Notes under the pieces: generated by a model | The model's database searches: none | Seen by the model: the letters and a program-made list of their open reading frames with translations, nothing else | Told to the model about the DNA's origin: nothing | Translations under genes and position numbers: made by a program | Part shown: piece by piece, positions 1-56,797 of the stretch | Numbering within the stretch: the first letter of the stretch is position 1 | How the letters are laid out: each line of letters begins with the position of its first letter | Assembly: GCA_016185435.1 (NCBI GenBank) | Contig: JACPNN010000004.1 | Span: 1 to 56,797 of the forward strand | Direction of reading: 5' to 3' | Source of the DNA: Candidatus Aenigmatarchaeota archaeon | GTDB lineage: Archaea; Aenigmatarchaeota; Aenigmatarchaeia; QMZP01 | DNA: 56,797 nt

Positions 1-222
1 CAGAAGGGGAGGAAGGTGTATAACAGAAGATGGAGAAGATACAGGCAGAGGGGGAGAGGTGAAAGCTTATTCGGTTCTTTGACCATTGGCTTTGGGGACA
101 GATTGGACACGAGGCTGAGGAGAACGACTTATGTAAGGAGCATACTGAGGGTCATCGCTTATCAGGTTAAGATATATCTGAGAGTCAGGCTGGCTGGGAA
201 TGGCTGGTGGGTGAATAATTAG
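1..222 (+). CDS. C-terminal fragment of a probable DDE transposase
   Basis: The frame is open through the left edge and ends at TAG 220-222, so only the last 73 residues are visible. They are very rich in Arg and aromatic residues. A segment reading GESLFGSLTIGFGDRL is followed by TRL, TTY and IAYQVKIYLRV. This resembles the end of IS-type DDE transposases, where a catalytic Glu is followed by an FG-D-R-L type motif and a last helix. No inverted repeat can be recognised because the element's other end is outside the window. The family assignment is inference from motif resemblance; a housekeeping protein tail cannot be excluded. Confidence 0.5.
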   Translation, partial: QKGRKVYNRRWRRYRQRGRGESLFGSLTIGFGDRLDTRLRRTTYVRSILRVIAYQVKIYLRVRLAGNGWWVNN

Positions 223-276
223 ACACGCTCGAGGCGAAAATATTCTTTATTAGCTAAAAAAACCAAATACAGATTG

Positions 277-1752
277 ATGCCTGCTCTCGAATATTCAGTC
301 AGATTCATCATACTCCTTGTCGCTGTAGCCGTCATTGCCGCCATGATGCTGCAATTTTCAACGGTCAGTCTTCCTTCCGCCTCCAAATCCTCCTCAAAAG
401 ACTTTCCGAAGACGGTCCAGAAGGCGAAATTCTCAGAGCAGGAAGTGGCCAAATACATGGCAGACTGCTATTCAGCCCTGTCTTCAGACAAATCCCTTGA
501 AAACGACAAGGTGTGCTATATCCTTGATTCATCGGGCAATTTTGAATATTTGAATGAGGCGCTTATCATGGAAGAAATTAAAAAGGCAGGGCAAGATATC
601 AATGCCGAAATAATCGCAAATTATTCTTATAGGCCCCTGATCATCATTTATGAAAGGCTGAAGAGATTGGTTGTGCTTACCCACAGGCCGAGGGAATGCT
701 ACATCAGCATGGACTGCAAGCAGAGGCCTTTCGAGGACTGCACAAGGAATGTCTGCTACAGAGGCTTCTGCTGGTACAGGGCCCAGTGCCCCTACAGGGG
801 AGAGTGTACAGAAGGCCAAACAGACTATTGCAATTTCTGCCCCCATGGAGCAACTGAAACCAAATGCTCTGATGGAATAGACAATGACTGTGACGGAAGG
901 ATTGACGGCCAGGATAGTGATTGTGGAGGGGGAGGGCAGTGCTCTGAAAGACGGCAGGAATGCACTAATCTGGCATGTTGTGCCGGCCTTGCATGCAAAC
1001 AGGACAGATGGAAGACCCCAAACGGCCCTGCTGACAGATGCTGCCGCAGCGATGAATGCCTGGCAGATGGCGGATGCGTGCCCTCTGGAACGACTGCAAA
1101 TAATCAGACGTGCAGGAATGGGGAGTGGGTGCCAGCCAACGTTTCTTCATGTTCTGATGAACATGGTTTCTGTTATAATAATATATGTTGCTCTGGTCTT
1201 ACCTGCAAAGCAAGTTTGCCTAACCCATATTTTAACACTACCTATATGGTATGCTGCAAACCCAATGAATGCGCCTTTGAGGGCTGTGTCCCTGAAGGGT
1301 ATATATATGGAAACATGTCATGCCATAACGGTGTATGGGGTTATAATGGCACTGCCGTCTGTGCCATCAAGACAAACTTTTGCGGTGGATATACACCTTG
1401 CTGCTCTGGTTTGGCATGTAAGCAGGACACTTTTTACATGATGCCCCAGCCTCCTTTGCTGTGCTGCAGCCCTGGAGAATGTTCGTTGGGACGGGATATT
1501 TATCCAAATGGCACCTTTGTTTCCAACCAATGTTACTCCGACGGCACCATCCTTAATAACCAAACATGCACGAATGGAAGATGGGTGCCTAATACCCAAT
1601 GCCCTGGAAGAAGGGCGCTTTGTGATAACCAAGAATGCTGCAATGGTCTTGTTTGCAGAAGTGAGTTGAGTTCCGCCTGGCCCAAAAGATGCTGCCTGCC
1701 AAATGAGTTCCTATCACATGGTTTATGCCAGCCCAGAGGGACCATTCAATAG
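277..1752 (+). CDS. Secreted or membrane-anchored Cys-rich repeat protein
   Basis: This 491-residue protein begins with one hydrophobic segment (residues about 8-25) acting as signal or anchor. A helical stretch runs to about residue 140, followed by a Cys-rich region. Around residues 198-212 lies a CSDGIDNDCDGRIDG sequence, a calcium-loop-like motif common in archaeal and bacterial secreted proteins. Four repeats follow, each with CC(S/A/N)GL(A/T/V)C, a second CC, a GCVP-like turn and NxxC-xNGxWVP. Many Asn-X-Ser/Thr sequons suit an extracellular glycoprotein. I chose ATG 277 over a TTG one codon upstream. The last repeat stops early, and its missing end is present in another frame just downstream (see findings). 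The function is unknown; disulfide-stabilised surface structure is likely. Confidence 0.7.
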   Translation: MPALEYSVRFIILLVAVAVIAAMMLQFSTVSLPSASKSSSKDFPKTVQKAKFSEQEVAKYMADCYSALSSDKSLENDKVCYILDSSGNFEYLNEALIMEEIKKAGQDINAEIIANYSYRPLIIIYERLKRLVVLTHRPRECYISMDCKQRPFEDCTRNVCYRGFCWYRAQCPYRGECTEGQTDYCNFCPHGATETKCSDGIDNDCDGRIDGQDSDCGGGGQCSERRQECTNLACCAGLACKQDRWKTPNGPADRCCRSDECLADGGCVPSGTTANNQTCRNGEWVPANVSSCSDEHGFCYNNICCSGLTCKASLPNPYFNTTYMVCCKPNECAFEGCVPEGYIYGNMSCHNGVWGYNGTAVCAIKTNFCGGYTPCCSGLACKQDTFYMMPQPPLLCCSPGECSLGRDIYPNGTFVSNQCYSDGTILNNQTCTNGRWVPNTQCPGRRALCDNQECCNGLVCRSELSSAWPKRCCLPNEFLSHGLCQPRGTIQ

Positions 1753-1792
1753 AGGCATGGTCTGTAGGGCAGGACAATGGGTGCGCCATTAA
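1753..1792 (+). other. Out-of-frame continuation of the last Cys-rich repeat
   Basis: In the frame shifted by one base, codons 1742-1792 read PFNRGMVCRAGQWVRH and then stop at TAA. This matches the end of the other repeats of the upstream gene (G-x3-N-x3-C-x2-G-x-WV). Removing one G from the GGG run near 1738-1740 would join the two frames. Confidence 0.6.
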
Positions 1793-1854
1793 ATTTTTTG
1801 TATGCTAACATCAACACTGCAAAAAGGAATCTTACAATCCCCTTTACATTATTC

Positions 1855-2346
1855 TTAGAATCCTTCCAAATTGAGCACCATTTTATCGCCCAATGCTATC
1901 GAATTCTTTTCTGAAAATCCAGCATTTGTCTCCACAACATATTTGGCCTCTCTGACAGACGAGTAAAGCTCGCACTCGAATGTCCTGCAGGGCTGCACGC
2001 TCTTTTTTATATCCACTATCGTCCCTTTCTCGTCTGCGAATATCATGTCGAGAGGTATCAGGGTGCTTTTCATCCAGAAGGTCTGGATGGCAGGATTCGG
2101 GAAAACGAAGAGCATGCCTGAATCTTTATCGAGGCCTGTGCGGTTCATGAGGCCAATCGACCTCTTCAGATATGTATCGGCAACTTCTACCTTGACCTTG
2201 ACGGGGCCTTTCTGGGTGAGGAAAGTCACATAAGAATGCTTGCTGCTGACGGAATAGGAAAGCAGTGTGAGTATGGCTGCAGCGGCTACTGAAAATATTG
2301 CAATAATTATAAGCCAATATCTCGAAAGAAATTTTGTCTTGTCCAT
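1855..2346 (-). CDS. DUF192 family membrane-anchored protein
   Basis: This 163-residue protein has one N-terminal membrane segment (residues about 10-30) followed by a DUF192 domain. The domain shows the family's hallmarks: an early V-x-V-A-DT stretch, the R-x-xGLMNR motif, the GMLFVFPN turn, FWMKST-x-IPLDMIF, a central Q-x-C region and a closing GDKMVLNL strand. DUF192 proteins are small secreted or membrane-bound beta-rich domains of unknown function found in bacteria and archaea. The domain probably lies outside the cell. It sits alone between two unrelated genes, and its stop faces the end of the Cys-rich protein gene. Confidence 0.85.
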   Translation of the reverse strand: MDKTKFLSRYWLIIIAIFSVAAAAILTLLSYSVSSKHSYVTFLTQKGPVKVKVEVADTYLKRSIGLMNRTGLDKDSGMLFVFPNPAIQTFWMKSTLIPLDMIFADEKGTIVDIKKSVQPCRTFECELYSSVREAKYVVETNAGFSEKNSIALGDKMVLNLEGF

Positions 2347-2369
2347 ACAAACTATATTTGGAATGACGG

Positions 2370-4184
2370 CTAATTATCCTTTGGCCTTCCACGCATATTG
2401 CGATAAATGTCCTGAATCCTCGTCTTTGCCGCATTAAACTCATATCCTATCGAAGCGGGTATATCGACAAATTTCATGAAATAGTGTTCAAGCCGAGAAT
2501 CCTTCTTGCCATATAATGGGAAATGCCTTCCGACATTGGAAGCCACTGAACGGGCCAGATAAGTAGACAGTTCTGGATTTCTGAAATACATCTGAACAGG
2601 ATAGGCTCCAGAACCACCACCAAATGGAGACATCCCTACAAGAAGAGATGACCAATACGGAATATCCTTTTTTCTGTTCTTGACCATCCTGGATACCGTA
2701 TATATAGTTCTAAAAACTGGGGATATTGCAAGAGGAAGCAAAGCCTCAGGCGCGTCTAACTTGACCGCCACTCCTGCCCAAATAGCCTTTCCTACAATAG
2801 GAGGGTCAAAAAGCTTCACCCTAATGTGAGTGTAGAATCCTCTTATATACTCCTTTGCAACATCATTTTCCATATAACCATTGAGCCTTTCAACATCATC
2901 CAAACTGAGTCTACCATCCTTATAATCTCGGTCTGTTTCAGCATGGAGATAGCCCCTTGCAAGTTCCAGCTGGTAATCCTCGTCGGTCAGCAGCCTCCAC
3001 GCTGTTGATATTGCTTGTTTTGTGAATCCAAAATCTGTGAAAAATCTGTAGACGCCAGATGACCTGAACCTCTTAACAAGATGAAGCATATCGGCATGAA
3101 GGGAATTCGCTATCGAGGCCCCAAGATGCCGATAAAATAAGAGGTTCGAATCTTCAAGCCTTGAAGCCTCCTCATCCGATATTTTGCCTTTTCTTTTCCA
3201 GTGTTCTACGATTCCCTGTTTCGCAGAATGCCTCAATTCAGGATCAGTCGCAAGATGATAGTGATTCCTGAGCAGCGCAAACTCCCTTTTCTTCCATCTT
3301 TTCGTATGATATTCCAGCTTTTCAATGTATTTGTCTGTTTCTTCCAAGCGCTCTGTTCCCAATTTTTCTGCCAATTGGCTTCTTCTTGCATTCACATATG
3401 AGGATAGTATATCAAAATCCACATCATCGAATAATAACAGAATCTCTTTTCCTATGCCATGCCTAACGTATCTTGGAACGGCAGGATACGGAATTCCGTA
3501 TTTTGCGTTGATTTGTATTGGCTGGGAAAATATGCCGGATTCGGTATCCACCAAAATCCAGTCTCCGTCTGAATTCTTGATGAAATTGCTTGCCGGCACA
3601 TAAACTCTCTTCTCCACCTGCCATTCTGAGCCGATTAGCCCGGCCTCATGAAATCTGTTTTGCACCTCTTCCATAAACCTGACGACTCCGTCCATTTCCC
3701 AAGAAGGGGATTCAGGCGGCCCAGGTTGCGCCTCATTTCCAGATTGATATAAGCGATGTATGGTGCTTTGAACAAAATGCCTTATCAGCCGATAGTTCAC
3801 ATCCCCTGGTTTCGGGCCATTGCCTTCTATATACTCTGTCCCCAGAATATTGCACTTGTTCTCATCATCCCAGCGGGTGTAATGCGCATCTGCAACAAGT
3901 GGTTTGTCAAACCACATTTCAGTAAGATTCACCAGTATTTTCCTCCTGAATAGAGCAGAACGAACAGCATCGAAATCCGTTTCGTAGCCAGGCCCTTGAA
4001 ATGCGAGCTCATACACCCTGTTCTGCTTGAAATGCTTCTCGGCATATTTTGCTCCTGAATCTTTGTCCCTTACCAAATGCACACCAGCAGCTCTGCCATC
4101 CCCAAGCTTGTTTATATGCTCGATTTCTATTATTTTTCTGCTCTCATCCGGAAGCAGTATTTTGGCTTTTGTGCAGTGTTGCAT
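2370..4184 (-). CDS. Large protein with kinase-like N-terminus, unknown function
   Basis: This protein has 604 residues from ATG 4184. I preferred that ATG to a TTG at 4205 because a TATA box (4206-4214, minus) lies about 22 bp upstream. Near residues 25-50 the sequence GDGRAAGVHLVRDKDSG followed by AEKHF looks like a glycine loop and catalytic Lys of a protein-kinase fold. A later GDWILVDTESG could be the metal-binding (DFG-like) segment. The middle is helical and charged. Near the C-terminus, about residues 475-545 contain two hydrophobic stretches around a GGGSGAYPVQMYF motif, suggesting membrane association. I do not recognise the family. The kinase-like reading rests on weak motifs, so treat it as a hypothesis. 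Confidence 0.6.
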   Translation of the reverse strand: MQHCTKAKILLPDESRKIIEIEHINKLGDGRAAGVHLVRDKDSGAKYAEKHFKQNRVYELAFQGPGYETDFDAVRSALFRRKILVNLTEMWFDKPLVADAHYTRWDDENKCNILGTEYIEGNGPKPGDVNYRLIRHFVQSTIHRLYQSGNEAQPGPPESPSWEMDGVVRFMEEVQNRFHEAGLIGSEWQVEKRVYVPASNFIKNSDGDWILVDTESGIFSQPIQINAKYGIPYPAVPRYVRHGIGKEILLLFDDVDFDILSSYVNARRSQLAEKLGTERLEETDKYIEKLEYHTKRWKKREFALLRNHYHLATDPELRHSAKQGIVEHWKRKGKISDEEASRLEDSNLLFYRHLGASIANSLHADMLHLVKRFRSSGVYRFFTDFGFTKQAISTAWRLLTDEDYQLELARGYLHAETDRDYKDGRLSLDDVERLNGYMENDVAKEYIRGFYTHIRVKLFDPPIVGKAIWAGVAVKLDAPEALLPLAISPVFRTIYTVSRMVKNRKKDIPYWSSLLVGMSPFGGGSGAYPVQMYFRNPELSTYLARSVASNVGRHFPLYGKKDSRLEHYFMKFVDIPASIGYEFNAAKTRIQDIYRNMRGRPKDN

Positions 4185-4205
4185 ACTGATTGTACTTAGC
4201 ACCAA

Positions 4206-4214
4206 GTTTTATAG
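4206..4214 (-). promoter_or_regulatory. TATA box of the kinase-like gene
   Basis: On the minus strand the sequence reads CTATAAAAC, about 22 bp before ATG 4184. This implies a leaderless or nearly leaderless transcript and supports that start. Confidence 0.5.
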
Positions 4215-4311
4215 GCGCTTGCCATATCAACCGAAGCTGGATAACTCGAGGTGTCCAAGCTTCAATTTCGAGGCTGACTCTCAAATAGCCTACAATCAGC
4301 CACCGGATCAT

Positions 4312-4321
4312 TTCATAAATA
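4312..4321 (+). promoter_or_regulatory. TATA box of tRNA-Arg
   Basis: TTCATAAATA lies about 20-29 bp before tRNA position 1 at 4341, the usual archaeal spacing. Confidence 0.45.
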
Positions 4322-4362
4322 CAAAGGCCAAATATTCAATAGGCCCGTAGTTCAGCTGGATA

Positions 4363-4475
4363 GGCTTTTCTTCCAAAGAAAAGCCCATACGGCAAAAGAA
4401 GGAATTACAAATACTGAACAGGAAAATCCTTCTTTTCCGGTGGCGCTTTTCGCTATGAAAGAAAAGAGCCAGAGA
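4363..4475 (+). other. D-loop intron of tRNA-Arg (113 nt)
   Basis: The insertion lies in the D-loop. Exon bases CTGG pair with CCAG near the intron's 3' end, leaving three-base bulges ATA and AGA. This fits a bulge-helix-bulge site with cleavage AT^A and AG^A, and shifting the borders by one base gives the same mature tRNA. The first 51 nt are nearly identical to a block inside the tRNA-Asp T-loop intron. The module contains the hairpin GGCTTTTCTT/AAGAAAAGCC and then an AAAAGAAGGAATTAC strand that can pair with a later TCCTTCTTTT. Confidence 0.8.
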
Positions 4476-4513
4476 GAATGCCTGCTTGCGGAGCAGGAGG
4501 TCGTGGGTTCGAC

Positions 4514-4633
4514 TCTACCCTTCTTTTCCAAAAAGAAGGGTAATAGGAGACAGAAGCATATCAGCGGATATGCTTCATATCCAAACGTATCCAAGAAAAG
4601 GAATTACAACTATTGAGCGTGAAATGGCGAGAC
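4514..4633 (+). other. T-loop intron of tRNA-Arg (120 nt)
   Basis: This insertion lies between tRNA positions 59 and 60. GACTC occurs on both sides of it. TTCG (54-57) can pair with CGAG at the intron's 3' end with one T-G pair, leaving AC^T bulges on both sides. Inside are the hairpin ACCCTTCTT/AAGAAGGGT, a second hairpin GAAGCATATC/GATATGCTTC, and the shared AAGAAAAGGAATTAC strand. Confidence 0.8.
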
Positions 4634-4721
4634 TCCCACCGGGCCTGTTTCCATTCTTTCAGCGACAGCATGCTGGAAAAGCATATTACGAATTTATATC
4701 ATCAACTTCAAACATAAGCAT

Positions 4722-5756
4722 ATGGTGTCGCTAAACTTCCCTGTCCAGAACGAGTACCTTCAGGCTCTGCTGATCCTTCTGACTGCTGCTGTGCTTGCCT
4801 ATATCCTGCAGTTCATCCTGAAAAACTATGCGAAGAGGCTGGCTGAAAAGACAAAGACCGACATAGATGACATCATACTGGAAACTGCCACAATGCCTGT
4901 TTATTTCCTCATCCTCTTTGCCGGCCTTTACTTTTCCGTCAAGTCCCTGTCGGCTCACATCCCTTATGCTGCCCTGATTGACGGGATATTCTTCATAGCC
5001 ATGGCCTTGGTAGCTGCTTTCCTTGTCTCAAAGGGTTTAGGGGCTGTGATAAGCAGATGGCTACATGTGAGGAAGAGGTATGAGAAGACGCCGAGGCTCA
5101 TCAGCAAAATGGCTGCCGCAGCGGTTTATCTGATAGCCTTTCTGATAGTCCTGAGCCATTTCGACATTGAGATAACGCCCATGATCGCTGCCCTTGGCCT
5201 CGGAGGCCTTGCAGTCGGCCTGGCCCTCAAGGACACCCTTTCCAACTTCTTCGCCGGCCTTCACCTGATTTCTGACAGGCCCATCAACCTCGGCGACTTC
5301 ATAGAGATGGAAGGGGGCATTTCAGGCCATGTCGAGGACATAGGCTGGAGATCCACAAGGATGAGGACCCTGCAGAACAACATAGTGATTGTGCCGAATT
5401 CAAGGCTTGCCGAAAGCATAATCACAAACTATTCCATGCAGGAGCCTGAGACAGCGGCAGTTGTCCAGTGCGGCGTGGCTTATGATTCTGACCTGAAAAA
5501 GGTTGAGGAAATCACAGCAGAAGTCGCCCTGAAGGTCCAGAAGACTGTTCAGGGGGCTGTGAAGTCCTTCAGGCCGCAGGTAAGGTTCCATGCATTCGGC
5601 GACTCGAACATACTCTTTTCAGTCGGCCTGAGGGCTGAAAAATATGAAGACAAAGGCCTGCTCATACACGAATTCATGAAGGCGTTGAAGAAGAGGTACG
5701 ACAGGGAAGGCATAGAGATATCGTGGCCTGTGAGGAAGATTTATCAGGCCAAATGA
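4722..5756 (+). CDS. mscS: MscS-family small-conductance mechanosensitive channel
   Basis: This 344-residue membrane channel opens under membrane tension to release solutes during hypo-osmotic shock. Four or five hydrophobic segments fill residues 10-175. The pore-lining helix is visible as ALGLGGLAVGLALKDTLSNF, and the beta-domain signature G-D-F-I-x(3)-GGISGHVEDIGWRSTRMRT and VPNSRL follow. The cytoplasmic alpha/beta region completes the protein. The length suits a compact MscS with a few extra N-terminal helices. It stands alone, just downstream of tRNA-Arg. Confidence 0.93.
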   Translation: MVSLNFPVQNEYLQALLILLTAAVLAYILQFILKNYAKRLAEKTKTDIDDIILETATMPVYFLILFAGLYFSVKSLSAHIPYAALIDGIFFIAMALVAAFLVSKGLGAVISRWLHVRKRYEKTPRLISKMAAAAVYLIAFLIVLSHFDIEITPMIAALGLGGLAVGLALKDTLSNFFAGLHLISDRPINLGDFIEMEGGISGHVEDIGWRSTRMRTLQNNIVIVPNSRLAESIITNYSMQEPETAAVVQCGVAYDSDLKKVEEITAEVALKVQKTVQGAVKSFRPQVRFHAFGDSNILFSVGLRAEKYEDKGLLIHEFMKALKKRYDREGIEISWPVRKIYQAK

Positions 5757-5833
5757 GCTGCAATAGCTGAAATGTTTCTTGCGGGGAGATTGAGCTTCTT
5801 TAAGGTTTAAATTTCTGATGATGACTATATCCT

Positions 5834-6049
5834 ATGCCAAAAATCGAGATACAATATATCCGCGGACCAAAGACAGACATTATCAGAATTGCGACAGGCG
5901 TGGAAACTTACTATATGGATGCGAATAATGCCGTGAATTACGTCAGGCGGATTCATACTTTCATGCCACTGACATTAAATGACATCCATTTCGGCGATTC
6001 AGTGCCGGGAGAATATAGAAACAGGGTGCTGAAGGAATTGAACCTTTGA
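5834..6049 (+). CDS. Small hypothetical protein (71 aa)
   Basis: This short acidic/basic mixed protein has no membrane segment and no recognised motif. A TTTAAATTT stretch near 5805-5815 could be its TATA element, with ATG 5834 about 20-25 bp downstream. Its stop lies 14 bp from the end of convergent rfcL. Codon use resembles neighbouring genes. I do not recognise the family. Confidence 0.5.
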   Translation: MPKIEIQYIRGPKTDIIRIATGVETYYMDANNAVNYVRRIHTFMPLTLNDIHFGDSVPGEYRNRVLKELNL

Positions 6050-6063
6050 CTTTGTTTTCGCAA

Positions 6064-7206
6064 TTATTCTCCCAACATCTTCTCCGTATCTTTCCCGTAA
6101 ATGGCCTTCAAATAAGGCAGATAATCCCTCTTCGCAATCTTCCTTGAACAGTGGCACATGCCGCCTATCCTTGCTGCAATCGCCTCCCTCTCTTCTCTAG
6201 CGGCTTTGCTCCTGGCCATCATTATCAGCCTCTGGGGAGGCTGGTACATGACGAAGCCGTGCTTATCATGCCTCTTTGCGAGGCCGATAAAGGACAGCAT
6301 GTCCAGCATGTACAACCTGAAACGGTAGTTCTGCTGTTTTATTATCCTCCCTCTGAAGACATCGGCCCTCGATAAAATTTCATATGCCCTCTCTATATCT
6401 TCCTTGTCGAATTCGAGGGGAATATTGTTCCCTATCCACAGCAGTATCTCTTCAGGATCTTTATCAGAGCTGTCGAAGGCCCTTTTTGAAACGACGATGC
6501 TTTTTGATTTGAATATTGATGAAAGCGTCTCGAATATGCTGCTCAACCTCTCCCTGTATCCCAATATTTCAAGGTCCTTCTCAGAAAAAACCCTTTTGCC
6601 TGAGCAGCAGCTCTGGAGGTCGGTTATGGCCGTCCTCATGTCGCCCGAGCTCCACCTTGCCAGGTATTGTATGGCATTGCCCTCAAACTCTATGCCCTCC
6701 TTCCTGCATATCTCCTTCAGCCTTTTTTCTATTGACGGGGATGGTATTTTACTCATTTTGACAGGCCTGCAATGCTGCCTGATGGTCTTCAGCTTCGGGG
6801 AATAGGGATCATTGGATATTAATATGACAGGCCATTTGGAAGCCTTGATGAGCTCGGCTATGGCCCCTGCAGCCCCCCTGTCCTGCTGGCCTGAGATGCC
6901 CTCTATTTCATCTACCAGAATTATCCTTCCCTTTTGGAACAGGCCTGCTGACAAGGCAGATTGCTTGAAATTTTCTATGTCTTCTTTTCCCCTTTTCTCA
7001 CTTGCATCCAAAGATATGAGGTCATAATTCCTTTCTTTGGCTATAAGCTCCAAAAGCAGTGTTTTCCCTGTTCCTGTCGGGCCGGACAGAAGCAAGGCCT
7101 TTCCGGGAGTGAAATTATTCAGAAAATCAAGGACTTCTGCTACAGCCTTTGGATTTCCAGCGAACTCTTTCAAGCTGGCAGGCCTGTGCCTGTCTGTCCA
7201 GAGCAT
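6064..7206 (-). CDS. rfcL: Replication factor C large subunit
   Basis: This 380-residue AAA+ ATPase is the large subunit of the archaeal clamp loader, which opens PCNA and places it on primed DNA. The N-terminus shows the WTDRHRPASL-EFAGN RFC box. Walker A is GPTGTGKT (42-49), Walker B is ILVDEIEG (96-103), and the sensor 1 motif is ISNDPYSP. An SSGDMRTAITDLQ sensor 2 region and a helical collar domain follow. The protein is short for RfcL because it lacks the long charged tail with the PCNA-binding peptide seen in many archaea. The small subunit is not in this window. Confidence 0.92.
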   Translation of the reverse strand: MLWTDRHRPASLKEFAGNPKAVAEVLDFLNNFTPGKALLLSGPTGTGKTLLLELIAKERNYDLISLDASEKRGKEDIENFKQSALSAGLFQKGRIILVDEIEGISGQQDRGAAGAIAELIKASKWPVILISNDPYSPKLKTIRQHCRPVKMSKIPSPSIEKRLKEICRKEGIEFEGNAIQYLARWSSGDMRTAITDLQSCCSGKRVFSEKDLEILGYRERLSSIFETLSSIFKSKSIVVSKRAFDSSDKDPEEILLWIGNNIPLEFDKEDIERAYEILSRADVFRGRIIKQQNYRFRLYMLDMLSFIGLAKRHDKHGFVMYQPPQRLIMMARSKAAREEREAIAARIGGMCHCSRKIAKRDYLPYLKAIYGKDTEKMLGE

Positions 7207-7264
7207 GATGAGAGTATGGGATCTAGGCTTAAAAAACTCGCAAATCCCAGCCGGGACATGCAGG

Positions 7265-7819
7265 CTACCTCACAGCCACCTTCTCCAGTATGTCCGCTTT
7301 TGTGACTATGCCCAGAAGCCTGCCGCCCTTTGAAACGAGAACTATAGGAAAATACCTCAGAAGGAAGGCCACCACATCTATCCCGCTCTCAGGGGAGATT
7401 ATCGGCGGGCAGTCCTCCATCACCTCCTCGGCCCTCATCTCTTCAGCCTTTCCTCCTTCGGCTATCCTCTCCAGTATTGCCGTCTCTGTCACTATCCCTA
7501 TCGGCTTGGAGTTATGTATCACAGGCAGCTGGCTTATGCCGTGCTCCTTCATTTCCCTTATGACTGAAAGGAGGCTGTCGCCTGCTGCGCAGCCTATGAT
7601 GGATGTGTTCATAACGTCTTTCGCTTTCAGGCCTTCCCCTTTGGAGAGCCTTTCAAGGGACTTGAATATCTGGACGGTCTTCGCATATGTGGGGTTTATC
7701 CGCTCTGACTCTATCTTGGCCAGCAGGCTCTGGCTTACCCCTGATAATCTGGCCAGTTCAGACTGGGTCATGCCTATCCTTTTTCTCATTCTCTTTATCT
7801 CCGCAAGGCTGGGGAACAT
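7265..7819 (-). CDS. XRE-type HTH plus CBS-pair regulator
   Basis: The protein has 184 residues. Residues 1-55 form a Cro/C1-type helix-turn-helix, visible in MTQSELARLSGVSQSLLAKIE. Residues 65-184 form two CBS motifs, with the signature strands (M)NTSIIGCAAGDSL, QLPVIHNSKPIGIVTE, and GGRLLGIVTKADILEKV. CBS pairs bind adenine nucleotides, so the protein probably couples DNA binding to nucleotide state. This HTH-CBS arrangement is common in archaea. It follows rfcL on the same strand with about 60 bp between them, and its target is unknown. Confidence 0.88.
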   Translation of the reverse strand: MFPSLAEIKRMRKRIGMTQSELARLSGVSQSLLAKIESERINPTYAKTVQIFKSLERLSKGEGLKAKDVMNTSIIGCAAGDSLLSVIREMKEHGISQLPVIHNSKPIGIVTETAILERIAEGGKAEEMRAEEVMEDCPPIISPESGIDVVAFLLRYFPIVLVSKGGRLLGIVTKADILEKVAVR

Positions 7820-7900
7820 AGGATGTGAATAGCTAATTTAATAATATTTATTCCTTCTTTTTATTCTTTTTGGAATCTTCCTGCCTGTGATGTATGAGAG

Positions 7901-7993
7901 TGCCGCCGAGCAGGGATGGATTTTATATTCCCGAAAGCGAATATCATCCAAAGTGGGGGAGGTCTTGCAGGGACGAGGTGCCTGAAAACGGCA
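7901..7993. other. Structured intergenic segment, possible ncRNA
   Basis: The stretch is closed by TGCCG (7901-7905) and CGGCA (7989-7993). Inside is GGATG/CATCC with ATATTC/GAATAT stacked behind an asymmetric bulge and an eight-base loop. The AT-rich element at 8002-8015 reads as a TATA box in both directions, and on the minus strand it sits at the right distance to transcribe this segment. I recognise no known RNA family. Confidence 0.25.
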
Positions 7994-8001
7994 TTTCAAT
8001 C

Positions 8002-8015
8002 AGTATATATTTAAG
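8002..8015 (+). promoter_or_regulatory. TATA box of the giant surface protein gene
   Basis: AGTATATATTTAAG lies about 44 bp before ATG 8059. The sequence is nearly symmetrical and could also drive minus-strand transcription. Confidence 0.45.
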
Positions 8016-8058
8016 TTAGTAACGATTTATTATTTATCTAATAAGACAAACTTATTAT

Positions 8059-11000
8059 ATGCGGCCTCCCAGATTGCTGGTCATTGCTGCCTTTACCATG
8101 CTTATTCTTGCCAATGCAGCGCTTTCTGACTCCCCCAAACAGTCCATACTGCTTGTGGAGGACGCGCATTTCTATCCGGGCGGAAATGTTGAATACAAAA
8201 ATTCCGAGCTGGAAAAGTATTATGCATGGGCCATACAGGGGAATGGCTATTCCTTTGACAAATGCGTTGTCTCAGCAAATGACGGTGATGGCCCCGGATA
8301 CAGCACACAGACAAGCAGCTGCACCAAACTCATGAAGGATTATGACATAGTCATCTGGTTCACGGCATTCGATCCGGGCATCGGATACAGCTATCCGACC
8401 CTCACTGACACCGACATAAGCAACCTGCAGGCATATCTGAACAGCGGAGGGAAGCTCTTCCTGACAGGGCAGGACATAGGCTTTGACATAGGCAACAGCA
8501 AGCCAGATTTCTACCATGACTATCTCCATGCGACATATAAGACAGACGATTCCAACTCTTACTATGTCAAAGACGCTTCATCAGGACTAGACCCCATAGG
8601 CGATGGATTCACCATCGGAATCTATGATGACTATGGCATAGATTATCCAGATGTGATAGACAAAAAGGATTCATTCAGCTTTCGCGTATTCAAGTATTGC
8701 ACATCTATATGCTCCTCTAAATTTGCCGGCGTGAGAGCCAAAACAGCCACGCACAAGAATGTCTACTTCGGCTTCAACTTCGAGAGGATAACGGGAAGCC
8801 AGGACAACCAGACAAGAACCAGCCTGATGAGGCAGATACTTGGATATCTGGCCTCTCCGGATGCGAAAGGCGCCATGCTCTATCCCAATGTGACAAACAG
8901 CACCGCTGTGCTCAATGTCACATGCAACGATACACAAAGGTATTCTTATGTTACTGCGGCAGAGTATTTTGTTGATGCCATCGGCTCCTCCGGCTCCGGA
9001 AACAGCCTGGGCGCCAAGGACGGAACCTTCGACACTGCCACAGAGGTCGCGAATGCAACAATAAACACCTCCAGCATCTCTGAAGGCAGCCACACCATTG
9101 CAGTCCACTGCAAGGATGCTGACGGCTTCTGGGGGAAATTCGACAATGTGACGCTGACTGTAGACAGGACGGCTCCGGCTGCGCCTTTCATAACGATTGA
9201 GAATGATGGCCCGTACACGACAAAGGAGAAGCCCCTGCTCAACATAATCGACGCGAGCGGGGGGAGCAACACGCCCAACTACATGCGCTTCTCATGCGAC
9301 AATGCAAGCTGGACTCCATGGGTTTCATGGAACACGAGCCACACAGATTTCAATTTCACGTCAGCAGACTATGGATGCCAGAATGCTGACGGGACAAAGA
9401 CAGTCTTTGTGCAGGCGAGGGATACTGCAGGCAACCTGCAGGGGTTGACAAGGAAGGATGACACCAACATAACCCTTGACAGGCAGCCGCCGTACATCGC
9501 GTCCATATCGAAGGCTAACAATTCCTTCATCGCATCATCAACAAACCTTACCATTGTCCTGAACGACAGCCTTTCAGGGATTCCTGGCTCAGGCCACACA
9601 TTCGACAACGGCAACGGGACAAGGGCAAGTTTTTTAAGCGGCGCGGCCTTTTCTCCGGGATATGCGGGCGAAGGCAATCGCACCCTTAATTTGACCATCA
9701 TGGACAATGCAGGCAACCAGAATTCCACTGTCTATTTTTTCGCTGTCGACAATACAGCGCCTCAGATAGCCCTTACGGCCCCGGCAAACGGCTCATACAT
9801 AAATTTCTCAGGAAAGATAGTCATAGACATAACAGAGGGCTTTTCAGGCATTGCAGCCAGCTGGTTTGACAACGGCAACGGGACAAACACAAGCTTTAGC
9901 GATAATGTTTCATTCAATCCCGGATACAGCACTGAGGGCAGCAGAATCTTGAGGGTCTATGCGAATGACAGCGCAGGAAACCTCAATTCGACCGTTCTTG
10001 CATTCACGGCCGACAATTCATCGCCAGTTTTCAATTCAGTCTCGCCCGCAAATGCATCGAATATAACAGGCAGCACACCCATAACAGTCTTCTTTGCAGA
10101 CAGCATTTCTGCCGCAAGCGCTGTAGCCGACAACGGCAACGGGACAAATGTCAGCATCACGAGCAATGTTTCCTTTATCCCGGGCTTTACCGGGGAGGGG
10201 CTGAAAAACCTTACTGCATATCTGAATGACTCTGTGGGCAACACCAACTACACCAGGCTCTTCTATACTGCCGACTTGACGCCGCCGAACACCACAGACA
10301 ATTATTCCTCCAGCCAGTGGGCAACTGCCAATCAGCCTGTAGGGCTCACATGCACAGACAATGTTACGGCATGCAGCACTACGCTCTACTGCACCCACAG
10401 GAGCACTGAGCCGGAATGCACGCCTTCAGCTATAGGAGCAGTGGCAGCAGCAATCTGCAGCCAGAACGATGAATGCCAGATATATGTCAGGTACAGGAGC
10501 AATGACACGGTGGGCAATGCGGAGGCCACAAAGAACACCAGCCTGATCATGATAGACAGGAAAGGCCCTTCAATAGTTTTCATCACCCCTCTTGACGGAA
10601 GCAACAGATCAGGCGCAATAGACATAAGGGCCAACATAACCGACGGCGGGGCAGGCGTCATCAATGCCACTTACAGCATCCTCAATGCCAGCAATACGAG
10701 CCAGACAATCGCAAGCGGCAATTTGACATATCCCGCCTGGAACTCGACATTCAACAGCAACCAGTACAATACGGAAACGTTTATTCTCATGATAAACTCA
10801 ACGGACAATGTCAGCAATACCGCAAACAGGAACATAACCTTCATAGTCGATAACCAGAGGCCTTCTGCCATCATCCTGTTCCCGAGGGACAAAATAGTCA
10901 GAAGCAATTTCAGCCTGGACATGAGGGGCTCAGCTATATCCGGCAGGATACTGACTGAATGCAGCTACTACATATACAACTCCACTTCAACTGTCAATTA

Positions 11001-14000
11001 TACGGTAACGGGTGCCAGCTCTTCCGCATGCAGCTATACGAACACGATTGATATCCAGACACTTGCGGACGGCAATTACTCGCTCAACTTCACCGCCATA
11101 GACAACATCTCTCTGTCGTCAACAGACAGGGGATGGGTCTACATAGACAGGCAGAATCCGTCTGTTTCCATAACCAGCCCCGGCAATGCAAGCACGCAGA
11201 CGGGCACTATCAATGTTAGCTTTTCGGCTTCTGATTCTGTCAGGCTAAGCTCCTGCAGCTGGAGCCTCATCCAGTCAGGAACAACAGGCCCCTTCAACAT
11301 CAGCTGCACAGCAAACATAAGCTTCAGCACGCAACTCTGCACAGACACAAATAAATCGAATTGCACCATACAGCTGTCGGCGGCAGATGAAGCGGGCAAC
11401 AGCAATACCAGCAGTATATGGCTCAGCATAGACAACACAAGACCTTCTGTGTCAATCACTTCCCCATCGGCCAATAGCTGGCAGCCACATACATTCAATA
11501 TATCGTTCTCGGCCGTAGACACGAGCGGTTTGCAATGCATGTTCAGGATAGCGGGAAGCTCGGATTCGGGCTGGCTGACAATGCCATGCAGCCAGCCTTT
11601 CATTGCAAACATCTCCTACTGCCAGACAGAGGGGACGGCAAGATGCGGGATAAGCGTGCAGGCAAATGATTCTGTAGGCTTCTCAGGCACAGCAGACAGG
11701 AACTTTTCGATAGACATAACAAAGCCATATCTGACATCACTGAGCCCCGCAAACGGCAGCAGGATAACATCATCAGGCATGATAACGGCAGCATTCTCTG
11801 ACAGCATTTCAGGGCTTGCTGCAGTCCTTTTCGACAACGGCAACGGAACGAACATTAGCTTCTCAAGCGGCGCTGCATTCGGCCCCGGATTTGCAGGCAA
11901 TGGTTTGAGAAACATAACCATGTATGCAACTGATGTGGCAGGCAATACCAATTCAACTTACGCTGCCTATACGCTTGACAATACGCCTCCGTCATTGGGC
12001 AATCTTTCGCTTAATATAACTGATGCAGTTTTCAGCGACTACAGGGTTCACCCGTTCGAAAAAATCAAAATAAGGGCAAACATCTCAGATTCTTCTGGCA
12101 TAAGCTATGCCATAGTCGAGATAAACTATTCGGGCCAGAGGAGGAACTTCAGCATGCTCCAGGATGCTGATGTGGCAGGCAATTTTTCCCTGATCTTCCC
12201 CAATGCGAACAGCACGGGCAGATATGCCATAACAATGCTGTCCGCCAATGACACAGTCGGCAATATAGCGGGCCTTTCCGAACCGCAGATAAACAGGAGC
12301 TTCCTTGTCATCAACACCACGCTGGCGGCGACAATAAACAGCTCCAAGTCCATAGACTCGGCAGGCACAGGTTCTGTTCTGCTTGCCATTGACTTCAACA
12401 GGAGCATGGCCAACAGGAGCTTCTCTGTCTTCCAGCCGGCATCTTTTTCGAACATCAGCCAATACAGCTGCACCTCAGCATGCTCGCTCAGCATGTCGGA
12501 CAGCCAGCTGTCTGCAATCCCCCTGACTGCTGTCTCTGCCATCAACATCAGCTCAACTGTCAATGCTGCGGCACAGCCTCAGGACGCCAACTCAACATGG
12601 ACAGCGAGGGCGGGAGAAACAAATATCTCTGACTACATTGCAATACTGTCCCCCTTGCTCAACATAACCACTGCCTTATGCGACGGTTCCCAGACATGCG
12701 TAATCAACCAGAGCGTCTACTTCAATTTAAGCATAACCGTGAGGAATGAGGCCGGGAATGGCAGGTCAGGAAGAGCTTCGCTTGTCAATGTATCCTTTTC
12801 ATCAGAAGCTGGAGGCAATTACACCGTAATAAACGACATGCCCTCGAACAGCAGCAGAACTGCCTCCTGGAACATATCTGTTGGGAGTGCAGGCACCTAC
12901 AACTTCACTGTCATGGCCAGAGAAGGCTTTTCTGGAATGTCCAATGCCAGCGGGAGCAAAAATGTGACAATAATAGATGCGGAGCAGCCTATGATAACGC
13001 TTGCTGAGATATCGGCGAGCACAATCAACATAAACGAATCGGTGAACATCACGCTTTTCGCAACAGACAATGTCAATGTGACTGCAGCGTGGGTGATGGT
13101 CAATGACAGCTCCAACCTGACCAACATGAGTTTAGCCCTCTATTCGGGCAGCTATTCATCCGGAACATGGCTGCTGCTTTTCAACCAGACGCAGGAGAAA
13201 AGAAACTACACAATACTGGCTGAATATGCGAATGACAGCCGGGGCAACATCGGCTATCTCAACACGACTCTGCAGCTGGAGGTGAGGCAGCTGGATTTCA
13301 ACATATCCCTTTCTGGGCAGGCCACTACAGTAAATACAACGCTCACATTGCAGGCGAATATAACAGGAAATGCCAGCGCAATACAGAGCGTGCAGGCCTT
13401 GATTGCCAAGCCCGGCAATGTGACTGAGACCATAGACCTCCCGCGTGTGGCCGGCAGCAGCCTCCAGTATTACGGCGAATACAGAAACATTTCAAGGTCG
13501 GGCAACTACACTGTTTCTGCCGTCGCCACCATGAGATTCGTTGCAATAAGGAATTCCACTTTTTCTGTCCCCCTCGGCAACATAAGCGTTGAGCTTTCCG
13601 ATGGCAATCAGACACGTGTCGATATACCGGTTGGCCTGGCAGCAAACCTCAGCGTCCTGCTAACGCCCAGCAACGGGGACCTTCTGGGCATCCTGGCATA
13701 TGCCGCAGCTTCGGGGGTAATCAATCTCACAGAAAATCTAAAGGATGCGGGGAATGTGAGCTTCGAAGGCGTGAAACCGAGAAAGATCAGCTTTGCGGTC
13801 AACGGCACGGCCATAGGCCAGGCGTATGTCAATTTCACTGTCAACTCGAGCTATCATCAGGCTGCAAACAGGAGCATTCTCGTCTCTGTAACCTCACCTG
13901 ATATCCAGAAGCCGCAGATAAATTCTGTTTCGGCAGCGTATAGCATCCGGAACCTTTATGAGGCCAATGCCATATCAGTCAACGCCACTGACAATTCAGT

Positions 14001-16266
14001 GATCCAGGCAGTGATAATATCAGTCGCTCATCCCTCAGGAGCCAGGCAGAACTATTCGGCATCGCAGGTTTCCAATGGCCTTTATTCGCTGGATTTCTCA
14101 AATATCAATGAAACGGGGAACTTTTCCTTGAGCGCTTTTGCCGTTGACATATCCGGCAACATAAACTCCTCCTCTGGGCACAGCTTCAATGCTACAGACA
14201 ACTATACAGTCAATGTTACTCTGCCTTACACATCCTACAACAAGGGCGAAAATGTCAGCATAACAGTCGCTGTCAAAAATGCCAATAACGAGAATGTGAC
14301 AGGCTTCAACCTCAGCCTTACGCTGCAGAAATCTTCGGCAAATGTTTCTCTGTCCAACGGCTCTGCGCAAAGCTCTGCATTCTACAGAATTGAATTTTCC
14401 GACATGCCTGACTCGAGCAGCGGCAACAATGCAACTTATACGGCCTATGCGAATGTCAGCAGGAATGGCAATAGAGGCCTGGCGACAGCCGCATTTGAAG
14501 TTTACAAATCTCTTATAGCCCAGATAATCAGCCCTGCTTCAGGCGAGGTTGTCAGCACAAGCCAGCCGATGACTGTCAGGGTGAGGGTGCTGAACATCAG
14601 GCAAGAGCCTTCGACTGACGCATCCGTACTTGCTCAGTGCCAGACAGGAAAATGCAACAACCAGTTTGTCCTGCTCAGCAAAGAAAGTGAGGGAATATAT
14701 TCCAACAACCAGTCCCTCCAGCCGATAGATTTTGTGCAGGCCTTCGCCCTTACCGTCACAGCTAGCGATTCCTTCAGGAACTCTGCATCAGATGTCGTTG
14801 CTCCCTCAACTATGCAATCAAGCTCCTCGTCCGGCTCATCATCGGCGGTAGTAGGCGGGGGAGGTACTGCCGCTGGAGGGGCGGGAGGAAAAAATTTGAG
14901 CAAGGAGGAGGAGCCATGCAAGAGTGACAAAGATTGCGAAGGAGGTTTAGAATGCGATCTCAGCCTGTCTGTTTGCATAAAAATAAAGAAAGGTGAAGAG
15001 AAGATTGCGGGATTTGAGCTGCTGCTTGACCAGAATGTGTTAGAAATTCAGCAGGGGAAGGATGCTGTCATTAGCGGCAAAATAAGAAACACGGAGAACC
15101 AGCAGCTTGACGTGGAAATAGAGGTCAAAAGCGACTGCTGCAACTTCCTGCATGAGAAAGAATTGAAGATTCAGGCGATAAAAGGAACGGAAAAGGCAGT
15201 ACAGATAAATGTCCATGTGCCGCTAACAGATCAGGCAGGCCAGTATGTCGCGCTTCTAGCCGTGAAGAATAAGGGAATTAATGCTGAAAAGACAGGCTCA
15301 GTTTTCATAAGGGTGCTGTCCAACCGCCTTGTTGAGACACTGAGGAACAAATACCCAAAAGCCCTGCGAGAACTAAGAACAACGACTGAAGATCTTGAAA
15401 AAGTTGGCATAGATGTTGAAAACCTGAAAAGGAGAATTGGCAACATAGAGCTGGCCTTGAAAGAGGCAGAGAATGCCATATTCCTTGACGACATTCAGTC
15501 TCTGGAAAGAATATTGGGCGCGGCCGAAGATGAGTTCATCCTTGCCTCGCTGGAGAGCATCGGCTTGAGGTTCCTCAAGTTTGTCTACTCCAACCTGAAC
15601 TTGCTGGTGGCCATCATTGTTATCGTCTCGTTCAGCAGCTACTTTGCAATGACTTTCGCTATCCCTTATATGCGGCTCAGGAAAAATCTGCTTAACCTTA
15701 TGAAGGAAGAAAATGCCATCGTAACTAGCAGGAAAAGCGCAGAAGTGCAGTATTTCAAGAGGAAGATAGACGAGAAGACTTTCAGGGGCATAATGGTGAA
15801 GGAGCAGGACAGACTTCTTACGATAAGGGCCAAGACAGCAGAAGCCAGGCAGGAGATAGACAACCTTCTCGGGACAGCATTCAGCCTGAGGTCTTTGGCT
15901 GGGATGCAAAAACGCGCTGGACCAAAGAAGCAGGCAATGCCTGCCAAGGGCATTCAGACGTCAAAGTTATCAGGTTCCCAAACAAAACAAACCCAAATTC
16001 AGATAGCCCGGCAAAGTCTTTTTGGTTTAGGGAAGCTTTTCGCTTCCAGAGGCGTTTCAAAGGAGATGCCAAAGCAAACTGCGGGCATAAAGGGACGGCT
16101 TGAAGAAGTCGAGAAGGCCATTCATACAACTTATGGCGTCGAAAGGAACGAGCTGGAGCAGCAGTACAGGTTTGCCAAGGAGTTTGCGGGCAAAGGATTA
16201 GGGGTCATGGCTTCATACCACCTGGAGAGATGCGAGGAGATACTGAAGAGGGCAAAAAGGATGTGA
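8059..16266 (+). CDS. Giant membrane-anchored surface protein (2735 aa)
   Basis: A signal peptide (about 1-23) leads into a Rossmann-like domain (25-270, glutamine-amidotransferase-like fold; SILLVEDA, GGKLFLTGQDIG) of the kind found at the front of some surface proteins. Then come some 1900 residues of Ig/cadherin-like beta-sandwich repeats. Four repeats carry DNGNGT with F-x-PG(Y/F) downstream (starts near 516, 604, 691, 1259), and many end in D(N/R)(T/Q)xP. Asn-X-Ser/Thr sequons are extremely dense, suggesting heavy N-glycosylation. A Ser/Gly linker (2253-2279), a Cys cluster (2290-2313), another beta domain and a helical stalk precede a membrane helix (2514-2537). About 200 charged, helical residues then lie inside the cell. 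Its size and layout suit an S-layer-associated or adhesion protein with a cytoplasmic anchor. Binding partner unknown. Confidence 0.85.
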   Translation: MRPPRLLVIAAFTMLILANAALSDSPKQSILLVEDAHFYPGGNVEYKNSELEKYYAWAIQGNGYSFDKCVVSANDGDGPGYSTQTSSCTKLMKDYDIVIWFTAFDPGIGYSYPTLTDTDISNLQAYLNSGGKLFLTGQDIGFDIGNSKPDFYHDYLHATYKTDDSNSYYVKDASSGLDPIGDGFTIGIYDDYGIDYPDVIDKKDSFSFRVFKYCTSICSSKFAGVRAKTATHKNVYFGFNFERITGSQDNQTRTSLMRQILGYLASPDAKGAMLYPNVTNSTAVLNVTCNDTQRYSYVTAAEYFVDAIGSSGSGNSLGAKDGTFDTATEVANATINTSSISEGSHTIAVHCKDADGFWGKFDNVTLTVDRTAPAAPFITIENDGPYTTKEKPLLNIIDASGGSNTPNYMRFSCDNASWTPWVSWNTSHTDFNFTSADYGCQNADGTKTVFVQARDTAGNLQGLTRKDDTNITLDRQPPYIASISKANNSFIASSTNLTIVLNDSLSGIPGSGHTFDNGNGTRASFLSGAAFSPGYAGEGNRTLNLTIMDNAGNQNSTVYFFAVDNTAPQIALTAPANGSYINFSGKIVIDITEGFSGIAASWFDNGNGTNTSFSDNVSFNPGYSTEGSRILRVYANDSAGNLNSTVLAFTADNSSPVFNSVSPANASNITGSTPITVFFADSISAASAVADNGNGTNVSITSNVSFIPGFTGEGLKNLTAYLNDSVGNTNYTRLFYTADLTPPNTTDNYSSSQWATANQPVGLTCTDNVTACSTTLYCTHRSTEPECTPSAIGAVAAAICSQNDECQIYVRYRSNDTVGNAEATKNTSLIMIDRKGPSIVFITPLDGSNRSGAIDIRANITDGGAGVINATYSILNASNTSQTIASGNLTYPAWNSTFNSNQYNTETFILMINSTDNVSNTANRNITFIVDNQRPSAIILFPRDKIVRSNFSLDMRGSAISGRILTECSYYIYNSTSTVNYTVTGASSSACSYTNTIDIQTLADGNYSLNFTAIDNISLSSTDRGWVYIDRQNPSVSITSPGNASTQTGTINVSFSASDSVRLSSCSWSLIQSGTTGPFNISCTANISFSTQLCTDTNKSNCTIQLSAADEAGNSNTSSIWLSIDNTRPSVSITSPSANSWQPHTFNISFSAVDTSGLQCMFRIAGSSDSGWLTMPCSQPFIANISYCQTEGTARCGISVQANDSVGFSGTADRNFSIDITKPYLTSLSPANGSRITSSGMITAAFSDSISGLAAVLFDNGNGTNISFSSGAAFGPGFAGNGLRNITMYATDVAGNTNSTYAAYTLDNTPPSLGNLSLNITDAVFSDYRVHPFEKIKIRANISDSSGISYAIVEINYSGQRRNFSMLQDADVAGNFSLIFPNANSTGRYAITMLSANDTVGNIAGLSEPQINRSFLVINTTLAATINSSKSIDSAGTGSVLLAIDFNRSMANRSFSVFQPASFSNISQYSCTSACSLSMSDSQLSAIPLTAVSAINISSTVNAAAQPQDANSTWTARAGETNISDYIAILSPLLNITTALCDGSQTCVINQSVYFNLSITVRNEAGNGRSGRASLVNVSFSSEAGGNYTVINDMPSNSSRTASWNISVGSAGTYNFTVMAREGFSGMSNASGSKNVTIIDAEQPMITLAEISASTININESVNITLFATDNVNVTAAWVMVNDSSNLTNMSLALYSGSYSSGTWLLLFNQTQEKRNYTILAEYANDSRGNIGYLNTTLQLEVRQLDFNISLSGQATTVNTTLTLQANITGNASAIQSVQALIAKPGNVTETIDLPRVAGSSLQYYGEYRNISRSGNYTVSAVATMRFVAIRNSTFSVPLGNISVELSDGNQTRVDIPVGLAANLSVLLTPSNGDLLGILAYAAASGVINLTENLKDAGNVSFEGVKPRKISFAVNGTAIGQAYVNFTVNSSYHQAANRSILVSVTSPDIQKPQINSVSAAYSIRNLYEANAISVNATDNSVIQAVIISVAHPSGARQNYSASQVSNGLYSLDFSNINETGNFSLSAFAVDISGNINSSSGHSFNATDNYTVNVTLPYTSYNKGENVSITVAVKNANNENVTGFNLSLTLQKSSANVSLSNGSAQSSAFYRIEFSDMPDSSSGNNATYTAYANVSRNGNRGLATAAFEVYKSLIAQIISPASGEVVSTSQPMTVRVRVLNIRQEPSTDASVLAQCQTGKCNNQFVLLSKESEGIYSNNQSLQPIDFVQAFALTVTASDSFRNSASDVVAPSTMQSSSSSGSSSAVVGGGGTAAGGAGGKNLSKEEEPCKSDKDCEGGLECDLSLSVCIKIKKGEEKIAGFELLLDQNVLEIQQGKDAVISGKIRNTENQQLDVEIEVKSDCCNFLHEKELKIQAIKGTEKAVQINVHVPLTDQAGQYVALLAVKNKGINAEKTGSVFIRVLSNRLVETLRNKYPKALRELRTTTEDLEKVGIDVENLKRRIGNIELALKEAENAIFLDDIQSLERILGAAEDEFILASLESIGLRFLKFVYSNLNLLVAIIVIVSFSSYFAMTFAIPYMRLRKNLLNLMKEENAIVTSRKSAEVQYFKRKIDEKTFRGIMVKEQDRLLTIRAKTAEARQEIDNLLGTAFSLRSLAGMQKRAGPKKQAMPAKGIQTSKLSGSQTKQTQIQIARQSLFGLGKLFASRGVSKEMPKQTAGIKGRLEEVEKAIHTTYGVERNELEQQYRFAKEFAGKGLGVMASYHLERCEEILKRAKRM

Positions 16267-16322
16267 TATTGCTTCATATTAGGGAGTGAAGGATATTATT
16301 TCTTTCTGCATATAATTACATA

Positions 16323-17087
16323 ATGGCAGAAGGGGATATCTTTGTTTATGCGATTGTGGGCTTTTTTGCAGGCCTCTATTTCTTCTATAAGGGCTTTGGC
16401 TGGCTCAACAGGAAAAGGCTGATAGAGAATACACCTACTTCAAAGATCAGGTCGATAGCGATGGGCCTTGTTGAGGTATATGGAGAGGCATTGCCGGCTT
16501 TCGGCAAGATCCTGAAGAGCCCACTTTCCGCCAAGGACTGCGTATATTATAAATACAAGATAGAGGAGTATAGGAGAGCAGGGAAGCATAGCACATGGGT
16601 CACCGTCAAAGAAGGGGCAGAAGGCATTCCTTTTTTCCTCAGGGATGAGACAGGAGCGGTTCTTGTGGATCCCAACGGATGCGATGCGGACATCCCTCAG
16701 GATTTCCAGTTCCAGTCAGGCACAAACAAAGACCCTCCTGCCTCGATAAGGCAGTTTCTTGCCAAAAACGATATGAGCTTTGAGGGCTTTCTTGGGATAA
16801 ACAAGACCATGAAATATGCGGAATATTATATTGCGCCGAAGGACAAGCTTTTCATCATGGGGAATGCAGGAGACAACCCGTATGTGGAAGAGGCCACAGG
16901 CACAGAGAATGCGGCTGATATAATGATACAGAAAGGAGACAAAAACAAGTTCTATTACATCTCGGACAGATCCGAAAAGAAGGTGCTGAAGGATCTGGGG
17001 ACGAAAACATTCCTGGGAATTTATGGGGGCGCTGCCCTGACTGTCATTTGTCTGGCTGTGATGCTGGGCTATCTGGGGATGCTGTAA
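16323..17087 (+). CDS. GIDE-domain membrane protein
   Basis: This 254-residue protein has membrane segments at about 8-25 and 232-252. Between them lies a GIDE domain (the region shared with the mitochondrial ligase MULAN but without the RING), seen as RSIAMGLVEVYGEALP, CVYYKYKIEEY and an E-YYI-APKDKLFIMGNAG stretch. In archaea and bacteria GIDE-domain proteins frequently neighbour lemA, as here (88 bp apart). Function is unknown; a membrane-stress or envelope role is inferred from the association. It starts 57 bp after the giant surface protein gene. Confidence 0.85.
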   Translation: MAEGDIFVYAIVGFFAGLYFFYKGFGWLNRKRLIENTPTSKIRSIAMGLVEVYGEALPAFGKILKSPLSAKDCVYYKYKIEEYRRAGKHSTWVTVKEGAEGIPFFLRDETGAVLVDPNGCDADIPQDFQFQSGTNKDPPASIRQFLAKNDMSFEGFLGINKTMKYAEYYIAPKDKLFIMGNAGDNPYVEEATGTENAADIMIQKGDKNKFYYISDRSEKKVLKDLGTKTFLGIYGGAALTVICLAVMLGYLGML

Positions 17088-17174
17088 AGCCCTTATATTT
17101 TATGCGAGTGATTTATTGCTGGAAGTTTCAGGCATATAGAAAGCTTATATATAATATTTCACTAATGTAAAACT

Positions 17175-17747
17175 ATGGCATTTGGACTTGAGCTGATATT
17201 CCTGACCATAATTGTGCTGGCTGTGCTGGGCATTGCAGCGTATATTGTTTCGATTTACAACGGCCTTGTCAGGCTGAAGAACGACATCAAAAAGGCATGG
17301 GCCAATATCGATGTCCTCCTGAAACAGCGGTCTGATGAGCTTCCCAAGCTTATCGAGTCTGTCAAAGGCTACATGAAACATGAGAGGGAGGTTTTGACAT
17401 CCCTGACAAAGGCAAGGACGGAATTTCTAAAGGCCAAATCCATGTCCGAGAAAGCCGCTGCAGACGGCATGATAAGCCAGGCCCTGAAGTCCATATTTGC
17501 GGTTGCTGAAAACTACCCCCAATTGAAGGCCAGCGAAAACTTCATCCAGCTGCAGAACAGGATATCCGGCCTGGAGAACGAGCTTGCGGACAGGAGGGAG
17601 TTCTACAACGATTCGGCCAATGAGTTCAATATAAGAATTGAGTCATTTCCCGACACGATAATAGCGGGCATGATGGGCCTCAGGCAGCCGGCAGAGATGT
17701 TCAAGGTGGCTGAGGAAGAGAAAAAGGATGTGGAAGTGAAGTTCTGA
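17175..17747 (+). CDS. lemA: LemA family protein
   Basis: This 190-residue protein has one N-terminal membrane helix (about 8-27) and a long four-helix LemA domain outside it. Family motifs are YNGLVRLKNDIKKAWANIDV near the membrane, LLKQRSDELPKL, and the closing REFYNDSANEFNIRIESFP followed by F-x-V-AEEEKKDVEVKF. The last stretch is the conserved C-terminus of the family. The molecular role of LemA is not established. A TATA-like AAGCTTATATATAA sits about 25 bp before the ATG, so it can be transcribed separately from the GIDE gene. Confidence 0.93.
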   Translation: MAFGLELIFLTIIVLAVLGIAAYIVSIYNGLVRLKNDIKKAWANIDVLLKQRSDELPKLIESVKGYMKHEREVLTSLTKARTEFLKAKSMSEKAAADGMISQALKSIFAVAENYPQLKASENFIQLQNRISGLENELADRREFYNDSANEFNIRIESFPDTIIAGMMGLRQPAEMFKVAEEEKKDVEVKF

Positions 17748-17794
17748 TTCGACCATTATTTCGGCCGCAACCCGGCCGATCATCCGTCATTGGT

Positions 17795-18883
17795 CTATCT
17801 CGTTATTTCCTGCTGCCTCACAAACTCGTAAAGCTCCCTGGACTTTTTGTTCCTTTCGAAGTGATTTCTTATTGGCTCCACAATTTTATCCAGATAAATG
17901 GCAACAGCATTTTTCAAATCAGCAGGGTGCAGCTCCCCTGTCCTGAAGGCATCTTCCAATTCCTTATAATTTCCAAAGGAGATGTCTCCCCCGAATTTTG
18001 CAGGCCTCTCTATCTTCATTTCCTTGAAGTGCCTGAATATGATGTATTTGCAGTACTCGAGCATAGGGTTATTATCCACATCCTTTGGGGAGCAGTAGGC
18101 CTTTGCGATTTTTGCTTTTATTTCATTGAAACTGTCATGGACGAAGATGGCAGATTCCGGCCTGGATTTTGACATCTTGCTGCTTATTTCAGCATCCATT
18201 TCAGCGTTTGTCTCAAAGCCCTCGGCTTGTTTCTTTCCCTGAAGGCCCATGAGCATGTGGTGGTGGACAGCCACAGGCCTTTTCCATTTCATCCTTTCGG
18301 CCACTTCCCTTGCGAGGATATTGGCCCTCCTCTGATCCAAACCCAGCTGGCAGATGTCGACATCCAATTCAAATATGTCCGCGGCCTGCATCAGGGGGTA
18401 CAAATACTGGGCCACTTCCTGCATCTCGCCTTCCTTCCTTCCCATTATGGTGAGGGCTCTTGTAGCCCTTTTTATTGTGGTATTTTTGCCTATTATTATC
18501 ATTTTTTTCCAGTACTCTCTTTTAGAGCAAATATCACTGGCCCATACCAGTTCTACTTTTGACATATCTATTCCAGCAGCCCTCCACACTTCGACAAAGT
18601 ATTCGCCAACCTTCCTTATCCTTTCCAGATCGCCGCCCATCTTGTTGTTCACCCATGCGTGCCAGTCGGCAAGGAAGAGCTTGAAATGGACGCCTGCCTT
18701 AATCAGGTCTTTCAGGTTTATTGCACGGTATATACCAAAGTGTATCGGGGCCAAACCGGAAGGCTCGAAACCGTCATAGGCCACTGGCTTAGGATTTGTC
18801 TCGAGAAGCTGCCTGAGCTCCTCCAGTGTTATTATCTCCTCGCCCACGTTCCTGATAAGTTCCAGCCTGGTTAGAACATCCAT
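17795..18883 (-). CDS. tyrS: Tyrosyl-tRNA synthetase, archaeal type
   Basis: This 362-residue class I synthetase charges tRNA-Tyr. It has YDGFEPSG in the tyrosine pocket, HFGI (48-51) in place of HIGH, the QAADIFELDVDICQLGLDQR helix and a complete KMSKS (236-240). It lacks the bacterial C-terminal S4 domain, as expected for archaea. Its stop lies head to head with lemA's end. A wHTH/hypothetical pair ends only 2 bp before its ATG, so the three genes are probably one minus-strand transcript. Confidence 0.95.
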   Translation of the reverse strand: MDVLTRLELIRNVGEEIITLEELRQLLETNPKPVAYDGFEPSGLAPIHFGIYRAINLKDLIKAGVHFKLFLADWHAWVNNKMGGDLERIRKVGEYFVEVWRAAGIDMSKVELVWASDICSKREYWKKMIIIGKNTTIKRATRALTIMGRKEGEMQEVAQYLYPLMQAADIFELDVDICQLGLDQRRANILAREVAERMKWKRPVAVHHHMLMGLQGKKQAEGFETNAEMDAEISSKMSKSRPESAIFVHDSFNEIKAKIAKAYCSPKDVDNNPMLEYCKYIIFRHFKEMKIERPAKFGGDISFGNYKELEDAFRTGELHPADLKNAVAIYLDKIVEPIRNHFERNKKSRELYEFVRQQEITR

Positions 18884-18885
18884 AT

Positions 18886-19281
18886 TTACTTTTCTGGGTA
18901 CCTGATTAATATCCGTATATCCAGTATTCCTGAACCCTCATTCCCCTGCCTGTAAGCATTCCTATTCTTATCTGCTGACCACGGATCTATCACTTCCACG
19001 CCAAACTCTTCAATGAGCTTGCCAAGACACTGGGAAATGCGTATATTTATTCGATCAGCAGTGGTGTAAGATGTTTCCTGCAATTTTTCTTCCAATACCC
19101 ATTCCGGCCTTAAGTAAGCTCCCAAATCATTTGAAAGTTCCTCAAGAAAGGCATATCTGTCAGCAGCCGTATCCTGTCTTCCATCCATACTTGGGCCTTC
19201 ACGCTCCCTTAATTCTCCTGCCTGCATGTAGTGACTAGCGGCATCAAGCAACTTTTCTGTGATGCATCTGCCTCTTTTCAT
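18886..19281 (-). CDS. Hypothetical protein (131 aa) coupled to a wHTH gene
   Basis: The protein is soluble, charged and helical in its first half, with a hydrophobic C-terminal strand reading ILDIRILIRYPEK. The start is supported by a purine-rich GGAGGGGGAG Shine-Dalgarno-like stretch 2-11 bp before ATG 19281. The first 38 bp overlap the end of the upstream wHTH gene, so translation is probably coupled. No family recognised. Its location between a DNA-binding protein and tyrS suggests a partner of the regulator. Confidence 0.55.
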   Translation of the reverse strand: MKRGRCITEKLLDAASHYMQAGELREREGPSMDGRQDTAADRYAFLEELSNDLGAYLRPEWVLEEKLQETSYTTADRINIRISQCLGKLIEEFGVEVIDPWSADKNRNAYRQGNEGSGILDIRILIRYPEK

Positions 19282-19501
19282 GCTCCCCCTCCATTTTTAC
19301 AATCAGTCTTCCGGAATCGGTCAGCTTGGCCACAGGAAAGGTTTCAATAAGCATGAATTCTTTTAGCTGCCGTACCCCGGCCCAGAGGCTCGATCTCGAT
19401 ATGCTTTTTTCTGAGGAAAGTTTGTTTACAAATCTCGTTATTGAAAATCCATGATCGATATCTGCAAGCTCTCTAAGAATCATCCATTGCTTTTCTGTCA
19501 A
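19244..19501 (-). CDS. Small winged-helix DNA-binding protein
   Basis: The 85-residue product from TTG 19501 (the ATG at codon 7 is the alternative) reads as a winged helix: a helix with QWMILRELADI, then ITRFVNKLS, ISRSSLWAGVRQLKEF as recognition helix, and a wing with LTDSGRLIVKM. The same frame stays open upstream to about 19607 and reads GRLANIIWLLAHHSLTEK, which looks like natural protein, yet it contains no ATG, GTG or TTG before 19501. A TATA element lies at 19644-19655 on this strand. The true start may therefore be unusual, or an upstream frameshift may hide it. Confidence 0.6.
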   Translation of the reverse strand: MTEKQWMILRELADIDHGFSITRFVNKLSSEKSISRSSLWAGVRQLKEFMLIETFPVAKLTDSGRLIVKMEGEHEKRQMHHRKVA

Positions 19502-19643
19502 AGAGTGATGGGCAAGAAGCCATATGATATTAGCAAGCCTGCCTAAATCAGGGCCGTTTTCCTTCCCGCTCTGGCAAAGAGCCTCACCTGCTGAACATAT
19601 TGGAATGGCATCACCATCACCGTTTCAATATAGTGATGCGCAG

Positions 19644-19655
19644 GCTTATATATCC
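19644..19655 (-). promoter_or_regulatory. TATA box upstream of the wHTH gene
   Basis: On the minus strand the sequence reads GGATATATAAGC. Transcription would start near 19620, about 120 bp before the annotated start, leaving a long leader or a longer protein. Confidence 0.4.
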
Positions 19656-19768
19656 TTACTATGGCAAATACAGGAGTGGATATGAGGCTTAATGGCTGCT
19701 TTCCGTGGACGCCTTTTTCAAGTTTCAATCCGGAAAAGAGTTAAAATACACCCCTCCCTAATCTAACC

Positions 19769-20476
19769 ATGGCCATCAAGCTTCCTGACCCGGTTGGCAG
19801 CATGCTTGGGACCAACGGCCTCGAATCCGGCGCTGTGACGAATTTCTTTGGGGGGCCCGGGACCGGAAAGACAAATCTCTGCCTGCTTGCTGTCATGGAG
19901 TGTGTAAGGAACAAAGGAAAAGTGGTTTACATTGATACAGAAGGCGGGTTTAGCGCTGAAAGGATCCAGCAGATATGCAGAGGAAATGATATTGATTCTG
20001 AGTCTGCTGTGAAAAATATTGAAATAGTGGAGCCGAAGACTTTTGAGGAGCAGAGGAAATGCATACAGCAGCTCCAGGAAAAAGAGGCTGATCTGATAAT
20101 TGTGGATTCAATTGTTTCCCTGTACAGGCTCGGAAATGATCCCGAGAAAGGAAGGCAGAGCAGGGAAGAATTGCTTGAGGCCAACAGGGAACTCAGCAGG
20201 CAGCTTTCCATTCTGTCCAATATGGCAAGACAGAGGAAGATACCTGTCATTGTCACTGCGCACACGTTCAAGAACTGGGAGACAGGGGAGAATGAGATGA
20301 TAGGAGGGGATGTTCTCAAATACTGGAGCAAGGCCATAATCTTCCTTGAGAGGACGGATAAGCTGTCTGAAAGGAAGGCCACAATTACCAAGCACAGGTT
20401 CATGGAGGAAGGGAAAGAGGCCAAGTTCGTGATTGTGGAGAAGGGGATAGAGCCTTCCAAGTTCAAGATTTTCTAG
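19769..20476 (+). CDS. radB: RadB recombinase paralogue
   Basis: This 235-residue RecA-fold ATPase is an archaeal paralogue of RadA that assists homologous recombination. It has Walker A GGPGTGKT (28-35), the VVYIDTEGGFSAERI strand-helix, and Walker B LIIVDS (about 108-113). An ITKHRFMEEG-type C-terminal strand pattern is present. It lacks the RadA N-terminal helix-hairpin-helix domain, which with its short length points to RadB. A TATA element (TTAAAATAC, about 19741) lies 20-25 bp before the ATG. The RadA gene is not in the window. Confidence 0.9.
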   Translation: MAIKLPDPVGSMLGTNGLESGAVTNFFGGPGTGKTNLCLLAVMECVRNKGKVVYIDTEGGFSAERIQQICRGNDIDSESAVKNIEIVEPKTFEEQRKCIQQLQEKEADLIIVDSIVSLYRLGNDPEKGRQSREELLEANRELSRQLSILSNMARQRKIPVIVTAHTFKNWETGENEMIGGDVLKYWSKAIIFLERTDKLSERKATITKHRFMEEGKEAKFVIVEKGIEPSKFKIF

Positions 20477-20561
20477 GAATGCCCAAGCTTCCGCAGAGTA
20501 CCTGTGAGCTACGATTTTGGTTTCCAATAAAAATTCTGCACCGAATATTATCTGAGAGATT

Positions 20562-21503
20562 ATGGGCCCCATAGGCAGTGGATTTTACTGGCTGTCGAAA
20601 AGAAAATGGCCGAATCGGTTCACCAAAAGCCCTCTGGGCAAAAGAGCCTTTTCCGGCCTTACCAAGAAGTTCCTTGCAGGCGAAGACCTTGAAGAAGCAG
20701 CCAGCGCTGCGAGGAAATATGAGCAGTACGGAATAGCAAGCAGCTTATCCCATGTGGGCGAAGACCTGAAAAAAGAGGAAGATGTTGAGAAGGAAGCTGA
20801 AGAAACTATCCGGATAATCAGCACAATATCAGAACAGGGGATTAAGGGAGACATATCGGTAAAGCCCTCGCATTTGGGATACAATGTCAAAGGCAGAGGC
20901 GACTTCTGCTATGACAATCTGAAGAGGGTAGTGAGATATGCAAAGGGGAAAGGGGTGAATGTTGAGATAGACATGGAAGGCGGCAAGCTTACTGATTATA
21001 CCATTGAACTCTATCTGGATTTTCATGAGCAGTACCCTCCCATAATCGTGGCCTTGCAGGCCAATCACGAAAAGGCTGAAAAGCATGCTGAAAAGCTCCT
21101 CAGAGAGAACGGCAACATAAGGCTTGTCAAGGGCGCCTACAGCGACCCTAAACATTTCATCACTGGCAGGGTTGAAGTAGACAGGGCCTACAAAAGAATA
21201 ACGGACATGGCTCTCTATAAGTCGAAATCAGGCAGCTACCGGACCGCAATAGCCACACATGACGCAGAACTGATCAGGCATGCTGAATGGATAATAGGCC
21301 ACATGGAGGTCCCGAAAGAAAATTACGAGTTCCAGATGCTGCACGGAGTCAGAACGGAAGAGCTCCACAGGCTCGCACAGGGGGGCCACCCGACAAGGGT
21401 TTATCTCAGCTACGGCGAGGACTGGTTCCCATACGTCATGCGCAGGCTGGCTGAAAGGCCGTCGAATGCTTTTCTTTTCATCCGCAGCATGCTTCAGGGA
21501 TAA
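20562..21503 (+). CDS. Proline dehydrogenase
   Basis: This 313-residue FAD enzyme oxidises proline to pyrroline-5-carboxylate. The TIM-barrel signatures are VEIDMEGGKLTDYT, RLVKGAYSDPK, IATHDAELI, YEFQMLHGVR and the substrate-binding RVYLSYGEDWFPYVMRRLAER near the C-terminus. The length matches free-standing archaeal and bacterial ProDH rather than the fused PutA. No pyrroline-5-carboxylate dehydrogenase is in the window. It lies 85 bp after radB and could share its transcript. The enzyme is not common in reduced archaeal genomes. Confidence 0.92.
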   Translation: MGPIGSGFYWLSKRKWPNRFTKSPLGKRAFSGLTKKFLAGEDLEEAASAARKYEQYGIASSLSHVGEDLKKEEDVEKEAEETIRIISTISEQGIKGDISVKPSHLGYNVKGRGDFCYDNLKRVVRYAKGKGVNVEIDMEGGKLTDYTIELYLDFHEQYPPIIVALQANHEKAEKHAEKLLRENGNIRLVKGAYSDPKHFITGRVEVDRAYKRITDMALYKSKSGSYRTAIATHDAELIRHAEWIIGHMEVPKENYEFQMLHGVRTEELHRLAQGGHPTRVYLSYGEDWFPYVMRRLAERPSNAFLFIRSMLQG

Positions 21504-21550
21504 AGGGCCTTAAAAAAAGGAAATAAGATTTTCTCCCCTTTGGTTTTCAA

Positions 21551-21562
21551 TGGTTTTTTTAT
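21551..21562 (+). terminator. T-rich terminator after proline dehydrogenase
   Basis: TGGTTTTTTTAT follows the stop by about 50 bp. A U-rich run is the usual archaeal termination signal. Confidence 0.35.
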
Positions 21563-21688
21563 CCAATTAAGCTTGGGATGGCAAAAAGGCATTATAAAAC
21601 AGCAGATAAACCTATAGGTCTTCCATATAGATAGAATATAGCACAAATGGGTATCTGCCAAAAATGAATGCGAATGAGGGAACAGTAA

Positions 21689-21702
21689 AGTATTTTATAC
21701 TG
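21689..21702 (+). promoter_or_regulatory. TATA box of enolase
   Basis: AGTATTTTATACTG lies 18-31 bp before ATG 21720, consistent with a leaderless mRNA. Confidence 0.5.
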
Positions 21703-21719
21703 TGAAATAGATTGGTATT

Positions 21720-22994
21720 ATGAACAATTTTGCGATAAAGAAGGTGAAGGCAAGATGGGTGCTTGATTCCAGAAGCACGCCTACTGTAGAGGCCGAAGTT
21801 CATTCAGGGAAAGGCTCGGGAAGGGCGATGGTCCCGTCAGGGGCGAGCACAGGGACACATGAGGCTTTGGAAATGAGAGACGGGACAAAGGAATTCCACG
21901 GGAAAGGCGTAAGGAATGCTGTAGATAATGTGAATAAAAAAATAGCAGAACATTTAGAGGGAATTGATTCGAGAAATCAGGAGCAGGTAGACAGGAAGAT
22001 GATAGAGTTGGATGGCACCGATAACAAGTCAAAGCTTGGCGCAAATGCAATCCTTGCTGTTTCCATGGCAAATGCGAGATGCGCTTCTTCAGGACTCAGG
22101 AAAGAACTTTTTGAATACCTTGCTGGAATGAACAAGGATGATGCAAAGGTTCTGCCTGTCCCCATGATGAACATCATAAACGGCGGCATGCATGCGGGAA
22201 ACGGCCTTGCGATGCAGGAGTTCATGATACTGCCTTCCGGGATGAAAAACTTTTCAGAGGCCCTGAAGGCAGGAGCGGAGATCTATCACAGCCTCAAGGG
22301 ATATCTCAAAGAAAAACACGGGAAAGGCGCGATAAATGTGGGCGATGAAGGCGGTTTCGCTCCCCCAATCTCTGACACAAGGCAGGCATTAGGTGCAATA
22401 ATGAAGGCCATTGAAATTTCAGGATACAGCTCAAATGAAATTAAACTGGGACTGGATGCCGCTGCAAGCAGCTTCTTCAAAGAGGGGCTTTATCATATTG
22501 ACGGCAAGAAAATTTCTCCGGAAGATATGGCCTCTTTTTATGGCAAGCTATGCGAGGAATACCCAATTGCTTCCATAGAGGATCCTATGCATGAGGAGGA
22601 TTTTGACGGTTTTAGAAAGGTTACAGAGGCCATAGGAAGGAAGATACAGATTCTGGGGGATGATGTTTTTGTCACAAATGTAAAGAGGCTTTCAAGGGGC
22701 ATAGAAATGAAGGCAGCAAATGCCTTGCTTCTCAAACTTAACCAGGTAGGAACAATAACAGAGGCCCTCGATGCCTTCAGGATGGCCAGAAAGGCAGGCT
22801 GGAATGTGGCCATAAGCCACCGTTCAGGCGAGACAGAGGACAGCTTCATAGCAGACCTGGCCGTTGGCTGGAACGCGGGCCAGATAAAGACAGGAGCTCC
22901 TGCAAGGGGCGAGAGAACGGCCAAATACAACCAGCTTCTGAGGATAGAGGAGATGCTCGGCAAAAAGGCGTTATTTGGTGATACAAAACTGTGA
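21720..22994 (+). CDS. eno: Enolase (phosphopyruvate hydratase)
   Basis: This 424-residue glycolytic enzyme interconverts 2-phosphoglycerate and phosphoenolpyruvate. It begins with the family's VLDSRSTPTVEAEV and VPSGASTGTHEALE loops. It contains the metal and substrate motifs GDEGGFAPP, SIEDPMHEEDFDGF, ILGDDVFVTN, the catalytic-Lys strand LLLKLNQVGTITEAL and ISHRSGETED. The expected C-terminal RIEE is present. It stands alone in a monocistronic unit. Confidence 0.97.
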   Translation: MNNFAIKKVKARWVLDSRSTPTVEAEVHSGKGSGRAMVPSGASTGTHEALEMRDGTKEFHGKGVRNAVDNVNKKIAEHLEGIDSRNQEQVDRKMIELDGTDNKSKLGANAILAVSMANARCASSGLRKELFEYLAGMNKDDAKVLPVPMMNIINGGMHAGNGLAMQEFMILPSGMKNFSEALKAGAEIYHSLKGYLKEKHGKGAINVGDEGGFAPPISDTRQALGAIMKAIEISGYSSNEIKLGLDAAASSFFKEGLYHIDGKKISPEDMASFYGKLCEEYPIASIEDPMHEEDFDGFRKVTEAIGRKIQILGDDVFVTNVKRLSRGIEMKAANALLLKLNQVGTITEALDAFRMARKAGWNVAISHRSGETEDSFIADLAVGWNAGQIKTGAPARGERTAKYNQLLRIEEMLGKKALFGDTKL

Positions 22995-23050
22995 TAATTC
23001 AATATTAACTTCAGTATCGGTATTAGACTTACCTACTATATATACCGGAT

Positions 23051-23485
23051 TTACTTTGATATTTTGTATCCGAATTCTTGCATCTTAATGATATCTGAGT
23101 CTGAAACCAGAAGATATAATGTATATCCTTCCGGACAGCTGCAAGCACGACAAACTATCTCATGTGTCTGTTTTGATTTGATATCGAATATGGTAATTTT
23201 CTGTTTCTTGTAATAATCCTTGATTATTTCGATTTCTGATGGCTCGAGTTCTGGTGTCTTGGAACTTTTTGGATATGAATAAAAATCCATATTGTTGGAC
23301 TTGAGCCAATCAATTTCCCAAGGGTTTCCCAAACACTGGACTGGATCTGTTTCCATCCAGATTCTGCCGGCTTGTCTGGACAAGAGTACTGGATTTATTG
23401 ACTGGAAAAACATAAAACTTGCTGATAGAAGCGCAAGTAGAAATACAATAACGGACCAATAAAATATTTTTTTGGGCTTCACCAT
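23051..23485 (-). CDS. Hypothetical single-pass membrane protein
   Basis: From ATG 23485 the product has about 144 residues, with a hydrophobic helix (about 8-27) right after a Lys-rich start. The soluble part contains a C-R-A-C-S-C-PEGY cluster near the C-terminus, which could form a disulfide or metal site. A GTG at 23536 would add 17 residues. It ends just past the enolase stop and begins 65 bp after the WWDYG gene on the same strand, so the two may be cotranscribed. No family recognised. Base composition is AT-richer than the neighbours. Confidence 0.5.
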   Translation of the reverse strand: MVKPKKIFYWSVIVFLLALLSASFMFFQSINPVLLSRQAGRIWMETDPVQCLGNPWEIDWLKSNNMDFYSYPKSSKTPELEPSEIEIIKDYYKKQKITIFDIKSKQTHEIVCRACSCPEGYTLYLLVSDSDIIKMQEFGYKISK

Positions 23486-23549
23486 AAATTTGATTATATC
23501 TGCTCCTATAAAATTCTTCTGAAAATTGTCTGACACTTGAAATCAACAG

Positions 23550-24356
23550 TCATTTGACTCTGTATATCGCAGCGCTCCTGTTGTCGGTAAATGCCAGCTC
23601 AAAGCCGTCTATCTTGGAGAGGTTCAGGATCTGGAATATCAGGCTTGTGGAGTTGATCGCTATCGGCCCTATGCCGGTGTTGACTATCTCATGTGGCGTG
23701 TTTGTCACGTTGTACATGACCCACGTCCTGGATACATCGAAAGCGCCGACAAGCACGTATCTGGAGCCGTATTTCTGCATAATCTGCCTAGCCTTTGGAT
23801 AATCGCTTGTCGAAAAGATTGCTGCAAGATCTGATATCCTGCTGTCCTCCTCCAGATCTCCTGCTGCCACGGAATCCCATTTGCCTGTGCGGGAGTATTC
23901 CGCAACGCTGAATAGTATGCTCTTGGATGGCGCATAGGCCAGGGCTTTCCTGTCTGAATATCCCCTTATGGTGTGGCCATAGTCCCACCAGCTTGTCACC
24001 ACATCTCCAGGCAGGGTATTGTTCCTGAGCCACTCCAGTGTCTCGATAAGCTCAGGGAAGAATATGTACCTGTACTTCCTGCCGTCTGATGTGTACTCTA
24101 TATCTACCGAATAAGTGTTGTTCTCAACAATCCTTATCAGCCTCGCGCCGTTTTCAAGAGCGAGGCTGTCATTTGAGAGATTGCCTGCCTGGACTGGCTG
24201 CGGCGGCTTTTCAGCCGACTGGGGAGCAGTATTGCCGGGAATGTTCAAGATATATATCACGATTGCAGCGCTCACGGCCAGGCCTATAAAAACTGCTATC
24301 AGGATGTCGGAATGCTTTGACAATTCAGATGCTATCCCCTTTCCGTCTGATGTCAT
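23550..24356 (-). CDS. Free-standing WWDYG domain of STT3/AglB type
   Basis: This 268-residue protein has one membrane helix (about 18-40) and an outer domain with the WWDYG motif at 123-127, in a TSWWDYGHTIRGYSDRKAL context. That motif is the acceptor-sequon-binding signature of oligosaccharyltransferase STT3/AglB. It is followed by the usual ARQIMQKYGSRYVLV region of the C-terminal globular domain. The 11-13 membrane helices that carry the catalytic aspartates of a full AglB (about 600-1000 residues) are absent. The start is backed by a TATA box (24377-24387). It cannot be a complete glycosyltransferase alone, so a sequon-binding helper is inferred. Confidence 0.75.
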   Translation of the reverse strand: MTSDGKGIASELSKHSDILIAVFIGLAVSAAIVIYILNIPGNTAPQSAEKPPQPVQAGNLSNDSLALENGARLIRIVENNTYSVDIEYTSDGRKYRYIFFPELIETLEWLRNNTLPGDVVTSWWDYGHTIRGYSDRKALAYAPSKSILFSVAEYSRTGKWDSVAAGDLEEDSRISDLAAIFSTSDYPKARQIMQKYGSRYVLVGAFDVSRTWVMYNVTNTPHEIVNTGIGPIAINSTSLIFQILNLSKIDGFELAFTDNRSAAIYRVK

Positions 24357-24376
24357 TGGTACATGATGTATCAGGG

Positions 24377-24387
24377 GTATTTAAGCT
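24377..24387 (-). promoter_or_regulatory. TATA box of the WWDYG protein gene
   Basis: On the minus strand GCTTAAATACC lies 21-31 bp before ATG 24356. Confidence 0.45.
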
Positions 24388-24444
24388 TGGATTTCCAATC
24401 TCTACCCTATACTTTCTGGCTAGCATTTTGCGCACAGAGGGCAT

Positions 24445-24726
24445 ATGGCGAAAGAGCTGCGGTCTGCAATGGGGACGGTATATGTGCATGGGGAATACGA
24501 TATCGGGTTAAGGACCGGACTCGAATCATCCCCTTATAATGTCGACCTCTTTCTGCTCAATGATGGCAATTGGGCAGATGCAACGCTCGTGAGGACCCTT
24601 GAATCGTGCGAAGACGAAATGACAGCAAGGGAGATGCACTACAGATATTCGAACAATTATGACGGGTGCAGAAAGATTGCCGAAGAGTTTTTGTTAAGAA
24701 ATTACGGATTATCGAAAAAAAGATAG
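24445..24726 (+). CDS. Hypothetical protein (93 aa)
   Basis: This small, soluble, acidic protein with Cys-Glu-Asp-Glu and a Lys/Arg tail resembles no family I know. ATG 24445 follows a short AT-poor leader. The stop is 8 bp from the end of convergent lysS. Codon use agrees with the surrounding genes, so I keep it as likely real. Confidence 0.5.
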   Translation: MAKELRSAMGTVYVHGEYDIGLRTGLESSPYNVDLFLLNDGNWADATLVRTLESCEDEMTAREMHYRYSNNYDGCRKIAEEFLLRNYGLSKKR

Positions 24727-24733
24727 GAAAATT

Positions 24734-26392
24734 TCAGATGGATTCCTCTATCAGTTTTGTGACCTTTTCCTTCCCTGCAAAAAGTATGAACTGCGCCAGT
24801 TTCGGGCCATGATCCTTGCCGACAAGGATTGTGTAGCAGGCCCTGAAGAATTCCTTTGCTTCCAAATTATTCCTTTTTATTATTGAATAAATCTTCTCCT
24901 CCAGTTTTTCCTCTTCCTCATCCGGGAGACTGGTTAACGCGTGAAGCAGGTCTGCAAGCGCATTTCGCAGGCCAGCCTCAAGGCGCACCTTTTCACTTTT
25001 TTCCCTCAAAGAAAACCTGTACTGCTCAGGGGCAAACTTCCTTACCCAGCTTGAAGCGTCATTCAGCCTTTCAGTAATATAGGCCTTTTCTTCCTTGCCA
25101 AGCTTCCTTGTTTTCCCTGTCTCCTGCAGTTTCTGAATTGCCTTGCCAATATCGAAATTTGTGGTCTGGATCACCATGGAGGCAAAGGAGAGGGGAATCC
25201 GGGGCGGCAGATTCTCTGGCAGCTTTCCCACATGGGAAAGCTCGTATATCCTTTTTTCCTGCTTCAATTCCTTTTCGTTCTCGATTTTTTCTGCCCCGAA
25301 ATAGATCCTTTCGGTTCTGTCGTAGCTGTCATAGAGAAGCAGGAGCTTGTTTGTCCCATAGGGGTCAAAGTCGATAACGGCATGCGGCCTCGTCCTGACA
25401 AGAAGGTATCTCAGTATCTTGGCCGACAATATTTCGGATATCTCCCTGAAGCCCACTCCGACGCCTTTTGAGGTGGACATCTTTGCCCCCCCTACAGTGA
25501 AGAATTCATATCCCTTGCCTATCTCAGACCTGTCTGAGGGATATGGGGGAGGATAATTGAATATTTCAGAAGCTATTCTTATGGCCACTTCCCTTGCCCC
25601 GCCCTTGGAGAAGTGGTCCTTGCCTGCAGTCTCAAAGACAACACCCACTGCCGGCCACTTTGCCGCCCACTCGACTTTCCACGGCAGCTTGCCGCTCCCG
25701 TTGTATGGGGAGATTTCCCCCTGATGGCCGCAGCCCTTCGCCCAGTCGACAAGATGAGGGGAGCATGTGTATTTGACAATTTCCCTTTCCCCGTCCCATT
25801 CATAGGCAGCAGTTGTCCCTATTTTGCCGCAATTCCCGCATATTGGATTGAAAGGGAGCTTGTCATTTGCCTTTCCGTAGAGTTTCTTGTATATCTCCTG
25901 TATTTTCCGGAAATTGTCAAGGGCAAGCCTGATATAGGGGTTAAAATCGCCGTTTTCGTAATGTGTGGAAGTCCTTTCCAGAACAACCTCTATCCCGAAG
26001 TCAGGGAATTTTTCGGCAGAGTCCATGAAATAGTATTCTGCGAATGAGGCGTACCCCTTAACCGGGCTGGGGACGTCCTTCATGGGCATGCCCATGAAAG
26101 GCAGGAATTTCTTCCTGTCGAGGCCTGATGGGATGGCATCCATGGGGTCCATGTCGTCAGAGCTGAGGATGAACCTTGCCCTCATGCCCATGCTTCTCAT
26201 GGCCTTGGCCACAGTGTCATGGATTATCCATCCTCTTCCTGAGCCGATATGTATCTTTCCTGAAGGAGTTTTCTCGTCGTAGCAGATGTAGCCTTTCTCC
26301 TTCACGACCTTCTGCAGAACAGGCTCTCTGGAAACCCTTTCCTTCACGGCAGCAGCTATCTGGTCGGCCCAGAAAAGGCTTTCTTCAGGCAT
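24734..26392 (-). CDS. lysS: Lysyl-tRNA synthetase, class I
   Basis: This 552-residue class I enzyme is the archaeal alternative to the bacterial class II LysRS. HIGH appears as HIGS (48-51) in the TPSGKIHIGSGRGW context, and KMSKS as KMSTSKG (304-310). A zinc-binding region in the middle has CGNCG and C-x-H / CGHQ pairs, followed by the helical anticodon cage. I chose ATG 26392, 22 bp after a TATA element and clear of the upstream gene, over a possible start at 26443. It charges the two intron-containing tRNA-Lys species found elsewhere in the window. Confidence 0.95.
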   Translation of the reverse strand: MPEESLFWADQIAAAVKERVSREPVLQKVVKEKGYICYDEKTPSGKIHIGSGRGWIIHDTVAKAMRSMGMRARFILSSDDMDPMDAIPSGLDRKKFLPFMGMPMKDVPSPVKGYASFAEYYFMDSAEKFPDFGIEVVLERTSTHYENGDFNPYIRLALDNFRKIQEIYKKLYGKANDKLPFNPICGNCGKIGTTAAYEWDGEREIVKYTCSPHLVDWAKGCGHQGEISPYNGSGKLPWKVEWAAKWPAVGVVFETAGKDHFSKGGAREVAIRIASEIFNYPPPYPSDRSEIGKGYEFFTVGGAKMSTSKGVGVGFREISEILSAKILRYLLVRTRPHAVIDFDPYGTNKLLLLYDSYDRTERIYFGAEKIENEKELKQEKRIYELSHVGKLPENLPPRIPLSFASMVIQTTNFDIGKAIQKLQETGKTRKLGKEEKAYITERLNDASSWVRKFAPEQYRFSLREKSEKVRLEAGLRNALADLLHALTSLPDEEEEKLEEKIYSIIKRNNLEAKEFFRACYTILVGKDHGPKLAQFILFAGKEKVTKLIEESI

Positions 26393-26413
26393 ATGTAAGA
26401 AATATGCCGGGGT

Positions 26414-26424
26414 GATTTTTAAGC
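26414..26424 (-). promoter_or_regulatory. TATA box of lysS
   Basis: GCTTAAAAATC on the minus strand lies about 22 bp before ATG 26392. Confidence 0.4.
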
Positions 26425-26439
26425 GAAGTGGAAGTCTAT

Positions 26440-27294
26440 TCACCCAAAAATAAATAAGAAGACAAGGAAAATAAATCCGCCTATAAAGAAGCTTGCTGCA
26501 TTCATGAGAAAGCTGAGGATTAAGGCCTTTTTTAAGGGAAAAAGATTCCTGTTTACGAAATGCAAAAGAGCTCCTTCGAAAAGGACTGCGAAAATCTCGG
26601 CGAGAATAATCATATTTATTGGACTGAGCCCGGCTGAAGGGATGATAAACCAGACCAATGGAAATGAGATTATATTAGCCACGGATACTGTGGATAGAAC
26701 TCTCTTTAGGAATTTGGAATACTTCTCTGCATAATCTTTACCTCTCCTCATGTAAATGAAAACAACAAGAAGCTCTATAGTCAATGTAATGAACAATGCT
26801 ATGACGAATATCCGAAGAGCGTCGCTCGCCAATGTCGTCTCTCTTATTTCGATAGTGCCTGAGGAAAGGAGATTGGCATAATAATTGCTGTGAAAGTTTT
26901 TTCGTTCAACTTCACCGCTTATGAACGTCTTTTCGAGGGAGGGCACATAAACTGCAAGCCTGAAAAGGGATGGAGGATGGTAACTGAAGTGACAACTGCT
27001 GTATCTGCATTCCCCTCCCCATGCCAACGCGGCAGGCTGCCAGTAGCAGTTTTTGACCGGATCAAATTCCTTAATGCCGAACTTTTGAGCAATAATAGCA
27101 TCTTTTATCCTCTCTGGCTGAAGCCCAACTATCGTATCGCAGCCCAGCATCCTGGCATAAAACAGATTGTCGTTTATTCTTCCACTGTTATAATTGACAT
27201 AGATATCAACTGTAGCCTTTGGACCGATGTCAGCATAAGCCTGCGCTGCTAACAGGAGAGGAAGAAAAAGTATGATGATAAAGCTTTTTCTCAT
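26440..27294 (-). CDS. Membrane protein with extracytoplasmic Cys-rich domain
   Basis: This 284-residue protein has a signal peptide (1-21, ending AQAYA). An outer domain (22-155) has a C-x(n)-C pattern and a GGECRYSSCHF segment. Four or so membrane helices follow between 160 and 284. I do not recognise a family. The arrangement (secreted head, helical membrane tail) is seen in uncharacterised archaeal envelope proteins. It lies between scpB and lysS in a minus-strand cluster with short spacing. Confidence 0.65.
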   Translation of the reverse strand: MRKSFIIILFLPLLLAAQAYADIGPKATVDIYVNYNSGRINDNLFYARMLGCDTIVGLQPERIKDAIIAQKFGIKEFDPVKNCYWQPAALAWGGECRYSSCHFSYHPPSLFRLAVYVPSLEKTFISGEVERKNFHSNYYANLLSSGTIEIRETTLASDALRIFVIALFITLTIELLVVFIYMRRGKDYAEKYSKFLKRVLSTVSVANIISFPLVWFIIPSAGLSPINMIILAEIFAVLFEGALLHFVNRNLFPLKKALILSFLMNAASFFIGGFIFLVFLFIFG

Positions 27295-27337
27295 ATAAGA
27301 TATTTGGCAGGATTTGGTTAAAAATGATATAAAGCCA

Positions 27338-28156
27338 TCAAAGATATTGCTCTTCTTCTATTTCTTCCCCTTCCTTCTCGAATCTGGCTTTCTTTCTTGC
27401 CTTCTCTGGATCTGAAGGAGCAGTTTCGGTTTTTGCTGGCACTGTGACGCTCTTCACCTTTTCCTCCCCTCTTGCGGTCACAACTGTGTGCCCATGCTGT
27501 TCTCGTATTCCGTTATCGTGCTTTGGCTCATTCCTTTGCTTTTCGGCATCCGATGCGTCTTTTCCTGCTGCTGCAGCATCGGCCTTTTCGATTGCGGCCA
27601 TGTGCTCGGCCTCTTCAAGATGGTTTACGGCTGCTTCGTCGGGGCCTGCTTTTTTGGCCTGGCTCTTCTGCCACTGCTCAAAGGCAGAGGCAAGCTTGGC
27701 TTTTATCTTCTCCTTCTCCTGCCCAAAGTAGGCATCGAATTCCTTGGTGAGCCCGAGTATTTTGGTGTTGCCTTTCTCCGCCCCTCTCACAAGGCCCATC
27801 TTTTCCAGCTGTTTTACATAGGCATAGGCCTTGTTTCCCTGAATCCTGATTATTTCTGCCTGCCTGACAGGCTCCCTGTAGGCTATCAAAGCCAGGGTTC
27901 TCTTGCACCCCTCTGAAAGGTCAGCATATGGCGACAGATGGGAGACTTTTGGCTGCAGATCCTGCCTGGCCTGCATCTGCCAGCCCTCATGGGTCTGTAT
28001 GATTTCTATCCCCCTTCCCTCGTATTCCTTCCTTATCTCTTCAAGCAGCTGCCTGACATAGCCCAAAGAGCTTATGCCAGCTATCCTGCCAATCTCCTCT
28101 ATCTTCAGGGGCTTCGGGGACATGAAGAGGGCCGCTTCAACCAGCTGCTTTTCCAT
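27338..28156 (-). CDS. scpB: Segregation and condensation protein B
   Basis: This is the kleisin-partner winged-helix protein of the SMC-ScpAB condensin. Residues 1-160 carry the two ScpB winged helices, with VEAALFMSPKPLKIEEI, LALIAYREPVRQAEI and the helix YVKQLEKMGLV. Residues about 175-272 form a long, charged, low-complexity tail that is not part of the usual ScpB core and is probably disordered. It lies with scpA and one small membrane protein gene in one cluster. The SMC gene itself is not in the window. Confidence 0.9.
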   Translation of the reverse strand: MEKQLVEAALFMSPKPLKIEEIGRIAGISSLGYVRQLLEEIRKEYEGRGIEIIQTHEGWQMQARQDLQPKVSHLSPYADLSEGCKRTLALIAYREPVRQAEIIRIQGNKAYAYVKQLEKMGLVRGAEKGNTKILGLTKEFDAYFGQEKEKIKAKLASAFEQWQKSQAKKAGPDEAAVNHLEEAEHMAAIEKADAAAAGKDASDAEKQRNEPKHDNGIREQHGHTVVTARGEEKVKSVTVPAKTETAPSDPEKARKKARFEKEGEEIEEEQYL

Positions 28157-28193
28157 GAGAAATAATAGGCTAAAGGAGGTTAAATTGCTGAAC

Positions 28194-28556
28194 TCACTTT
28201 GGCTTTTCCTTCATCCTCTGGGCCCTTTCCCAGAAGGCATGGCTGATGACGACAAAGAAGGCAAGTATCATTATTTCAAGGACAAGCTGGGTGGAGAATG
28301 CCCAGAACTGCGACAGGGAAAGATGAACGGCTGAAGAAAGGGCCGCAAGAACCAGGACAAGGCTTATAAGGAGGTTTGAGTTGTAGCTTTCCTTTATCCT
28401 GTAGCTTGCAAGGAGCGTCAGGCTCACTATTATAAGGATAAGGCTCATGAGCAGGCTGTCGAATACTTTTATGCTGCTGACGATTACAAGTACAATAAAC
28501 AGCAGCATGGCGGCATTGAGAAGGCCGTAATAGCCGAGGTTTTCAAGGTACTTCAT
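28194..28556 (-). CDS. Small multi-pass membrane protein (120 aa)
   Basis: Four hydrophobic helices cover almost the whole length, with a basic C-terminal tail (RAQRMKEKPK). No family is recognised. It lies between scpB (37 bp) and scpA (142 bp) on the same strand. Confidence 0.6.
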   Translation of the reverse strand: MKYLENLGYYGLLNAAMLLFIVLVIVSSIKVFDSLLMSLILIIVSLTLLASYRIKESYNSNLLISLVLVLAALSSAVHLSLSQFWAFSTQLVLEIMILAFFVVISHAFWERAQRMKEKPK

Positions 28557-28698
28557 TATTTTAATTGGGCTTTGTGGTATAAATGGCAGACCTGACAGTA
28601 TCAGATAGCCAATGCTCTGTGCCGGCTGTATTGCAAGAAAGATGGCCTCTATTCTGGCCTATAGGCTAAATCAGGTGTGTCCATGGGAAAACAGGGGT

Positions 28699-29385
28699 TC
28701 AATTCTCCCTCTTCTTGACGAATATCTCGTCGAAATACTTCTCCTGCCTGCATGCCACTTTCTTCTCGTGATCAAGGTAGATGAGGGGGAGGAAAGCATT
28801 CACCACTTCCTCCCTCTCCCACTTCGGCACTATGCTCGAGAACTGGACCTCCTCCTTCTTCAGCCTTGCCATCAGGCTGTCAATCTTCCTGTACAGGCTC
28901 TCTATCCTCTGGGATATGTTCTCCCTGGTCAGCTTCATCTCGAATGTGGCCCTTGAAAGCTTGGTATAGCGCCTCTGCTCTGTTGACATGGCTCTCTTCA
29001 ACGCCCTCACAAGATCCTCGACCATTACCTTCCTCCTCGGCTGCCTCCTGGAGGGTATGTCAAAAGCTGCTATATCCAGCTTCTCGCCTGAGCCGTTCTC
29101 TTCTCCAGGCTCCATTTCCCCATCAGAAAGCATCTCTGCCTGGGGCTCAAGGAAGTGGAGATGGTCAGACTTCATCCTGAGGAGTATGGCCGCTATTATC
29201 ACATACTTGGCCGGTATCTTGAAGTCAAGCATATCCAGCCTCTTGATGTGGCTTACAAAGGAATCGGTAAGGGCATTGAGATCGATGTCCCAGGGGTCAA
29301 GGGCCTCTATGGCGATTATCTTGTAGAGCACCTGCTCCCACGGGTAGTCATTGACAATCATGTCCAGAATCTGCCTGGCGTCCAT
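28699..29385 (-). CDS. scpA: Segregation and condensation protein A
   Basis: This 228-residue kleisin subunit bridges SMC heads. It has the family's N-terminal ALDPWDIDLNALT segment, the KYVIIAAILLRMKSDHL helix and a C-terminal winged helix containing EREEVVNAFLPLIYLDHEKK. A charged linker (about 85-115) is typical. I chose the ATG at 29385, where the protein reads MDARQILDMI, rather than a 14-residue extension. The last codons overlap nothing else. Confidence 0.88.
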   Translation of the reverse strand: MDARQILDMIVNDYPWEQVLYKIIAIEALDPWDIDLNALTDSFVSHIKRLDMLDFKIPAKYVIIAAILLRMKSDHLHFLEPQAEMLSDGEMEPGEENGSGEKLDIAAFDIPSRRQPRRKVMVEDLVRALKRAMSTEQRRYTKLSRATFEMKLTRENISQRIESLYRKIDSLMARLKKEEVQFSSIVPKWEREEVVNAFLPLIYLDHEKKVACRQEKYFDEIFVKKREN

Positions 29386-29465
29386 AATAATATTATGGAG
29401 GGGGCATATATTATTGGCGGCTGGCAAGCTGCCGTCTGTCGGCTCATGTTCTGCAAATGCCGGGT

Positions 29466-29780
29466 TTAGACAGTTGGGGGGGCGGTGGAGGTGGTGCAGT
29501 CGAAAGAGCTGGCAGACCTGCCCAACTCGTCTGCGCAGCTTCTTGTGATTATCTGGTTGTTTTCCTTCGCAAAGGGCTTGGGGATCTCCCAGTCAATAGG
29601 CATCGTGTTCAGGCTGGCGCAGGTTGCCCTTGCATTGAGCTCGCAGTTCTTACGGAATTCAGCCAGCACGCCCACATTCCCTGCGCTCTTGGCGAATATT
29701 GACAGCACGACTAAAGCGACAACCAGTATGACAAGGGCTGCGACAACAATCCACATCGTCTGGCTGAGGCCTTTGACCAT
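29466..29780 (-). CDS. Pilin-like protein 1 with class III signal peptide
   Basis: The 104-residue product starts MVKGLSQTMW, followed by about 22 hydrophobic residues. This is a class III (type IV pilin-like) signal, expected to be cut after Gly4 by an archaeal prepilin peptidase. The mature part has paired cysteines and the shared motif MPIDWEIPK. It is one of five adjacent paralogues with the same layout. No assembly ATPase or peptidase gene is nearby. Confidence 0.75.
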   Translation of the reverse strand: MVKGLSQTMWIVVAALVILVVALVVLSIFAKSAGNVGVLAEFRKNCELNARATCASLNTMPIDWEIPKPFAKENNQIITRSCADELGRSASSFDCTTSTAPPTV

Positions 29781-29819
29781 ATATAATATTATATGTGACA
29801 GGGGGTAAATAAGTGTTTT

Positions 29820-30113
29820 CTATCCGCTCTCCGGAGGTATTGCATAACCATAAGCGGCGCATGATATGTTTTCTGTCTTGGGAAATGTGACATTGTAGCA
29901 GCTGACGGGCTTATCCGTTACTGTTTCTGGAATGGGTATCAGCCAGTCGATTGGCAAAACTTTCAAGGATTGGCAGCTTAATCTTGCTTTCAGTTCGCAG
30001 TTTTGTATAAATTTGTTCTTATCTCTGTCAATAGGTGTGGGAATTGGTGTGAGTAGGGCAAATGTCAACAAAAGAACAGCCAGAACTATAAGAAAGAGTA
30101 TTATGATCCACAT
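29820..30113 (-). CDS. Pilin-like protein 2, start uncertain
   Basis: The hydrophobic helix WIIILFLIVLAVLLLTFALL and the mature motif LPIDWLIPIPE with paired cysteines match its neighbours. The charged leader is unusual. The frame before the ATG at 30111-30113 reads SSGKKA, without a start codon, until another ATG far inside the upstream gene. Either translation begins at that ATG and gives almost no n-region, or it uses a nonstandard or distant start. A TATA-like GCTATAAAC lies near 30165-30173. Confidence 0.55.
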   Translation of the reverse strand: MWIIILFLIVLAVLLLTFALLTPIPTPIDRDKNKFIQNCELKARLSCQSLKVLPIDWLIPIPETVTDKPVSCYNVTFPKTENISCAAYGYAIPPESG

Positions 30114-30172
30114 GGCCTTTTTGCCTGAACTGTTCCTATTTCGTCCTGCTCTGGATTTATGGATGTTTATAG

Positions 30173-30454
30173 CTATCCGCTCCTGTTGCCGATGCCTGTC
30201 TCGCACTTGCATACGCCCGGCTTCATGCATCCCGGGAACTGGGAATAAGGCCTGGAGGAGCCTTCGACGCAGACGGACTGCCAGACCCTGCATGCGTCAG
30301 AGCATGTGTCGCCGCTTGCAATCTGCTGGCTCAGGTTTGCGACGGGCCTGAAGACGCTTGTAAAGCTTCCCATAAGGAGAAGGGCTATGACAAGGGCTAC
30401 AAGAACAGCGGCAATAATCCAGACTGTGTTGGAGAGGCCTTTTTCAGAAGGCAT
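30173..30454 (-). CDS. Pilin-like protein 3 with class III signal peptide
   Basis: This 93-residue paralogue begins MPSEKGLSNTVW followed by a 20-residue hydrophobic helix, with cleavage expected after the Gly in EKG. The mature region differs from its neighbours: it has six cysteines (C-S-D-A-C and CMKPGVCKC types) and lacks the LPIDW motif. I chose ATG 30454, 29 codons inside a longer open frame, because it puts the charged KG just before the helix. Confidence 0.65.
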   Translation of the reverse strand: MPSEKGLSNTVWIIAAVLVALVIALLLMGSFTSVFRPVANLSQQIASGDTCSDACRVWQSVCVEGSSRPYSQFPGCMKPGVCKCETGIGNRSG

Positions 30455-30464
30455 AAGGGCTCTT

Positions 30465-30776
30465 TTATGGATTCTGCGTCGGAGGCACAGGGAAGCCATA
30501 GGCGCTGCAGTCAGGCCTGGCGGGAGGGGGTGCAACTGCATTATAGCAGCTGATAAGGGTTTGGGAGCCTGATACGGCCTTTGGAATCTGCCAGTCTATG
30601 GGCAGGACTCCCAGGGACGAGCAGCTTGCAGTGGCCGAAAGCCTGCAGTTCTGAACGAATTGCACGGGGATGTTCCCTATTGATTTGCTGAAAATTGTAA
30701 GGATGACCAGCGCGACAATCAGGATGACGAGGGATGCGACAACAAGCCACATTGTGTTGGAAATGCCTTTTGCCAT
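30465..30776 (-). CDS. Pilin-like protein 4 with class III signal peptide
   Basis: This 103-residue paralogue begins MAKGISNTMW, has a 22-residue hydrophobic helix, and then shows C-x(6)-C with LPIDWQIPKAV. The close similarity to protein 1, also in the mature part, implies a local duplication. Its stop lies 10 bp before the next start, so the cluster is probably one transcript. Confidence 0.72.
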   Translation of the reverse strand: MAKGISNTMWLVVASLVILIVALVILTIFSKSIGNIPVQFVQNCRLSATASCSSLGVLPIDWQIPKAVSGSQTLISCYNAVAPPPARPDCSAYGFPVPPTQNP

Positions 30777-30866
30777 ATTTTAATAATTGTGCGCTACCCT
30801 CTTATATAGGTTCGAAAGAGCCTGACTATCCGCACTATATACGGCAGGCCGGCAAGCAGAAGGCAG

Positions 30867-31136
30867 TCATTTGGCCGTGAAAATTGAGCAGTCCTTTATG
30901 CCTGTGGCCTCAAGGCATGTCCTGTCGCCTGAATCAGTCCTGATTCTGGCCGAATCCCATCCCACAGGGAGGGAACCTGACTGGCATGTCACCGCAGCGC
31001 TTGTCCTGCAGCTTTCTGCGAAGCGGCTTATGCTGACTGCCACATTCGTGAACATGGTGAGGACTATGATTGCCACGACAAGGACTACCAGCGCAGTCAC
31101 AATGAGCCACATTGTTTCCGAGAGGCCATGAGCCAT
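30867..31136 (-). CDS. Pilin-like protein 5 with class III signal peptide
   Basis: This is the first gene of the cluster in transcription order (89 residues). It begins MAHGLSETMW, followed by a hydrophobic helix, two cysteine pairs and LPVGWDSARI, a diverged version of LPIDW. I chose ATG 31136, 20 codons inside a longer frame, so that HG directly precedes the helix. Confidence 0.68.
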   Translation of the reverse strand: MAHGLSETMWLIVTALVVLVVAIIVLTMFTNVAVSISRFAESCRTSAAVTCQSGSLPVGWDSARIRTDSGDRTCLEATGIKDCSIFTAK

Positions 31137-31305
31137 ATTACAATTTTGCACTTCAGGGGTTAAAAATAGGGGTGTCAGATTTTGCATTGCAGCCAAGCTG
31201 TTCTTGTAGCTTGATTGAATGCCAGAAGCATATTATCCGTATATCCGACAACTATTCACTACTGCAAGGATACACCTGTATATTCAAATGATATTCAATA
31301 GATAA

Positions 31306-31316
31306 GCTTTATATTT
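31306..31316 (+). promoter_or_regulatory. TATA box of the surface-protein run
   Basis: GCTTTATATTT lies about 70 bp before ATG 31384. Unlike most genes here, this one has a real leader with a Shine-Dalgarno site. Confidence 0.4.
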
Positions 31317-31366
31317 ACAAAGAATATACAGTCAGTATACAACCAATGGGACGAATTATTTCTATT

Positions 31367-31375
31367 AAAGGAGGG
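31367..31375 (+). promoter_or_regulatory. Strong Shine-Dalgarno site
   Basis: AAAGGAGGG is followed after 8 bp by ATG 31384. It fixes the start of the first surface protein gene and implies high expression. Confidence 0.6.
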
Positions 31376-31383
31376 ATGAAAAA

Positions 31384-32145
31384 ATGAAAGCTTTTGATAG
31401 ACTTAGGAAGGGCCAGGTAAACGTTTTCGGCAGGACCATTCCTTTGGCATTGCTTGCGATTGCAGCATTGGCAATACCAGTTGCAGCATTGCTTTTAACG
31501 TATATCCAAGTTACGGGCACAGCGCAGGTGAAGCAGTCAGTGACACTTAACGCCATGGAAAGCACATTTAAGTACAACATACTATCTCTGCAGAACTTTT
31601 CTGGTCAAGGTATAACATCCTTCAGCTGGTCGACGAACAATACAAATGTTCCTGGAGGGAAGATGGTTGGTGGCGACGAGCAGGATGTAGGCCTGCTTTT
31701 GAGCAACTATGCAGAAATTGCAGCAAACACCACTATCGACGTGCAGACAAATTATACTAATTCCACAGGAGGACCAATTGGAGGTGTTTATCAGAACTGT
31801 ATAGATGTCAATGTAACGATATGGAACGAATTTACACCTTCAAACAATGTGAATTGTACGGCTGCTATAGGAAACGAAGCTTTGTGCAATTCTTTTGGAT
31901 ACTGTACCTATAATACTACCAGTACTATCTGCAAAGGAAATGAGATGTGCAAAGGCAGTCAGGTATTATCATCATGCAATCTTACTGCAGACAAAATAAC
32001 AACAAACACCCCGATAACAGTCGCAGCAAGACCAAACCAATTGGATCCGACAATACCTAGAGAGGACTGGATATGCATAAAGCACGAGTGGCACATAGCT
32101 GCTGTTCCTGGGACATATGGATTCAACGTGCAAATTAAGCCCTAG
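31384..32145 (+). CDS. Secreted surface protein, possibly TasA-like
   Basis: The 253-residue product has a basic start, a long hydrophobic signal (about 17-40) ending in YIQVTGTAQV, and an extracellular beta-rich part with many Asn-X-Ser/Thr sequons and six cysteines. The next gene's signal ends in the very similar YITVTGSAQL. The short beta-sandwich design resembles TasA/camelysin-type fibre proteins, but this is a loose structural guess. Strong Shine-Dalgarno and AT-rich promoter DNA suggest abundant expression. Confidence 0.6.
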   Translation: MKAFDRLRKGQVNVFGRTIPLALLAIAALAIPVAALLLTYIQVTGTAQVKQSVTLNAMESTFKYNILSLQNFSGQGITSFSWSTNNTNVPGGKMVGGDEQDVGLLLSNYAEIAANTTIDVQTNYTNSTGGPIGGVYQNCIDVNVTIWNEFTPSNNVNCTAAIGNEALCNSFGYCTYNTTSTICKGNEMCKGSQVLSSCNLTADKITTNTPITVAARPNQLDPTIPREDWICIKHEWHIAAVPGTYGFNVQIKP

Positions 32146-32169
32146 CAATCATGATAGGATATTTTCATT

Positions 32170-32217
32170 CTTTTTTTTGATTTAGTTATTATCACCGAAG
32201 GTAATACATTGCCTTCG
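32170..32217 (+). terminator. T-run and small hairpin between surface protein genes
   Basis: TTTTTTTT near 32171-32178 is followed by CGAAGG (32196-32201) and CCTTCG (32212-32217) around a 10-base loop. This may be a partial terminator separating the highly expressed first gene from the rest, or an mRNA element for the next gene. Confidence 0.35.
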
Positions 32218-32242
32218 TTATTATAGAAAATGATGGAAAAAT

Positions 32243-33004
32243 ATGGAGAACGAAATAAGCAAATGGAGTAGGATATGGCTTCTTTTATCGCCAGTCTTTG
32301 CCCTAGCTATCCTTTCTTTATACATAACAGTCACTGGTTCTGCACAGCTTGACGCCAATCCTGATATTGCTGCCTGGTGGTCCTTCGAGGAAGGCTCAGG
32401 TAACACGACTGACGATATCTCTCAGAACATCAACACAGGAACTCTAAAGCCTGACTGCTCGACTTCAAACTGCCCTACGTGGGTAACAGGGAAGAAAAGC
32501 AATGGAATGCAGTTTGACGGAGTGGATGAGTATATAGATATACTTCCTTCATCAAGCTTAGACTTAGTTTCCAAAATTTCCATAGAAACATGGGTAAACC
32601 ATACTGTATCAGCCTCACAATTTATAGTTAGCAAAAGAATTTCAGGGAGTGATGATGCATATGAGCTTGCTACCTGCACTTCACCAGTTGGAGAAGCTTG
32701 TTTTGCTGTATTTATTGGCAATGTGAGAAAATTTGTTGAATCTGATGAGGCTCTTTCATTAAATACATGGCATCATATTGTCGGAACATATGATAGCATA
32801 AACCTTAAAATCTACGTTGATGGTGTTCTGAAGAACACTGTACCTCAAACTGGAAACATCGATACAACAACTGATCCTGTAAGAATCGGCTGGGGATACG
32901 ATAATAGCTATGCATGGAAAGGTGTAATCGACAATGTACGCATCTGGAACCGTGCCTTGACAGCAGATGAGGTAGCAAGCCTTTATGCAAAAGGTGGGGG
33001 CTGA
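32243..33004 (+). CDS. Secreted LamG/concanavalin-like domain protein
   Basis: The 253-residue product has a hydrophobic signal (about 10-30) and then one LamG-type jelly roll. Visible hallmarks are AAWWSFEEGSGNTTDD, MQFDGVDEYIDI, SISIE-like TWVNH, LNTWHHIVGTYD, KIYVDGVLKNT and IDNVRIWNRALTADEV near the end. These domains bind carbohydrate or protein ligands. The stop TGA 33002-33004 is one base before the next ATG, so it is cotranscribed with the following gene. Confidence 0.85.
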   Translation: MENEISKWSRIWLLLSPVFALAILSLYITVTGSAQLDANPDIAAWWSFEEGSGNTTDDISQNINTGTLKPDCSTSNCPTWVTGKKSNGMQFDGVDEYIDILPSSSLDLVSKISIETWVNHTVSASQFIVSKRISGSDDAYELATCTSPVGEACFAVFIGNVRKFVESDEALSLNTWHHIVGTYDSINLKIYVDGVLKNTVPQTGNIDTTTDPVRIGWGYDNSYAWKGVIDNVRIWNRALTADEVASLYAKGGG

Positions 33005-33005
33005 T

Positions 33006-34877
33006 ATGAAGGGAATACCGCCTTTAATAACAGCGATTTACATGGTATTCATAGCCGGCAATGCTACCGCTGCATCAAATATAACCATACAATCCGATAT
33101 CCATGTCGATATACTTGACGACTTCAATGATGTGTTCGTGGCAGGGGGCCAAGAAAATGCAATTTTCAAGCTTACCAATACCCTCGGCATTGACTTAAGC
33201 ATAGTTCTTATGATATTAGCAGTCAATGTCACTAACGATATCGACCAGAATGAATTTGGACTTGCGGCAGTAATTGACGGCACTCCTTTCAATTGCCAGA
33301 AACAGGATCCATTCCTTACTCCATATCCTAGGAATTTCGAGAGATGGGAATGCAGAACAGTCGGCGGAAATTACACGCTTCCTGCTCTGGCGACAAGAAA
33401 TCTAACGCTAACCTTCAGCCTGAATATAGCGGCATCACCTCAGCCGGCAATCAACTATACGTTAGACATCAAGGTAGCTGATGTAATACCGCCGAGAGTC
33501 GCGTCAATGAGCATAATCCCAATTGTCCAGCCGGACCTTGTCGGACCTGGACTGCATAGCCTAACAGTCACGTTCAATGAGGAGATGGACAATTCAACAC
33601 CTTTGAATGCCACATTCAGCCCTATTTTCGGCCCTTATGGAACAGAAAATGAGATCAATTCTATAGAAAATTCAACACTGATCCCGAATGGCTGGATTGA
33701 TAACAGGACGTGGAGGGGGATATTTTTGATTACAGCCTCGACACCCAATGGGCGACACAGAATAAGGCTGACGGGAGCAAAGGACGTATCGGGAAATATT
33801 ATGGCCATGAATACAGTAGGATCTTTTGTGGTTGATACGCAGGCGCCGCAGATAACGGCTGCTTTCTCACCAACAGTCTACTCCAGCCAAAATCTTACCC
33901 TCTCAGTTGATGCCTTCGATCGAGGGGTAGGCATAGAGTCTGCAGAGGTGGAGATTGGCTCAAGTGTGCCCCCTACTCCATACAACCTTAGTTTCGGCTT
34001 TGGAAGGCTTAGATTTCCGCTTGACATCGTACTCTTTCCTCCCCGCTTTGTCCAGATAGAAAGCTGGTTTACCAACATCACAGCTGGAAATATTTCGAAT
34101 GGCTCGCATACAGCCACCTTCAGGGTAAGGGACAGGGTTGGAAACGAGAATACGACAGATATTCAGTTTGAGGTTCTTGCCAATACAAAATCCATAGGAG
34201 GCAAGATAGCATTCCTTTGCAGGAATAACCCTGTTTTTATCGGAGGCAACTTTACATGCAACTACAGGATTGAGGATGAGGTCATTGCATGGCTGAGGAG
34301 CAAAGGCTGGGCAGTGGACGTCAAAAGATACAATACATGGACAGAGGCTGAGCTGGCGACAAGAAATCTGATTGCGTGCAGCGACGAGCTGTTTGCATGC
34401 AATCCTAGACCAGGGAGCGCTGCTTATAAGAGACACATACTTTCCGGCCAGCCTTTTGCCGAAATAGCCGATTCGAGATTGATAATGGGGGCAAGAAGTT
34501 TTGGTTATTCTTTATCCCCTGCATCGTTTTCAAGCCAGATATCCACAAACCTGTTCATAACCCAGGCAGATCCTATAACATCGGGCCACTTTCTTGGGCA
34601 GCCTATATTCGCCTCCCCGAAAAGGGTTGGAATTCTGCTTGATCTGTTTCTAAGACCGGAAGCCATTGATTTGGCCGATTTTGGAGGCGCCCCGGCAGGC
34701 ATTTTAGGGAGTTCAGCAATTTTCAGGGTTAATAAAATAGGATCCCATGGAAGGTATTTGTGGCTTGGCTGGTTCAGTTCAGACGCTTTGCCTGCAGATC
34801 TGAACATTAAAGGAAATGAATTCTTCCAGAAATCTGTGAGCTGGACGCAGTGCGGAAATGCACTCGGATGTGTGTGA
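33006..34877 (+). CDS. Large secreted protein with Ig-like and Rossmann-like parts
   Basis: This 623-residue protein has a signal peptide (1-24). Beta-sandwich domains follow, including an Ig-like domain with TFNEEMDNSTP and V-DTQAPQITAAF junctions. A C-terminal region (about 385-623) begins GGKIAFLC and contains a mixed alpha/beta pattern with YLWLGWFSSD. That pattern recalls the amidotransferase-like module at the front of the giant surface protein. ATG 33006 is preferred over an earlier start because it directly abuts the upstream stop and begins MKGIPPLITAIYM. Many sequons suggest glycosylation. Confidence 0.7.
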   Translation: MKGIPPLITAIYMVFIAGNATAASNITIQSDIHVDILDDFNDVFVAGGQENAIFKLTNTLGIDLSIVLMILAVNVTNDIDQNEFGLAAVIDGTPFNCQKQDPFLTPYPRNFERWECRTVGGNYTLPALATRNLTLTFSLNIAASPQPAINYTLDIKVADVIPPRVASMSIIPIVQPDLVGPGLHSLTVTFNEEMDNSTPLNATFSPIFGPYGTENEINSIENSTLIPNGWIDNRTWRGIFLITASTPNGRHRIRLTGAKDVSGNIMAMNTVGSFVVDTQAPQITAAFSPTVYSSQNLTLSVDAFDRGVGIESAEVEIGSSVPPTPYNLSFGFGRLRFPLDIVLFPPRFVQIESWFTNITAGNISNGSHTATFRVRDRVGNENTTDIQFEVLANTKSIGGKIAFLCRNNPVFIGGNFTCNYRIEDEVIAWLRSKGWAVDVKRYNTWTEAELATRNLIACSDELFACNPRPGSAAYKRHILSGQPFAEIADSRLIMGARSFGYSLSPASFSSQISTNLFITQADPITSGHFLGQPIFASPKRVGILLDLFLRPEAIDLADFGGAPAGILGSSAIFRVNKIGSHGRYLWLGWFSSDALPADLNIKGNEFFQKSVSWTQCGNALGCV

Positions 34878-35081
34878 TAAAGCAGGCTATCTCATATACA
34901 ACTCAATTACGCACCTTCAGTAGCTAAAATTTTTTATACATTTATATCCTTTCCCTGAGGACTATTTTTCCATCTTTTATGTATGCCTGTTTCTGCGTAC
35001 TGCGGTACAAAATCCAGACAAAAGCACTACACATAGGCTACATAATTTTTTATACTAACAGGAGGAGACATTTACAGGCCT

Positions 35082-35327
35082 GTGGTAAAAATGGTCGGAA
35101 CCTTTTCAAGCTTAACTATTTTGGCATACGGAACGAGGATGCCTGCAATACAAGCTCTTTCATTCTCCTTTGTGCAACCAATGGGAGGTGCGCCGAGCGA
35201 GGGGCGCATTATCAAGGCAGTTTTACAAGCCTTGGGGCGGCCGGATCTGGATTTTGTCATGGCATGGAATGACAGACAGCTGAAGGCCGCCCTAAGTACC
35301 CAAATAAAGGAGGTGAATGAGAAGTGA
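35082..35327 (+). CDS. Hypothetical small protein coupled to next gene
   Basis: The GTG-initiated frame encodes 81 residues. Its stop overlaps the next start as GTGA (35324-35327), and the next gene's perfect Shine-Dalgarno lies inside its last codons. Such coupling is typical of real genes. The protein is soluble with a C-terminal helix (AVLQALGRPDLDFVMAWNDR). No family is recognised. A different frame (34979-35272) is open too, so I keep moderate doubt. Confidence 0.4.
   Translation: MVKMVGTFSSLTILAYGTRMPAIQALSFSFVQPMGGAPSEGRIIKAVLQALGRPDLDFVMAWNDRQLKAALSTQIKEVNEK
35306..35316 (+). promoter_or_regulatory. Perfect Shine-Dalgarno site before a GTG start
   Basis: AAAGGAGGTGA is followed after 7 bp by GTG 35324. 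It decides this non-ATG start. Confidence 0.65.
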
Positions 35328-36529
35328 AAAATGTAATCTTCTATGGATTATTTTTTGCGTCACTGCTGACAGCATTTGCGGCTGCTACTCAGGTAGGAAA
35401 CGTTGGCGTAGGCGCAAAGCCGGGAAATGGAGATCCTCAGATTTGCATCAAAAGCAGGAGTGTTTTAATAAGCCCGGGAGACTTCTTTGGCTTCGGATCA
35501 GGGAGCCCGACAAAATTGGGGGCAAATGCCCCGACAATCAATGTGCTGAACCTGAGGCCGGGAAGCTATGCTTTCAACGGGGAGCAGATAGAGTTCTTAG
35601 TGATAGTAAGGGACCCCAACGGAGCTATTGATATAGGACAGGCATATGTGCAGGTAAACGGCTCATTGCAGCTTGTGTGCTCCCCTGAAGCACTTCCAGC
35701 AGACAATACGAGCACAACAGAGAGGGAAGATACCTGCAATGGTCTGAGGCCGACAGGGAATTCGAATCTTACGAACGGCATTCTGGACAACCAGACAGAC
35801 AAGGCATTCAGGTGCACGTATACTGTAGAGCCGACAAATCCTGACACTCCTAGCAATGTCAGCGTCGGGGTGAGGGATGCGAGTAATATAATCACAAGCA
35901 GCATATACAGCGAACATTGGATATTCAACCCAACCGTCAGCATTGATGTGAGGTCAAGTGACGGCCAGAGCATACTATTTGAAGATGCTATGCCAGGAGA
36001 GTTCGCTCACAGCCTGAACAGGATATTTGTAGAAAATACAGCAAACAAAGTAGCGCTTTGGGTTTTCATCGCGATGACTGACCTGTTCTCCACGAGCGGA
36101 CCAGTCCTCTGCCCGGATACGAATAAGCTGGATGTTGAGGGAAGTTCAGCAAATAACCTTACAGGCGTCTATTACAGAGCAAGGTCAGGAACGCTCCAGA
36201 CAAACCTGCCGAGCGGATTCGGAGATCCTGCGTTTCCTGGAGACAATCCTGCCGAAGGGTGGGCGCATATAACAAATCCCAACACGAACTTCGACTGCAG
36301 CTATCTTAGCATCCTTACTCTTGGCACATGCTCAGGTGGAAGGCCATTATTCGATGCAAGCTTCCTGCAACCGGGATTGCCCTTCCAGCTAACGGGATGG
36401 GCGAACAATGTGCTGCTTCCGACAGGACTGGCAGAGGTGGAGTTCAAGATACTGTTCCCAAAACCGTGCATAGGAAACTTTGACGACACTGCTAATAACC
36501 AGATACTTGTGTACGGAAAGCCGATATAG
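35324..36529 (+). CDS. Secreted glycoprotein, unknown function
   Basis: This 401-residue protein from GTG 35324 has a signal peptide (about 1-20, ending AFAAA). The mature part is beta-rich and acidic, with several cysteines and Asn-X-Ser/Thr sequons and no C-terminal membrane helix. The start is set by a consensus Shine-Dalgarno. With the preceding genes it forms a run of four secreted proteins. Domain family not recognised. Confidence 0.65.
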   Translation: MKNVIFYGLFFASLLTAFAAATQVGNVGVGAKPGNGDPQICIKSRSVLISPGDFFGFGSGSPTKLGANAPTINVLNLRPGSYAFNGEQIEFLVIVRDPNGAIDIGQAYVQVNGSLQLVCSPEALPADNTSTTEREDTCNGLRPTGNSNLTNGILDNQTDKAFRCTYTVEPTNPDTPSNVSVGVRDASNIITSSIYSEHWIFNPTVSIDVRSSDGQSILFEDAMPGEFAHSLNRIFVENTANKVALWVFIAMTDLFSTSGPVLCPDTNKLDVEGSSANNLTGVYYRARSGTLQTNLPSGFGDPAFPGDNPAEGWAHITNPNTNFDCSYLSILTLGTCSGGRPLFDASFLQPGLPFQLTGWANNVLLPTGLAEVEFKILFPKPCIGNFDDTANNQILVYGKPI

Positions 36530-36540
36530 GCGGAATTATC

Positions 36541-36575
36541 TTCTTTTTGTTTTTCCTTTTTTTTATTTTTGAAAA
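36541..36575 (+). terminator. T-rich terminator after the surface-protein run
   Basis: Several T-runs of five to eight bases follow the last surface gene, just before the promoter of tRNA-Lys(TTT). Confidence 0.45.
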
Positions 36576-36602
36576 GTGCAGGTGTACGAATCCATTAGAT
36601 TG

Positions 36603-36614
36603 CTATTTATAATC
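36603..36614 (+). promoter_or_regulatory. TATA box of tRNA-Lys(TTT)
   Basis: CTATTTATAATC lies 28-39 bp before tRNA position 1. Confidence 0.5.
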
Positions 36615-36679
36615 AGAGAGTTCATATCATTCAATATCAGTGGGCCCGTAGCTCAGTCTGGTAGAGCACCTGGCTTTTA

Positions 36680-36738
36680 ACTCACGTTAAAAGCATATCG
36701 ATGGCCTTCCGGCCAGATGATAGGAACTTGGGGAAGAT
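36680..36738 (+). other. Anticodon-loop intron of tRNA-Lys(TTT), 59 nt
   Basis: This is the canonical 37/38 position. CTTT (32-35) can pair with GAAG before the 3' site, leaving TA^A and AT^A bulges, which makes a BHB site. Confidence 0.75.
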
Positions 36739-36760
36739 ACCAGGGAGTCGAGGGTTCGAA

Positions 36761-36918
36761 TCCACCCTTCTTTTCCAAAAAGAAGGGTAGGGTATCCAAG
36801 AAAAGGGAATATAAGTGTCGAACATGAAATAACAAGTTTAACACTGGTATTGTCTTTTCTTTTGGGGTAGGGCGGTAGACCTTTTCTTTTCATAAAAGAA
36901 AAGGGAATGCGCAGAAAA
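36761..36918 (+). other. T-loop intron of tRNA-Lys(TTT), 158 nt
   Basis: This insertion lies between positions 59 and 60, with AATCC on both sides. It contains the hairpin ACCCTTCTTTTTCC-like/GAAGGGT and the strand AAGAAAAGGGAATAT. A GTCTTTTCTTTTGG then pairs back with that strand, and a GGTAGGGCGGTAGACC stretch and a last hairpin CTTTTCTTTT/AAAAGAAAAG follow. Pairing of TTCG with the intron end is only three bases (TTC/GAA). Confidence 0.75.
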
Positions 36919-37080
36919 TCCCTCCGGGCTCATTTTTCTTCTTTTTCTCCGGCCATATGCTGCCGTGGACAATAATAGATAAGAAAGACGACTCACAAGT
37001 AGCGAAAGGTTTAAATATCTATAGGCCATACTATAAGTAGCCTTTATGGCTGACTATATACCAGAACACAGGTTGACAAC

Positions 37081-37791
37081 ATGCCAGCAAGCACGACTAT
37101 ATGGGTGAGCAGGGAGACGAAAGGCTTGGCGGACAAGTTCAAAGGCAGCAGGAGCTACAACAAATTCTTCACGGATATGATGGAGCTGTATGCGACCGGC
37201 CAGCTGCAGAAGCCTGTTGTCATTGTGCAGCAGCCCAAGGAAACGAAGCCTGTAGTCTTTGTCCAGCAGCCAAAGCATGCTGAGCCCGTGGTTGTTTTGC
37301 AGCCTTCTCAAAAAGCTGATGTTTCTGAAATCAAGCCGGAGCTCCAGAGCCTTAAAGAGGCGATACAAGCAAGGGAGAGGCATATTGAAAGGGATCTGGA
37401 GATGAAGCAGGCATATTCAAAGGAGAGTTCAAGGACATGGGCGGACATGAAGCATTCCCTTGAGGCAAGCTTCCATGATGCGATGCATCAGGCATATTAT
37501 GATGTCATGCTGATAGCGAAGAGGGAAGCGAGAAAGGCGCTTGAAAACAGCTCTGAGACAGTAAGGCTCATTGCCGAGAGAGAGGCCCAGAATGCGAGCT
37601 ATTCATACTTCCAGACATACGTCAAGCCATATGTGGAAAGGGCCGGACAGAGACCATCTGCCTGGAGAACAAGGGCGGAAGGCTACTGCCATGAATGCGG
37701 AAGGCCTATGCCGACAAGAGTAGAGCAGGCCAAGCCTCTTGTTCTGGAAGAGAGGCAGCTGAACAGGAATATGTTTAGTATGCTGGTTTGA
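37081..37791 (+). CDS. Ribbon-helix-helix-like protein with C-terminal Cys motif
   Basis: The 236-residue product opens with TTIWVSRETKGLADKFKGSR followed by YNKFFTDMMELY, a pattern of small archaeal ribbon-helix-helix or antitoxin-like DNA-binding domains. Residues 50-80 are a Pro/Gln/Val linker with repeated Q-P-K. The middle is a long, charged helix. Near the end YCHECGRPMP provides one CxxC, half of a zinc ribbon, so metal binding might need a dimer. Possible chromatin or regulatory role; inference only. Confidence 0.55.
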   Translation: MPASTTIWVSRETKGLADKFKGSRSYNKFFTDMMELYATGQLQKPVVIVQQPKETKPVVFVQQPKHAEPVVVLQPSQKADVSEIKPELQSLKEAIQARERHIERDLEMKQAYSKESSRTWADMKHSLEASFHDAMHQAYYDVMLIAKREARKALENSSETVRLIAEREAQNASYSYFQTYVKPYVERAGQRPSAWRTRAEGYCHECGRPMPTRVEQAKPLVLEERQLNRNMFSMLV

Positions 37792-37816
37792 TTTTTACCC
37801 TGTTATCAGACCTATT

Positions 37817-38656
37817 ATGAAACAAAAGGCTTTTGTTCCGCTTTCAAACGCTGAGAAGCTATACAAGCTTGCAGAAATATTCGAAAGGAAGTACAAAGAC
37901 TTTGCGCTCAAGCTGCTGGAAGAGGCGTCAGAAACCAAGGATTTGGAACCCGGCATTGACGAGAGATTTTGCAGAGTATATAATGGGGTACCTTTTTATG
38001 TGATGCCTCATGGAAATGAGATATCCGTGCATATCAGAACGACGCTAAACTATGCTGACAAGAGAACGAATATCATTGATCAAGCATATCTCTGCATTCT
38101 GAAGGAACTCAAGAAAAATGTTGTCGGCACAGACAATGTCATATTCTATCCTGCAATTGGAGGCGATGGCAGGGTGGGAAAAATATGGTCGCCCGAGGTC
38201 GTTATAGGTATTGACCCGACCATGGCACCGGAAAGGTTTTCTCATCTGGACAATGTCCACATAATAAATGGAAATGCTGAGGATGCTGACAGTATCAAGA
38301 AGGAGCTTAAAGGGCGGAGGCTGCCTATGAAGGGAAACATTTTGGTTGCCAAAGGAACTGATATAATATATGAATCTCCTGTGGACCAAGAGATAAGTGA
38401 AGAAGAATATCGGGAATCAATGAAAAGGCAGACCAGGAATTTAACCGATAGCTATCTTCGCCGGAATGGAATTATTCTGGCAATGAATTCGAGAGATGCA
38501 GACTTCTACAAACATGCAGGTTACGAAGAGGTACAGGTTTTTTCGGAAGGATTTCGAAAAGCACTGGACTTATGGAATGAAGTTCTGGATAAACTTCCCG
38601 GTCCTGCCACTGGAATGTGGCTGGCTAAGGATGTCAAGGGATTCATTAACAGGTGA
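37817..38656 (+). CDS. Possible SAM-methyltransferase-like protein
   Basis: This 279-residue soluble protein has a central strand-loop-strand pattern (NVIFYPAIGGDGRVGK, then VVIGIDPTM and a later HIINGNAED). It is compatible with motifs I, II and III of a Rossmann-fold methyltransferase, although the glycine-rich loop is unorthodox. The N-terminus is helical. It lies 25 bp after the RHH-like gene and may be cotranscribed. A second protein of similar layout follows after a gap. No specific family is recognised. Confidence 0.45.
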   Translation: MKQKAFVPLSNAEKLYKLAEIFERKYKDFALKLLEEASETKDLEPGIDERFCRVYNGVPFYVMPHGNEISVHIRTTLNYADKRTNIIDQAYLCILKELKKNVVGTDNVIFYPAIGGDGRVGKIWSPEVVIGIDPTMAPERFSHLDNVHIINGNAEDADSIKKELKGRRLPMKGNILVAKGTDIIYESPVDQEISEEEYRESMKRQTRNLTDSYLRRNGIILAMNSRDADFYKHAGYEEVQVFSEGFRKALDLWNEVLDKLPGPATGMWLAKDVKGFINR

Positions 38657-38679
38657 AACTTATATCTATATACAACTAA

Positions 38680-38801
38680 TTCGGTAGGAAGCGCCCACGC
38701 CGAGAAACTTAGGAATGTAAAATCCCAGTCATCAGGTTAGCCTATAGTTGGAAGCTTGATTAAAAAGAGCCACGAAATCGGACTTTCAAAGGTGCACCGA
38801 A
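38680..38801 (+). ncRNA. Candidate 122-nt structured RNA
   Basis: A strong TATA stretch (about 38657-38672) would start transcription near 38682. The segment is closed by TTCGGT (38680-38685) and ACCGAA (38796-38801). Inside are candidate helices CCGA/TCGG and TTAGG/CCTA. CGCCCACGCCG at 38692-38702 is complementary to the 3' end of the tRNA-Asp in this window. I recognise no known RNA family and no coding frame. It is a candidate only. Confidence 0.35.
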
Positions 38802-38833
38802 AAGCTTAATAATGGATCATTTACTACTTTAAG

Positions 38834-40279
38834 ATGATAAATCACAATTATGAAGATCATGTGAAGGCAAAGGCAAGGGAGGAATTGCAATATTTCATCA
38901 AGCAATTCCATTCCAAGGCCAAAAGAAGGAAAGGGTTAAAGGTTGCCACATTCTTGGGGCCAACACCTGAGGAAGAGTTGGACCAGATATGGGATCCTTT
39001 GGATATACAAAGACAAAATATAACATGCTTAGAGGCTGATCCGTATGTTGCCAAGCTGATTGAATCTAGGAAAACTGGAACAAGAGTTATTCTCAAAGAT
39101 GCAAATGATTTCTTCAAGCAAACTGATGATGTGTTTAATGTCATAAACCTAGACTACGATCAAACTTACAACATGGGGAATAGACAAACATTGTGGTATA
39201 TTGCAGGTAGAGGCATACTTGGCCATAAAGGCGTCTTAGCCACATGGTTTGTAGGGGCAAGGGAAGCCGATCAAACAAAAAGCATCTTCAATATTGAGAA
39301 ATATATAGTCTCCGACGAGAGAGTAAGAGGTAAATTTGCTGATTTTACAGAAGCTTTTGAACGCAATATCGACGCCGGTAAGCATGTAGCTTCTCTCTTG
39401 AAAGAGGATAAGAATATTTTAGGAGCTCTGCAGGAAAGAGGGGATATGATTTCTCGATTGATTCTCAGGGACTTTAGGCACGGCAAACAAAACATCGAAG
39501 CTCATCCATTGTCAAGACTGAATGGGGTGAAAGAGAATTATGACGCACTTTGGGAAAATTCTCTGAAGGAGGTTGAGGTTACTGCAGAAATATTGGGCGT
39601 AGTTCCGAATGAAGAGTATTTCAAGTCAGTTATTCATTCAAATAAAGGCCCACTTTTGATTGGATCACTTATCGAACACACAATTGTCCCCAAACTTCTA
39701 AAACATTATAAGAAAATTCAAGGAATAAATTTCAAATACGGATCTGAGGAAGGAAAGAGGTTCGACAGTCAACTTTCCTCGCAAATACTTGTTAACCTCC
39801 TGTCTCACGGTAGGAAAGGATATGATTGTGAGTCAAACCATAGATTGAAATACGTGAGCAAGAGAGGTACGCCTATGTTCGTTGATTTCTTCTATTTCAA
39901 AATGGATGACAAAGGGCCTTTTGAAAGATTCATATCCTATAAATTGAGGGATGATGACAGCATAGTCTTCGAGGTCCATCCTTTGTCTAATGAAGAAATG
40001 AAAGAACTAGACATGTACGTTCAAAGAAAATATGCATCAGTACACAGAGCAGATAATCTGCCTCCAAGAATCTACCTAGGATCATCTTGCACCAGGCCAA
40101 GCAAATTACAGATAGAAAGAACCCAAGAGGAGAAAGAAGGGATCTATTTCTTCCTTGAAGAAGGTTTCCCTGATGATGACATTATAGGAACATATGATGG
40201 CCTAACAAGACAGGAGCTTGCAGCCTACAAGGCCCATTTGACCATGAGAAAGAGGGAATCTAGATTGCCTTTGTCCTAG
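38834..40279 (+). CDS. Large protein with Rossmann-like N-terminus
   Basis: The 481-residue protein has an early alpha/beta part with KVATFLGPTPEEEL, ITCLEADPYVAKLI, VILKDANDF and VINLDYDQTY. This is the order of strands expected for a methyltransferase-like fold. The rest is mostly helical and soluble. It is AT-richer and uses more AAA/AAT codons than neighbouring genes, which may reflect transfer or relaxed selection. It follows the candidate RNA and has its own AT-rich promoter region. No family recognised. Confidence 0.5.
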   Translation: MINHNYEDHVKAKAREELQYFIKQFHSKAKRRKGLKVATFLGPTPEEELDQIWDPLDIQRQNITCLEADPYVAKLIESRKTGTRVILKDANDFFKQTDDVFNVINLDYDQTYNMGNRQTLWYIAGRGILGHKGVLATWFVGAREADQTKSIFNIEKYIVSDERVRGKFADFTEAFERNIDAGKHVASLLKEDKNILGALQERGDMISRLILRDFRHGKQNIEAHPLSRLNGVKENYDALWENSLKEVEVTAEILGVVPNEEYFKSVIHSNKGPLLIGSLIEHTIVPKLLKHYKKIQGINFKYGSEEGKRFDSQLSSQILVNLLSHGRKGYDCESNHRLKYVSKRGTPMFVDFFYFKMDDKGPFERFISYKLRDDDSIVFEVHPLSNEEMKELDMYVQRKYASVHRADNLPPRIYLGSSCTRPSKLQIERTQEEKEGIYFFLEEGFPDDDIIGTYDGLTRQELAAYKAHLTMRKRESRLPLS

Positions 40280-40587
40280 GTTTTCTTCTTTAAGTGGACG
40301 ATGGGCTTCTCCTCAATCGTCCTGCACGCTCTGACAAGCCTTCCCACCTCCTCCTCATCCAGAATGAATGCCGAATCAATTATTTCTTCCGCAAGCAGCT
40401 TGCTGACACAGGCCTTGATCTCGTCCCCATGTTCAGGACTGATGATGGGCCCTTGATTAGTTCTCAGTTTACAGCCTTCCCAACTGCCAGAAGCGGCCCT
40501 CTCAAGCATCTCCATCTGGCTGTCAAAAAGCTTCCTTTCCTGTTCCTTTGTCCCATATGCCAGCCTTGTATATGCCTCGTCTGCCAT
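40276..40587 (-). CDS. Hypothetical small acidic protein (103 aa)
   Basis: This soluble, helical protein has two cysteines and a Lys-rich tail (HLKKKT). Its stop overlaps the last codon of the convergent gene by 4 bp, and its start lies about 60 bp from the 3' end of tRNA-Asp. No family is recognised. Confidence 0.5.
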   Translation of the reverse strand: MADEAYTRLAYGTKEQERKLFDSQMEMLERAASGSWEGCKLRTNQGPIISPEHGDEIKACVSKLLAEEIIDSAFILDEEEVGRLVRACRTIEEKPIVHLKKKT

Positions 40588-40661
40588 ACCCCTTCATCCA
40601 CGAGCTTTCTAAAAAAGGTCAATGTCTGGGATTTGACGTTCTTTGCACGCCCACGCCGGGA

Positions 40662-40903
40662 TTTTCAACACAAGCCCTTCTTTCCCCAGAGGGGACGTAT
40701 TCTCACTACATCCCTCTGAATGCATACGGCATCTGTAATCCCTTCTTTTGCCGTATGGGCTTTTCTTTGGAAGAAAAGCCTATTGAAAGGCTACCACCCT
40801 ATCCAAAGAAAACACACTACTGGCAATGAGCAAGAATTTTATGCTCATCATCCGTAATGCCTTTCTTTGCCGGACGGGCTTTCTTTTGGAAAGAAAGCCT
40901 GTA
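40662..40903 (-). other. T-loop intron of tRNA-Asp (242 nt, two modules)
   Basis: This insertion lies between positions 59 and 60. TTCA (54-57) pairs perfectly with TGAA at the intron's 3' end, leaving AA^T bulges on both sides. It holds two consecutive copies of the shared module. The first is GGCTTTCTTTCC/AAAGAAAGCC then GGCAAAGAAAGGCATTAC. The second is GGCTTTTCTT/AAGAAAAGCC then CAAAAGAAGGGATTAC. The second copy is the block shared with the tRNA-Arg D-loop intron. Confidence 0.82.
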
Positions 40904-40924
40904 TTTGAACCCGGGTCAAGAGCG

Positions 40925-40980
40925 GTCTGTCAAACCTTTTCTTTTCGCCAGCGTTTTCTTTTCTTAAAAGAAAAGGCTGC
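40925..40980 (-). other. Anticodon-loop intron of tRNA-Asp (56 nt)
   Basis: This is the canonical 37/38 position. CTGT (32-35) pairs with ACAG, leaving bulges CA^G and AC^C, a strict BHB motif. The intron interior again contains a CCTTTTCTTTT/AAGAAAAG hairpin followed by GGCGAAAAGAAAAGG, so it resembles the noncanonical introns. Confidence 0.8.
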
Positions 40981-41051
40981 TGACAGGCTCCTATGCTAGA
41001 CCACTACACCACATGGGCATTTGTGAAGCCAATATTTACATATGAGGGAAA

Positions 41052-41064
41052 GCTTATAAAAGTG
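41052..41064 (-). promoter_or_regulatory. TATA box of tRNA-Asp
   Basis: CACTTTTATAAGC on the minus strand lies about 34-46 bp before tRNA position 1. Confidence 0.45.
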
Positions 41065-41113
41065 TTTTGTGCCAAAAGGTCTCAAATTAGAATCAGGCGG
41101 ACGTATGAAAACA

Positions 41114-41206
41114 TCAAGGCAGGATTTCGGCTGTTGACATGAGATAGGCCGCATAGAGAAATACAAGCATTAAAAATGCTATCACTACAGCCAATAAGCT
41201 GTTCAT
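41114..41206 (-). CDS. Possible 30-residue membrane microprotein
   Basis: The frame reads MNSLLAVVIAFLMLVFLYAA and then ten more residues ending AEILP. It is a single hydrophobic helix with a short polar tail. It lies 30 bp downstream of the 5S rRNA on the same strand and could ride on that transcript or on an AT-rich element near 41207-41213. No Shine-Dalgarno. Composition is clearly membrane-like, but so short a frame can arise by chance. Confidence 0.35.
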   Translation of the reverse strand: MNSLLAVVIAFLMLVFLYAAYLMSTAEILP

Positions 41207-41235
41207 AATAAATGGATGGGGAAAGTGAACATAAG

Positions 41236-41347
41236 GTGGGCAGCTATCCAGGCTACCCGCCGTTAGGCAGATTTCCTGGACCATCGGGGAGCTTAACTTC
41301 CGTGTTCGGAACGGGAACGGGTGATCCTCCCCATTTTGGCCGCCCAG
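41236..41347 (-). rRNA. 5S ribosomal RNA
   Basis: The minus strand contains the conserved loop region CCCGTTCCGAACACGGAAGT followed by TAAGCTCCCC. Helix I closes as TGGGCGGC (5') with GCTGCCCA (3'). The size is about 112 nt; the ends are set from helix I and may be off by a few bases. It stands apart from any 16S or 23S gene, as is usual for reduced archaea with scattered rRNA genes. A TATA box (41365-41376) lies upstream. Confidence 0.92.
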
Positions 41348-41364
41348 TTAAAATATGTCAGGAA

Positions 41365-41376
41365 GGTATTTAAATG
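41365..41376 (-). promoter_or_regulatory. TATA box of 5S rRNA
   Basis: CATTTAAATACC on the minus strand lies 18-29 bp before the 5S start. Confidence 0.5.
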
Positions 41377-41416
41377 CAGCAGAGAAAGGCTTTATTTGGC
41401 CGCAGCAATAAATCTT

Positions 41417-41992
41417 ATGGACAGCCCGAATAGAATTTACGGGATAAGGCCAGAATATCTGCTTCTAGCTGTCATGATATTCCTCATCTTCGCGCTGAGA
41501 GACGGCCAAAAAGCGATTGAACCTGGACCGGAAGGATCGGCCCATATACACGCTGATTTCAAGGTCTATATGGACGGGAAGGGGATAGATTTCTCAAAGA
41601 GGCAATATGACCAGAGGAATCCCTACATACACATGCATATGGACAGCCCTTATGGCCATAATGTCCTCCATATAGAGGCCTCTGATGTGCCTATAGGGAT
41701 ATTTTTTGAATCTATAGGCATGGAGCTGAGCAAAAAATGCTTTGCTTCAAGCTTGTGGGAGAGATACTGCCAGACACCGCAAAAAAGGCTGAGGATGTTC
41801 GTCAATGGCGTGGAGAATTCTGAATTTGACGCTTATGTCCCAAAGGACCTGGACAGGATATTGATCACATGGGGCTCTGGAAAAGAGGATATAGCTGTGC
41901 AGATGGCAACTGTTACTGATTACGCATGCCTGTTCTCAAGGAAATGCCAGGGAAAGAGCGCAGATGCGATAATTTCATTCGAAAAAATCTGA
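41417..41992 (+). CDS. Membrane-anchored His-rich domain protein
   Basis: This 191-residue protein has one N-terminal membrane helix (about 13-28) and an outer domain rich in paired histidines: GSAHIHADFKVYMDGK, NPYIHMHMDSPYGHN and VLHIEASDVP. There are two cysteine pairs and an FVNGVENSEF strand. Similar domains recur in archaeal envelope proteins. The histidine pattern suggests metal (copper or zinc) binding, which is inference. I chose ATG 41417; the longer open frame reaches back into the 5S gene and is excluded. Confidence 0.65.
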   Translation: MDSPNRIYGIRPEYLLLAVMIFLIFALRDGQKAIEPGPEGSAHIHADFKVYMDGKGIDFSKRQYDQRNPYIHMHMDSPYGHNVLHIEASDVPIGIFFESIGMELSKKCFASSLWERYCQTPQKRLRMFVNGVENSEFDAYVPKDLDRILITWGSGKEDIAVQMATVTDYACLFSRKCQGKSADAIISFEKI

Positions 41993-42039
41993 TTTCACTG
42001 CTGCATCCCAATTTTAAGCCGGCGGAGGAATAAATAATC

Positions 42040-42639
42040 ATGGAAGGATGGAAGAAGGCCAGGGATGAGACATACCCGATAGTGAAGGAGCTTGCAAGGA
42101 TAGCTCCTGGATACAGCTATGAGGATGAGGGCAAGGCGATAGCGACAGACCAGAAAGTCACGGATGTCATTGTCAGGGCTTTGAGAAGCTGCAAAAATAG
42201 GCTGTTTTTCACTATACAGCTACTATACGAGCTGCAGCACGAGAGCCTGAACAACGGTCTGGAAGACCTGAGGGACGAGATTGACATTTTCTCCGACGAA
42301 ATAAAGGCAAGAAGGTGCAAATGGAGCTACAGCTCTGTAGAGCTGCTGAAAAAGCTTGTCAGGCAGGATTACAGGTTCATTACCATGCTGAAAGAGCTGG
42401 ATTCCATGCTTGAAACAGTGCATAATGACGCCCTCGAGATGAAGGAAATACGGTATGGCCACAAGGCGGAGTTTGAGCCGGGCAAGGTTTCAAGGCTGAA
42501 GCAGGACATAAAAAAGGCCTTCGGTATGGTGCAGGAGCTTGTCGTCCTTTTCAGGGAGAGGGAAGCCATATGCAACCTTGAGGCCGCCACGCTCGAAAAG
42601 ACATTTGAAAGGATAAGCAGGCAGCTGGAAGGGGGGTAA
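42040..42639 (+). CDS. Helical cytoplasmic protein, unknown function
   Basis: This 199-residue protein consists almost entirely of charged amphipathic helices with probable coiled coils (for example RDEIDIFSDEIKA and RLKQDIKKAFGMVQELV). There is no signal or membrane segment and few cysteines. I do not recognise the family. It is followed directly by the relic rhomboid gene. Confidence 0.6.
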   Translation: MEGWKKARDETYPIVKELARIAPGYSYEDEGKAIATDQKVTDVIVRALRSCKNRLFFTIQLLYELQHESLNNGLEDLRDEIDIFSDEIKARRCKWSYSSVELLKKLVRQDYRFITMLKELDSMLETVHNDALEMKEIRYGHKAEFEPGKVSRLKQDIKKAFGMVQELVVLFREREAICNLEAATLEKTFERISRQLEGG

Positions 42640-42676
42640 AGATAGCTTTGTCAGGACAGAAACGCCTGCATCCTGA

Positions 42677-43076
42677 AAATGTGAAAGGCCAGTTTTCCCC
42701 TGCAAGGACGAGAATATTTCCAAAAGCTTCCCGTATATCACTGTTTCCTTAATAGCACTGAATGCTGCTGCCATCCTCTGGAGCCTGCTTGATTTTGAAA
42801 ATGTGCTCAATACATATGGCTTCAGGCCTTATTTGGTATTCTTCCCCAGCGTCAATGTAAGGTCTATAGGACGGTTCTACCAGACCTATAGCGTATCTGC
42901 GAAGATGCTTATAGGATTCTGGTTTGTCATGCACTTTTTCCTTGGGATACAAAGCTTTACAAGTGGCATAAAATCAGGGATAGCGTTCTGGGCCCATATA
43001 GGCGGCTTTGCTCTCGGCTATCTGGCGGCAAAAATGCTTGGCCCGGAAAAGGAAAAGGAGAGACAGCTGGCCTTTC
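42677..43076 (+). pseudogene. Rhomboid protease relic with catalytic core deleted
   Basis: The open frame begins after TGA 42674-42676 and reads VFPCKDENISKSFPYITVSL and then IALNAAAILW, the typical rhomboid start and first helix. It passes through NTYGFRP directly into YLVFFPSVNVRSIG, the segment that normally follows the catalytic GxSG helix. It ends with LIGFWFVMHFFLG and FWAHIGGFALGYL, which holds the catalytic His helix. About 70-90 residues, including helices 2-4 and the serine, are missing. No ATG, GTG or TTG precedes the homology (the first is GTG 42803), and the frame runs on into antisense aIF2 gamma. This is a decayed intramembrane protease gene. Confidence 0.75.
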
Positions 43077-44333
43077 TTATAAAATTTCCCCCCAGCCTAT
43101 CAGCCTCCATCTTCCAAGTATCTGCCGGGAAATGGCAACCCTTTCCCCCTTTTCAGCGCAGACAGGCATCTTTAGCTTCATCTCCACTTTGTCAGAGGAA
43201 GATATTACAGTCGCTATTGTTCTCGATATGCCTACCGTAAGGAGGAGTGTCTCATGCGTTTTTATGCTTTCGGCCCTCATCTCCTCCTTTGTCCCTACCA
43301 CCTTGTCGAGAAGGTGGGACCTGATTGAAAGATCGTGAAATATCTCAGGCAGCTCCCCGGGAAGGCCGAGTATGTTTCCTGCAAGGCTGTCGCTCTTCGT
43401 CAGAGACGGGTCCAAGGAGGTTGAAATTCCTACAAGGCCGCCTGATGCGGCTTCTTTCGTGCTGCTTCCGGCCTTCTGCAGGCCGACAACCCTGGTGAAG
43501 ATTGAGCGGTATTTGTTCTTTATGCCTATCCCCGGCCTTATCTCGACTTCCTCGCCGACTCTCAGGGTTCCGGAAAGTATGCTTCCGCCAAGCACGCCTC
43601 CCCTCAGATCATCTATCTTTGTGCCAGGCCTGTTCACGTCGAAACTCCTTGCAATAAGCATCTTCAGCCTGCCTTTCGAGTCCCGCCGGAATTTTGGAAG
43701 CCTTTCGGCGAGGGTTTCCACCAGAATGTCCATGTTTATCTTCTGCTGGGCTGAGACAGGCACGATGGGCGCATCCTCTGCCACAGTTCCCTTGACAAAG
43801 GACTTTATCTGGCGGTAGTTGTCGAGGGCCTGCTCCCTTGTGACAAGGTCTATCTTGTTCTGGACTATTATGACATTCCTGATGTTGACTATGTCCAGGG
43901 CCTTCAGATGCTCCCTTGTCTGGGGCTGGGGGCAGGGCTCAGAAGCGCTTACAAGAAGCAGGGCAGCATCCATTATTGCTGTGCCTGAAAGCATTGTGGT
44001 CATCAGTGTCTCGTGCCCGGGCGCATCGACAAATGATATGGTCCTGAAAGGCTCGCATCTTGAATGGCATATGGAACAGCTGCCAGATATTCCGTACTGG
44101 CCTGAGGGGCATTTGCTGCATTTATATATAGTCGCATCCGCATAGCCCAGCCTGATTGTTATCCCTCTCTTTATCTCCTCGCTGTGGGTGTCCGTGAATT
44201 TCCCTGTCAGGGCAGCTGTAAGGGTGGTTTTTCCATGGTCTACATGGCCTATCATGCCTACATTGATGTCCGGCAAGAGCCTGCTGTCCGCATCTTCTTT
44301 CATTTTTTCTGCTGCCTTCGGTTTTCCTGCCAT
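43077..44333 (-). CDS. eif2g: Translation initiation factor 2 subunit gamma
   Basis: This 418-residue GTPase is the core of archaeal aIF2, which delivers Met-tRNAi to the small ribosomal subunit. The G1 motif is GHVDHGKT (29-36), a zinc knuckle carries CSKC and CSIC pairs, G3 is DAPGHE, G4 is NKID and G5 is SA. The beta-barrel domains 2 and 3 follow with RPGTKIDDLRGGVLGGSI. Its end converges with the rhomboid relic. The alpha and beta subunits are not in this window. Confidence 0.96.
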   Translation of the reverse strand: MAGKPKAAEKMKEDADSRLLPDINVGMIGHVDHGKTTLTAALTGKFTDTHSEEIKRGITIRLGYADATIYKCSKCPSGQYGISGSCSICHSRCEPFRTISFVDAPGHETLMTTMLSGTAIMDAALLLVSASEPCPQPQTREHLKALDIVNIRNVIIVQNKIDLVTREQALDNYRQIKSFVKGTVAEDAPIVPVSAQQKINMDILVETLAERLPKFRRDSKGRLKMLIARSFDVNRPGTKIDDLRGGVLGGSILSGTLRVGEEVEIRPGIGIKNKYRSIFTRVVGLQKAGSSTKEAASGGLVGISTSLDPSLTKSDSLAGNILGLPGELPEIFHDLSIRSHLLDKVVGTKEEMRAESIKTHETLLLTVGISRTIATVISSSDKVEMKLKMPVCAEKGERVAISRQILGRWRLIGWGEIL

Positions 44334-44418
44334 TGTATCCCTTTTTTATTGGCCATATGGAATAAATATGCAAAGGCTGCGGAATGAATCTCTGTTGCGA
44401 AGAATGCCCTGTTTAAGG

Positions 44419-44428
44419 GTATAAATAG
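44419..44428 (+). promoter_or_regulatory. TATA box of tRNA-Lys(CTT)
   Basis: GTATAAATAG lies 27-36 bp before tRNA position 1. Confidence 0.5.
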
Positions 44429-44492
44429 TAATGTATCATATTTGGTATATTTGTGGGCCCGTAGCTCAGTCTGGTAGAGCACCTGGCTCTTA

Positions 44493-44536
44493 ATGCAGGA
44501 GCCAAATGACGAAAGGATGATTGGCACGCAGGCGAA
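44493..44536 (+). other. Anticodon-loop intron of tRNA-Lys(CTT), 44 nt
   Basis: This is the canonical 37/38 position. GGCTC of the anticodon arm can pair with GAGCC in the intron, and GCCAA/TTGGC forms an internal hairpin. A strict BHB helix is not obvious, so the exact borders may shift by one base. Confidence 0.7.
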
Positions 44537-44558
44537 ACCAGGGTGTCGAGGGTTCGAA

Positions 44559-44643
44559 ACCGCCCTTTCTTTCTCGAAAGAAAGTGCAGGTTGCCCAAAG
44601 AAAGGAATTACTAATAATAAATAGAAAAATACAAAGGCGAAAA
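44559..44643 (+). other. T-loop intron of tRNA-Lys(CTT), 85 nt
   Basis: The shortest noncanonical intron. TTCG (54-57) pairs perfectly with CGAA near the 3' end, leaving AA^A and AA^T bulges. It contains the minimal module: hairpin CTTTCTTTC/GAAAGAAAG, then CCCAAAGAAAGGAATTAC, which can also pair with CCTTTCTTT. Confidence 0.82.
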
Positions 44644-44654
44644 TCCCTCCGGGC

Positions 44655-44912
44655 TCATTTTTCTTCTTTTTCCAGCAGGCCAAGCCTCAGAAGGGTCTCA
44701 TATATACCCCAGGCATAGATTATGGCCTCGAAGGCGTTGATGTAATCATTTTTTTCCAGAAAGTAGCGGCAGTCCTTGATGTAGGCATGGACGTTTTCCA
44801 TCTGCTCCTTTGCGGGTCTTGACAGTTTTGCTTTTTTGGCTGATGGCAATTCATTTTCGATCCTGGACAGCCATTTTTTTGTTTCCTTCTCAAGGGTTTT
44901 TTCGGGTTTCAT
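44655..44912 (-). CDS. DUF357 family protein
   Basis: This 85-residue helical protein carries the DUF357 core: ENVHAYIKDCRYFLEKNDYI, then NAFEAIIYAWGIYETLLRLGLL. The family is found in archaea, is small and TPR-like, and has no established function. Its stop codon (44655-44657) shares its three bases with the 3' end of convergent tRNA-Lys(CTT). Confidence 0.88.
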   Translation of the reverse strand: MKPEKTLEKETKKWLSRIENELPSAKKAKLSRPAKEQMENVHAYIKDCRYFLEKNDYINAFEAIIYAWGIYETLLRLGLLEKEEK

Positions 44913-45143
44913 AATGCATCTTTGCTGCTGGCAATATATATTTTTCCGGCTGGGGTATTAATTCGGCTTGAACAGGGTTGAGTAATTGCAAGTAAAGATA
45001 ATCGTAATATAATCGTAATGCTTTTTTTCCTGAAAAAATGCCTGAAATTCCGGAAAAATGCAAGGATGTTTGTAATGCCTGCGTAATTCGTCAAACGTGA
45101 AACAGCAGATAAGAATAAAAAATTTGTGGTCATATCTATCTAT

Positions 45144-48110
45144 ATGAAATTTTTGGGGCAGATAATTTTTATCTGGATTGTTTCATTAGCCTTCCTGCCG
45201 CACCCCGGGTATGCAGCAAGCTTTGATCTCGATCTCAGAATGTTGCAGGCCCAATCCACCTGTCCTACAGTGCTGAAGGATACGCCTCCATTGGACAAAA
45301 GCTCAATACCGCTTTACCTGAGAAACCAGCTCGACAAAGGGGATACCTATTCATTGAGCCTTTCTTTGCCGTCAGGGTGGAGCGGCTTCATCGAGCCTGA
45401 AATATATGTTCCTTCTCTTGAAACAAGACAGGTCGAGGCCATATGGGTGACTGTCCCTGAGGTTCAGCCAGGCCTCTACACAATTTCTGTCTCGGCAGCT
45501 TCAGGGCTGACTAAGGAGACAATGACAAAGACATTCGGCATAAATGTCCTTGCATGCAGGGGCGTGACAGTTGTGATAGCCGACGGCCAGAAGGATGTTT
45601 GCTCTGAAAAGCCTGAAGCCACTTCATTTGCTGCTGAGGTCAAGAACATAGGAAAGAGCGCAGACACATTTGACCTGTTTGTCACAAAAGGGGGCCAGAC
45701 AGTCAGCTATGCAACAATAAACACTCCCAGCATATCCCTGAATGCAGGGGAGAGCAGGACAGCTGCTGTTTTCCTCACTCCGCCCAGGGACCTTTTGGGG
45801 AAGCAGGAATTCGTCCTGTCAGCGAGGTCGAGGTCGACATTGACGACAACAAGCTCCCCGTTCTCAATAAGCCTGAAGGACTGCTACAGCTTCATTGCCG
45901 ATATTGCGCCCACAGGCGCAAAAATGTGCCTGGGGGACAGTGCGAATTTCACGCTTGAGCTGTCGAATGTCGGCCTGGAGGACACATATTCAATAACATC
46001 CGAGCAGACTTTTGTGAGGCCTGACAAAAGCAGCCTGAAGCTTTCCGGCGGCCAGAAAGGCCAGGCAAAAATTTCTGCTGCTCCGGTTTCAACAGGAAAA
46101 CAGGCTTTCAGCATCCAGATAACGCCGGCAAGCAGCGTTTCCGAAAGGAAGACGCTGAACCTGAACCTGGATGTGGACGACTGCAGAGGAATAGCTGTTG
46201 TAATGTCGCCTGTCCAGAGCACTGTATGCTCAAGCACGTCCATCACATATGATGTGATCGTGAAGAACATAGGGGCTGTGGAAGAGACTGTCGAAATAAA
46301 TGCCGATATGGGCTCCCTTGAGCAAAACAAGCTGACAGTAAAGCCGAAAGAAGCTAAAAGCGTAAAGCTTAATGTCAATGCCAATTTTACAGGCGAAAGG
46401 ATAGTCAATGTAGCGGCTAAGACAGGAAGCATAAGCGACAAGACAATCTCACTGCTTACGGCAGAGAACTGCTTTGCTTCTGAGCTGGCTGTAAGGCCGG
46501 AAAAGGTAGAGGCATGCGCATGCGATACTGTGAACGTGAGCCTTTTGCTGGCAAACAAGGGGAAGGTGGCTGACGAGTATGATGTCCAGCTTGAAGGCAC
46601 AGAAGCCAAAAAGAAGGTCAGGCTTGACGCAGGCAAAAGCGAGGCGATAAATTACCCGATAACAGTACCCTGCTCGGCAAAGTCAGAGACAAAAACGCTG
46701 GAGGCCGTGGCGGAATCAAAAAGCGCCAAAACATCGGCAAAGGGAAGCCTTGTTGTGCGGGAAACATCTGCATGCTTTTCCTCCTCTGTATCCCTTTCTT
46801 CGCCGGCAGTGAATGTGGAGCCTCTCAAATCTGCAGCTTTTCCGGTGAAGATAAAGAACACAGGGCTCAAAAGATCGAATTTCTCCATAGAGGTTGACGG
46901 GCCGGACTGGCTCTACTTTGTGGTGAAGTCGCTTACCCTCGACAGCGGCCAGGAAAGCACAGCATATCTTTATGCATCCCCGCCTTATGGCGTCAGCGAG
47001 GCAAGATACTCTGCAAAAATCACTGCAAAGTCGGATTACTCCCAATCAAGTGCCACTGTGACATTGAATGTCGGGCAAGTTCCGTCTCCTGCGGCGTCGC
47101 CAAAAGCAAGCCCCCCCTTATTTACACCGACACCAGCAGCAACTGCTGCATTGTCTCCAAAGCCCTCTCCTGCTCCAACAGCAGCTACGGCTCCTTCGCC
47201 TGCATTATCCCCTACGCCTGCAATTGCCCCGGGGGCAAAGACTGTCAGTGTTCAGTTCGTCAACCATATTGAGGCGGGCATGCCTGAGCAGGATGTGTTC
47301 ATTGAACCCTATAAAGGATCAAGGACTGTTGTCAGAGCTGAAGCCAATGACACCAGGAATGCCTCAATTTTGATGAAGGATGCTTATGCGACTGCCACTT
47401 ACACGGCCCATGACCCATTCAAGCTCGGAATAAAGCCCCTGGGGCCTTTTGCCAAAGGCGCCCCGCTTGGATTTAGACTTGGCGAGTGGCTGGCCGCGGA
47501 AGGCAGCGGAACATATACCGCCGAAGGCGATACGGCTCTGGTGAATCTTACTTTCCAGAAGCTGGTTCCGAATGGCACATACACAGCCTGGTGCTCATCC
47601 ATTACATTCCCGCCGGATGTGCGCATTGTTGACAGGCCATGCGGGGCTTCTGACGGTTCCCAAAACAGCTTCAAAGCCGGTCCAGAGGGCAATGGAGCGT
47701 TTAACCTGAAAGCCAAGCCGCTTGAAGAAAGCACGAAAGAGAAAGCAACTGTTATAGCGATTGCCTATCACAGCGATGGCAGGACGTTTGGGGCTTATCC
47801 GGGGGCATTTGGCCTCAACAGCCATGTCCAGCTGTTTTTCATGATGCCTGTTCCTGCTGCTCCAACGCCGACTGCGTCAGCTCCCACCACGGTCCCGACC
47901 CAGATCATCCCTTCAGCTGCAGCTTCTCCGGCATCAAATATAAGCACTCTGGCTCCAGTGCCGGCAAAAAAGAATGTTTCATTCAATGCCAGCCTGAATG
48001 AGACAGGGCAGGCCATAAGGCAGGAAGGAGCTAAAGCCATAGCTATAGGCGTTATAGCGTTCATAATTGTGGCTGTCCTTGTTATCAGGTTCCTGACGCT
48101 CACCAAATAA
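45144..48110 (+). CDS. Large surface protein with beta-sandwich repeats
   Basis: This protein has 988 residues from ATG 45144 (an ATG six codons earlier is less likely). A signal peptide (1-25, ending HPGYA) is followed by about six beta-sandwich domains of roughly 100 residues. Each begins near a Cys and includes a V-KNIG or LSNVG strand and an N-A-GES / SGGQ turn, as in archaeal CARDB/NEW3-type domains. A Pro/Ala/Ser linker (647-700), a further beta domain, a second Pro/Thr/Ala linker and a C-terminal membrane helix (about 963-985) complete it. The design fits a wall or S-layer-linked spacer protein. Function unknown. Confidence 0.8.
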   Translation: MKFLGQIIFIWIVSLAFLPHPGYAASFDLDLRMLQAQSTCPTVLKDTPPLDKSSIPLYLRNQLDKGDTYSLSLSLPSGWSGFIEPEIYVPSLETRQVEAIWVTVPEVQPGLYTISVSAASGLTKETMTKTFGINVLACRGVTVVIADGQKDVCSEKPEATSFAAEVKNIGKSADTFDLFVTKGGQTVSYATINTPSISLNAGESRTAAVFLTPPRDLLGKQEFVLSARSRSTLTTTSSPFSISLKDCYSFIADIAPTGAKMCLGDSANFTLELSNVGLEDTYSITSEQTFVRPDKSSLKLSGGQKGQAKISAAPVSTGKQAFSIQITPASSVSERKTLNLNLDVDDCRGIAVVMSPVQSTVCSSTSITYDVIVKNIGAVEETVEINADMGSLEQNKLTVKPKEAKSVKLNVNANFTGERIVNVAAKTGSISDKTISLLTAENCFASELAVRPEKVEACACDTVNVSLLLANKGKVADEYDVQLEGTEAKKKVRLDAGKSEAINYPITVPCSAKSETKTLEAVAESKSAKTSAKGSLVVRETSACFSSSVSLSSPAVNVEPLKSAAFPVKIKNTGLKRSNFSIEVDGPDWLYFVVKSLTLDSGQESTAYLYASPPYGVSEARYSAKITAKSDYSQSSATVTLNVGQVPSPAASPKASPPLFTPTPAATAALSPKPSPAPTAATAPSPALSPTPAIAPGAKTVSVQFVNHIEAGMPEQDVFIEPYKGSRTVVRAEANDTRNASILMKDAYATATYTAHDPFKLGIKPLGPFAKGAPLGFRLGEWLAAEGSGTYTAEGDTALVNLTFQKLVPNGTYTAWCSSITFPPDVRIVDRPCGASDGSQNSFKAGPEGNGAFNLKAKPLEESTKEKATVIAIAYHSDGRTFGAYPGAFGLNSHVQLFFMMPVPAAPTPTASAPTTVPTQIIPSAAASPASNISTLAPVPAKKNVSFNASLNETGQAIRQEGAKAIAIGVIAFIIVAVLVIRFLTLTK

Positions 48111-48126
48111 GCAAAAGGCTGAAGGC

Positions 48127-48426
48127 CTATTTCACAAACCCCTTTCTTCTCAGCCAGTCGGCATGTGTCCTGTTGTATATCCAGAGTATGTCGCCTTTCT
48201 CATTGGCCTCGACAGACCATGGGCTGACAAGCACTATGTCGCCTACATAAACATTGACCCTTTTCCTGAACTTTCCGGGTATGCGGCAGAGCCTGAGATG
48301 GCCGTCAGAGCATGTGACCTTGAACCTGCAGGCCCCAAGAAGCTCCTCAATTATTCCAAGCACTTCCCCGTGCCTGGGCAGCCTGACCCTGATTACCTCT
48401 GCTTCCCCTTCCTGCTGCTTTTCCAT
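48127..48426 (-). CDS. eif1A: Translation initiation factor 1A
   Basis: This 99-residue OB-fold factor stimulates initiation complex formation on the small ribosomal subunit. It contains VIRVRLPRHGEVLGIIEELL, the RLCRIPGKFRKRVNVYVGD core that contacts rRNA, and the closing strand DILWIYNR. The N- and C-tails are short, as in archaea. A TATA box lies 18-30 bp upstream, so the mRNA is leaderless. Confidence 0.95.
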   Translation of the reverse strand: MEKQQEGEAEVIRVRLPRHGEVLGIIEELLGACRFKVTCSDGHLRLCRIPGKFRKRVNVYVGDIVLVSPWSVEANEKGDILWIYNRTHADWLRRKGFVK

Positions 48427-48443
48427 AAGAGTTAATATGCTTT

Positions 48444-48456
48444 AACTTATAAATAG
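48444..48456 (-). promoter_or_regulatory. TATA box of aIF1A
   Basis: CTATTTATAAGTT on the minus strand lies 18-30 bp before the ATG. Confidence 0.5.
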
Positions 48457-48472
48457 GCCCTAGACTGCTGGC

Positions 48473-49513
48473 CTAGAAAGTATAGCCGAGATAGAGGCTT
48501 ATCTCGACAGGCTCTATAATCGTGCCTGCTTTTCTGATATCCTTGATGATGGATGTTTTTACGGGTCTGGAAAGCTCATTGCCTGCTATTGTGAACTCAT
48601 TTGCCGAAACAAAAAGTATAAGGCTCCTGATAAAGTGCTGTATGTCCTCTGTCGGCTGGACGGCGGGCGCTGCCCAGGCTGCCCTTCCCCTGCCTGAAAC
48701 AATCCTTTCTCTTGCTATGGCTCCGGGATATCTGGTTGTCTGCTGCTGAAGAATGACGCTTTTCTCATCGGCATCGATTTTGCTGACTCCCGAGAAGGCC
48801 TGGAAAACGTGCAGGCTGGAAAAATATGTGTCAGGCAGATAAGGCAGTTTGGTGAAGTACTTGGCAACTGCAGAAGACAATCTTGGCCTGCTGTATTCGC
48901 CCATCAGGAATGGCAAGGAAGATGATTCATTGGAAACAGGCGTTATTCCCAACAGCTGCACAAGAATATCGGAGTTCCTTGAAAGATTGGCTGAAAGTAT
49001 CATGCCTTTTCCGTTTGAAAGATAAGAAAGCAATAGCTGGCTGGAGTTTTCTATTGCCCTTGAATCCCATGCCTGCTGGCCGATATAGATGACATCGTGT
49101 TTCAGGGAGTAGGAGGGGCTGGCAGGATTTATCCTTTCATTCTGAAAGACTACTGTTCTTCCGTTCAGGGACACAGGCGAGCTTACAGAGGGGAGAAAGA
49201 GGCTGTATTCAGCAGCATCGCATATGCAGCCCACTGATATGTTGCTCCTGACTGCATTGGCTATCCTGAGCTCGTATTTGACATTTGTCCTGTTAAGTAT
49301 CGAATCCAGGCTGCTGGAAACCTCAGCCTGATTGAGCCAGTCTATGCCTTTGGCGTCAAGAGTATTGAGAATGTCGTATGCCTGCAGCCTCAGCTTCTGG
49401 GTCTGCCAGTCTGTCTGTATTGTAGGGATGGCTGAAAACTGCAGCACGAGCACGAATACAACCAGGGTTATGACGATTACCTCTATGACATGGATGAAGC
49501 CTTTCCTTGACAT
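48473..49513 (-). CDS. Pilin-like secreted protein (346 aa)
   Basis: The N-terminus MSRKGFIHVIEVIVITLVVF is a class III-type signal: basic residues, KG, then a hydrophobic helix containing a Glu near position +6 after the expected cut, as in type IV pilins. The rest is a large mixed alpha/beta domain with a strand-turn-helix pattern (VIYIGQQAWDS, NGKGMILSANL) that recalls an amidotransferase-like fold. It is much longer than a normal pilin, so it may be a minor pilin or adhesin. It differs in sequence from the five small pilins at 29.4-31.1 kb. Confidence 0.65.
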   Translation of the reverse strand: MSRKGFIHVIEVIVITLVVFVLVLQFSAIPTIQTDWQTQKLRLQAYDILNTLDAKGIDWLNQAEVSSSLDSILNRTNVKYELRIANAVRSNISVGCICDAAEYSLFLPSVSSPVSLNGRTVVFQNERINPASPSYSLKHDVIYIGQQAWDSRAIENSSQLLLSYLSNGKGMILSANLSRNSDILVQLLGITPVSNESSSLPFLMGEYSRPRLSSAVAKYFTKLPYLPDTYFSSLHVFQAFSGVSKIDADEKSVILQQQTTRYPGAIARERIVSGRGRAAWAAPAVQPTEDIQHFIRSLILFVSANEFTIAGNELSRPVKTSIIKDIRKAGTIIEPVEISLYLGYTF

Positions 49514-49556
49514 GATGTTGAATATTGTCTCGATGGTTATAATCTTTGATGGAGAT

Positions 49557-49576
49557 AGAATTTAAGCCGAGGAGGG
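49557..49576 (+). promoter_or_regulatory. TATA-like element and Shine-Dalgarno of the thioredoxin gene
   Basis: AGAATTTAAGCC (49557-49568) and GAGGAGGG (49569-49576) precede ATG 49588. They argue against the more upstream ATG at 49546. Confidence 0.45.
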
Positions 49577-49587
49577 CAATCTATAAT

Positions 49588-49854
49588 ATGGCCGACCATT
49601 TAATCGAATTTTACGGCACAGAATGCGTCCACTGCAGGGAGATGGAACCGCTTTTCGAGAGGCTGAGGGAGGAGACAGGCCTGGAGATAAAGAGGCTGGA
49701 GATGTGGCACAATGAGGGGAATGCGGAGCTTTTCCAGAAGTACGACCAGGGGAAATGCGGCGGAGTGCCGTTTTTGATAAATCTCAAAACGGGGAAGTGG
49801 ATATGCGGCTCGGCAACATACGAGAAGCTGAAGGAATGGGCGATGGGGAAGTGA
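49588..49854 (+). CDS. Thioredoxin-like protein
   Basis: This 88-residue protein has a shortened thioredoxin fold with the redox motif CVHC in FYGTECVHCREMEPLF and a cis-Pro turn in CGGVPFLINL. It lacks the first strand and helix of classical thioredoxin and so resembles glutaredoxin-sized archaeal redox proteins. The extra Cys in the CGG turn and a later ICG are notable. A role in thiol-disulfide exchange is inferred. It is divergent from the pilin-like gene. Confidence 0.85.
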   Translation: MADHLIEFYGTECVHCREMEPLFERLREETGLEIKRLEMWHNEGNAELFQKYDQGKCGGVPFLINLKTGKWICGSATYEKLKEWAMGK

Positions 49855-49909
49855 GCTTTTATTATGCATGACATCTTGAGTTATAATAGTAAAATTAATA
49901 GTAATCTTT

Positions 49910-49936
49910 ATAAATACTAAAATTTATACTATTTAT
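49910..49936 (+). promoter_or_regulatory. AT-rich palindrome over the vapBC promoter
   Basis: Starting ATAAATACTA and ending ACTATTTAT, the element is an imperfect inverted repeat that includes the likely TATA box. VapB-type antitoxins usually repress their own promoter through such sites. Confidence 0.45.
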
Positions 49937-49948
49937 AAGGAGCCGGAT

Positions 49949-50197
49949 ATGGCAGAAGTTGTTGTCACAAGGGGCGGGCAGATAACCCTGACAAAGGATG
50001 TGAGAAGCAGATTAAGGGTAGAGGAAGGTGATATTATAATAGTCAATGTCATAGGAAATATGATAATGGCAAGCAAAAGGGATCCCAGTGTCTTTGATAA
50101 AAGAGATTTCCTGCCTGAGAATTTTGAGAAAGTAATAAGAAATATAAGGTCTTCTCCTGAAGGCAGGCTGAAAAGATTCGGTATCATACACGCCTGA
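49949..50197 (+). CDS. vapB: AbrB/SpoVT-type antitoxin
   Basis: This 82-residue protein opens with the swapped-hairpin DNA-binding domain: VTRGGQITLTKDVRSRLRV then EGDIIIVNVIGNMIMASK. A C-terminal toxin-binding tail follows. It is 5 bp before the PIN toxin gene. A Shine-Dalgarno (ATAAGGAG) 7 bp before the ATG fixes the start. Confidence 0.88.
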   Translation: MAEVVVTRGGQITLTKDVRSRLRVEEGDIIIVNVIGNMIMASKRDPSVFDKRDFLPENFEKVIRNIRSSPEGRLKRFGIIHA

Positions 50198-50202
50198 TTC
50201 CC

Positions 50203-50640
50203 ATGAAAATCCTTGTCGACACATCGGTTATTGTGGAGATAGACAGGGGGAATGAAAGCGTAACCAGCCTTCTTAAGTCGCTGGTCAAGGCCAATACAGA
50301 GCTTGTGATAAGCACGGTAACAGTGTCAGAAATACTCGCAGGCTCATATCTCACAAAAGATGTGAGGAAAGCTGTCATGACGGCCAAAGAGGTGCTCAAC
50401 CAGTTTCTCTGGGTTGATCTTGACGGAGAGGTTGCGGAAAAGACGGCACAGCTTCTTGCATATCTGCTGTCCGAGAAACGCACCATAGAGTATCAGGACA
50501 TTGTAATTGCTGCAACCTTTTTCACAACACGCAGCGATTATCTTCTGACACTGAACAGGAAGGATTTCCTGGCAATACCGGCCCTGAACAAGAAAGTCTA
50601 TGCGCCAGACGAATTCAGAAAGATAATTAAGATGCATTAG
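50203..50640 (+). CDS. vapC: PIN-domain toxin VapC
   Basis: This 145-residue ribonuclease of the VapC type carries the acidic residues in LVDTSVIVEID (first Asp), TVSEILAG (Glu) and YQDIVIAATFF (later Asp), plus a final LLTLNRKDF strand. With the AbrB-type protein upstream it makes a toxin-antitoxin module; the target is usually tRNA or rRNA. A second such module lies at 51.9-52.6 kb. Confidence 0.88.
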   Translation: MKILVDTSVIVEIDRGNESVTSLLKSLVKANTELVISTVTVSEILAGSYLTKDVRKAVMTAKEVLNQFLWVDLDGEVAEKTAQLLAYLLSEKRTIEYQDIVIAATFFTTRSDYLLTLNRKDFLAIPALNKKVYAPDEFRKIIKMH

Positions 50641-50658
50641 CAGAATTCATTCACATGG

Positions 50659-50946
50659 TCACGTGGCAAGCTCTTTTGAACTGGCGCTTTGCCCCCACAG
50701 CATATCGAACAAAAACGTGAAGGTTCTTACAACTTCCTTCCCCTGCATGACGAATACCCTCACTTTGCCGGACATGTCGACAATTCCTACATAGTCACCG
50801 AAGATGTCGATAAAGCATGGTGTAGAGATTTTCTCTTTCATGTATCTGATTTCAGAGTCTGATAGCCATGCAACCTGAAAAAGTTGTTCTTGAAAAATCA
50901 GTTGATAACATGCCGTTTTTTGAGAAATCAGTTGAATTATCCACAC
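50659..50946 (-). pseudogene. Remnant of a TrmB-like regulator effector domain
   Basis: Residues 25-90 (SEIRYMKEKIS, FIDIFGDYVGIVD, VRVFVMQGKEVVRTFTFLFD, MLWGQS) look like the C-terminal effector domain that closes TrmB-type or related archaeal regulators. The DNA-binding domain is absent. The first 24 residues come from two copies of a 30-bp tandem repeat (TGARAAATCAGTTGA at 50891 and 50921). The only start is GTG 50946. It reads as a truncated gene, although a small free-standing effector domain is possible. Confidence 0.45.
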
Positions 50947-51004
50947 TTTTTAGTGGGGTACCGGAAAGCATGGTGCCTTTTAACCGCAAAAATGAATATT
51001 AAAT

Positions 51005-51907
51005 ATGCTCGCCTCCAAAGGCAAACCGCAGTGGTTAAAGATAAGGCCTCCGCAGAATTCGGAAAGGTTTGGAGGAATAAAGGAGACGATAAAGAGATAC
51101 GGCCTCCATACCGTCTGCGAAGAGGCCCACTGCCCCAATATTTCAGAGTGCTGGTCCGGGGGGACAGCCACCTTCATGGTCATGGGCGACACCTGCACAA
51201 GGGCCTGCAAATTCTGCGCTGTAAAGACTGGTTTTCCGGCCCAGCCTCTGGACATCTTTGAGCCGATAAAGCTTGCAAGGGCAATAGCCGAGTGGAAGCT
51301 CGATTATGTCGTGATTACTTCTGTCGACAGGGATGACCTGCCTGACCAGGGCGCAGGGCATTTTGCCGCTTGCATCAGGGAGATGAGAAGGGAAATTCCT
51401 GAGATAATTATAGAGGTTCTTATACCTGATTTCAGAGGAAATTCAGAGCTGCTGAAAAAAATAGCCGAAGCAAAGCCTGAAGTTATAGCCCATAACATAG
51501 AGACAGTCGAAAGGCTGCAGGGCAGGGTGAGAGATCCGAGGGCTAACTATAAGCAGAGCCTTTCTGTATTGGAAACTGTCAAGAAAATGAACCCTTCAAT
51601 TTATACAAAATCAGGCATAATGCTGGGGCTGGGAGAGAATGATGAGGAAGTCATGCAGTCAATGAAAGATCTGAGGTCTATAGGCGTGGATGTCTTCACT
51701 ATAGGCCAATACCTGAGGCCTTCCAGCTGGCACCTCGCTGTGAGTGAATATGTCAGCCCTGAAAAGTTTGATTATTTCAAAAAAATAGGAGAAGAATTAG
51801 GCTTCCTGTATGTGGCTGCAGGGCCTTTCATAAGGAGCAGCTATAGGGCCGGTGAGTATTTCTTGAAAAGCGTGCTTGAAAGAGGAAGAACTGCGGGAAT
51901 TCAGTAA
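51005..51907 (+). CDS. lipA: Lipoyl synthase
   Basis: This 300-residue radical-SAM enzyme inserts two sulfurs into protein-bound octanoyl groups to make lipoate. It has the auxiliary cluster motif C-x4-C-x5-C (C38, C43, C49), the radical-SAM CxxxCxxC (C64, C68, C71), GLGE, and the closing RSSY that ligates the auxiliary cluster. It lies near the E1 genes of a 2-oxoacid dehydrogenase, a lipoate-dependent complex. No octanoyltransferase, lipoate ligase, E2 or E3 gene is in the window. Confidence 0.95.
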   Translation: MLASKGKPQWLKIRPPQNSERFGGIKETIKRYGLHTVCEEAHCPNISECWSGGTATFMVMGDTCTRACKFCAVKTGFPAQPLDIFEPIKLARAIAEWKLDYVVITSVDRDDLPDQGAGHFAACIREMRREIPEIIIEVLIPDFRGNSELLKKIAEAKPEVIAHNIETVERLQGRVRDPRANYKQSLSVLETVKKMNPSIYTKSGIMLGLGENDEEVMQSMKDLRSIGVDVFTIGQYLRPSSWHLAVSEYVSPEKFDYFKKIGEELGFLYVAAGPFIRSSYRAGEYFLKSVLERGRTAGIQ

Positions 51908-51934
51908 ATAAACCAATAGATTAGTGCTGCATGT

Positions 51935-52336
51935 TCAGTATTTCAGGACTTTCAGGCCCGAGATTTGTGCGAAATGCTGATCTCTTGTGACAACCTTTTC
52001 TCCATGTATGCGCGCGATTCCTGCAATCATAACATCCTCAATATCAATCATTTTGCCTGAATTCCATAGATCAGCCTCGATTTCTGCCGCCTCTTTGGCG
52101 CTCTTTTCATCCAAAGGAAAAATTTCAAAGGAGCTCAGCAGTTCATTGATCTTCACTTTCTCAGATTCTTTTCCAAGCAGCATTGCTCCCAGCCATATTT
52201 CCATGACAGACGGAGATGCTATGGCAATAGATACTTCAGTCTTATCGAGCTCTTCCATGAGCAAGGAAATCTCCTCTTTGCCGCTCAAAAGGTCTATCAG
52301 GAACGTGGTATCCAAACATGCCATTTCAAACACCAT
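51935..52336 (-). CDS. vapC: PIN-domain toxin VapC (second module)
   Basis: This 133-residue PIN ribonuclease starts MVFEMACLDTTFLIDLLSG. Conserved acidic residues are in LDTTFLIDL, SPSVMEIWLG and DIEDVMIAGIAR, and the final strand is VVTRDQHF. It overlaps the end of its antitoxin gene by 11 bp, so they are translationally coupled. The first candidate ATG is five codons upstream (52351). Confidence 0.88.
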   Translation of the reverse strand: MVFEMACLDTTFLIDLLSGKEEISLLMEELDKTEVSIAIASPSVMEIWLGAMLLGKESEKVKINELLSSFEIFPLDEKSAKEAAEIEADLWNSGKMIDIEDVMIAGIARIHGEKVVTRDQHFAQISGLKVLKY

Positions 52337-52577
52337 GAAACTGTTTAACAATCCTGCCTATCCTTTTCTTGTGTGCGATATTTCTCCTTTTCCTCATCTC
52401 TATAAGAGTGCTCTCTATTCTCTTCCCGCTTTCCCTGTCCAAAACGCCAAAGAATTCCTTGAGAGGCCTCCTCTTTGCAACCCTCATAATCGTTTCGCTA
52501 AAGCTCTCTCTTGGGGCCTTCAACGATTTGAGCACCTTGTATGCGCTTTCCGTAATAGTAATGGTTTTGACTGCCAT
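52326..52577 (-). CDS. vapB: VapB antitoxin (DUF217-like)
   Basis: This 83-residue protein has the pattern VKTITITESAYKVLKSLKAP followed by ESFSETIMRV, typical of archaeal VapB antitoxins with a ribbon-helix-helix-like start. A C-terminal basic tail follows. It precedes vapC on the minus strand with overlap. Confidence 0.85.
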   Translation of the reverse strand: MAVKTITITESAYKVLKSLKAPRESFSETIMRVAKRRPLKEFFGVLDRESGKRIESTLIEMRKRRNIAHKKRIGRIVKQFHGV

Positions 52578-52591
52578 AAGTATGTTTATCT

Positions 52592-52613
52592 ACACTTATA
52601 TTTATAAACGTGT
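52592..52613 (-). promoter_or_regulatory. AT-rich palindrome upstream of the second vapBC
   Basis: ACACTTATATTTATAAACGTGT is an imperfect inverted repeat containing the TATA-like core, 15-36 bp before the vapB start. It is probably the autoregulatory operator. Confidence 0.45.
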
Positions 52614-52688
52614 ATATGTTTATTTGGCCATCTGCTGCGTTCTGGCCAGAGAGAAGATTATTTAGCACGCCAGCCAAAAACTATTCAT

Positions 52689-53783
52689 ATGCCCCTAAAA
52701 ACCATAGCCTCATTCAAGGTTTCTTACCTGCAGATTCTTGACGAGAACGGAAAGGCGGACGCAAAATTGGTGCCCAAGCTGAAGCCGGAAGAGATAAAAA
52801 GGATGTATGAGCTGATGGTCCTTTCAAGGGTGTTCGATGACAAGGCCCTGGCCCTCCAGAGGCAGGGGAGGATAGGCACTTATGCGCCTGTCAGAGGTGA
52901 GGAGGCCTGCCAGGTGGGATCGGCAATTCTACTGGAGAAAAATGACTGGCTATTTCCTTCCTTCAGGGAGGCGGCTGCATTTATAACAAGAGGAATAGCC
53001 ATGCACACGATATTCCAGTACTGGGCAGGGGATGAGAGAGGGAGCAATATGCCTAAGGGCAATAATACATTCACGGTTTCTATCCCTGTAGGCTCTCATA
53101 TGCTGCATGCGGTAGGAGCTGCGATGGCCGCAAAAATCAGGAAAGAGAAAACTATAGCAATGACATATTTCGGGGATGGTGCAACATCAGAAGGGGACTT
53201 CCATGAGGCCTGCAACTTTGCCGGTGTGTACAAGGCCCCTGTGGTGTTTGTCTGCCAGAACAACCAGTATGCGATAAGCATGCCTGTCAGCCTGCAGACG
53301 GCCTCGCAGACTATTGCCCAGAAGGCTATAGCCTATGGTTTTGATGGAATACAGGTTGATGGAAATGATGTGTTTGCTGTCTACAAGGCAGCAAAAGAGG
53401 CGATAGAAAAAGCCAGAGCAGGCAAAGGGCCGACACTGATAGAATGCTTCACCTACAGGATGGGTGATCACACAACCAGTGATGATGCCTCAAGATACAG
53501 GACAAAGGAAGAGGTGGAGGCGTGGGCCAGGAAGGACCCTATTTTGAGGCTGGAGAAGTTTATGGCCGAGAAAGGGTTATGGAGCAAGAAATATGGGGAA
53601 AAAGTTCTGGAGGATTCGAAAAAGAAGGTTGAGGAGGCAGTAAAAATGATGGAATCAGTTCCCGCTCCGGCAATAGAGGATATATTCGGCTACACATATG
53701 CGGAGATGCCTGCTCACTTAAAAGAACAGCTTGCGGAACTGAAAGAGGAAATTTCAGAAAGGGATAAGGCACAGACAGGCTGA
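52689..53783 (+). CDS. pdhA: 2-oxoacid (pyruvate) dehydrogenase E1 alpha
   Basis: This 364-residue thiamine-diphosphate subunit decarboxylates 2-oxoacids and transfers acyl groups to lipoyl E2. It has the TPP motif GDGATSEGDFHEACNFAGVY ending in QNNQYAIS, with FPSFREAA near the active site and ASRYRT (the phosphorylation-loop region) at the right place. Substrate (pyruvate versus branched-chain) cannot be told from sequence alone. It is followed by a cupin, and E1 beta is on the same strand 1.1 kb later. Confidence 0.92.
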   Translation: MPLKTIASFKVSYLQILDENGKADAKLVPKLKPEEIKRMYELMVLSRVFDDKALALQRQGRIGTYAPVRGEEACQVGSAILLEKNDWLFPSFREAAAFITRGIAMHTIFQYWAGDERGSNMPKGNNTFTVSIPVGSHMLHAVGAAMAAKIRKEKTIAMTYFGDGATSEGDFHEACNFAGVYKAPVVFVCQNNQYAISMPVSLQTASQTIAQKAIAYGFDGIQVDGNDVFAVYKAAKEAIEKARAGKGPTLIECFTYRMGDHTTSDDASRYRTKEEVEAWARKDPILRLEKFMAEKGLWSKKYGEKVLEDSKKKVEEAVKMMESVPAPAIEDIFGYTYAEMPAHLKEQLAELKEEISERDKAQTG

Positions 53784-53811
53784 TTTTTAATTACAGGAAC
53801 AAAATAAACTG

Positions 53812-54144
53812 ATGAAATTCACGCTCAGGAACGGCCAGTCATTCAGGCATGAAAATTACAAAGGCGTTTCATACAATGCGGCAGGGCAGTATCCTGCGGC
53901 AAGCTGCTCCCTTATATCGATTGATGGCAGGCACGGAAAGGTGAAGGGGCCGTTCGAAAAGATTTTCTTCGTGATAGAAGGCCATGGAGAATTCACAGTG
54001 GCCAACATGCTATTCGACGTGCAGCAGAGCGATGTCGTGATGGTGCCGGCCAATGTGCCGCATGACTTCAGGGGGAAGATGAAGATCTTGCTTACATGTG
54101 TGCCTGCGTTTGATCCCGGCAAGGAGAAGAAGCTTGATAAGTAG
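53812..54144 (+). CDS. Cupin-domain protein
   Basis: This 110-residue single cupin fold has strands FFVIEGHGEFTVANMLFDV and QQSDVVMVPANVPHDFRG. The metal-ligand pattern is reduced: the first motif reads G-x(5)-H-x(2)-V with no second His pair visible, so a bound metal is uncertain. It starts 29 bp after pdhA and may be cotranscribed. Role unknown. Confidence 0.8.
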   Translation: MKFTLRNGQSFRHENYKGVSYNAAGQYPAASCSLISIDGRHGKVKGPFEKIFFVIEGHGEFTVANMLFDVQQSDVVMVPANVPHDFRGKMKILLTCVPAFDPGKEKKLDK

Positions 54145-54147
54145 AAT

Positions 54148-54206
54148 TTATACTATTTCTTTGACAAGAGGGTTAGCTATTTTTTTATAATCTTCAGCCT
54201 TCATTG
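54148..54206 (-). other. Out-of-frame tail of the YbaK-like gene
   Basis: In the alternative frame this segment encodes SIAMKAEDYKKIANPLVK and then EIV with a TAA at 54148-54150. It fits the family's last helix, and no other gene is here. Confidence 0.65.
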
Positions 54207-54638
54207 CTATCGAAAACCTCTGTCTCCGGCATTGAAGACCATCTTTTCGCTCAGGAAAAGTTTTGGATCAGCTATCAGTTCAATTCCGAAAAGGCTGCCA
54301 AAAGGCGGAATGCCGCCGGGCTCGATTCCTTCAGTAAGCTCTGAGATTTCCTTTTCGGTGGCAAAACGGATATCATAGGCCATAAAAAGTTTCCTGACTT
54401 TGTTGATATCGAATCTCAAATCAGCAGGAAAAACCAGCATGGCAAACTTTTTCCCCCCATCCTCTATTTTTACTCTGATAATAATGGCTTTAGCTCCTTC
54501 ATGGAGAGAATATCCAGGCCTCATCCTTGCTGCTTCCTCGCTTGTCCTGACAGGGGCATGCTCAAACGTTTCGAACCATATCCTTTCCTTTTCAAGCATG
54601 CCTCTGATTTTATCTGAAACAGGATGATAGATGTCCAT
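54207..54638 (-). CDS. YbaK/ProX-like tRNA-editing protein, frameshifted end
   Basis: The visible 143 residues match the YbaK/EbsC fold: VRTSEEAARMRPGYSLHEGAKAI (positions 30-52), KKFAMLVFPADLRFDINKVR, an E-IEPGGIPPFGSL central loop and the closing FNAGDRGF. These proteins remove misacylated amino acids from tRNA. The frame stops right after FNAGDR, but the next 58 bp in another frame read MKAEDYKKIANPLVKEIV, the normal end of the family. One T missing in a TTTT run would restore the full gene to 54148. Confidence 0.8.
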   Translation of the reverse strand: MDIYHPVSDKIRGMLEKERIWFETFEHAPVRTSEEAARMRPGYSLHEGAKAIIIRVKIEDGGKKFAMLVFPADLRFDINKVRKLFMAYDIRFATEKEISELTEGIEPGGIPPFGSLFGIELIADPKLFLSEKMVFNAGDRGFR

Positions 54639-54922
54639 CAGTAAAGATTGCTCTGTGATTTAAGTATCTTTTCAGCTTTCTGAAGCAGAATTTTTTGTGG
54701 GCTATTCATGCTGATTTATAAAAGAAAGATTTTGCAGCCTGACAGGGATTGCATGCTGCACTTCCAAGGCTATATATACTGGTTTCTATGAAAAATATTT
54801 TTCAAAAAACTAAAAGCTTACGACGATGCCAATATTTTCAGCATCGTTCTGAATAAAAAGTCATCATCAAATACATCACTACATCCGTACTCTTTTATTA
54901 TCACTCATCCAAATTATTCATA
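54639..54922. other. Intergenic stretch with a hairpin, no gene supported
   Basis: A TATA-like GGCTATATATACTGG lies near 54766-54780. Downstream is an inverted repeat ACGATGC/GCATCGT (about 54821-54846). A 22-codon frame beginning at the ATG near 54789 is too short to support. Nothing else is recognised before the E1 beta start. Confidence 0.3.
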
Positions 54923-55900
54923 ATGCCCAAACTCAACATAGTCGAGGCCGTCAACCTTGCCCTCATGCAGGAGATGGAGAAAGACAAAACCGTAGTAGTT
55001 CTTGGGGAGGATGTCGGCAGGGATGGCGGTGTTTTCCGCGCTACAGCAGGCCTGCTGGATAAATTCGGGCCAAACAGGGTTCTTGATACCCCTTTGGCCG
55101 AGTCAGGGATAATAGGTGTTTCCATTGGCATGGCAGTCAATGGCCTGAGGCCAATAGCTGAGGTACAGTTCGAAGGATTTCTCCCTCCGGCCTTTGACCA
55201 GCTTGTGAGCCATGCGGCCAGAATTAGGACGAGGAGCAGGGGAAGGTATACGTGCCCTCTGGTTGTCAGATGCCCATGGGGCGGCGGTATTCATGCGCCT
55301 GAGCATCATTCTGACTCGCCTGAGGCCTATTTTGTGCATACACCGGGCCTGAAGGTCGTATTGCCTTCCACACCGTATGACACGAAAGGGCTTCTTGTTT
55401 CGGCCATAAGGGATCCTGATCCTGTGATATTCTTTGAGCCGAAGAGGATATATCGGGCGATAAAGGATGATGTGCCTGAAGAAGGGTATACTGTGCCCAT
55501 AGGAAAGGCTGCTGTCAGGAGAGAGGGAAAAGATGTGACCATAATCAGCTGGGGGGCAAGCGTTAGATATTGTCTGGAGGCGGCTGAGAAACTGAAAGGT
55601 GAAGGGATAGATTGTGAAGTGATGGATCTCAGGACACTTTCTCCTATAGACTCGGAAACAATAATAAAATCAGTTGAAAAGACGAGAAGGGCGCTGATAG
55701 TCCATGAGGCCCCGAAAACCGGGGGCCTGGGCGCTGAAATATCGAGCCTGATAATGGAGAAAGCAATCCTTCATCTTGAGGCTCCTGCCATCAGGGTAGC
55801 TGGATATGATACTACAATGCCGCTATCAAAGCTGGAAAATTATTATCTCCCTGACACCTTCAGGGTAATAAGAGGTGCAAAGAAGGTGATGGGGTTCTGA
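54923..55900 (+). CDS. pdhB: 2-oxoacid (pyruvate) dehydrogenase E1 beta
   Basis: This 325-residue partner of E1 alpha completes the alpha2-beta2 thiamine enzyme. Recognisable parts are VVVLGEDVGRDGGVFRAT, TPLAESGIIGVSIGMA, EVQFEGFLPPAFDQLVSHAA, PWGGGIHAPEHHSDSPEAYF and the C-terminal transketolase-like strands ending in GAKKVMGF. The HxxHS segment is the expected active-site loop. It is separated from pdhA by the cupin and YbaK-like genes, so the two subunits are not in a simple operon. Confidence 0.93.
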   Translation: MPKLNIVEAVNLALMQEMEKDKTVVVLGEDVGRDGGVFRATAGLLDKFGPNRVLDTPLAESGIIGVSIGMAVNGLRPIAEVQFEGFLPPAFDQLVSHAARIRTRSRGRYTCPLVVRCPWGGGIHAPEHHSDSPEAYFVHTPGLKVVLPSTPYDTKGLLVSAIRDPDPVIFFEPKRIYRAIKDDVPEEGYTVPIGKAAVRREGKDVTIISWGASVRYCLEAAEKLKGEGIDCEVMDLRTLSPIDSETIIKSVEKTRRALIVHEAPKTGGLGAEISSLIMEKAILHLEAPAIRVAGYDTTMPLSKLENYYLPDTFRVIRGAKKVMGF

Positions 55901-55936
55901 AAAAGCAATATATGCGGAGCATGTGAAAATTAACTA

Positions 55937-56464
55937 ATGCAGAGGATTTTGAAGGGAGATGTCTCTGAGTGGATCTGGATTGCAGGCAGCATAGCTATAG
56001 GCCTTATAGTCATGATTTTTGCAGCCTCTGCAGCAGGAAGCGCATGGAAGGAGCAGCAGGAAAGGGGGATGATTTCAGAGTTCAACAGGCTTGCGGACAG
56101 GGTGCAAAGCGTGTGCGGGAGCGGATTCGGCAACTATGCCACAGTTGAGGTGAGGCTGGCGGAGATTGTGAGGGCCATCTATCCTGCCAGGGGCGAGACG
56201 GAGCCGCCGCCTGATAAAAACATGACATATATTGGCACGCCCGGCCTGAAGCAGGACATATTCAGCATACTGGCGAGGCTCAGGGGGGAGGTTTCTGTAT
56301 ATGATTATGAGCTTGCCCTGGAGAAAAGATCAAATGGCGCTGTCGATGCCAGAGGAAGGCAGTTTGCCAGGAATTTATCCCTGCCTTCAGGCAAGGGGCT
56401 TGCTGATATTCTGTTTGCCAAGCTGGCTGTTCTGGGAAGCAGTCAGATTGCGCGCAAAGATTAA
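55937..56464 (+). CDS. Membrane-anchored protein, tandem copy 1
   Basis: The 175-residue product has the start MQRILKGDVSEWIW, a hydrophobic helix to about residue 32, and then a soluble part beginning EFNRLADRVQSVCGS. The short leader with Lys-Gly before a hydrophobic helix recalls pilin-like signals, but the Glu and Trp pattern is different. It is followed by a second gene with identical DNA over 141 bp. Unknown function. Confidence 0.6.
   Translation: MQRILKGDVSEWIWIAGSIAIGLIVMIFAASAAGSAWKEQQERGMISEFNRLADRVQSVCGSGFGNYATVEVRLAEIVRAIYPARGETEPPPDKNMTYIGTPGLKQDIFSILARLRGEVSVYDYELALEKRSNGAVDARGRQFARNLSLPSGKGLADILFAKLAVLGSSQIARKD
56078..56218 (+). repeat. 141-bp direct repeat, copy 1
   Basis: This copy is identical base for base to 56657-56797. 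It encodes the same soluble segment (starting EFNRLADRV) in both tandem genes. The second copy is cut by the window edge, so the true repeat may be longer. Confidence 0.9.
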
Positions 56465-56497
56465 ACAATATATCCCTGATAAGCATAAAATTAACTA

Positions 56498-56797
56498 ATG
56501 CTGAGGATTTTGAAAGGCGATGTCTCTGAGTGGATCTGGATTGCTGGCAGCATAGCTATAGGCCTCATTATAATGGTCATTGTAGTCGCAATTGTCATGG
56601 GGGCTCCTGTTTCCGGATATGCAGTAAAGCAGCAGCAGGAGATAAACATGGTCACTGAGTTCAACAGGCTTGCGGACAGGGTGCAAAGCGTGTGCGGGAG
56701 CGGATTCGGCAACTATGCCACAGTTGAGGTGAGGCTGGCGGAGATTGTGAGGGCCATCTATCCTGCCAGGGGCGAGACGGAGCCGCCGCCTGATAAA
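56498..56797 (+). CDS. Membrane-anchored protein, tandem copy 2 (partial)
   Basis: This second copy of the preceding gene is open to the right edge. Its start (MLRILKGDVSEWIW), the leader AAAATTAACTA before the ATG and the soluble part match copy 1. The membrane helix and the next 15 residues differ (MVIVVAIVMG and a Gln-rich insert). The helix thus diverges while the soluble domain is identical, which points to recent duplication with gene conversion. Confidence 0.75.
   Translation, partial: MLRILKGDVSEWIWIAGSIAIGLIIMVIVVAIVMGAPVSGYAVKQQQEINMVTEFNRLADRVQSVCGSGFGNYATVEVRLAEIVRAIYPARGETEPPPDK
56657..56797 (+). repeat. 141-bp direct repeat, copy 2
   Basis: Identical to 56078-56218; see the first copy. 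Confidence 0.9.

Follow-up and report, generated by a model that had tools for sequence, protein, structure and literature searches.

What does an archaeal protein do that carries the WWDYG signature of STT3/AglB oligosaccharyltransferases (OSTs) and has only one membrane helix? Studies of sequon recognition usually treat it as impossible to separate from catalysis. The gene considered here lies within the window, by which we mean the whole stretch of 56,797 nucleotides that was analyzed.

An OST-type domain on a single helix

The gene, its parts and its immediate surroundings are as follows.

23550..24356 (-): coding sequence of the stand-alone WWDYG-domain protein, 268 aa (open reading frame; Pfam STT3-PglB_core, E 4e-5; family alignment A2)
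24243..24338 (-): one N-terminal membrane helix, residues 7-38 (hydropathy and AlphaFold model)
24063..24167 (-): family-specific N-terminal beta region, residues 64-98 (AlphaFold strands 64-66, 72-78, 81-90 and 93-98)
23553..24068 (-): OST CC domain, residues 97-268 (structural match to 3vu0 chain C, Z 17.6)
23976..23990 (-): WWDYG motif, residues 123-127, the Ser/Thr(+2)-pocket residues (exact in 23/27 family rows)
23925..23933 (-): APS, residues 142-144, at the donor-side DGGK/DNxT position of real AglBs (motif table)
23715..23738 (-): DK-like motif, D207-xx-R210-xxx-M214 (sequence and family alignment)
24378..24384 (-): TATA-like TTAAATA, 22-28 bp 5' of the ATG (sequence)
23051..23536 (-): next gene downstream, a 161-aa single-helix secreted protein, 13 bp away (open reading frame)

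The first-pass annotation had placed the STT3/AglB signature in a 268-residue, one-helix protein, and this description stands: the reading frame is exact, the Pfam STT3-PglB_core match scores 24.6 bits against a cut-off of 23, and phmmer searches with the protein match STT3A, PglB and AglB chains (best E 1.9e-4). PF02516 has no match in the protein, which with its one helix is without the multi-helix GT-C domain (DxD, TIXE). An AlphaFold model built from an 18-row family alignment reached a pLDDT of 87.8 (about 88), and its residues 97-268 align with the C-terminal domain of AfAglB-S2 (3vu0 chain C) at a Z score of 17.6, with an rmsd of 3.1 over 142 residues. Most STT3/PglB/AglB entries, with yeast, human and bacterial OSTs among the matches, score Z of about 13-16, vs about 4 or less for unrelated folds. 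Because the CC fold is modeled with high confidence and stands so far above that background, the WWDYG match goes well beyond a five-letter coincidence. In the predicted structure, the presence of a complete OST CC unit and the absence of the catalytic membrane part are confirmed. The beta region, partly conserved among relatives in the family alignment, sits where AglB has its last membrane helix, and in place of the N-terminal helix relatives have either a lipoprotein signal (lipobox-like) or one helix.

An upstream frameshift joining the gene to a membrane domain had not been seen in the initial reading, and none is present. The upstream neighbor (24445-24726, +) is divergently oriented, and the start codon is closely preceded by a TATA-like box, so no membrane domain has been lost by frameshift. 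The TTAAATA sequence is consistent with transcription of the gene on its own, possibly leaderless. Pairing with the 161-aa downstream gene was considered and rejected, as the four other genomes of the class that encode homologs of the latter all lack the WWDYG gene.

The genome (1.35 Mb, 95% complete) also encodes a complete AglB. This protein of 775 aa (G000:C15), on another contig, is the only match to PF02516 when hits up to E 10 are counted; it carries WWDFG, DGG, TVAE and a C domain of its own, and adjoins a GlcNAc-1-phosphate-transferase-like gene (identified by eye). The first-pass annotation had proposed looking for both a full AglB and a helices-only partner, and the same search revealed no second STT3-type membrane gene and no helices-only partner. 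The window protein as query does not find its own genome's AglB even at E 10 and is therefore no recent AglB duplicate.

The suggestion that surface proteins here are very rich in sequons is borne out within the window, where reading frames with one or two hydrophobic segments contain 219 sequons vs 90 expected by shuffling (2.4x), and those without hydrophobic segments contain 15 vs 20 (0.76x). The WWDYG protein itself has 8, vs 2.4 expected. Elsewhere in the window, a secreted protein of 2735 aa (8059-16266, +) holds 143 N-glycosylation sequons vs about 49 expected from composition, and four consecutive small single-helix proteins (29466-31196, -), alike at their N-termini, resemble class III signal-peptide (pilin-like) proteins.

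A dispersed family with a conserved acceptor motif

As a single query the protein found five relatives in its own class, and a first single-sequence scan of wider genome contigs found nothing. A later profile scan recovered relatives in about 29 archaeal genomes, mostly as lipoproteins or single-helix proteins, from Aenigmatarchaeota, Woesearchaeota, Nanoarchaeota, Pacearchaeota, Undinarchaeales, Nanohalarchaeota, Thaumarchaeota, Bathyarchaeota and Thermoplasmatota. Stand-alone relatives are about 210-260 aa long, many of them starting with a lipoprotein signal, and other lineages have fused forms. The family was found in 6/156 genomes of its own phylum and in 9/371, 4/293 and 4/398 genomes of three others, counts that are not independent of the seed because the first matches went into the profile; likewise, the A2 profile matches the window protein at E 1.1e-74, with that protein part of the seed. 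No relative was found among the viral contigs searched for a viral origin.

A tree computed on the CC core puts all of the 27 stand-alone rows on one side of a branch supported at 100/99, opposite 34 outside rows (25 AglBs and 9 split AglBs). Ratios of dN/dS in three close pairs (0.25, 0.15 and 0.17) indicate that the stand-alone family pairs are under purifying selection. The window protein fits this family in its single anchor, its CC domain, the PS that follows WWDYG and its place in the clade. On these sequence comparisons, it belongs to an archaeal family that is old and patchily distributed, and is no one-off oddity. A literature search, mostly without subscription journals, returned no description of the stand-alone family, which is apparently undescribed so far.

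The pocket for Ser/Thr at +2 in genuine OSTs is built from WWDYG together with the DK/MI motif (PMC3703281; PMC8342417), while DGGK, or DNxT in TACK archaea, presumably contacts the glycan donor (PMC8342417). The comparison of pocket residues proposed by the first-pass annotation separates these two sides. WWDYG is exact in 23 of 27 stand-alone rows (the other four read WWDNG, WWDLG or WWDQS), although the aligned relatives are only 22-31% identical to the window protein, and it stays exact while most other alignment columns vary. At the donor-side position, 18-21 residues past the first Trp of WWDYG, D[GN] occurs in none of the 27 stand-alone rows vs 29 of the 34 AglB and split-AglB rows; 24 of the 27 have PS instead, within YAPS in the window protein. 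Thus the acceptor side is conserved and the donor side is not, as a non-catalytic sequon receptor would require. The DK motif, canonically DxxKxxx[M/I] (PMC3703281), is more variable: its Lys is Arg (R210) in the window protein and missing in several relatives. These counts leave out L138 and L139 (genomes G395 and G399), divergent profile matches without a recognizable WWD motif in the scan that are possibly degenerate family members.

Most neighborhoods of the WWDYG gene are not conserved, with fused forms of Thermoplasmatota as the informative exception. In three genomes of that lineage (four genes; L091, L101/L144 and L143), a HAAS-5TM protein ends in a C-terminal, extracytoplasmic WWD domain, and its gene adjoins a PadR gene (HAAS E 3e-7, 8.6e-9 and 1.2e-7; PadR E 2.7e-24, 2e-22 and 9.3e-24 at the three loci). 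HAAS-PadR has been proposed as a signaling dyad in which HAAS relays the signals of fused sensor domains (PMC11237479). In a woesearchaeal gene (L088:7893-9608, +), the WWDYG domain is fused to a C-terminal part of 338 aa. By eye, its NEP and TES motifs suggest a clan GH-A glycosidase, a candidate assignment set aside because Pfam gave no match at E 0.1 and the PDB offered nothing better than E 0.59.

A two-gene form of AglB itself, consisting of a membrane half and a WWD half, is frequent in several families of the same class (L037:6242-8663, +; L038:7709-9986, -; L039:6554-8891, -; L040:6660-9493, +). The membrane half (397-470 aa, with DxD and SIAE/SVAE motifs) directly precedes a C half of 319-363 aa with YWDPG or WWDQG, except that the C half of L040 has 466 aa and extra helices; the two halves overlap at three of the four loci and are nearly adjacent at the other. 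The sampled split C halves form one clade (support 97/91), and our literature search, with the same restricted journal access, retrieved no report of split AglB. Since relatives within the class divide AglB in this way, the CC domain can be a separate polypeptide in trans.

Possible roles of the stand-alone domain

The account we favor, about which we are evenly divided between belief and doubt, is that the stand-alone proteins are non-catalytic, surface-anchored CC domains that bind Ser/Thr-containing, sequon-like segments for sensing or capture. The window protein transfers no glycan, because it has neither the catalytic membrane domain nor the donor-side motif; peptide binding, sensing or capture, and any link to AglB are what we infer beyond this. 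A lipid or one helix would tether the CC domain to the outer side of the archaeal membrane, and the domain's WWDYG/DK-type pocket would most likely hold Ser/Thr-containing, sequon-like stretches of secreted proteins. In the Thermoplasmatota branch it may serve as the head for peptide (sequon or envelope-state) sensing, and the anchored protein of this genome, next to a normal AglB, probably captures under-glycosylated surface proteins or monitors them. Sensing is the best-supported use in Thermoplasmatota because a HAAS-PadR protein there carries the WWD domain as its outer head, and the fusions point to sensing at least as much as to helping AglB. A more specific version, which we hold only tentatively, is a non-enzymatic archaeal sequon receptor that reads extracellular unglycosylated N-x-S/T and, through HAAS-PadR, converts this in some lineages into gene regulation, as a sensor of glycosylation or envelope stress. 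The favored account also draws on the presence of AglB in the carrier genomes and on the sequon-rich surface proteins. Against it stand the replaced or missing DK lysine, the four rows with an altered WWDYG, gene neighborhoods that mostly contain no glycosylation genes, and a window protein with neither HAAS nor a neighboring PadR. To recognize sequons, AglB requires in addition two features of its membrane part, the TIXE loop and the Asn site (PMC8342417), so the isolated CC domain may bind weakly or unspecifically, or bind something else.

Two other roles are conceivable, each rather unlikely in our estimation. The protein could dock on the single AglB as an accessory subunit and present acceptor segments to it, like the non-catalytic subunits of eukaryotic OST. 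It shares the membrane face and the pocket with AglB, and AglB, full or split, is present in 20 of 20 carrier genomes tested; this coexistence lends weak support, because 123 of 151 genomes of the class have AglB anyway. In one Methanomassiliicoccales genome, about 3.4 kb separate a HAAS-WWDYG gene from an exceptionally long AglB, a 2392-codon open frame (G161:C1:1376389-1381721), a proximity that fits the subunit role. However, no linkage to AglB is conserved elsewhere, the carriers' AglBs are of very different types, full-length and split, and the HAAS fusions imply a signaling partner. With a similarly low probability, the domain has been repurposed, its fold and WWDYG retained for structural reasons or to bind a different peptide or a small ligand that has nothing to do with sequons. 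The lost donor motif, the new and nearly invariant PS, the weak DK conservation and the fast divergence would all suit such a change, but WWDYG remains exact while most columns change, and these are the residues of the Ser/Thr pocket in OST.

The remaining readings are far less probable. A pocket without catalysis would in principle compete with AglB, and the first-pass annotation had raised the idea of a decoy; we judge it very unlikely that the protein masks sequons to shield chosen proteins from glycosylation, since it has 8 sequons of its own and the surface proteins are enriched in sequons, not depleted. The split AglBs of the class make one ask whether the gene is the C half of a two-gene AglB with its membrane half elsewhere in the genome. 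That would be still more surprising: the sole PF02516 match at E values up to 10 in the genome, which is 95% complete, already has a C domain, and split C halves group elsewhere in the tree and have retained DG at the donor-side position. Last comes the view that this is an AglB cut short or frameshifted, a pseudogene or an artifact of assembly, to which we attach next to no credence. The recognized part is indeed the C-terminal domain only, but the upstream gene is divergent, the same architecture recurs in some 29 genomes, the proteins make up a single clade that includes none of the sampled AglBs and have dN/dS well below 1, and the genome's own AglB escapes a search with the window protein. 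The divergent neighbor, the separate clade and the dN/dS of 0.15-0.25 led us to reject frameshift or truncation.

A conserved family that has the acceptor pocket and is without the donor and catalytic parts would be a natural experiment on what a CC domain binds by itself. Such binding is directly testable because the domain is small and mostly extracytoplasmic. Together with the HAAS-PadR fusions, the family is a candidate, open to testing, for the way in which archaea might keep track of surface-layer glycosylation.

Comparison with known systems

Several known systems share parts of this architecture. Tryptophan C-mannosyltransferase DPY19 (PDB 7zlg) has a related C-terminal fold (Z 12.6), but is a full membrane enzyme with another sequon specificity. 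The HAAS-PadR systems resemble the Thermoplasmatota relatives, in which HAAS-5TM-WWD lies beside PadR; an OST-type domain is not among the HAAS fusions named in the passages of PMC11237479 that were consulted. The window protein differs from these systems in having neither a HAAS domain nor a PadR gene next door. The C halves of split AglBs (L037-L039) are likewise separate reading frames of 319-363 aa that combine a membrane segment with a WWD-type domain, but they come directly after a membrane-half gene and overlap it, keep DG, read YWDPG or WWDQG and fall in another clade, whereas the window gene has no adjacent membrane-half gene, its upstream neighbor being divergent and the only PF02516 gene lying on another contig. 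The closest likeness in structure is to the CC unit of AglB/STT3/PglB, for example Archaeoglobus fulgidus AglB-S2 (3vu0), with which the window protein shares the whole CC fold and WWDYG; on the equivalent helix it has the DK-like motif with Arg for Lys. Unlike these enzymes, it is without the GT-C membrane domain with DxD and TIXE, and the stand-alone family has xxPS in place of DGGK/DNxT, an extra N-terminal beta region, and a lipid or single-helix anchor.
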